From a virus, in IMG/VR virus record IMGVR_UViG_3300042888_001458, positions 1 through 29,917 of that record: a stretch of DNA of 29,917 nucleotides. One strand, 5' to 3'. Below the pieces are notes generated by a model, which saw only the letters and a list, made by a program, of their open reading frames with translations, had not been told where the DNA came from and did not search any database. Positions within the stretch are counted from its first letter, which is position 1. Each line of letters begins with the position of its first letter. The position numbers were made by a program, and so were the translations under genes. Positions 1 to 29,917 of the stretch are shown here, piece by piece.

Positions 1-49
1 CGATTGCAAAGCGATTTAAACTTTGAAGTATTTTAGTAAGTTTTTTCAT
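1..49 (-). CDS. 5' end of a gene cut by the window edge
   Basis: An ATG at 47-49 opens a frame that runs out of the window, giving MKKLTKILQSLNRFAI. It begins 4 bases after the TAG stop of the upstream gene, the tight spacing usual here, and is preceded by an AT-rich stretch. The Lys-rich start is compatible with a cytoplasmic protein, or with the n-region of a signal peptide; too little is visible to decide. No function can be given. Confidence 0.5.
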   Translation of the reverse strand, partial: MKKLTKILQSLNRFAI

Positions 50-53
50 TTTA

Positions 54-335
54 CTATACTGTTAATTTTATTAATGAATTAAAAAAATCATTTGTGAAAT
101 AAACTTGTTTTGACCCTTCAATAAATTTATCAATGTGGTTATTATTCATTGCATTAAACTCTACCTTTTTAATACCTAAACTTTTTAAGACAACCATATC
201 TAAATTGTCAGTAGCAGAAACAAGTTTAAATTCTATTTGGTTATTTCCATTATCTAAAACATATTCTGCAACATTGCTAATAATAAAGTTACCTACTCTT
301 ACTGTTTGATTGCTTACTGATATTAAATTTCTCAT
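54..335 (-). CDS. small unrecognised protein, 93 aa
   Basis: I do not recognise this protein. I place the start at the ATG at 333-335 (protein begins MRNLISVSNQTVRVGN). The frame is open to an ATG at 383, but the extra 16 codons translate to a low-complexity Tyr/Ile run (MYIIYIMYIY), which looks like AT-rich leader DNA rather than protein. The predicted product mixes short beta-strand-like segments with polar stretches and shows no membrane segment, signal peptide or cysteine motif. It is the first gene after the 217-base gap, so it may be transcribed from its own promoter. The stop is TAG, whereas most neighbours use TAA. Confidence 0.6.
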   Translation of the reverse strand: MRNLISVSNQTVRVGNFIISNVAEYVLDNGNNQIEFKLVSATDNLDMVVLKSLGIKKVEFNAMNNNHIDKFIEGSKQVYFTNDFFNSLIKLTV

Positions 336-552
336 ATTGTTTAGTTTTATAGTGTAAATATACATTATATATATTATATACATCTCATATATTTACATTA
401 TTTTTGTAAAGTGCTATAAATCAGATAGTTTAATTTTATAATGGACCCCTAAAAAAGTAAAAGTAAACGAAATACTAACAAAATATTAGCTCATTTTGGC
501 ATTATATAAATGGTTAGAAAGCCAATATCCAACCGTTATAACCAATACTACA
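336..552. other. non-coding intergenic stretch, possibly regulatory
   Basis: This is the longest stretch without a gene. Neither strand has a convincing ORF. It holds an 8-bp palindrome GTTATAAC at about 534-541, a GGTT/AACC pair flanking 508-530, and a T-rich direct repeat (TTTACT twice, then TTTTTA, minus strand) near 450-470. The part next to the 93-aa gene (336-420) is almost pure A/T. A promoter and/or terminator between two transcription units is plausible, but I see no clear sigma-type promoter or strong GC hairpin. Confidence 0.35.
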
Positions 553-780
553 TCATACCTTCGATTTATATACTCTAACCACTTTTTTATCCTTTACTTC
601 AAATACCATATTTATCTTTAGATTTTCATCCATTAAATTTGGTGATAAATATAAACCATCTTCCCATGATTCTGGGTTTATTAATTCATAAGTAATTGGA
701 TTAATCATTGGTGATGTTGGTTTAAATTCACTAATTGGAACTGGTTTTTGATAAACGATGTTTGTATAAATTTCTCCCAT
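553..780 (-). CDS. small unrecognised protein, 75 aa
   Basis: I do not recognise this protein. It starts at the ATG at 778-780, just after an A-rich run (AAATAAATAAA), the usual leader type here, and stops at TGA. The N-terminal half is rich in proline (KPVPISEFKPTSPMINP) and probably extended. The C-terminal half (MVFEVKDKKVVRVYKSKV) looks like two beta-strands. There is no membrane segment or metal motif. It follows the 66-aa gene by 23 bases and is the last gene before the long intergenic gap. Confidence 0.6.
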   Translation of the reverse strand: MGEIYTNIVYQKPVPISEFKPTSPMINPITYELINPESWEDGLYLSPNLMDENLKINMVFEVKDKKVVRVYKSKV

Positions 781-803
781 TTTATTTATTTTTTTGTAAT
801 ATT

Positions 804-1004
804 TTATTTAGTGATATCCATCTTTATTGATAGTAATCTATTAACAATTCTATTGTAATCCGGACTCCTTTTATCTAAAGAACCACCGATCTCTTCTATA
901 AGTTGTAGATGATTGTTTTTAAATAATTTATCCAGGTTGGATACGACTTCAGCTCTATTATCAAAAGAGCCAATAATTTTTTCAATTTTTTGTTTTACTT
1001 CCAT
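804..1004 (-). CDS. small helical protein of unknown function, 66 aa
   Basis: I do not recognise this protein. The ATG at 1002-1004 lies 7 bases after the SbcC C-part stop, so it is probably co-transcribed with the recombination block. The sequence (MEVKQKIEKIIGSFDNRAEVVSNLDKLF...) is charged, probably all helical and cytoplasmic, without cysteines or membrane segments. It could be an accessory factor of the recombination complex, but only its position suggests that. Confidence 0.6.
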   Translation of the reverse strand: MEVKQKIEKIIGSFDNRAEVVSNLDKLFKNNHLQLIEEIGGSLDKRSPDYNRIVNRLLSIKMDITK

Positions 1005-1011
1005 AAATTAT

Positions 1012-3249
1012 TTAAATTGAAACTATAGATGAAACATCATTTTCTTTTTTAATCATTAAAATGTTGTCAGCCCAATCTCTCACCAATTCTCTATGTGTTA
1101 TCAATAAGATACTATCAAAACTACTTTTAATTTTTTCAAAAAATGGTCTCATTAAAGATAAATTCTCATCAGCCACTTTACCCAATACCTCATCCAATAC
1201 TATGATATTTGGTTTAGGTAGTGTAGAAACTTTACCTAATACTAATCTAAGAGCTAAAGCCGCTAATGTTTTCTCAAACCCAGACCCAGACTTAACCAAT
1301 TTAGGTATAAAGTTTTTTATGATCAGGAATTCAACCTCATTCTTATCATTAACATTTAATTCCAATTCAAAATCACAAGCCCCATCTAACATTTGTTGAA
1401 TCTCTGAATTAATAATTGGTATTACAGATCTTAAAACTAACTTACCAATTCCATTTTTACCAATCATTTTACAATAGATGTCAAATATTTTTTCAACATC
1501 TAATTCTTTCCTAATGGTTTCTATTAATTTGGTTTTATCAATTGTTGACTCTTCTAATCTAATGATTTCATTATTATTTTTTTCAATTAGTTTCATAAAA
1601 TTATTCTTATCAATATCGACCATTCTAATCCTTGAATTAACTCCGGTTAACTGACTTTCTAATTTTTGATTGGAATCAATAAATTCAGTGTTTCTCTCAT
1701 ACTCCTTAAGTTGATTATTCTTCTCTTTAAGGGTTACTCTCATTCGTTCTAAATCAACTTCAATCTTATCTTTCATTAAAGATTTTCTATCAATAGAATC
1801 TGATTCGGATTTTTGAACATCATATCGACTAATCAATAGATCTAGTTCACCTAATTCAATTACTAACCCCTCATTAATTTTAGTTAATTCAATAGATTTA
1901 TTTTCACTATCACTAATTTCTTTACTATGGTCAACATCTTCTAATGATCTTTTACAAGTTGGACAAAATTCACCTTCTTTAAGAGCTTTAATGTGACTAC
2001 TTAATTTATTAATCTCACTAATATTACCCCTCCTAGAAAGTTCTACTTCATTCCTACTATCTTTAGTTTTTTTATGTCCATCTTCATCATATGTTGATTT
2101 ACCTAAAGTTTCTAATTCTTTAATAATAGTATCTAATTCCGCTTTTTTATTAACACCATTTTTAGTTAATAAACCAATATCAGTTTTTAATGTCTCAGGG
2201 TTTAATTTTAAAATCTCAGGATCTATTTGAACTTTTTTAGATAGTAACCCATCTCTCTCGTAGTTCAATTCTTCAATCGTTTTAATGGATTCTTCCAAAC
2301 TTTTATTAGTATCATAATTTGATACACCTAAGTTTTCAATCGTAAGACCATTGTTAATGATTTCATTCTTTAACGTTTCAATATTATAAATGTTAGACTT
2401 CATAGTTTTTTTAAACTCTGATGTCATTTTCTTGGCGATCTCTTCTTTATCATCTAACACTTCAAGTCCAATAAATTTGGTTAGTGTTTTACCCCTCTCT
2501 GTTGGTTTAGAATCAATTAAATCTGTAAGGTTATCACCGGTAGCTATAATCGTGGCCATAAAATCACTTTCACTACCTATGGCTTCAGCGATTTTTTTAG
2601 TGGTGTCTTGTGTTTGTTCACCTTTTAAATCTTCCTCTGTACCATCTGGTAATATTTTTTTATATTCAACAGATGATGATACACTCCACCCACCAGCTTT
2701 TTTGGGTTTTCTATTGATAACTCTTTCAATCATAAAATCATCACCATCAATCTCAATTAAACCTTTAACTCTAACAATATTACTTTCTCTAAAACTATTG
2801 AAAATATCTTCATTTTTTTCTGTCTTAGTAGTTTCACCAAAAAATAAAAATTTAAGGGCGTCAACTGAAAAAGTGGTATTATGGGAAACAATACCATTTG
2901 TATAGTATTGATGTACTTCCGCTACTTGTATGTCATATAAAGTATCTTTAAAATCCATTAATTTAATACTTTTAACTTTCTTAATACCATCAATCGTCTG
3001 TATTGGTGTATCAACTTCAATTTCTTTAAGGACAACAAATTCACCATCTTCTTTTTTCAATTTATGATAATCAGCCCCTTCCACGTATTTACCATCTTCT
3101 AATTCACATCGATAAACATCAGCATTTTCTTCCGTAATACCACACCATTCAATATCTTTGAATCCATAAGGTGTACTAACTTTAAAACTTAAATCACCAT
3201 ATTTTTTATAAATTTCATTTAATTCACCTATTGTTAAACTTTTCTCCAT
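1012..3249 (-). CDS. sbcC: SbcC/gp46-like ATPase, C-terminal part, preceded by split-intein C-fragment
   Basis: Second half of a fractured SMC-like recombination ATPase (SbcC/Rad50, T4 gp46 type). Residues 1-124 are an intein C-fragment: a Gly-rich strand FKVSTPYGF at 22-30, a likely block B His at 62 (GADYHKL), a block F segment (LYDIQVAEVHQYY), and a final block G, NGIVSHN. The mature part starts at Thr125 (TTFSVDALKFLFFGE, the rest of the P-loop and its helix). It has long coiled coils around a zinc hook C429-P-T-C432, the ABC signature SGSGFEKT at 654-661, Walker B with D686-E687 (IIVLDE) and a switch His719 (LITHRE). The partner of the SbcD-like nuclease is encoded upstream. The spliced protein would be 171+621=792 residues, longer than T4 gp46 (about 560). 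On its own this ORF lacks the Walker A lysine, so it should be inactive until trans-splicing. Start: ATG at 3249 after an A-rich leader. Confidence 0.93.
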   Translation of the reverse strand: MEKSLTIGELNEIYKKYGDLSFKVSTPYGFKDIEWCGITEENADVYRCELEDGKYVEGADYHKLKKEDGEFVVLKEIEVDTPIQTIDGIKKVKSIKLMDFKDTLYDIQVAEVHQYYTNGIVSHNTTFSVDALKFLFFGETTKTEKNEDIFNSFRESNIVRVKGLIEIDGDDFMIERVINRKPKKAGGWSVSSSVEYKKILPDGTEEDLKGEQTQDTTKKIAEAIGSESDFMATIIATGDNLTDLIDSKPTERGKTLTKFIGLEVLDDKEEIAKKMTSEFKKTMKSNIYNIETLKNEIINNGLTIENLGVSNYDTNKSLEESIKTIEELNYERDGLLSKKVQIDPEILKLNPETLKTDIGLLTKNGVNKKAELDTIIKELETLGKSTYDEDGHKKTKDSRNEVELSRRGNISEINKLSSHIKALKEGEFCPTCKRSLEDVDHSKEISDSENKSIELTKINEGLVIELGELDLLISRYDVQKSESDSIDRKSLMKDKIEVDLERMRVTLKEKNNQLKEYERNTEFIDSNQKLESQLTGVNSRIRMVDIDKNNFMKLIEKNNNEIIRLEESTIDKTKLIETIRKELDVEKIFDIYCKMIGKNGIGKLVLRSVIPIINSEIQQMLDGACDFELELNVNDKNEVEFLIIKNFIPKLVKSGSGFEKTLAALALRLVLGKVSTLPKPNIIVLDEVLGKVADENLSLMRPFFEKIKSSFDSILLITHRELVRDWADNILMIKKENDVSSIVSI
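2878..3249 (-). other. split intein, C-terminal fragment (124 aa)
   Basis: The first 124 codons of the downstream SbcC ORF match a Hint-fold intein without its first strands. Visible are STPYGF (the conserved strand and turn after the split), GADYHKL (block B-like, His62), LYDIQVAEVHQYYTNG (block F) and the terminal IVSHN (block G; penultimate His, terminal Asn cyclises). The next residue is Thr, a permitted +1 nucleophile. Codons for His (2881-2883) and Asn (2878-2880) were read directly. It contains no endonuclease domain, so it is a mini-intein. Confidence 0.9.
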
Positions 3250-3278
3250 TTTATTTTTTTTATTTTAAAAACTATTTT

Positions 3279-3286
3279 TATTTATA
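3279..3286 (-). promoter_or_regulatory. possible T4-late-like promoter element TATAAATA
   Basis: The minus strand reads TATAAATA about 30 bases upstream of the ATG of the intein-C/SbcC ORF, in the 63-base gap after the endonuclease gene. This octamer equals the T4 late promoter consensus. In DNA this AT-rich it can occur by chance, and I see no sigma factor gene in the window, so this is a weak candidate only. Confidence 0.2.
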
Positions 3287-3312
3287 CAAACTTTATTAAT
3301 ATCCATTAACTT

Positions 3313-4326
3313 TTAACCAGTTAAATTTAAAAAATTTTTACACTTATTAATAACACTTTCTTTATTTTTTTTATATTCAGAATCCCAAACGACTAATAAC
3401 TCAAACCCATGTTCATTAGCTATATTTTTTTTATTCCCATCTTTTTCCCAAATTTCTTGGGCTGACAAATACTTCCTAAATGGGTTTGGAGTATCAGTTT
3501 CATTATAAATCTCTGGGTTAGCATGATAGACATCACCATTATATTCAATAATTTTCTTATTTTTTAAATCGGTAAAGTCATACCTATAAAACCCATTAGA
3601 ATTATTTAACACAAACTCCCCACCCTTTTTTGCGAATAAAAAATAATTTAATTCATTAACCTCAATATTTTCAATTAATTTTAAAAATAATTCTTGACTT
3701 ACTTCTGAATAACCTGATTTTAATTTACCATTTTTATATAAACTTTTTTGCCAATTATTTTGTCTCTGCACAAATATTTTTCGTCCATTTTCTTCACCAT
3801 GTTTCTTTAAACATTTCTCTAAAGAAAATGTATTTTGTCTTTCTGACCTTAATTTCACCGCTTCCTCATTAGAATAACCTTTATTTAACCAATATTCTAA
3901 ATTAGCTGAACCTAATTTACCATTTTCACTCCTTTTTTCCATTCTACTATCCCATATTTGTTTACCCTCAATTTCACCAAATCTAGCGATACACCCTCTT
4001 AGAGAGACCAATTTCTGACCTTCTATTTGTAGAATAGCTTCGGACTCTGAGTACCCCTTTTTAATCCAATGTTCTTTATTTACCGGTCTTAATGTCTTAA
4101 TATGTTCTAATATTTTATCCTCTGGTAAGCCCCTATCTAACCAATACTTTTCACTATATGGTGAACTTTTCGGTATTTTAACATTATTCATTTTTAACCT
4201 ATTAATTATTACTTCTCGATCAACACCATATTTTAAACCAATATTTTTTGTTGATTCAAAATCTTCAGTATACATTTTAATCATATCTTTAATTTCTAAT
4301 TCCGTGAATTGTTTTTTATTACCCAT
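3313..4326 (-). CDS. free-standing homing endonuclease, Vsr-like EDxHD family
   Basis: Probable site-specific DNA endonuclease of 337 residues lying between the two halves of the fractured SbcC gene. Residues 7-50 resemble a helix-turn-helix (TKNIGLKYGVDREVIINRL). Residues 58-195 hold repeats typical of phage homing-enzyme DNA-binding arms: YWLDRGLPEDKI, HWIKKGYSESEA and YWLNKGYSNEEA, and two copies of a C..+.GE..G+.I...R unit (112-130, 172-190). The C-terminal domain (about 205-337) has the Vsr-like pattern: E208 in SEVSQELF, D250 in YRYDF, IIEYNGDVYHANP with D265 and H268, WEKD at 293-296 and VVWD at 312-315. I start at the ATG at 4326 (MGNKKQF); the upstream ATG at 4365 adds 13 residues unlike the family and is less likely. 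Gaps of 61 and 63 bases separate it from the intein halves. Confidence 0.85.
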   Translation of the reverse strand: MGNKKQFTELEIKDMIKMYTEDFESTKNIGLKYGVDREVIINRLKMNNVKIPKSSPYSEKYWLDRGLPEDKILEHIKTLRPVNKEHWIKKGYSESEAILQIEGQKLVSLRGCIARFGEIEGKQIWDSRMEKRSENGKLGSANLEYWLNKGYSNEEAVKLRSERQNTFSLEKCLKKHGEENGRKIFVQRQNNWQKSLYKNGKLKSGYSEVSQELFLKLIENIEVNELNYFLFAKKGGEFVLNNSNGFYRYDFTDLKNKKIIEYNGDVYHANPEIYNETDTPNPFRKYLSAQEIWEKDGNKKNIANEHGFELLVVWDSEYKKNKESVINKCKNFLNLTG

Positions 4327-4387
4327 TTTAGTTACATTTTTATATAAATATAACCGACTAACCAAAAAGGTAAATAAAGTAATATAT

Positions 4388-4477
4388 TTATTTTAACTCA
4401 TCTGGCAAAAAACCTAATTTTTTAATGATATATTCCTCATTATAATCTATAAGTACTTGAGTATCAGCCCTAACGCA
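4388..4477 (-). other. split intein, N-terminal fragment (29 aa)
   Basis: Twenty-nine codons plus stop. The fragment begins with Cys1 (TGC at 4475-4477) in CVRADTQVLID, an intein block A, and ends LGFLPDELK. Canonical split inteins have N-fragments of roughly 90-110 residues with block B. Here block B lies in the C-fragment, so the split site is unusually close to the N-terminus. A similar layout is known from the atypically split AceL-TerL intein, whose N-fragment is about 25 residues. The total intein is 153 residues. Confidence 0.88.
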
Positions 4478-4990
4478 TTTACCCCCCTGGTTTGGTGGGT
4501 CCGACACAACCACACTAACACCGTTAAGGTCAGAATAGTTAATTACATTATCATCACCAAAACTTAATAAGTTATCAATCTCAATAGTTTTAATAAACCA
4601 TTTACGATATCTATAATCAGTATCTTTAATTAGTTTATATTCCTCATTAACTTTATCATCCAACTTAACGATACGATCCCAATTAGTTTCAATTTTTTCT
4701 CTATCTAACCATTCTTTAAATAAGTTTTTTTGATATGTAGTATCCATAATATTATCAACCACACCATCAGACAATCTTATTAACTCTGGTTTATTACCTT
4801 CTTTAACCGCCCTAAAAATAACATTAATTGATGTGGGTGGTACACCATACTTTTTTGAGAAATAAGCTTTAATTCGTTGTTTACCTTCATTTGAATTATT
4901 TTCCGGTCTATCATCCCAATAAACTTTTACTTGTGCCTTTGATGGTAATGTACTAGTTACTCCGTCTTTTTTAATCATTTCTTTTTCCAT
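4388..4990 (-). CDS. sbcC: SbcC/gp46-like ATPase, N-terminal part, ending in split-intein N-fragment
   Basis: First half of the fractured recombination ATPase. Residues 1-130 are an extension not found in ordinary SbcC/gp46, charged and without a recognised domain. At about 131 the family N-terminus begins (WFIKTIEIDNLLSFGDDNVINY), leading to the P-loop VSDPPNQGGK with Lys171. Cys172 then starts an intein N-fragment that runs to the stop at residue 200. The first Gly of the classical GxxGxGK motif is Pro here (PPNQGGK), a departure worth noting. After splicing the loop reads PPNQGGKTT. The ORF starts one base after the stop of the 132-aa gene (TAATATG). An internal Met5 is an alternative start. 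Without the second half this product has no signature, Walker B or zinc hook, so it cannot act alone. Confidence 0.92.
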   Translation of the reverse strand: MEKEMIKKDGVTSTLPSKAQVKVYWDDRPENNSNEGKQRIKAYFSKKYGVPPTSINVIFRAVKEGNKPELIRLSDGVVDNIMDTTYQKNLFKEWLDREKIETNWDRIVKLDDKVNEEYKLIKDTDYRYRKWFIKTIEIDNLLSFGDDNVINYSDLNGVSVVVSDPPNQGGKCVRADTQVLIDYNEEYIIKKLGFLPDELK

Positions 4991-4991
4991 A

Positions 4992-5390
4992 TTATTTGTT
5001 TTTACCCTTTATTATATCATATAAATTTGAATTACCAAACCAACCGGTTTTACCTTCACCATAAATGTCATCATCCACTTTAATTGGTGGTTTAACAATT
5101 TTTATTTCTTCTTTTTTTAAATCAATATCAATCTCATACTTTTTAACCTCATCATTATCTTTAACAATTTCATCAATTACCGGTATTAATGGTTCTTCTT
5201 TAATCGTTTCCTCAACAACTATTTCAACCTCATTTTTTTTACGAAAAATCTCTGGAACTGAACCAAATTTTTCAGTGGTAAAAGCTTGTCTTATTAATTT
5301 TAAAATAAATGAATTAGTATCCTGGATATTGTTTACACGACAATATTCAGTAATATCATATTTTAATTTTTCTGGTAATTGATTAATCAT
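4992..5390 (-). CDS. ribbon-helix-helix-like protein with acidic linker, 132 aa
   Basis: Unrecognised protein encoded between the SbcD-like and SbcC-like genes. Residues 1-40 (MINQLPEKLKYDITEYC... NSFILKLIRQAF) resemble a ribbon-helix-helix (CopG/Arc-type) fold: a short strand, then two helices. Residues 50-110 are a highly charged, probably disordered linker rich in Glu, Lys and Ile/Val. The end, DDIYGEGKTGWFGNSNLYDI, looks like a short linear motif that could bind a partner. I start at the ATG at 5390, giving an 8-base overlap with the previous gene (ATGATTAA); an ATG at 5432 is open but would overlap 50 bases. A role with the SbcCD complex is inferred only from position. Confidence 0.65.
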   Translation of the reverse strand: MINQLPEKLKYDITEYCRVNNIQDTNSFILKLIRQAFTTEKFGSVPEIFRKKNEVEIVVEETIKEEPLIPVIDEIVKDNDEVKKYEIDIDLKKEEIKIVKPPIKVDDDIYGEGKTGWFGNSNLYDIIKGKNK

Positions 5391-5571
5391 CAAATCTATC
5401 AAAATTTTGGTAAAATGGTAAATAGTAATCATTAAATAATCCCACTACACTACCATTAAATGATAATACACTCTCAATTGAATTGATTCTTGAGTATATT
5501 TTAAAATATGTATTAGGTTCAATATTATCTAATGTTCCAATACATTTTATACCTTGAATTAATTCTTTCAT
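5383..5571 (-). CDS. small unrecognised protein, 62 aa
   Basis: I do not recognise this protein. The start codon overlaps the stop of the SbcD-like gene as TAATG (5569-5573), indicating coupled translation with the nuclease. The product (MKELIQGIKCIGTLDNIEPNTYFKIYSRINS...) looks like a small beta-rich fold with an aromatic and acidic C-terminus (YYLPFYQNFDRFDD). No metal or membrane motif is seen. Its position between SbcD and SbcC genes suggests a small accessory subunit, but this is not supported by any motif. Confidence 0.6.
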   Translation of the reverse strand: MKELIQGIKCIGTLDNIEPNTYFKIYSRINSIESVLSFNGSVVGLFNDYYLPFYQNFDRFDD

Positions 5572-6383
5572 TATGAATTGACTAATATCTCTTTATCGGA
5601 TTCAATATCATCTAAAGAGTTTATTTTAAAAGTATAGAATCCATGATCAGTATCTATATCAACTTCTTCATATTCTTTTGACATTAAATCCCAAACTAAA
5701 TATCCGTGTCCGTGGCCAGCCGATTCAGCGAAATCCTGTTGAATGAATGATCCACTATAAATTATGGGAATACCTTTATAAGATAATTTTTGTCTCATAT
5801 GTATATCACCTAACATAACAATATCCAAATTTTCAAATTGTGTTAAATCCCCACCCTCAATATCAAAACCTAAATCAGTTCTTGATCCAGTTAACGGACC
5901 ATGGTATAAACCTATATAAGTTTTATCTTTACCATACTCTAATTTAACCTCATCAATATTAGGTCTTGAATTACCATCAATCATTGAGTATGGACACCAT
6001 ACAACATTATCGTCCACATCACAAACACTATGTTTATAATAAAAAATGTTTTTATTTCTCATCATCTCAACTATCGGTGTGATACTATCTAATCGATCAG
6101 TATTATGTTCTAATAAATCGTGATTACCAGGTATGATGATTGTCTTACATCTTACCGCACACTCATTTAGAAACCAACTTAATACCATACTAAGTTCATT
6201 TGATATAGTAATCTTTTGATGTACTAAATCACCAAGTATAGCTATCCTAACTTCATCAGGACTATATTTAGTGAGTATTAAATCAACTTCTTTAAAGAAC
6301 TTTTCAGCTTGTTCTCTATATTCTTCATGTCTTTTAAATGTTCTGAAATGTAAATCAGCTATGTGTATAATTTTTTTTATCAT
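5571..6383 (-). CDS. sbcD: SbcD/gp47-like recombination nuclease (Mre11 family)
   Basis: Nuclease subunit of the SbcCD/Rad50-Mre11 type complex (T4 gp46/gp47), which processes double-strand ends for recombination-dependent replication. All calcineurin-like phosphoesterase motifs are visible: D10-L-H12, GD52 in ILGDLVHQ, GNHD at 86-89, H161 in GLYHGPL, GDIH195 and GHGH at 223-226. The length of 270 residues is near the core domain and shorter than T4 gp47 (about 340), so the C-terminal capping or ATPase-binding part is reduced; it ends soon after FYTFKINSLDDI. It starts at the ATG at 6383 after an AT-rich leader and overlaps the next gene by TAATG. Its partner ATPase is the fractured SbcC gene downstream. 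The active-site residues are complete, so the nuclease should be functional. Confidence 0.93.
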   Translation of the reverse strand: MIKKIIHIADLHFRTFKRHEEYREQAEKFFKEVDLILTKYSPDEVRIAILGDLVHQKITISNELSMVLSWFLNECAVRCKTIIIPGNHDLLEHNTDRLDSITPIVEMMRNKNIFYYKHSVCDVDDNVVWCPYSMIDGNSRPNIDEVKLEYGKDKTYIGLYHGPLTGSRTDLGFDIEGGDLTQFENLDIVMLGDIHMRQKLSYKGIPIIYSGSFIQQDFAESAGHGHGYLVWDLMSKEYEEVDIDTDHGFYTFKINSLDDIESDKEILVNS

Positions 6384-6406
6384 TTTATAAATTTAGTTAA
6401 AATTTT

Positions 6407-7270
6407 TTACTTAATCAAATATTTTTTCATATCCATATTTAAAATTGTGTTAACAACTTTTTTTGGTGTTCTATACTCTTCATACTCCCCATCTTCTTTT
6501 AATAGTACCACAACACAACCCAGTAAATTAATATTTTCATATTTACTACCTTGTAACATTTTTATCATTAATTTACCATAAAATGGTAATTGTGCGTAGT
6601 AATGACCTAAAGCTGTACTTGGTAAATCGTTAAATGGTGGATACATTTTTTTAGTGAAGATTGTTTCTAAGAAATTTTTTGGTTTATTGGTTTTCCAATC
6701 AGTTATCACTAACCCATAACCATCACCTTCTCTATTTTTCATCAACCAAACTTTGTCTGGTTGACCGGTATAACCTAAATGTGGATCACCTAAAACAATT
6801 TCCGTATCTATTAAAACAGCCCCACGTTCATTCATTAAATTTAAATAATTAGTTCCGGCTCTAACCATATAATCACCAACCTTTATTTGGTTAGAATCAC
6901 ATTCAAAAATTGGTTGTCTAACTTCCTTATTTAAATTAAACATTTTTACCGATTCAATTTCCAATAGGTAATGTACTCTACTACCCATATTTGTTGACAT
7001 TAATCCAGCTTCAGCCCACTCCTTAATTAATTTATCTTTTAAGATAGGATCACCCTTACTTTTTTTAAACGCGGCTTCCTCGGTGGGGAATTCATCATAG
7101 AATAGTTTTAGTACTTTTGAAACAGATGGGTAATCATCTCTAAGAGTCCCAGTAAGATCTTTCATTCTATATTTATGTTCATCTTCAGTAAAGTCTAACT
7201 CTAACTCATTTCTTCTTATACTTAATAATTCTTTAATCTCATTGGAGATATCTAATAATTCTTTATCCAT
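6407..7270 (-). CDS. PD-(D/E)XK nuclease, RecB/Cas4-like exonuclease
   Basis: Metal-dependent DNA nuclease of the PD-(D/E)XK superfamily. Motifs in order: GSRVH at 96-100 (the G..xH motif of RecB-like nucleases), E157 in DTEIVL, GQPD at 169-172, DWK at 191-193 (D and K of the catalytic core) and Q227-x3-Y231 in YAQLPFY, the QxxxY motif. Length, 287 residues, fits phage RecB-like/YqaJ-type exonucleases. There is no helicase domain and no four-cysteine iron-sulphur cluster of the Cas4/AddB type. It is coupled to the upstream primase by a TAATG junction and followed by SbcD after 23 bases, so it likely works in end resection for recombination or in processing replication intermediates. It could alternatively degrade host DNA. 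Confidence 0.85.
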   Translation of the reverse strand: MDKELLDISNEIKELLSIRRNELELDFTEDEHKYRMKDLTGTLRDDYPSVSKVLKLFYDEFPTEEAAFKKSKGDPILKDKLIKEWAEAGLMSTNMGSRVHYLLEIESVKMFNLNKEVRQPIFECDSNQIKVGDYMVRAGTNYLNLMNERGAVLIDTEIVLGDPHLGYTGQPDKVWLMKNREGDGYGLVITDWKTNKPKNFLETIFTKKMYPPFNDLPSTALGHYYAQLPFYGKLMIKMLQGSKYENINLLGCVVVLLKEDGEYEEYRTPKKVVNTILNMDMKKYLIK

Positions 7271-8208
7271 TATAATAAACTTTCTTTTAATTTAAATGAT
7301 TTTTTTAATAACTTGATTATGGCCGGTTTACCGAAGTTTTGATGTAGTTCTGATAAATCATACCCCTTGGGCATTTTAATTACTCTTATCTTACCATATA
7401 ACCTTCCGGAGTTTAATTTTTTATATACTTTAATACTATCTTCCCAAGCGTCATCATCTAAACAAATAACAACATTCCCACAAGCCTTTAATTGTAATTG
7501 TTCATTTAAATAATCAGATACCACTTTACCAAGTAAAGGTATTGAGTTAGGTACTACTATATGATCAAATACACCCTCCACTAAATATATTGTAGAATCC
7601 CAGGATAATCTACCCTCATTAAATATAATAATATTTTTATCCGCTTCTGGGTTAATATATTTAGGTTTTTGATTACAATATGTCCTTGAAACAAAATAAT
7701 TATATGTACCATCAACAGCTAATGATGGGACTACAATTTTACCTCTATAGTCACCTTCAACCACATAATGAAAGTCAAATTTTTTAATTATATCCTCATT
7801 AATGTTTCTTGAACCTAAGTATTTAGTAGCTCTAAAGTGTTCTTTACCATTACCATTTATGATCGGAATAAATTCTTTCTCTAAACCACCAACCTTTTCT
7901 TTTTCTTTTTTATCAGCGTAATTCTCATCTGGGATTAGTAACTCATACTTTTTTTGATGTCCTTTATTACCAAATATTTTAAATAATTTACGTATCGTAC
8001 CTTTAGTACCATTTGTTTGTGAACAAGACCAACATTGAAATACCCCAGCGTGATAATTAATTTCTAAATTACCTTTACCATCACCATCATATGAACCTTT
8101 CTCTTCGGAACATGTTGGACAATCAAAACCGATTTCACCTTTTGATTCATCGTGTTTTCTAATTGTACCTAAAACATCACATAAAATATCTACTACCAAT
8201 TCTGACAT
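7270..8208 (-). CDS. DNA primase (zinc ribbon plus TOPRIM)
   Basis: RNA primer synthesis for replication. A zinc ribbon occupies the N-terminus, with C30-P-T-C33 and C59-W-S-C62. A TOPRIM domain follows: E211-G in YLVEGVFDH, D251-D-D253 in VICLDDD, and a later acidic position in GYDLSELH. The 312-residue length is close to stand-alone phage primases of the gp61/DnaG type. There is no helicase domain, so the partner helicase must be encoded elsewhere. The start at 8208 is separated from the RuvC-like gene by 41 bases. The TAATG overlap with the downstream nuclease gene suggests coupled synthesis. Confidence 0.88.
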   Translation of the reverse strand: MSELVVDILCDVLGTIRKHDESKGEIGFDCPTCSEEKGSYDGDGKGNLEINYHAGVFQCWSCSQTNGTKGTIRKLFKIFGNKGHQKKYELLIPDENYADKKEKEKVGGLEKEFIPIINGNGKEHFRATKYLGSRNINEDIIKKFDFHYVVEGDYRGKIVVPSLAVDGTYNYFVSRTYCNQKPKYINPEADKNIIIFNEGRLSWDSTIYLVEGVFDHIVVPNSIPLLGKVVSDYLNEQLQLKACGNVVICLDDDAWEDSIKVYKKLNSGRLYGKIRVIKMPKGYDLSELHQNFGKPAIIKLLKKSFKLKESLL

Positions 8209-8249
8209 AGATACAATTATAGTAAAAAAAAATTAGAAAGGAAAATTTA

Positions 8250-8891
8250 TTACCAAATACCTTGTTTTTTCATAGCACCTCTTACACAAGCGAAAGCGTC
8301 TGTCATATCAAAATTTTCTTTCTTTAGTTTATGATTTTTATCATAAAACCAAACAATTTGTGGTTCTAATTGAGCAACCTTTTCCCATATAACCATCTTT
8401 TTATCAATTTCAAATGGGTAAGCCCCAAATAGTACTGGTTTAGCCTTTTCAACTTCTTTCTCAGTATAACTGATACCCTTTTTATTGACAGTTCTTTTTT
8501 CAACTAACTCAGGGAAAGCGTATTTTCTTGAGTCGTAAGATGAAATGAACTCTGGGACAACGTTTAATGTTTCATAAACAGATCTACTAATCATACCATT
8601 AAATCTAATTAATGTGGCAATTGTGTACACATTATTAGAACCCAATAAAGGTTCTTCTATAATAACTTTCTCAATATCTTCATCAGCGTATTTTTCAAGA
8701 AATTCTTCTTCAAAAACTTGAACTTTCTTAATTAAGACTTCAATGTCTGATAACTTTTCTTTATTTTTAATTTTAGGTGTGATATGGGTTAATTCTAATA
8801 ATTTACCACTCCAGTCAAATAACGCAACACCAATTGTAGTTGTTGATACATCTAAACCTAATATTCTTTTACTCGTTTTACCTTCACTCAT
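8250..8891 (-). CDS. RuvC-like Holliday junction resolvase (RNase H fold)
   Basis: Probable resolvase of branched DNA from phage recombination and before packaging. The RNase H fold of RuvC is seen as GLDVSTTTIGVALFD (D14), VIIEEP (E79/E80) and a C-terminal NFDMTDAFACVRGA (D195/D198). These give the usual acidic metal-binding set. The length, 213 residues, is somewhat more than bacterial RuvC (about 170), with an insert at 120-190. It is the first gene of the replication block, following the last structural gene by 26 A/T-rich bases with no visible terminator. Other RNase H-fold nucleases are possible, but the STTTIG signature and D positions fit RuvC best. Confidence 0.83.
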   Translation of the reverse strand: MSEGKTSKRILGLDVSTTTIGVALFDWSGKLLELTHITPKIKNKEKLSDIEVLIKKVQVFEEEFLEKYADEDIEKVIIEEPLLGSNNVYTIATLIRFNGMISRSVYETLNVVPEFISSYDSRKYAFPELVEKRTVNKKGISYTEKEVEKAKPVLFGAYPFEIDKKMVIWEKVAQLEPQIVWFYDKNHKLKKENFDMTDAFACVRGAMKKQGIW

Positions 8892-8917
8892 ATGTAACTT
8901 TTTATTTTTATTTAATT

Positions 8918-10129
8918 TTAAATGTATAAATTAACTTGTGTGATGAATTGATCTCCAGCCCCATGTAATAATGGTTTATTATAAACACCAACCCCTAACA
9001 AATTATTCGCATCATCCCAAACTAACATAGTATCTAATCTAACTTTATAATTTGAACTAAAACTTCCATTTAAACTATTATAAAACTTATTTACAGTAAT
9101 TAAACTGTTAAATGAAAAATAATTTTTTAAAACTTTATTTTCTAATGTAATATTCCTATTAGTCTTACCCGTAGCTAAGTCAAAACCATTAACAAAACTA
9201 GGTTCCCAAATAACCGCAATATTTGATCCAACAAAATACACACCAACAGAATTAGAAGCTGGGTAAGTAATATTACTTGGGTTATAATATGTAGCCAAAG
9301 GTTTGTTAGAAGAACTATATGGTGATAACATACTTGATATGTAACCAGTATCCCAACCAACACCATTTTGTGCCACATTAATTTGTGGACTAAATAATAA
9401 AATCGCTTTATTATTATTAAATAATGATAACATTTCTGGTGAATTATCCCAGTCATTTAAATCATAACTACTTAAATTTAAACCAGTATTAGTTTGACTT
9501 CCGTACATTTGTACTAAAGTGTCACCACTACCACTATTAACCGGTATTTCAATTTTAACAGTATTACCATTGGCTATCGCACAAAAATCTTTATTTACCG
9601 ATAACATTAAATAATTACTTGTATTCATACCACTAACAGCTGAATCTTTATACCCACCTTGAGATGGTGTAAAATTCCATTTATTGGCAACAGTTGATGT
9701 TAATGGAAAACCAAATCCATTAAGAACACCTAAAAAACTATTAGTTGTGGCTGTCGTACTAATTAAATTATAATCAACTAACGCACTATTATAATTTAAA
9801 AATCCACTACTAATTTTACTAGTATTTAATTTACCATCTCCAACTAAAAACAATTCATCTTTAAAGTTAGTACCACTTGATACCGGAACTTGATTGATAG
9901 AACTATTCATTAATTCATTAGGTATAATTGTCTGGGTAAAGCCATCAAATGACGCTGAACCAACTAATGAAGGTACAAATTGACTTTCATCTGACGGATA
10001 AAAAGCGTATCTATCACATAACGAATAATATTTAAATTTTGATATACCACCATTTAAAAGTGTTGTAGCCCCAACTGTTGTTGGGTAGAAATCTACTTGA
10101 AAGGGTATTAAATTATTTTGAAAAGCCAT
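8918..10129 (-). CDS. putative virion structural protein, 403 aa
   Basis: Not recognised by family. The sequence is beta-rich, Asn/Ser/Thr/Gly-rich and free of catalytic motifs, signal peptide or membrane segments, as in phage tail fibre and tail-tip proteins. The N-terminus (MAFQNNLIPFQVDFYPTTVG) is hydrophobic-aromatic and may be the attachment part. It is the last gene of the structural run, 11 bases after the 697-aa protein, and is followed by the replication block. A fibre or receptor-binding subunit is a reasonable inference. Confidence 0.7.
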   Translation of the reverse strand: MAFQNNLIPFQVDFYPTTVGATTLLNGGISKFKYYSLCDRYAFYPSDESQFVPSLVGSASFDGFTQTIIPNELMNSSINQVPVSSGTNFKDELFLVGDGKLNTSKISSGFLNYNSALVDYNLISTTATTNSFLGVLNGFGFPLTSTVANKWNFTPSQGGYKDSAVSGMNTSNYLMLSVNKDFCAIANGNTVKIEIPVNSGSGDTLVQMYGSQTNTGLNLSSYDLNDWDNSPEMLSLFNNNKAILLFSPQINVAQNGVGWDTGYISSMLSPYSSSNKPLATYYNPSNITYPASNSVGVYFVGSNIAVIWEPSFVNGFDLATGKTNRNITLENKVLKNYFSFNSLITVNKFYNSLNGSFSSNYKVRLDTMLVWDDANNLLGVGVYNKPLLHGAGDQFITQVNLYI

Positions 10130-10140
10130 TTTTTAAGTTT

Positions 10141-12234
10141 TTAAAAGTCTAATGTTAATTCCACACCCACGGTTAACCCTGGTGCTAATTTTATTGGTGT
10201 ACTAAATTTACCTATGATTACTAAGTCACCTACATTATCGTAGATAGCGACTTCATTAAAGTATAAAGTTGTAGCGGTATCTTTAGTTGGGTTATCAGTA
10301 GTTGTATAATAATTACCATCAACTGTCATATTAAAAATTGTTTTAAATATTCTAGCCCCAATCCAAGTGTTTATATTACCATACATAAATCTTTCATCAC
10401 CAAAATTTAAAACATCTGATTGAGCTATAGTTGGTAAACCTAAATAAGATAAATCAAAAATAGACGCACCAGTATATCTCACATTTGTTAATATGAAATC
10501 ATTTATAATTGGATTTTGATCTTCCAATGTTAATGGGTCAATTGTTTGTCCAGATAAACCACCCCAGGTAACTTGTCTCCATTCTGTTGGTAAAGGTCTA
10601 CAATCTGTATCACTAACTATTTGTGAAAGTAAATTAAAGTTATGAGCGTAAAACCCTCTACCATCATAAGTACTAGATTCAACTTGTCTCATATAAGGTA
10701 ATAAACCTAAATTTTCTATACTAAATTGTACATCTTTACTACTACTTGTTGTGTTAATAATTTTAACATATTTTTGACAAGGTAATGTTGATGTAAAACC
10801 ACTATCAGTATCTAATTGATAAGTTAAAAACATAGTACTGTTTGGTGGTAAAACACCAGTATTAGTACCAGTCGCTGGGTTAGAAAGTGTCGCGTTTAGT
10901 TTTGGTAATGTCCAATTCCTATTTGATTTATAACTCAAAGCCGCTAACAACTCTTCATCGTGAATAGTAAATATTTTTAATTGAGGATAAACTCTACCCA
11001 CAACTAATGGATTTGATGGATCAATAGTCATATCTGGATGTTCCATCAAATCATAATATTCTATTGAACTTAATCCTACGGTTTTAACATCTCCACTTGA
11101 AACGAATGACATACCCATATAAGTACCAGTTGTTGATCCGGAAAATCCTGATCTTCTATCCCACATCACTGTAGGATAATCAACTTGTAATAATTTATTA
11201 GTTAATGTATCAATATAGAAAAATTCACCATAAAAATTTGAAATTGTATTATTAGTGTAATGTGTAATCGCAATCGCTTTTACTACGTCATCATCAAAAG
11301 ATTTTTGATCAGCACAAAGGTTAATTGAAGTTCCACTTGGTGTACATTCACATGTATATCCTAAATATTGTTTTTGTCCAATATAATCCATTGAACCAAA
11401 TAATTCATATCCTTGATATGTTGTAGCACTCAATCCAGCTAATTCCTCACACCACACATTATTTTGACACCAAAATGGTACATCTGTAATGGAAATATCA
11501 CAACTACTATTAAACTCTAAAGTACCGGTATTCCAATACGCTGAAGTACAACCAGATGTGTAACAACCATTATTATTATTACAATTATTGTAAGTAAAAT
11601 ATTGTACATTAATACCTGTCGAACCAGTATATTGAGCTGGGATGTTAGGTAATGTTCTATCAACTTCTATTGTAGTTCCAGTTTGACCTTGTACTTTATA
11701 CCATAACCAAGGTGTCGCTTCATTAGTGACATTAGGTGTTAATTGACCTAAAACCGGATTTGTAAACACAAATTCAATTAAGTCACAATTAGTTAACCCA
11801 GTAATACCTAAATCAATAGTAGTACCACCAGTAAATGATGAAATATCTAAAAATCCAGTACTATTCACATAGGTTGTAGATGTCATCACAGTCCAACCGG
11901 TAGTCACACCACTAGTTGAATTAAAAAACCCTCTCTCATCAGCAGCATTATTTACTGTCAATGATAGTAAATTTAATACAGCTGGCGTTACTGTTTGTAA
12001 AAAAGTTCCATTAGAATTTTTTAGGAATGTTTTTATATTAGGATTTCTATCTTTAGGTCTAAGGATTTTAGCGTCAACCCCAGGTGTATTAGGTGACATA
12101 TACCCATAATCGATCTCAGAATCACCTACACCCCAACTAGCGAAGTTTAATAGTCCAGATGCCAATTTTTTCCTACCAGTTTCGGTAAGTTTTACATTAA
12201 TCATTGGATCATTTTGTTTTAAAATATAACTCAT
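10141..12234 (-). CDS. putative tail structural protein, 697 aa
   Basis: Large structural protein of unknown family. The N-terminal 45 residues (YILKQNDPMINVKLTETGRKKLASG, then FASWGVGDSEIDYGY) are compact and charged, and look like a conserved attachment domain. The rest is beta-rich and Thr/Asn/Gly-rich, with a short Cys-rich stretch near 215-310 (YNNCNNNNGCYTSGCTSAYW). There is no enzyme motif. It lies between two other structural proteins with short gaps and is probably part of the distal tail or baseplate. Start at 12234 after an A-rich leader. Confidence 0.72.
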   Translation of the reverse strand: MSYILKQNDPMINVKLTETGRKKLASGLLNFASWGVGDSEIDYGYMSPNTPGVDAKILRPKDRNPNIKTFLKNSNGTFLQTVTPAVLNLLSLTVNNAADERGFFNSTSGVTTGWTVMTSTTYVNSTGFLDISSFTGGTTIDLGITGLTNCDLIEFVFTNPVLGQLTPNVTNEATPWLWYKVQGQTGTTIEVDRTLPNIPAQYTGSTGINVQYFTYNNCNNNNGCYTSGCTSAYWNTGTLEFNSSCDISITDVPFWCQNNVWCEELAGLSATTYQGYELFGSMDYIGQKQYLGYTCECTPSGTSINLCADQKSFDDDVVKAIAITHYTNNTISNFYGEFFYIDTLTNKLLQVDYPTVMWDRRSGFSGSTTGTYMGMSFVSSGDVKTVGLSSIEYYDLMEHPDMTIDPSNPLVVGRVYPQLKIFTIHDEELLAALSYKSNRNWTLPKLNATLSNPATGTNTGVLPPNSTMFLTYQLDTDSGFTSTLPCQKYVKIINTTSSSKDVQFSIENLGLLPYMRQVESSTYDGRGFYAHNFNLLSQIVSDTDCRPLPTEWRQVTWGGLSGQTIDPLTLEDQNPIINDFILTNVRYTGASIFDLSYLGLPTIAQSDVLNFGDERFMYGNINTWIGARIFKTIFNMTVDGNYYTTTDNPTKDTATTLYFNEVAIYDNVGDLVIIGKFSTPIKLAPGLTVGVELTLDF

Positions 12235-12274
12235 TTCTATGTTTTTTTATTATATAAATATTATTATTTTACTT

Positions 12275-13942
12275 TTAGTAATTATTATTTTGATTACTTG
12301 TTAATGTTGCGTTATATACTTCACTATTAGCTACAGTTGTTATGATATCACCTGTAACCTCTAATTTAAAATTTTTAGTATTAGTTACTCTCCACAAAAA
12401 TTGTTGACCAATACTATAAGTTGTTGGTATTAAAATATTTGTTTTATAACTACCCTGACCTATAATATAATCAATAGTTTCACTAAATAAAGGTGTTGAT
12501 AAAGTTATATCTGTAACATCATAGAAATTAACGGTAAAATAACCATTAATTTTTGATGGAGGTATTGATATCGTAAATACCGCCTCAACAGTGTTACCAC
12601 CAATACCTTGAACTCTAGGTACTACCGCACCATAAAATACTTCTATTATATCATTAAATGTTGGTGTAAAAAATAAGATAACTCTCCTTTTATTACTACT
12701 TGAAACAATATATTCACCACTTGACTGTTGAATACCATTCACTAAAAAAATTACATTATTACTGGCTTCACTATCTAACCAATATTCATATTTATTGGTG
12801 GATGTATTATATAACATCTTTTGTCCAACAGAGATAGTTGTCCCATTTGGTATTGTACTTGGTACTAAATAACTTTCACTTGATACTAACGCGGCAGTAC
12901 CATTAAGATTGTCAGCAACATAAGCCACTGTTAATACATCAGTACTTAAAATCGAAACTAATAACGTGAAACTATCTAAACTAGATGTATATTCAACACC
13001 CCTTTCTAAAGCAACCCCATTAATATGAACTAAATAATACCCTGAAGCTGAAGCTGTTGGGTAATACACATTAGTTAATGTTTGAGGTATCAATGACTCT
13101 ACTTTAAAAACACCATTTGGTTGACCTAAACTAACCACACTTTTAACCTCTGGTGTTAACGCGGATAAAATATAGGCGAAATACCAATCTTGTTTTGAAT
13201 CATATTCCGCATAATTAATTAACGGATTAATAGACATTGTAGATGTTTTAAGACCTAATAATTTCGCACCAGGAGTACAATTAGAGAATGTGTAACCACC
13301 TTTAATTAAAAATTCATTATCAACATAATTTGTTAAATCTAAATTAACATAAAAGAAAAGACTATTTTCATACACAGTATAATCAACACTATTTCTAATA
13401 ACCTCTGGTTTTAAAAAGTTATAATAACTCGGATAATATTTATAAACATTATAATCAAAATTAGCACTAGTCCCACTAATGTAACTAACACTACCGGAAA
13501 AAGTAAATGTAAGTGGTTCTTCACCACCTAAATTACCTGTTAATAATATCCCAGTACTACCACTAGTTAAACCGGTCATTACCTTACCAACTCTACTAAC
13601 ATCATAATATGGTGACTCAAATAAACAATAGGCAGATCTCATAATTTTTACATTATTTTCCACATTGTTAGGTCTAACATCAAAAGTTAATTCCTCATTA
13701 TATTGTACATTAGATGATTCGGTAGTAAAATCATAAGTAATTTTGTTAGTAAAAACAGAACCAAAATAAGGTGGTAACACCATTTCTTCAGTATCAAGTA
13801 TATTACCAAAATCTACCCAACTAGCATTATAATTAGGTAGACTAATCCAAGAACCATCAGCAAACAATGTTTTAACATCTATAAATTCAGTGGATGTTAT
13901 ATAAGGAAATATTGTATTTGTACTTGTATCTAATAATTGCAT
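12275..13942 (-). CDS. putative tail fibre-like protein with repeated beta domain, 555 aa
   Basis: Unrecognised, but with fibre-like features. Two similar units occur in the second half: HINGVALERGVEYTSS..FTLLVS..STDVLTVAYVA and LVNGIQQSSGEYIVSS..VILFFTPTFNDIIEVFYGA. Each has the pattern VNG-x(5-6)-GEY-x-beta-D-x-V-x-Y common in phage fibre repeats. A third, diverged unit may follow. The first 200 residues are different (SWISLPNYNASWVDFG). It starts 2 bases after the stop of the 1935-aa gene (TAACAATG). No signal peptide or membrane segment. Confidence 0.72.
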   Translation of the reverse strand: MQLLDTSTNTIFPYITSTEFIDVKTLFADGSWISLPNYNASWVDFGNILDTEEMVLPPYFGSVFTNKITYDFTTESSNVQYNEELTFDVRPNNVENNVKIMRSAYCLFESPYYDVSRVGKVMTGLTSGSTGILLTGNLGGEEPLTFTFSGSVSYISGTSANFDYNVYKYYPSYYNFLKPEVIRNSVDYTVYENSLFFYVNLDLTNYVDNEFLIKGGYTFSNCTPGAKLLGLKTSTMSINPLINYAEYDSKQDWYFAYILSALTPEVKSVVSLGQPNGVFKVESLIPQTLTNVYYPTASASGYYLVHINGVALERGVEYTSSLDSFTLLVSILSTDVLTVAYVADNLNGTAALVSSESYLVPSTIPNGTTISVGQKMLYNTSTNKYEYWLDSEASNNVIFLVNGIQQSSGEYIVSSSNKRRVILFFTPTFNDIIEVFYGAVVPRVQGIGGNTVEAVFTISIPPSKINGYFTVNFYDVTDITLSTPLFSETIDYIIGQGSYKTNILIPTTYSIGQQFLWRVTNTKNFKLEVTGDIITTVANSEVYNATLTSNQNNNY

Positions 13943-13944
13943 TG

Positions 13945-16900
13945 TTATCTTATAAATATGTTGTTATATTTTCCACTAAAAGTGACATCATCATTGATAC
14001 TTTTAATGTATATGTTTGAACATGTTGTTGAATTATTTACTTCAATACAACTTGTGGTTGTTACACCAGTACCATATGGTATTGTTAGTGGTTCAATAAT
14101 AATTTCAACACCACTATCTTGGTAACCAACACATTTATTACAATCAAAAATAGGTGTACCGGAAACATTAATCTGTTCAAAAGTTAATTCCAATAAAGGG
14201 ATACATTTAATACAACTAGTTGTGATTGTATCAATAGTCCCACCAGTTGAACTAACACCACCTAAACATATAATTTCTACAGACGGTACAGTTCTATCTT
14301 TTAATATACCATATAAAACTTCATCAGTACTATTGTAAACAAAACTAGTTAACTGAGTACCTAAAGGATTATAATTATTTATTAAAGTTTTAACCTCTAA
14401 TACATTTGATGTTGATAAAACTGAATAATTTATACTCTTGTAACCCACAAACACCATATCATCATTTAAAGGATTATAAAGAGTTTCAGAGTAAGTGGTA
14501 GTACCGGTAGGATAAATAGTATTTAAGATTGAATTTGTAGTACCATCTATGATTGTGATTGGGTTACCTAAACTTACGGAAGTACTATACAATAGATTAT
14601 TTGTTGGATTATACCCAACACCCCCATTATTATTTGGTACTAATATTACATTTTCAGTATAAGTAGTACCAAATACAGTATCAATACCACCAAGACCATT
14701 AGAAATATAAATGGTGTTATTTAATGTATTATGTGTCATTTGAAAACCCTTATAAGGTATTGTAGTTTTATTGATAACATTAACAATAGTATTTGTGTTA
14801 CAATCAATGGTTAAGACACCAGAATAATGACTAACAAAAATTAAATTATCAGTTGAATTATAAACCATTCTATTAGAAATAATATTACTCACTGGCGAAT
14901 TAGGTGATAATGATATTACACTTGTTATCGTATTCGTTGTACAATCCGTTACACTAACTTTAAAAGCCGGTGACGTTTCTAAAACATAGACTGAATCATT
15001 AGTTGGACAATATATAATATCAGCCATAATAGTAGTACTAAACACACTACTAATTATACCGACATTAGTCCCACCACTTATAATAGTTAAAGCGTTATCT
15101 GATATTACATATGTACAATTATTTACAGGTGAATAAGCACCATACTTTGGTGGTAATTTAGGATCAAAATTAATAGTATCAATATATGTGTAAGGTACAC
15201 ATGATGGATCAGTACCACCAGATGTACATGAAAGATCAATATCAATACACACATTAATACTTAAATCTTTACCACAATCATTATCATTATTAGATGTTAC
15301 AATTAAACTAGTACCACTATATGTAATAGTATACCCAATATTAGTGAATCCATTTATCATTGAATTATAAATGTCATTATAATCAACATTAGTTAGTTCA
15401 TTTATAGTTTGACCAGTAAGAACTAATTCATTAAATATAGTTATACCAGAAAGTCCATCATCAATTACTCCGGTAACACTTATTGTCCCAAGGTCTAATG
15501 TCTTACCACTAGTACTTAGACAACTAAGGATTGGATCAGGTAATGTATAATACAATCCACCACCCTCATATTGACTTTTAACAAATTTAATGGGTCTAGT
15601 AGTAATTCCAACTCCACTAGCATAACTAGCGTCAATCACACCATATTGATCTGGGGTTAATAATATTGGTTCATCGGTTATATCATTATAACCATATCTA
15701 CCTCTAATAGCGGGGACTGCTACAGCTACTTCACCCTTCGGTGTAGAATAACCATAACTATTACCCCAACAAGTATAAATTAAACTCTCATATGTTTTAG
15801 GACTACTTAACGCGTAAATGTTTTTAACAATTCCATTAAAACTACTTTCAGGTATTGTTAATTGACAATCATAACCGGGACTAGATATTGTTTCACAATC
15901 TGGGTTACAATCAAATGATAAAGAATAATTTTTATATTTATATTTTGGTTGATCAAATACCGTATTTCTATAATACCTAGTAGCACCTTTCCATATACTT
16001 GTTGATGGTACTAATTGTTCCACCAAATTAATCCAATAATCACCAATTAAATCAATAAAATTTTGTAATGAATCGTAATTATATTGATTACCTAAATTAT
16101 CACAAGTATTCATACCACAAAGATTTAAATACTTATCAAAAAGATATCTCAATAATGGGTATGATCTAATTACTTGTCTACTTTTTGGGTCTATTAATCT
16201 TGTTAAAACAAAATTTTTAAACTCATTAACATCATCAATAACATCAATTTCTGTTTTAAATACGTTAAGGTAAGGATCACTAATTGTTGTACCTGTGTTG
16301 CCGGTAAAAAAACAATCATTTTTTCTTATATAACATAACACATCGTTATCAATCGCTTGAGCCGCATCTAATGTTAAGTCAACTTCTTTTGAATTAAGTA
16401 ATAATCTACTATCTTTTTCATAATAAGACGTTTCTCTAAAATCTAAATAATCTACGGTACGTTTAACCATAGTTTCTGTATAATCCCAAGATTTTTTGTT
16501 ATCTACAATCCTTGTGATATCAAATCCAGGTGAATTTGTTAAGTTTAATATATCTTCATTGGTAACGACACAAAGTCTATCTATCTTTATATTATCAACT
16601 AAAAAATTAAATTCACAAGGTACATTATTAAAATTAAACCCTAATTTTATTTTTTGTCCAACAATATAATCATTTATATTAAATTTAACCGTAACCCATT
16701 TAGCACTAAATGTTTCACTAGTAACCGTATCACAATTACCACTTAACTCTATTAGTATTTGATTATTTAAACTATTACAATTACTTTCTCGTCCAGTAAA
16801 ATAAATACCGGTTGGTTTATTATCTATATTGAACTGATAAGCTGGAAATACTTGTAATGTGGTTGGGGTAGTCCCAGTGGCAGACTCCACGGTAGCGTCA

Positions 16901-19752
16901 ATCGTAAACGCACTTAAACTTTCCAATATACTATTATTACCAATACAATTTAATAAATTTGTACAATCAAAATTTATTAACATATCAAATTCAACTTGAA
17001 AATAACAATTTTCATTTGAACCAGATAGTATATAAATACCATCAGACCCGTCAACACCGAGAGTAACTTTAATATCATTATAGTAATCACAATCTTTTGA
17101 TGGATTACTCCAATAACAATTTCCACCACAAAAAGTTAGTGGTGTTATATTTGTACTATTGTATCTACAACATTCTAAATTACCAGCTACGATACCACCT
17201 TGACCATCAGTAAAAGAAACTGTGCCATCAGTGTTTAAAATTATATCATCATTAATATCTTTTATAATGTTTAATTGACATGTCGCACCGGTAGTACTAT
17301 CAGTAGTAGTTGTTACTATACTTAAATTACAAGTATCAGATTTTGAGTCATAAGTACCACCAAAATAACTACAACAATTAAAAATTCCACCTTCATTTTG
17401 TTGTAACTCAGCACTAGTAGTACCAATAATACCATTACCATTAATAAAAATAATTTTATTATCATCATCAACAGCGTATATAGTTAATTCGCCACAAGTT
17501 TTATCCCAATAACAATAACCCAAACCCTCCCCAACACTAATCCATGTTGGTGGTGATGTTTGAACATTACCCTTTAATGGTATCACTGTTGATGTACAAC
17601 ATTCCCTCGCCACTAATGATACCGATGAGTTAGTTGTACTAGAAAATAATATAATTGGTGGTTCATTAGTTATTGTTTGATATTCAAATTGACATCTACC
17701 CATTGATACAGTTTCACCAGTACTTTGTACCACACAAGGTTTTAAAGTAGTTTCTTTTTTGAAACCTAACATTAAAGCGTGATCACTAACACCAATTGGA
17801 CAACCACATATACCTAAAACATACTGAGGGTCAGGGTCAGTAATTACTGTACCACTAACACTAAAACATAAATTTGGTTTCCCATCCACATTATAATCTT
17901 CTAAATAAACTTGTCCAGAATAATCATTAATTAATCCATTGGAATAGTTTTTAAATAAATTACTAAATTCAATATACTCATTAGTGATTCTAATTGTAGA
18001 ACCATTATTTTGTGTATAAGAACTAAATGATCCGATTAATGACCTAAATTGGTTTAAATAATTTTTACCCGCGTCATACGGACCAGTATGTGGATTATTA
18101 CCATCTAATATATCTATACCCGCGTTATTACCACTAGTCTCTCTATACCATAAACCATTTGATTGGTAATAATTGTATGGAGTTTCTGGTAATATTTTAG
18201 GGAAACCTTCTTCATCTAAATTATATATACTAATATCATCAGTACCTGTAAGTTGTTTTATAATTACTTTAAATAATTCAACATTAAGTGGTTTTTTAGC
18301 GACATAGACATATTCATTAAAACTAACTAACTGTTCTGGTGATCCAATATATTGAAATAAAAATTCTATCGCTTTTCTACTACCCTTACTTTTCCATAAG
18401 TGGGTGGTATTCATAATTAGTCTTCTCCAAAATTCTACTTCAGCATCATATTTTGAATAATTTATAGTATAACCAGAGTATACAGATTTAGTTGGAATAA
18501 AACTTGATATTAAATTAACATCTGACATTGGTGTTAATAATTCCCAACCAAATGTTTTAGCCACATCTTTAACTAAACTATCCGGTGTATTAGCGTTTTT
18601 ATTATAAGTGACATTTCTAATAGTAGAAATCCCATCCATATATTTTTTTACTTCATCAAATTCTCTAGCGTAGATATTAATTAATTTAGATACCTTTTCA
18701 GCGTCATTCTCATCTTCACTACCATCACCTCTTCTAATAGTATTTAACTTATTAATAGAATCAGCTACCAACATTCTATTCATAATGTTAGTGTCATTCT
18801 CATCAAAATAATCACAAAACTCATAAATTGATGTTAAATAGGTATCAAATAAAGTTGTGGTTATGTCAATATTATAACCATCAACTACTGGCCAAGTGTA
18901 TTCCCTATTAACAACAACGTCAAATGGTCCACCGGTTGATTCACTAATGTAAGTAAACTTAATTGTATTCACCGGTACTACATACCTATTTAATAATTCA
19001 TAAGATAAATCTGATAATGATGAAAAGAAAGTTTCTACTTCAACACTATTAGGTTTGATATGATAATTACTCGACAATGTTGTTCCTGTAACTAATGGAA
19101 ATGGATTCCCATCAACCTCAAAATAAACATAATCATTTGAGAATAATGTTGATCCAGTAAAATTTGTAATAGGGTATTCTATACCTTCATAAAAAATTGT
19201 ATATCTACCATATTCAACATTTAAATTTCTTAACTTATTATCAAGATTACTACTAGTAGTATATTGACTAGTATATTTAATATCAAAGGTATTATTAAAG
19301 TAATTATTATTAACTTTAAAATTAGATTTTTTTAATATTGGATTATAAGTATAATTTTCTACGGTGTTACCGGTTGTATTATTAAAAACTTTGTCAACAT
19401 AAATTGACGCTGGCCATTGTTGTATAATACCTTCAACATTAACCCTAAAATATTCTTTAATAGAACCAAAATACGAATAACTTTTAGGATTTGTATAATC
19501 TGGGTTTAAATTTAATCTTGTCTTATTTTTTCTTAATGTATTATCTTCCTGAGTTGTTTCACCTAAATCAGTTAAAGTATAATAATCAGAAGCCTCACCT
19601 ATATTATAAGTTTTATTCTCTTTTTCAGTAAGTGTTGTTTCTAACTGAAAATTACCTATGGTAAACAAGGGTGTTCCATTTTCAGCTGCGAATTGTAATC
19701 CAACTAACGATTCATTAAAATTATTCCCAATTACTTTATATTTTGTCGCCAT
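13945..19752 (-). CDS. giant tail/baseplate protein with gpI-like segment, Cys-rich repeats and beta-propeller, 1935 aa
   Basis: Multidomain tail protein. Residues 1-310 are beta-rich. Residues 310-470 are alpha-helical and resemble the phage tail protein I (P2 gpI) region, with a helical stretch near 320-380 and the signature HLWKSKGSRKAIEFLFQYIG at about 450-468. Residues 687-890 hold Cys-rich tandem units, and about 890-1090 look like a carbohydrate-binding-type beta-sandwich. A second helical region (about 1110-1290) has IGDYWINLVEQLVPSTSIWKG. Residues about 1526-1825 form a YVTN/NHL-like beta-propeller (AYSPVNNCTYVI, VGYNPTNNLLYS). The end returns to Cys-rich beta. Such gpI-like proteins sit at the baseplate and carry tail fibres; here the fibre-like modules are fused in. 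It overlaps the upstream gene by TAATG. No catalytic motifs. Confidence 0.8.
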   Translation of the reverse strand: MATKYKVIGNNFNESLVGLQFAAENGTPLFTIGNFQLETTLTEKENKTYNIGEASDYYTLTDLGETTQEDNTLRKNKTRLNLNPDYTNPKSYSYFGSIKEYFRVNVEGIIQQWPASIYVDKVFNNTTGNTVENYTYNPILKKSNFKVNNNYFNNTFDIKYTSQYTTSSNLDNKLRNLNVEYGRYTIFYEGIEYPITNFTGSTLFSNDYVYFEVDGNPFPLVTGTTLSSNYHIKPNSVEVETFFSSLSDLSYELLNRYVVPVNTIKFTYISESTGGPFDVVVNREYTWPVVDGYNIDITTTLFDTYLTSIYEFCDYFDENDTNIMNRMLVADSINKLNTIRRGDGSEDENDAEKVSKLINIYAREFDEVKKYMDGISTIRNVTYNKNANTPDSLVKDVAKTFGWELLTPMSDVNLISSFIPTKSVYSGYTINYSKYDAEVEFWRRLIMNTTHLWKSKGSRKAIEFLFQYIGSPEQLVSFNEYVYVAKKPLNVELFKVIIKQLTGTDDISIYNLDEEGFPKILPETPYNYYQSNGLWYRETSGNNAGIDILDGNNPHTGPYDAGKNYLNQFRSLIGSFSSYTQNNGSTIRITNEYIEFSNLFKNYSNGLINDYSGQVYLEDYNVDGKPNLCFSVSGTVITDPDPQYVLGICGCPIGVSDHALMLGFKKETTLKPCVVQSTGETVSMGRCQFEYQTITNEPPIILFSSTTNSSVSLVARECCTSTVIPLKGNVQTSPPTWISVGEGLGYCYWDKTCGELTIYAVDDDNKIIFINGNGIIGTTSAELQQNEGGIFNCCSYFGGTYDSKSDTCNLSIVTTTTDSTTGATCQLNIIKDINDDIILNTDGTVSFTDGQGGIVAGNLECCRYNSTNITPLTFCGGNCYWSNPSKDCDYYNDIKVTLGVDGSDGIYILSGSNENCYFQVEFDMLINFDCTNLLNCIGNNSILESLSAFTIDATVESATGTTPTTLQVFPAYQFNIDNKPTGIYFTGRESNCNSLNNQILIELSGNCDTVTSETFSAKWVTVKFNINDYIVGQKIKLGFNFNNVPCEFNFLVDNIKIDRLCVVTNEDILNLTNSPGFDITRIVDNKKSWDYTETMVKRTVDYLDFRETSYYEKDSRLLLNSKEVDLTLDAAQAIDNDVLCYIRKNDCFFTGNTGTTISDPYLNVFKTEIDVIDDVNEFKNFVLTRLIDPKSRQVIRSYPLLRYLFDKYLNLCGMNTCDNLGNQYNYDSLQNFIDLIGDYWINLVEQLVPSTSIWKGATRYYRNTVFDQPKYKYKNYSLSFDCNPDCETISSPGYDCQLTIPESSFNGIVKNIYALSSPKTYESLIYTCWGNSYGYSTPKGEVAVAVPAIRGRYGYNDITDEPILLTPDQYGVIDASYASGVGITTRPIKFVKSQYEGGGLYYTLPDPILSCLSTSGKTLDLGTISVTGVIDDGLSGITIFNELVLTGQTINELTNVDYNDIYNSMINGFTNIGYTITYSGTSLIVTSNNDNDCGKDLSINVCIDIDLSCTSGGTDPSCVPYTYIDTINFDPKLPPKYGAYSPVNNCTYVISDNALTIISGGTNVGIISSVFSTTIMADIIYCPTNDSVYVLETSPAFKVSVTDCTTNTITSVISLSPNSPVSNIISNRMVYNSTDNLIFVSHYSGVLTIDCNTNTIVNVINKTTIPYKGFQMTHNTLNNTIYISNGLGGIDTVFGTTYTENVILVPNNNGGVGYNPTNNLLYSTSVSLGNPITIIDGTTNSILNTIYPTGTTTYSETLYNPLNDDMVFVGYKSINYSVLSTSNVLEVKTLINNYNPLGTQLTSFVYNSTDEVLYGILKDRTVPSVEIICLGGVSSTGGTIDTITTSCIKCIPLLELTFEQINVSGTPIFDCNKCVGYQDSGVEIIIEPLTIPYGTGVTTTSCIEVNNSTTCSNIYIKSINDDVTFSGKYNNIFIR
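14280..15175 (-). other. beta-propeller-like domain (YVTN/NHL-type) within the 1935-aa protein
   Basis: The segment reads as repeated blades of about 40-45 residues with the pattern Y-N-P-T-N-N-x-(L/I)-Y-x-S/V, then a Gly/Asp turn and T-I-x-D-x-T-T-N-S-I. Examples are AYSPVNNCTYVI, IYCPTNDSVYVL, MVYNSTDNLIFVS, THNTLNNTIYIS, VGYNPTNNLLYS, LYNPLNDDMVFV and FVYNSTDEVLYGI. Seven such blades can be counted by eye. This matches YVTN-type propellers of surface proteins and suggests ligand binding outside the virion. Confidence 0.75.
17085..17700 (-). repeat. Cys-rich tandem units in the 1935-aa protein
   Basis: Three diverged units each carry a CC pair and further cysteines: ...VARECCTSTVIPL... ending GYCYWDKTC; ...GGIFNCCSYFGG... 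ending SKSDTC; and ...GNLECCRYNSTN... ending GNCYWSNPSKDC. The spacing (beta-segment, CC, turn, CYW..C) recurs and suggests small disulphide-stabilised domains. Boundaries are approximate. Confidence 0.6.
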
Positions 19753-20663
19753 TATTGAACACCGGTAATAATTTGATTAAAGTCTTTTGTGAAATCAATA
19801 TTAGTTCTCTCCTCTCTAACTTCATAAAGTGGTTTACCGAATTCATCTTTAATTTCAAAAAGATTATATTGTTTATAAATTTCATTACTATTATTGTAAA
19901 TGGTATAAACACCATCAGCGTCTGATTTAGTTTGATTACCAAATAACCCATTAGCTAATGTATCAAAATCATTTTCAACCATCTCAATTTCAATCATAAC
20001 TGGATTGAAAAAAGTATTAGTTATAATAACTTTTTGACCTGGAACACCAATAAATGGTAAAGCGTTTGGTTTTACATTTGGAGCTGAGCTAGGTGTTAAT
20101 GTACAAAATACGGTTGTTGAATTATCGTTAAATCTATATGTAGTTGATTTTTGTGATGTATTATTCTGATTACCTAAAACTGGTTCACATTTGTTATTTG
20201 ATGTAACAATTCTAAATACATTTTGAACTTTCTTCTCATTAGCGGTAGGATTCGTTGATAAGTACTCTACCCTAAATCCAACTAAACCTTGGTTTTCAAA
20301 CTTACTAATATCTTCCGGTAAAATTGTACTAGAATCAAGAACAATACCTTTTATATCTGGAAACGCGGATAAAATTCCACAATCCATTATAGTAGTCTTA
20401 ATTTGTTTTGGTCTAATAATAATACTATAAATCCCCTTTAAATTAAAAATAGTTGTTGGTAATGTAAGTGTATACATCCCACCAAAAATTTGTCCAGGGT
20501 TACTAGGATCATCAACTTTCTTAATAATTTCATTAGGGTCACTAATTTTAATTAAATCCACATTACCAGTTGTAGATCTAGATGGACTATAATGATAGTA
20601 AATTTCCATATCATTTGGTGATACATCTGTTGGTCTTATTGTTCCATATACGCCTGTTGCCAT
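19752..20663 (-). CDS. putative structural protein, 303 aa
   Basis: Not recognised. Beta-rich sequence with no catalytic motif, signal peptide or membrane segment (begins MATGVYGTIRPTDVSPNDMEI). The middle includes IYSIIIRPKQIKTTIMDCG and GVPGQKVIITNTFFNPV, typical of beta-sandwich tail proteins. Its end overlaps the start of the 1935-aa gene by TAATG, so the two are probably produced in linked amounts. Baseplate or tail-tip subunit by context. Confidence 0.72.
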   Translation of the reverse strand: MATGVYGTIRPTDVSPNDMEIYYHYSPSRSTTGNVDLIKISDPNEIIKKVDDPSNPGQIFGGMYTLTLPTTIFNLKGIYSIIIRPKQIKTTIMDCGILSAFPDIKGIVLDSSTILPEDISKFENQGLVGFRVEYLSTNPTANEKKVQNVFRIVTSNNKCEPVLGNQNNTSQKSTTYRFNDNSTTVFCTLTPSSAPNVKPNALPFIGVPGQKVIITNTFFNPVMIEIEMVENDFDTLANGLFGNQTKSDADGVYTIYNNSNEIYKQYNLFEIKDEFGKPLYEVREERTNIDFTKDFNQIITGVQ

Positions 20664-20666
20664 TAC

Positions 20667-21593
20667 TTAATCTTGTGTTTTAATGTTATAAAATTTATTC
20701 CCATATCTTATTAATTGAGCTAATGTATCAATTTCAGATAACTTCATTTGAGTTTCTTCTACCGATATTTCACTCCTATCTATAAATACATCATTATATA
20801 TTTTGTGAGGAAAAACTATTCCTAAATCTAACTCTTCTTTTGTTAAGGCCGAAAGTGAAGTATTTGAACTATCCCACCCAAGAGCACTATATTCAAATGT
20901 AGTTTTATTTATAATAATATCAATGTTAAATGTATCATCATACACAGTTCTTTTGGTATTATCATCTACATAACGAATACCAGTATTAAAAATATCTGTA
21001 ATTGACGCGTCCAAAACATAACTAGTACTACCGGTTGTTAAAGATAATATACCAGTAAAGTATTGTGTAGGTTCTGTGTTAAGATTAGTCCCAACTTGAT
21101 ATGGGGTAGCTTTTTTATATGTTTTAACCGTATCTATTAAACTACTAGTTAACCCTGTCACTGTACCACCACTAAAATAATGGTCAACGGCTGTTTGACC
21201 TCTTAATCGATATAATAAAGTTTGATCAATTGTGTAGGGTCCTGTAAATACTACATCATGTGGTAAAGGGGTTGTCCAAGTTAGACCAGTTAAATAATAA
21301 TTATAATAACCCTCTAATATACTATAATCAGGTGTTTCATCAACACTATCAATATCTTTATAAATACCAATATCATCAATGTTTTGAGTTAAAAAAATGT
21401 TAATACTAAAAGATTCAGCTATAATTTCACCCCAATTAAAACTAATATCAATGGCGTTTTCTAAAATAATATCTTTAGTTTGAATAACAATACAATTATT
21501 ACCACCCAATGAAATAGTTTTACCATCCAAATTTAATGGTGATTTTCTACTAATTAAATCTTCTAAAGGTACTATCCTATTTATTATTTCCAT
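20667..21593 (-). CDS. putative structural protein, 308 aa
   Basis: Not recognised. Beta-rich with an acidic N-terminal half (begins MEIINRIVPLEDLISRKSP). The last 40 residues (EISVEETQMKLSEIDTLAQLIRYGNKFYNI) are helical and could form the interface to the next protein. It overlaps the previous 285-aa gene by TAATG and is followed after 3 bases by the 303-aa gene. Baseplate or tail component by context only. Confidence 0.72.
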   Translation of the reverse strand: MEIINRIVPLEDLISRKSPLNLDGKTISLGGNNCIVIQTKDIILENAIDISFNWGEIIAESFSINIFLTQNIDDIGIYKDIDSVDETPDYSILEGYYNYYLTGLTWTTPLPHDVVFTGPYTIDQTLLYRLRGQTAVDHYFSGGTVTGLTSSLIDTVKTYKKATPYQVGTNLNTEPTQYFTGILSLTTGSTSYVLDASITDIFNTGIRYVDDNTKRTVYDDTFNIDIIINKTTFEYSALGWDSSNTSLSALTKEELDLGIVFPHKIYNDVFIDRSEISVEETQMKLSEIDTLAQLIRYGNKFYNIKTQD

Positions 21594-22450
21594 TATTTAA
21601 CAATTAATTTATAAAGATTTATTGTTGTTAATAATTGGTTAATAGATATTGATCTATCAGTGTCATCAATATTATATTTAAAAATCCCATCTACTGGGTC
21701 TTTAAAAATTTTACATTTAATATTTCTTTTCTTAAACATAGATGAGTCGTATTCTAATGGGTACAAATCTAAAACACCATAAAATTGGGTAATTTTACCA
21801 GTTACAGCGTTATTCAAAGTCGCCCTAACATAAATATCTTTTGGTTTATTTATTACATCTTTTAATAACCAATAAATATAATATCCTTCAGCCATTTTTT
21901 TTGGTAATGAAATTGGATCACTACTTAAATAAGATACTGGCATTGAAGTTACTACTTTTGGTTTACCATAATTAACATTAATAGGTCCAGTACAACTACT
22001 ACTAGCTGGTGGACATCCAGTTAAATCAACTTGATCATCCCCTAATTGACTAAAGTGGTCAATTGAGAATAAGAAGTTACTATTTGTTACCTCATCAGAA
22101 TCATAAAATGATAACTTTAAAAAAGTGTTTAAATATCTATTTCTTCTAAATTTAACGTCATCATCTGTTATCCCTAAATCAGAGTAATATAGTGGAGAAC
22201 CTGGTCCATTAAATAATTTATATTTAATTTCACTAATTTGTGTACCCCCACTAACAAATGGTAAAAATCTTGATTTTTCATAATCAATGATAGGGTTAAT
22301 CGCTTTTTCCGTCTCCATATCAACGAAATTAGTTTGGATTAATTCAGAATTATCCACCGGAAAAAAATCTAATGAAAATGGTACTACCATAGTCGTACCA
22401 CTCGTATCCGGTAAACTACCGGCTAATATTCTATACCTATTAACAAACAT
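21593..22450 (-). CDS. putative structural protein, 285 aa
   Basis: Not recognised. Begins MFVNRYRILAGSLPDTSGTTMVVPFSLDFFP and overlaps the end of the 527-aa gene by 11 bases, so the start at 22450 is supported by the tight overlap. Beta-rich with Ser/Thr/Gly loops and a CPPASSSC motif near 150, a possible disulphide. It ends with a helix (ISINQLLTTINLYKLIVK). Probably one of a set of baseplate or tail proteins in this run. Confidence 0.72.
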   Translation of the reverse strand: MFVNRYRILAGSLPDTSGTTMVVPFSLDFFPVDNSELIQTNFVDMETEKAINPIIDYEKSRFLPFVSGGTQISEIKYKLFNGPGSPLYYSDLGITDDDVKFRRNRYLNTFLKLSFYDSDEVTNSNFLFSIDHFSQLGDDQVDLTGCPPASSSCTGPINVNYGKPKVVTSMPVSYLSSDPISLPKKMAEGYYIYWLLKDVINKPKDIYVRATLNNAVTGKITQFYGVLDLYPLEYDSSMFKKRNIKCKIFKDPVDGIFKYNIDDTDRSISINQLLTTINLYKLIVK

Positions 22451-24023
22451 CGTTATCGTTTATTGTAAATTGTTGTGTACTTGAACAAGTCGCACCATTA
22501 ATTGATGAAGTTCCATGATCATACGAAAGTGTAGGATCTTGACGCTTTAAACTTAAAAAATAATTCTCGTGGATATATGTAACCCCATTTAAAAATGGAT
22601 AATTAACACCTCTATTAGTTTCATCAAAGTATCCCTTTGTTAATATATCTCTCCATCTATATCTACCATTAGAAAATAAAGCGTAATCTGGTATATTAAT
22701 AGTTGGTATATTAGGATCACTATATTCCACTTGACTTGAATAATATTGTGTAACTATTTTATAATGTGGTTTATAATAATACCCCTCATAATATGAGTTA
22801 GTATTTCTATTATTAGAATTGAATCTATGTCTAGCCCCTTCTAATATTATCTCACTAATATTTTCATCGTTGTAATCAATAATATCACCGAAGAAAACAT
22901 TATTAGTCGAACTAATTATACCTAAATCAGGTAATGGGTAGGGTTGATCATTTATTTGTTTTATGTCATAATTAACTAAATCAACTTTTGTTTCTAATCC
23001 AACTTTTAAATTACCCCAATAATTTGAGGATGTTTTTGTTTTAACCATCGTTAAATATACTTCGGTAATAGGTCTATCTAAATAATCCCTATATAATGAT
23101 ATATCTATATTATTATTGGTATTGAAACCTATGACTTCATCACCAAAAATGGTTGTACTAAACGCTGTTGGATAAAAATCTATTTCATTAGTTTGTGTGA
23201 TCGCACTAAAGTATCTCGCATAATATTTTGATTCTACATTATTAACCACTCTTTTCATTGACGCGTTTGTAAATGTAATACCACTAGTTGAACCAGTAAT
23301 AAAAGTGTTAATTATAAACTCATTATTAACATTATCACCCAATAAAATCACTGTATGTATACCATCATATAAAGTTCCTCCGGTAATCTTAACCTCATCA
23401 CCCACATTTAAACCATGTGAAATTGGTATTTTAAACCCAGTCATATCAACATCACCAACTTTTGTTTGATAAACAGAACTAATCGCGATACCATCACTTA
23501 AATAAATTGGTCGTAATGGATCATTATTAGCGTTAAAATAAACTGTATTAGATAAACCGGTATAAGGGTAAGTTATCTTTAATGACCAGTTATCTTTTAC
23601 ACCATCTTTAACAATTAATAAATCTTTTTTTTTAGGGTATAAATCAACGAATTCACATAAATTATTACCATTTTGAACGAAATAACCAAACCAACCATTT
23701 TGTTCAATTAATAGTTGATTCACTTGTGAAAATTGTTCATCTGATAAAGATATAATACTATTAATAGTTTGTAATGAATCCGGACCTGTGATATCAAATA
23801 AAACATTTGATATTAATGGTCTAATTGAACCTAAAAATCTATATAAATTACTAACATTTCTTTCATCTTCAAAGACTTGGGATTGATCAACAACACTATC
23901 AATTTGATTGAGTGGTAATGGTTTATTAGTATTACTTAACCCAATGTTAATATTAAAATCTTTATTCACAGACTTTTTTGAAATCTGTGAATCTAATATT
24001 TTATATAATCTTTCAGTATTCAT
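22440..24023 (-). CDS. putative tail/baseplate protein, 527 aa
   Basis: Not recognised by name. The first 120 residues are mostly helical (MNTERLYKILDSQISKKSVN, then FEDERNVSNLYRFLGSIRPL). The middle has a tail-type beta domain, ISHGLNVGDEVKITGGTLYDG with VILLGDNVNNEFIINTF, a 'vGDxVxIxG...YdG' pattern common in phage tail proteins. The C-terminal third is Tyr/Asn-rich beta. It overlaps the end of the 1494-aa gene by TAATG. No enzymatic motif. Confidence 0.74.
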   Translation of the reverse strand: MNTERLYKILDSQISKKSVNKDFNINIGLSNTNKPLPLNQIDSVVDQSQVFEDERNVSNLYRFLGSIRPLISNVLFDITGPDSLQTINSIISLSDEQFSQVNQLLIEQNGWFGYFVQNGNNLCEFVDLYPKKKDLLIVKDGVKDNWSLKITYPYTGLSNTVYFNANNDPLRPIYLSDGIAISSVYQTKVGDVDMTGFKIPISHGLNVGDEVKITGGTLYDGIHTVILLGDNVNNEFIINTFITGSTSGITFTNASMKRVVNNVESKYYARYFSAITQTNEIDFYPTAFSTTIFGDEVIGFNTNNNIDISLYRDYLDRPITEVYLTMVKTKTSSNYWGNLKVGLETKVDLVNYDIKQINDQPYPLPDLGIISSTNNVFFGDIIDYNDENISEIILEGARHRFNSNNRNTNSYYEGYYYKPHYKIVTQYYSSQVEYSDPNIPTINIPDYALFSNGRYRWRDILTKGYFDETNRGVNYPFLNGVTYIHENYFLSLKRQDPTLSYDHGTSSINGATCSSTQQFTINDNDVC

Positions 24024-27000
24024 TATGAGGGTAAAGTGAACGTTGAACTACACCATAGACAATTATTATCATCTTTTATTTGTATTATATATTCACCACT
24101 ACCTAAATTTATGTAATCTTTAGTTGTTGGTGTAAAACTATTAGGTGTTATTGGAGTTGTACTAAGATTACAATTAGTATTACCTAAAACACTATTATAT
24201 AAATTAATAGTATACGATGTAGTTAAAGTCCCACCTATACCAGTAATATTTAATGAATATTGTTTAAACGGTATACTATTAGTTAAATTATATGTAAATA
24301 AACCAGATAATTGTGGTGGTGATGTTACAATAAATGTTGTACAAGTTTTACAACCATTAGTATCAGTTACCACCATATAATATTGTTTACTAATCATAAT
24401 ATGCGGTATATTAAATGTATAAGTCCCAGGTGTTACATTACTAGTTATTGGTTGCGCTAATGTACCAGGTGATGATACACAAGATGAAGTACATGGTGTA
24501 CTTGTTGGTGTATTACAATTATTACAAGTCGGTGTTAAAGTTGTATTTAATGCGGCATTGTATATAGCATAACTTAAATTACCAGTACCGCCAGCAAGAT
24601 TAAAACTAACTTGAGCTGTGCCATTAAAGCAAACCGCATTAGTTACAAATACATTATTTATATCTAATTTTGGTGGTGCTGTGATTGTAGTTGTAACTTT
24701 ATATTCACAATCTTTAGCGTCTTTTATCATACACACATAAGTACCTTCAGATAAATTAAGGGCTGTTTGTGTAGTTTGATTATTTGAATCATTCCATTTG
24801 TAAGTATATGGTGATGTTCCACCATTAGGGTTAACAGTAATATTAGTGGTACAACCATTACATAAAATAGTACCAGGTACTGCTGTTGCTGTTAATAAAG
24901 GTGGTGATGTTAAAGTAACAATTTGTGTCACAGTTTGTGCTGATGTTGAGTCATAAACTGTTATTGTATATGGTATACCACTAGTATTACCAGTTAAATT
25001 ACCAATACTACTTGTAGTTAATGTTCCATTAATAAATATTGTATATGGAGAAGTTCCACCGGTAATATTTGATAACACTATTTGTGCATCACCTTGATTA
25101 TAACAACTAGATGGTACTGTTGTATAATTAAAATTCAACGCAGAAGGTGATGCTATAGTTAACCCAGTTAATGTTATAGTCTGTTGACTACAAGTAGGTG
25201 TCGCAGTATCTTTAATGGTTACATTGTAAACACCAACACCAATTCCAGACAAATCTTGTGTTGTTTGTCCACCTGGCGACCAAAGATATGTGTAAGGTGG
25301 ATTACCACCAAATACATTAATATCTATACTACCATTACTTAAAATAGGTGATGTTGTATTTTGTACACTTGTTGGTACAGCAATTAAACTTAATGGTTCA
25401 TTGATATTGATATTGTATAATGAATTATCACCATATTTATCGGTCACACTTAATTGATATGAACCAGCAAATAGATTAGTGAATGATATAAAATTAGATG
25501 TTGTTGGTGATGAAGGACTTCCTAATATTGAATTAGAATTAGTATCAGCAAATGTGTACGTAAATGGTTCTTTACCACCTAATAGATTAACGGTAACAGA
25601 ACCAGCGTTTTGATTATTACAAGTATTATCTATAGTTGTAATTTGAGCTGGGATTTGATTTTGTTTATCTCGCTTACAAGGGACAAAATATGAGGCCATA
25701 GCACAATCCAACGCACTCTTACCAGGATTAATCCCAAAATAATAAAAATATGAATTTTCTGTTGGTAGCCCCAATGGGTTTGGATTATTATACCCTCTAA
25801 ATATATTGTAATCTGTTTGTTCTTGTGTACAATCAAACTGATAAATTCCAGTAGCACAAGAACCTAATTCATTTCTTAAAAATTCACCTTCTAATTCTTC
25901 CGTTGTGGCGATAGTAATTGGACTATCAAATATTTCAATATTACAATTAGCGGCTACCCCCGGTGGTGTATCATCAACTCTATTTTCATCCAAACCAATA
26001 CCAATTTCACAAATTCTTTTAATATTTTTACAATTATAATCTTCAACTTTAACCCTAAAACAATTTAAAGATAATAATAATGGGTCTATCGCGGTAGTTT
26101 CCAAAACATTATTACTATCTAATTCAGCTGTATCTGGTGGCATTTTATATGAAGTGTTAACTAAATAAGTAACTATTTTTTGTCTACCATCAATATCACA
26201 ATTAACCGCACTACCAAGACAAGTTATATCTGTAGCGTATAATAAGTTGGCGGTATCATGTGTCATCGCAGCATAATATAATTCATCTTTATGTTCTTTT
26301 ATAATACCTTCATCTATACCAACCTTATTAAAACTAATAGGGTTATTATCGTTAGCAACACAAGTATCAACTAAGAATAAATTATCTCTACACTTATTAT
26401 ACTTATGTTCCGGTGAATCTGTATCACTTTCATACGTGTCGTGACAATCATATTCACAAAACTTTTCTACAGTTCTTTTTTTACTCTTTTTTCTTCTAAC
26501 TTTATATTTGAATAAAAAAGCGTAAAGACTACCATTAATCCAATCATTATAAAAATCAAATTTAAAAACATTTAGAGCTCTCGCTAATTGTATTTCAATA
26601 CAATCCATAGCGCCAGCGAATGGAATAAAACCACTTCCCGCGGGACCACAACACCCATGAGCATCACTCGCGTTATATGATCCACAATCAATTTGATTAG
26701 TAACACCATCGCCAGGATAGTTTTCTGGTGGTTGACCACTATTAGCCGTACACCATCCAAGTTTATCTACATCTGATGGTATACTACAACCACTTGGTAA
26801 AGAACATGATGATGGTTTATAACACCCTGGTGCGAATGATTTTTCATCACACTTAATAGAAATACATGACATATAATTCATTATACTTCCACAAGTACAA
26901 CAACCAGTACCAATACAAAAATTACAAACATTAAAACTTAATGGTCCGTTACCAGGGATAAGACCATTAATGGCACTAACAATAGAGTCAATAAATTGAC

Positions 27001-28507
27001 CTAATCCGTAGATAATATTACAAATAAAACAAAGTATAGCATTTAAAGCACCTATAACAATGTTAAGTAATCTAATTAAACTTACATTAATTAATTCTAT
27101 TAATGTCATTAATATAGTTACGATTAAACATATAATACTATATAACGGATTTAAATCAGTATCAATTCTATTGTATGGGAATGGTGTATGATCACCACAA
27201 TCATCAACATCCTTTATACCAATAAAAGATCTTTTAGTTCCACAAACTTTTGTCTCACAATATTTTTGATACCGAGCAATAAATTGTCTAACAGTATACA
27301 CTTTTTTCCACCTTAAATCAGCGAATTCAGTATCTGGTGTTGAATCATCAAAATTATAATCAAGACCTCTATTCGGTATTAAAAATTTAGCTCTAGAACG
27401 TATTCTACCAGTATCACCAGTTTCATTCATAGCAACTCTAAATCTAACTTTAGCGTTACTTGGTACACCCTTTTCCGGATCTTCTGATGGTACTAAATTA
27501 CCAAACTCATCAGTAACTAACTTATCTAAGTTCATTGGTATTTGATAACACCAAACACCATTTTCATTAATTAAATTATCACCATCCACCGAAAACTTTT
27601 CTATAAGTCCTTCCGGTGTTTTTCTAATCATTTCAATAGTCCCTTCACCGGTAACAGTTTCACAAAGATTTCCTAATTTTCTTCTAGGTCTACATCTTTT
27701 ATTAACACTATTTTTTTCATTATCACCAAAAATATTCCCAATAAAAATCGCTGTGGGTATTATATCATAATTTAAATCAAAATCTACTCTTGTAATACCA
27801 ACTTCACATTCTTCTAAATCACCCCAAAATGGAATTACACTCGCACTAGTATTTCTACTTTTTATTTGACTTAATACATCTAAATTTTGTCCTGTTTTAA
27901 ATTGACTATTACTCGCAAATAAATTTTTACTAAAACCTTGACCAATTAATTCATAAGGTTTTTGACTAATAAATCCTATATCACTTAAATCAACATCAAT
28001 ATGAATTGTATGTTCTCCAACTGGAGCACCGAATATCATATAATCACCCGCACTATTAGTAGTAGTAGTAAACTTATAATATTTTTCAAATACTTCCAAA
28101 GTTGTACCACAATCTAAAACTTGTCGTTTATCTGGGAAAGTACCTACCGCAACGTGACATTCATCATCTGGTCTTGGTTCATTACTTAATAAATTATATC
28201 TAATCCCCTTATAATCTTTAGTGTAAATAGTTTCAAATGGATATAACCCATTAATCTCTGGTCTTGATTTATCTTCTTCCGCTAATGGGATGAAAATAGA
28301 AATTTTAGCGTTTGGAATACCAAATCCGTTATTAACTACAACTCTACCAACTACAACACCATAATCCGAACAATACTTAGTGTACGCTTCAGTTTGGGTT
28401 ATTTTTAAACTTAAAATCTCTAAAAAATCAAAATCTTGATCAATTTTTACTTTTAAGTGTTTATCATTCCCTAGAGGTGTTGTATTTATCCTAATGGATT
28501 TAGACAT
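24023..28507 (-). CDS. giant tail protein with SprB repeats, hydrophobic segment and Cys cluster, 1494 aa
   Basis: Likely tail or receptor-binding protein. Residues 49-175 match a carboxypeptidase-regulatory-like beta-sandwich (GVVVGRVVVNNGFGIPNAKISIF; later TNSAGDYMIFGAPVGEHTI). A long hydrophobic stretch at about 454-514 (ICLIVTILMTLIELINVSLI) could span or insert into a membrane two or more times. Immediately after come 11 cysteines at about 522-590 (CNFCIGTGCCTCGS). Residues 955-1494 carry six SprB-type repeats with (G)GT/GK-x-P-(F/Y)-T-Y and GxYxxxIxD hallmarks. SprB repeats are known from Bacteroidetes adhesins, including the Flavobacterium gliding adhesin. It starts at 28507 and ends in a TAATG overlap. 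Not an enzyme by any motif I can see. Confidence 0.82.
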   Translation of the reverse strand: MSKSIRINTTPLGNDKHLKVKIDQDFDFLEILSLKITQTEAYTKYCSDYGVVVGRVVVNNGFGIPNAKISIFIPLAEEDKSRPEINGLYPFETIYTKDYKGIRYNLLSNEPRPDDECHVAVGTFPDKRQVLDCGTTLEVFEKYYKFTTTTNSAGDYMIFGAPVGEHTIHIDVDLSDIGFISQKPYELIGQGFSKNLFASNSQFKTGQNLDVLSQIKSRNTSASVIPFWGDLEECEVGITRVDFDLNYDIIPTAIFIGNIFGDNEKNSVNKRCRPRRKLGNLCETVTGEGTIEMIRKTPEGLIEKFSVDGDNLINENGVWCYQIPMNLDKLVTDEFGNLVPSEDPEKGVPSNAKVRFRVAMNETGDTGRIRSRAKFLIPNRGLDYNFDDSTPDTEFADLRWKKVYTVRQFIARYQKYCETKVCGTKRSFIGIKDVDDCGDHTPFPYNRIDTDLNPLYSIICLIVTILMTLIELINVSLIRLLNIVIGALNAILCFICNIIYGLGQFIDSIVSAINGLIPGNGPLSFNVCNFCIGTGCCTCGSIMNYMSCISIKCDEKSFAPGCYKPSSCSLPSGCSIPSDVDKLGWCTANSGQPPENYPGDGVTNQIDCGSYNASDAHGCCGPAGSGFIPFAGAMDCIEIQLARALNVFKFDFYNDWINGSLYAFLFKYKVRRKKSKKRTVEKFCEYDCHDTYESDTDSPEHKYNKCRDNLFLVDTCVANDNNPISFNKVGIDEGIIKEHKDELYYAAMTHDTANLLYATDITCLGSAVNCDIDGRQKIVTYLVNTSYKMPPDTAELDSNNVLETTAIDPLLLSLNCFRVKVEDYNCKNIKRICEIGIGLDENRVDDTPPGVAANCNIEIFDSPITIATTEELEGEFLRNELGSCATGIYQFDCTQEQTDYNIFRGYNNPNPLGLPTENSYFYYFGINPGKSALDCAMASYFVPCKRDKQNQIPAQITTIDNTCNNQNAGSVTVNLLGGKEPFTYTFADTNSNSILGSPSSPTTSNFISFTNLFAGSYQLSVTDKYGDNSLYNININEPLSLIAVPTSVQNTTSPILSNGSIDINVFGGNPPYTYLWSPGGQTTQDLSGIGVGVYNVTIKDTATPTCSQQTITLTGLTIASPSALNFNYTTVPSSCYNQGDAQIVLSNITGGTSPYTIFINGTLTTSSIGNLTGNTSGIPYTITVYDSTSAQTVTQIVTLTSPPLLTATAVPGTILCNGCTTNITVNPNGGTSPYTYKWNDSNNQTTQTALNLSEGTYVCMIKDAKDCEYKVTTTITAPPKLDINNVFVTNAVCFNGTAQVSFNLAGGTGNLSYAIYNAALNTTLTPTCNNCNTPTSTPCTSSCVSSPGTLAQPITSNVTPGTYTFNIPHIMISKQYYMVVTDTNGCKTCTTFIVTSPPQLSGLFTYNLTNSIPFKQYSLNITGIGGTLTTSYTINLYNSVLGNTNCNLSTTPITPNSFTPTTKDYINLGSGEYIIQIKDDNNCLWCSSTFTLPS
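24026..25640 (-). repeat. six SprB-type repeats (C-terminal part of the 1494-aa protein)
   Basis: Diverged units of about 75-100 residues repeat the pattern x-V/I-x-GG-x-x-P-Y-T-Y-x-(W/F) ... L-x-x-G-x-Y-x-(V/I)-x-(V/I)-x-D-x-x-x-C. Clear copies include GGKEPFTYTF with FAGSYQLSVTDKYG, GGNPPYTYLWSPGG with GVGVYNVTIKDTAT, GGTSPYTIFI, and GGTSPYTYKWNDSN with LSEGTYVCMIKDAKDC. The last two are more diverged (GGTGNLSYAIYN with YYMVVTDTNGC; LGSGEYIIQIKDDNNC). Confidence 0.82.
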
Positions 28508-28533
28508 AAAATTCTTTTAATGATAAATATCTA

Positions 28534-28935
28534 TTATTTAATTTCTTTGGAATCTATTTTTTCAATTGGTGTAACATAAACATCTTCATATTCATACTCA
28601 TCATCATCTTCTTCCTCTTCATCATATTCTTCCTCATCAAGTTTATCTTCCCTTTTTTTCTTCATTTTATTATAGAAATCAATTAAAAATACTTTTTTTA
28701 ATAAACTACTTAAATCAACCGATTTACCCATAACTAAATGATTAAATAAAATGATAAAAACTATTGGTAATAATAAGATTACCAATGGTAAAGCCACTGA
28801 AAAATATAATAACCTAACGATTAAATTATTATTAATAATTGAACTCATACCTTTACCACTCATATCGGCCAAGGCATTTTCCATTAATTCATTTTGTGTA
28901 CCACTATTTTTGTTTGATTTACAACCACACCCCAT
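28534..28935 (-). CDS. small membrane protein of unknown function, 133 aa
   Basis: Not recognised. N-terminus MGCGCKSNKN has two closely spaced cysteines. Residues about 39-67 (LIVRLLYFSVALPLVILLLPIVF) form one long or two short membrane helices. After it comes a basic stretch (MKKKREDK, 91-98) and a very acidic tail (EEEYDEEEEDDDEYEYEDVY). A basic-then-acidic end after a single hydrophobic segment suggests a cytoplasmic C-terminus. It lies between the gp6-like baseplate gene and the 1494-aa tail protein (gaps of 50 and 26 bases). It could be a virion protein or an inner-membrane protein made late in infection; nothing decides which. It lacks the lipobox. Confidence 0.7.
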   Translation of the reverse strand: MGCGCKSNKNSGTQNELMENALADMSGKGMSSIINNNLIVRLLYFSVALPLVILLLPIVFIILFNHLVMGKSVDLSSLLKKVFLIDFYNKMKKKREDKLDEEEYDEEEEDDDEYEYEDVYVTPIEKIDSKEIK

Positions 28936-28985
28936 ATTAATTTTTTTATTTAAATATTAACTATAATTTTAAATTAGTAAAGATA

Positions 28986-29917
28986 TTATCGTATACTAAC
29001 TCTAATATCTTTCTCCGGATATTTTATTTCAAACATACTATCTGGATCAGCGAATAATGTAAATAATCCCATTAAATTAATCTGTCTTGTTGTTGAATCA
29101 ATATATGGTTGACTAACTTCATTTAATGAATAAGAACCACCACCAACTTTATTAAATACTTTAATATCAATTACATTTAATACTCCAGCTACATTATTAA
29201 TTTGTTCAACTAATTGAGCTAAATAAATATTTTGAGCCATTTCTTGTTTTGAAATATCAAAATAATTCTTAACAATTTCTATAACATTACCGATTATTTC
29301 TGATTTAGTTACACTCTTATCAACAAATAAATCAATATCAAAACCTAAATTAAAAATCCTCGCTGGTCTAACCACTATATAATCATTTAACATTCTATAA
29401 TCTGATAGATATTCTGAGATATTTTGATTTAAGATAGTATTTGTTATATTACTTAAGTTACTATTTTCATCTAATGTCATAATAGCGGCTACAATTTTAT
29501 TTTGTTCTTCCCATACATTAGTTCTGAATGGAGCACCAAAATTACCCGGCATTAAAGTTATTCTTGACTTATAATCTTTTATAGTTACACATCTATTTTG
29601 TGATGAAAAATTATACTTTATTAATCCTCTTAATTCTTCAGTACCAGGTTGATCAGCACCACCAGTAGCTGGGATTGGATTATTAACTTCTAATGATTGT
29701 CTAACCGCGTTATTCTTAGCGTTATCTGGTCCATCAACAATAATATCAACAATACCCAATTCAGTAATAGTATTTGGACCTAGATTAGTGTCCGCACCAC
29801 CACCAACTCTATATCTAATAAACATAGTACTATTAGAAGGTGGTATCTCACCTAAAGCCGTATTATTAATAAAATCACCAATTTTCTCTACTAAAAATTT
29901 ACAATTTTCATCAAACT
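28986..29917 (-). CDS. baseplate J / T4 gp6-like wedge protein (5' part outside the window)
   Basis: Part of the baseplate wedge, which rearranges during contraction of the tail. The frame is open to the right edge of the window (no stop upstream of the first internal ATG at 29825), so the true start lies outside. In-frame codons before it read FDENCKFLVEKIGDFINN, then IPPSNSTMFIRYRVGGGADTN. The 'pp..st.fvRY.VGGG...N' segment is typical of baseplate J/gp6-type proteins. Downstream comes VTIKDYKSRI and the C-terminal LAQLVEQINNVAGVLNVIDIKVFN segment, also typical. It indicates a contractile-tail phage. The visible part has 309 codons and the stop is TAA at 28986-28988. Confidence 0.85.
   Translation of the reverse strand, partial: FDENCKFLVEKIGDFINNTALGEIPPSNSTMFIRYRVGGGADTNLGPNTITELGIVDIIVDGPDNAKNNAVRQSLEVNNPIPATGGADQPGTEELRGLIKYNFSSQNRCVTIKDYKSRITLMPGNFGAPFRTNVWEEQNKIVAAIMTLDENSNLSNITNTILNQNISEYLSDYRMLNDYIVVRPARIFNLGFDIDLFVDKSVTKSEIIGNVIEIVKNYFDISKQEMAQNIYLAQLVEQINNVAGVLNVIDIKVFNKVGGGSYSLNEVSQPYIDSTTRQINLMGLFTLFADPDSMFEIKYPEKDIRVSIR

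What the first reader, a model, noticed from the sequence alone, without database searches (positions are those of the whole stretch)
2878..4477. SbcC/gp46 ATPase split inside its Walker A motif by a split intein with an endonuclease gene between the halves
The left ORF ends ...PPNQGGK followed by an intein N-fragment starting at Cys; the right ORF starts with an intein C-fragment ending NGIVSHN, followed by TTFSVDALKF. Removing the 1600 bp between 2878 and 4477 rejoins the P-loop codons exactly. The arrangement is the 'fractured gene' type known from environmental phage genes (helicase, ribonucleotide reductase, IMPDH and others). I do not recall a recombination SbcC/gp46 ATPase as host, though I cannot search. 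The P-loop lysine and its following Thr come from two separate proteins, so ATPase activity would depend completely on trans-splicing.
Basis: partly seen in the sequence, partly recalled or inferred. Interest (0 to 1): 0.9.

Follow-up and report, generated by a model that had tools for sequence, protein, structure and literature searches.

The report
Split-intein SbcC gene in phages
In this phage the gene for a DNA-repair ATPase (SbcC/Rad50) is broken in two inside its ATP-binding motif by a selfish DNA cutter gene, and the two protein halves carry a split intein that should stitch them back together; related phages show this element at several stages of its life, which makes its evolution testable.

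Summary
On the minus strand, a 171-aa SbcC/Rad50 N-half ends GGK and continues into a 29-aa IntN. An endonuclease gene follows. A 124-aa IntC then ends NGIVSHN and continues into the C-half with T+1. Removing 2878-4477 (1600 bp) restores a 792-aa SbcC. It is an atypically split intein (short IntN, long IntC); the nearest solved structure is VidaL. The nuclease C-terminus has the Vsr/I-Bth0305I (EDxHD) fold. So this is the known 'fractured gene' arrangement in a host gene I could not find reported. The same GGK|T site in 90 distinct IMG/VR loci is empty (68), split with endonuclease (16), split without it (4) or a contiguous intein (2). Intein and extein trees disagree, so the cassette moves horizontally. 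The contiguous forms nest among split ones, suggesting re-fusion. Related endonuclease/split-intein cassettes occupy P-loops of TerL, ClpB and DnaB-like helicases, including a ClpB fractured twice. Splicing, cleavage and dependence of the ATPase on ligation are inferred, not shown. New member of a known kind.

The parts
4478..4990 (-). N-extein: SbcC/Rad50-like residues 1-171, ending PPNQGGK (P-loop up to the Lys)
   Evidence: aligns with intein-free relatives
4391..4477 (-). IntN, 29 aa, Cys1 at 4477-4475; own stop 4390-4388
   Evidence: ends in a [LI]GF[LI]P[DE]EL-type tail and stop in nearly all split relatives
4327..4387 (-). Leader between IntN stop and endonuclease ATG; holds conserved TACCTTTYTGRTTA (4359-4372) and GGTTATATTTATA (4343-4355)
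   Evidence: motif conserved upstream of the endonuclease in most endonuclease-bearing SbcC loci; function unknown
3313..4326 (-). Homing endonuclease gene, 337 aa: N-terminal HTH, Vsr/EDxHD-fold nuclease domain at residues about 205-337
   Evidence: VIA Z 10.4 to Vsr 1cw0 and 9.9 to I-Bth0305I 3r3p; N-terminal HTH matches only Z about 5
3250..3312 (-). A-rich spacer before the IntC start codon (independent start of the C-half)
2878..3249 (-). IntC, 124 aa, with block-B His62, Asp106, penultimate His123 and Asn124
   Evidence: G29 T39 H62 D106 Y116 N118 S122 H123 N124 invariant in 22 aligned sequences
1012..2877 (-). C-extein: SbcC/Rad50 residues 172-792, T+1, CxxC zinc hook, signature and Walker B
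5571..6383 (-). SbcD/gp47-like metallophosphoesterase, expected partner of the spliced SbcC
   Evidence: PF00149 E 4e-9, phrog_100 E 7e-18

Best explanation
A mobile 'fractured gene' cassette (IntN tail, EDxHD-type homing endonuclease gene, IntC head) sits between the P-loop Lys and Thr codons of a phage sbcC/gene 46 homologue. The phage makes two precursors, SbcC 1-171 with IntN and IntC with SbcC 172-792. The short IntN docks into the long IntC to complete the Hint fold; Cys1, the block-B His, the penultimate His with Asn124, and Thr+1 then carry out protein trans-splicing, giving a 792-aa SbcC with an intact GGKT P-loop. In a cell co-infected by a phage with an empty site, the endonuclease would cut the intact P-loop DNA and repair would copy the cassette in. 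Shown here by computation: exact anatomy, Hint and Vsr/EDxHD folds (predicted), conserved catalytic residues, empty sites in close relatives, purifying selection on every part, horizontal spread. Inferred: splicing, cleavage, and loss of ATPase without splicing.
For: Exact junctions and 792-aa rejoined frame. Intein: nearest solved chain VidaL by sequence and by fold (6vgv E 3e-10, TM 0.82/0.85; the model is of the contiguous L007 relative, pLDDT 96). Catalytic residues invariant. Host: phrog_77 E 2e-45, Rad50 ATPases in PDB E 6e-8, SbcD-like gene nearby. Empty sites: 68 distinct relatives read straight through GGK|T/S; pairs L014/L070 and L011/L105 are 84-88% identical in DNA right up to both edges. 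Endonuclease: Vsr and I-Bth0305I fold. Mobility: window intein 60-81% identical to relatives whose exteins are 36-44% identical; L009 and L015 have 93% identical exteins but 77% identical inteins; L014/L018 synonymous divergence 0.21 (IntN) and 0.35 (endonuclease) against 1.4-2.2 (exteins). dN/dS 0.05-0.24 for IntN, IntC and endonuclease in the pairs tested.
Against: No biochemical data. The sequence is a metagenomic virus contig. The block-B motif is GADxH rather than the usual TxxH. The lower divergence of inteins could in part reflect slower evolution, though the L009/L015 and L014/L018 comparisons argue against that as the whole story. Endonuclease residues were not matched one by one to the EDxHD active site, and Foldseek alone gave no E-value under 0.05 for it.
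Confidence: 0.93

Rival explanations
1. Genes-in-pieces without splicing: the halves associate as two subunits and work unspliced; the intein remnants are inert.
For: A precedent exists for a phage ribonucleotide reductase split by a homing endonuclease that works as two peptides (Friedrich 2007, as cited in PMC10448857).
Against: Splicing residues are kept in all 22 aligned sequences; IntN and IntC are under strong purifying selection; the break separates the P-loop Lys from Thr, leaving 29 and 124 foreign residues at the ATP site; two relatives are contiguous inteins, which would block the P-loop unless they splice.
Confidence: 0.04
2. Assembly artefact or dying gene: a frameshifted or chimeric contig mimicking a split gene.
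For: Metagenomic origin; AT-rich contig (28.8% G+C).
Against: Same architecture in 19 other distinct split loci from many metagenomes, with nearly the same IntN end and separate start codons; no decay signature.
Confidence: 0.01
3. The intein is active but the endonuclease is not a homing nuclease for this site (degenerate, or with another target).
For: Four split relatives lack an intact endonuclease; no cleavage data.
Against: All 16 endonucleases at this site lie between the two intein halves; relatives found in other genes also lie near an IntC in nearly all cases; dN/dS 0.10-0.24.
Confidence: 0.1

Closest known systems
Fractured genes with split inteins and EDxHD endonucleases (Dassa et al. 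2009, known here only from memory and citation)
   Same: Host gene broken in two, split intein on the inner ends, free endonuclease gene between
   Different: Host is SbcC/Rad50, and the split is the atypical short-IntN kind
Atypical natural split inteins AceL-TerL and GOS-TerL, engineered Cat-TerL, and VidaL
   Same: Short IntN and long IntC (properties of the TerL ones from PMC11766414 and PMC12707363); VidaL is the nearest solved structure
   Different: About 26% identity to VidaL over the model; SbcC host; +1 Thr; found here with endonuclease and with natural empty and contiguous counterparts
I-Bth0305I (EDxHD family) and Vsr endonuclease
   Same: Nuclease fold at residues 205-337 (Z 9.9 and 10.4)
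   Different: No sequence match detected in PDB; N-terminal HTH and a helical middle part; not in a group I intron
Contiguous P-loop inteins such as TerL1-a of mycobacteriophages
   Same: Inserted between invariant Lys and Thr of Walker A (PMC5050341)
   Different: Contiguous, TerL host

Membership tests
Intein (Hint/protein splicing) | Hint fold | tested here: met
   Contiguous relative L007 model pLDDT 96; top PDB matches are inteins
Intein (Hint/protein splicing) | Cys/Ser1, block-B His, penultimate His-Asn, Cys/Ser/Thr+1 | tested here: met
   C1, H62, H123, N124 and T+1 present; H62, H123, N124 invariant
Intein (Hint/protein splicing) | Splices out in vivo or in vitro | not testable with these tools
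   needs expression
Atypically split intein | Short IntN and long IntC on separate ORFs | tested here: met
   29 and 124 aa, separate frames
Fractured gene | Two host halves that rejoin exactly; empty sites in relatives | tested here: met
Fractured gene | Free-standing endonuclease gene between the halves | tested here: met
EDxHD homing endonuclease | Vsr-like nuclease fold as in I-Bth0305I | tested here: met
   VIA-align Z 9.9, 95 residues, rmsd 3.0 to 3r3p
EDxHD homing endonuclease | E, D, H, D active-site residues in equivalent positions | tested here: inconclusive
   D250, E261, H268 invariant in 20 aligned sequences but not matched residue by residue to 3r3p
EDxHD homing endonuclease | Cuts the empty site | not testable with these tools
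   needs enzyme assay
SbcC/Rad50/gp46 | P-loop, zinc hook CxxC, signature and Walker B, SbcD partner | tested here: met
   phrog_77 E 2e-45; Rad50 PDB hits; CPTC, SGSGFEKT, IIVLDEV in sequence; SbcD-like gene

The most novel reading that the evidence does not exclude
At this one codon junction, natural phages preserve a full homing cycle of a split intein, including reversal: empty site, split with endonuclease, split with a dying or deleted endonuclease, and re-fusion into a contiguous mini-intein at two slightly different joints. If right, a split intein can heal back to a contiguous one once its endonuclease is lost.
Probability: 0.6. Interest if true: 0.7.

Novelty: new member of a known kind. 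Interest (0 to 1): 0.6.

Why it matters
It adds a DNA-repair ATPase as host of a naturally, atypically split intein, a class of practical use for protein labelling. The P-loop site occurs in empty, split with endonuclease, split-only and contiguous states in related phages, so the questions of how inteins become split and whether splitting is reversible can be tested directly on natural alleles.

Tried and rejected
Idea that the conserved leader upstream of the endonuclease mimics its P-loop target (autoregulation): scores no better than shuffles in all but one locus, L015, which has no endonuclease, rejected. The leader motif as a phage-wide promoter: only one copy in the window, not supported. 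Sequence search of the endonuclease profile against PDB: no hits. The intein in bacterial and archaeal genomes: none found in genome contigs with the patterns used. Dassa 2009 and the I-Bth0305I paper were not held. A contiguous intein as ancestor of the split forms: the tree with all split forms as one clade is disfavoured (AU p 0.02), which is modest evidence, and the group was chosen after a first tree had been seen.

Full report
What was checked. The window is a 29,917-base IMG/VR virus record. On the minus strand the ORFs 4990-4388, 4326-3313 and 3249-1012 are, in order, an SbcC N-half with a 29-aa intein N-fragment, an endonuclease gene, and a 124-aa intein C-fragment with the SbcC C-half. 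Cutting 2878-4477 joins AAA (Lys) to ACC (Thr) and gives 792 codons. The 1600-bp insert is not a multiple of three and the halves are in different frames, so the gene cannot be read as one ORF.

Host. The rejoined protein matches phrog_77, SbcC-like subunit, over 80-789 with E 2e-45 and Rad50 ATPases in PDB. It has the CPTC hook, the SGSGFEKT signature and the IIVLDEV Walker B, and an SbcD-like gene lies just upstream on the same strand (5571-6383).

Intein. phmmer against PDB puts VidaL first (E 4e-7). A model of the contiguous relative L007 (pLDDT 96) again puts VidaL first (TM 0.82/0.85). C1, H62, D106, H123, N124 and T+1 are in place, and those on IntC are invariant in 22 aligned sequences. 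Short IntN with long IntC is the atypical split (definition in PMC12707363; AceL-TerL, GOS-TerL and Cat-TerL in PMC11766414).

Endonuclease. The model (pLDDT 84) has an HTH-like N-terminus and a C-terminal nuclease domain matching Vsr (Z 10.4) and the EDxHD homing endonuclease I-Bth0305I (Z 9.9). Several sequence relatives in annotated phages are labelled Vsr.

Distribution at this one site. Using the extein, the IntC and the endonuclease as queries and classifying each locus, I found 68 distinct extein sequences with an uninterrupted GGK|T/S, 16 split loci with the endonuclease (window included), 4 split loci without an intact one, and 2 contiguous inteins (each in two assemblies). In the split loci the IntN ends in a [LI]GF[LI]P[DE]ELK-stop tail, with small variants (L139 ends ELKK, L143 PDEFL, L023 LPNELK). 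Empty and occupied sisters L014/L070 and L011/L105 are 84-88% identical in DNA up to the exact junction on both sides.

Mobility. The window's intein is 81% identical to those of L007 and L014, while the exteins are 40-41% identical. Over 231 pairs the median is 70% for inteins and 43% for exteins. L009 and L015 show the reverse, 93% extein and 77% intein, so their inteins were acquired or replaced separately. L014/L018 synonymous divergence is 0.21 for IntN and 0.35 for the endonuclease but 1.4-2.2 for the exteins. Extein and intein trees disagree.

Life cycle. L068 keeps recognisable endonuclease pieces between its halves (local score 118 against shuffled maximum 38), and L015 keeps the first part of the endonuclease leader as a scar (42 against 29). 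L013 and L020 have only 27 and 46 nt between the halves. L007 joins ..GFLPDEL-NEEITIGEL.. and L009 ..GVLPDE-ITIGEL... In an outgroup-rooted tree they lie among split forms, and the tree with all split forms as one clade has AU p 0.02. The reading is that splitting is ancestral for this family and two lineages re-fused after losing the endonuclease. Support is moderate: the alignment is short, many inner branches are weak and the outgroups are long branches.

Relatives in other genes. The same endonuclease family lies near IntC pieces in TerL, ClpB and DnaB-like helicase genes and in a distant SbcC-like gene; where the N-half was found it ends at a P-loop GK. The K|T P-loop is a classic intein site (PMC5050341).

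What is shown and not shown. Anatomy, homology, empty sites, selection and horizontal spread are shown by computation. Trans-splicing, cleavage by the endonuclease, and the need for splicing in ATPase activity are inferred. Novelty of the host rests on a library that lacks many papers.

Noticed in passing
L043 483-7429: A ClpB gene fractured twice: three protein pieces with two split inteins, at both P-loops (GEPGVGK|C and GSTGVGK|C), each with its own endonuclease gene between.
   Followed up: partly
window 4343-4372 (minus strand): Conserved leader, roughly TACCTTTYTGRTTA then GGTTATATTTATA, between the IntN stop and the endonuclease ATG in most endonuclease-bearing SbcC loci; unexplained, and not similar to the P-loop target.
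   Followed up: partly
L028 4633-8436: A second, distant SbcC/Rad50-like gene fractured at GAGK|SS with a 36%-identical IntC and endonuclease fragments.
   Followed up: no
window 24023-28507 (minus strand): 1494-aa ORF with SprB repeats (PF13573, E 2e-18), which hints at a Bacteroidota host.
   Followed up: no
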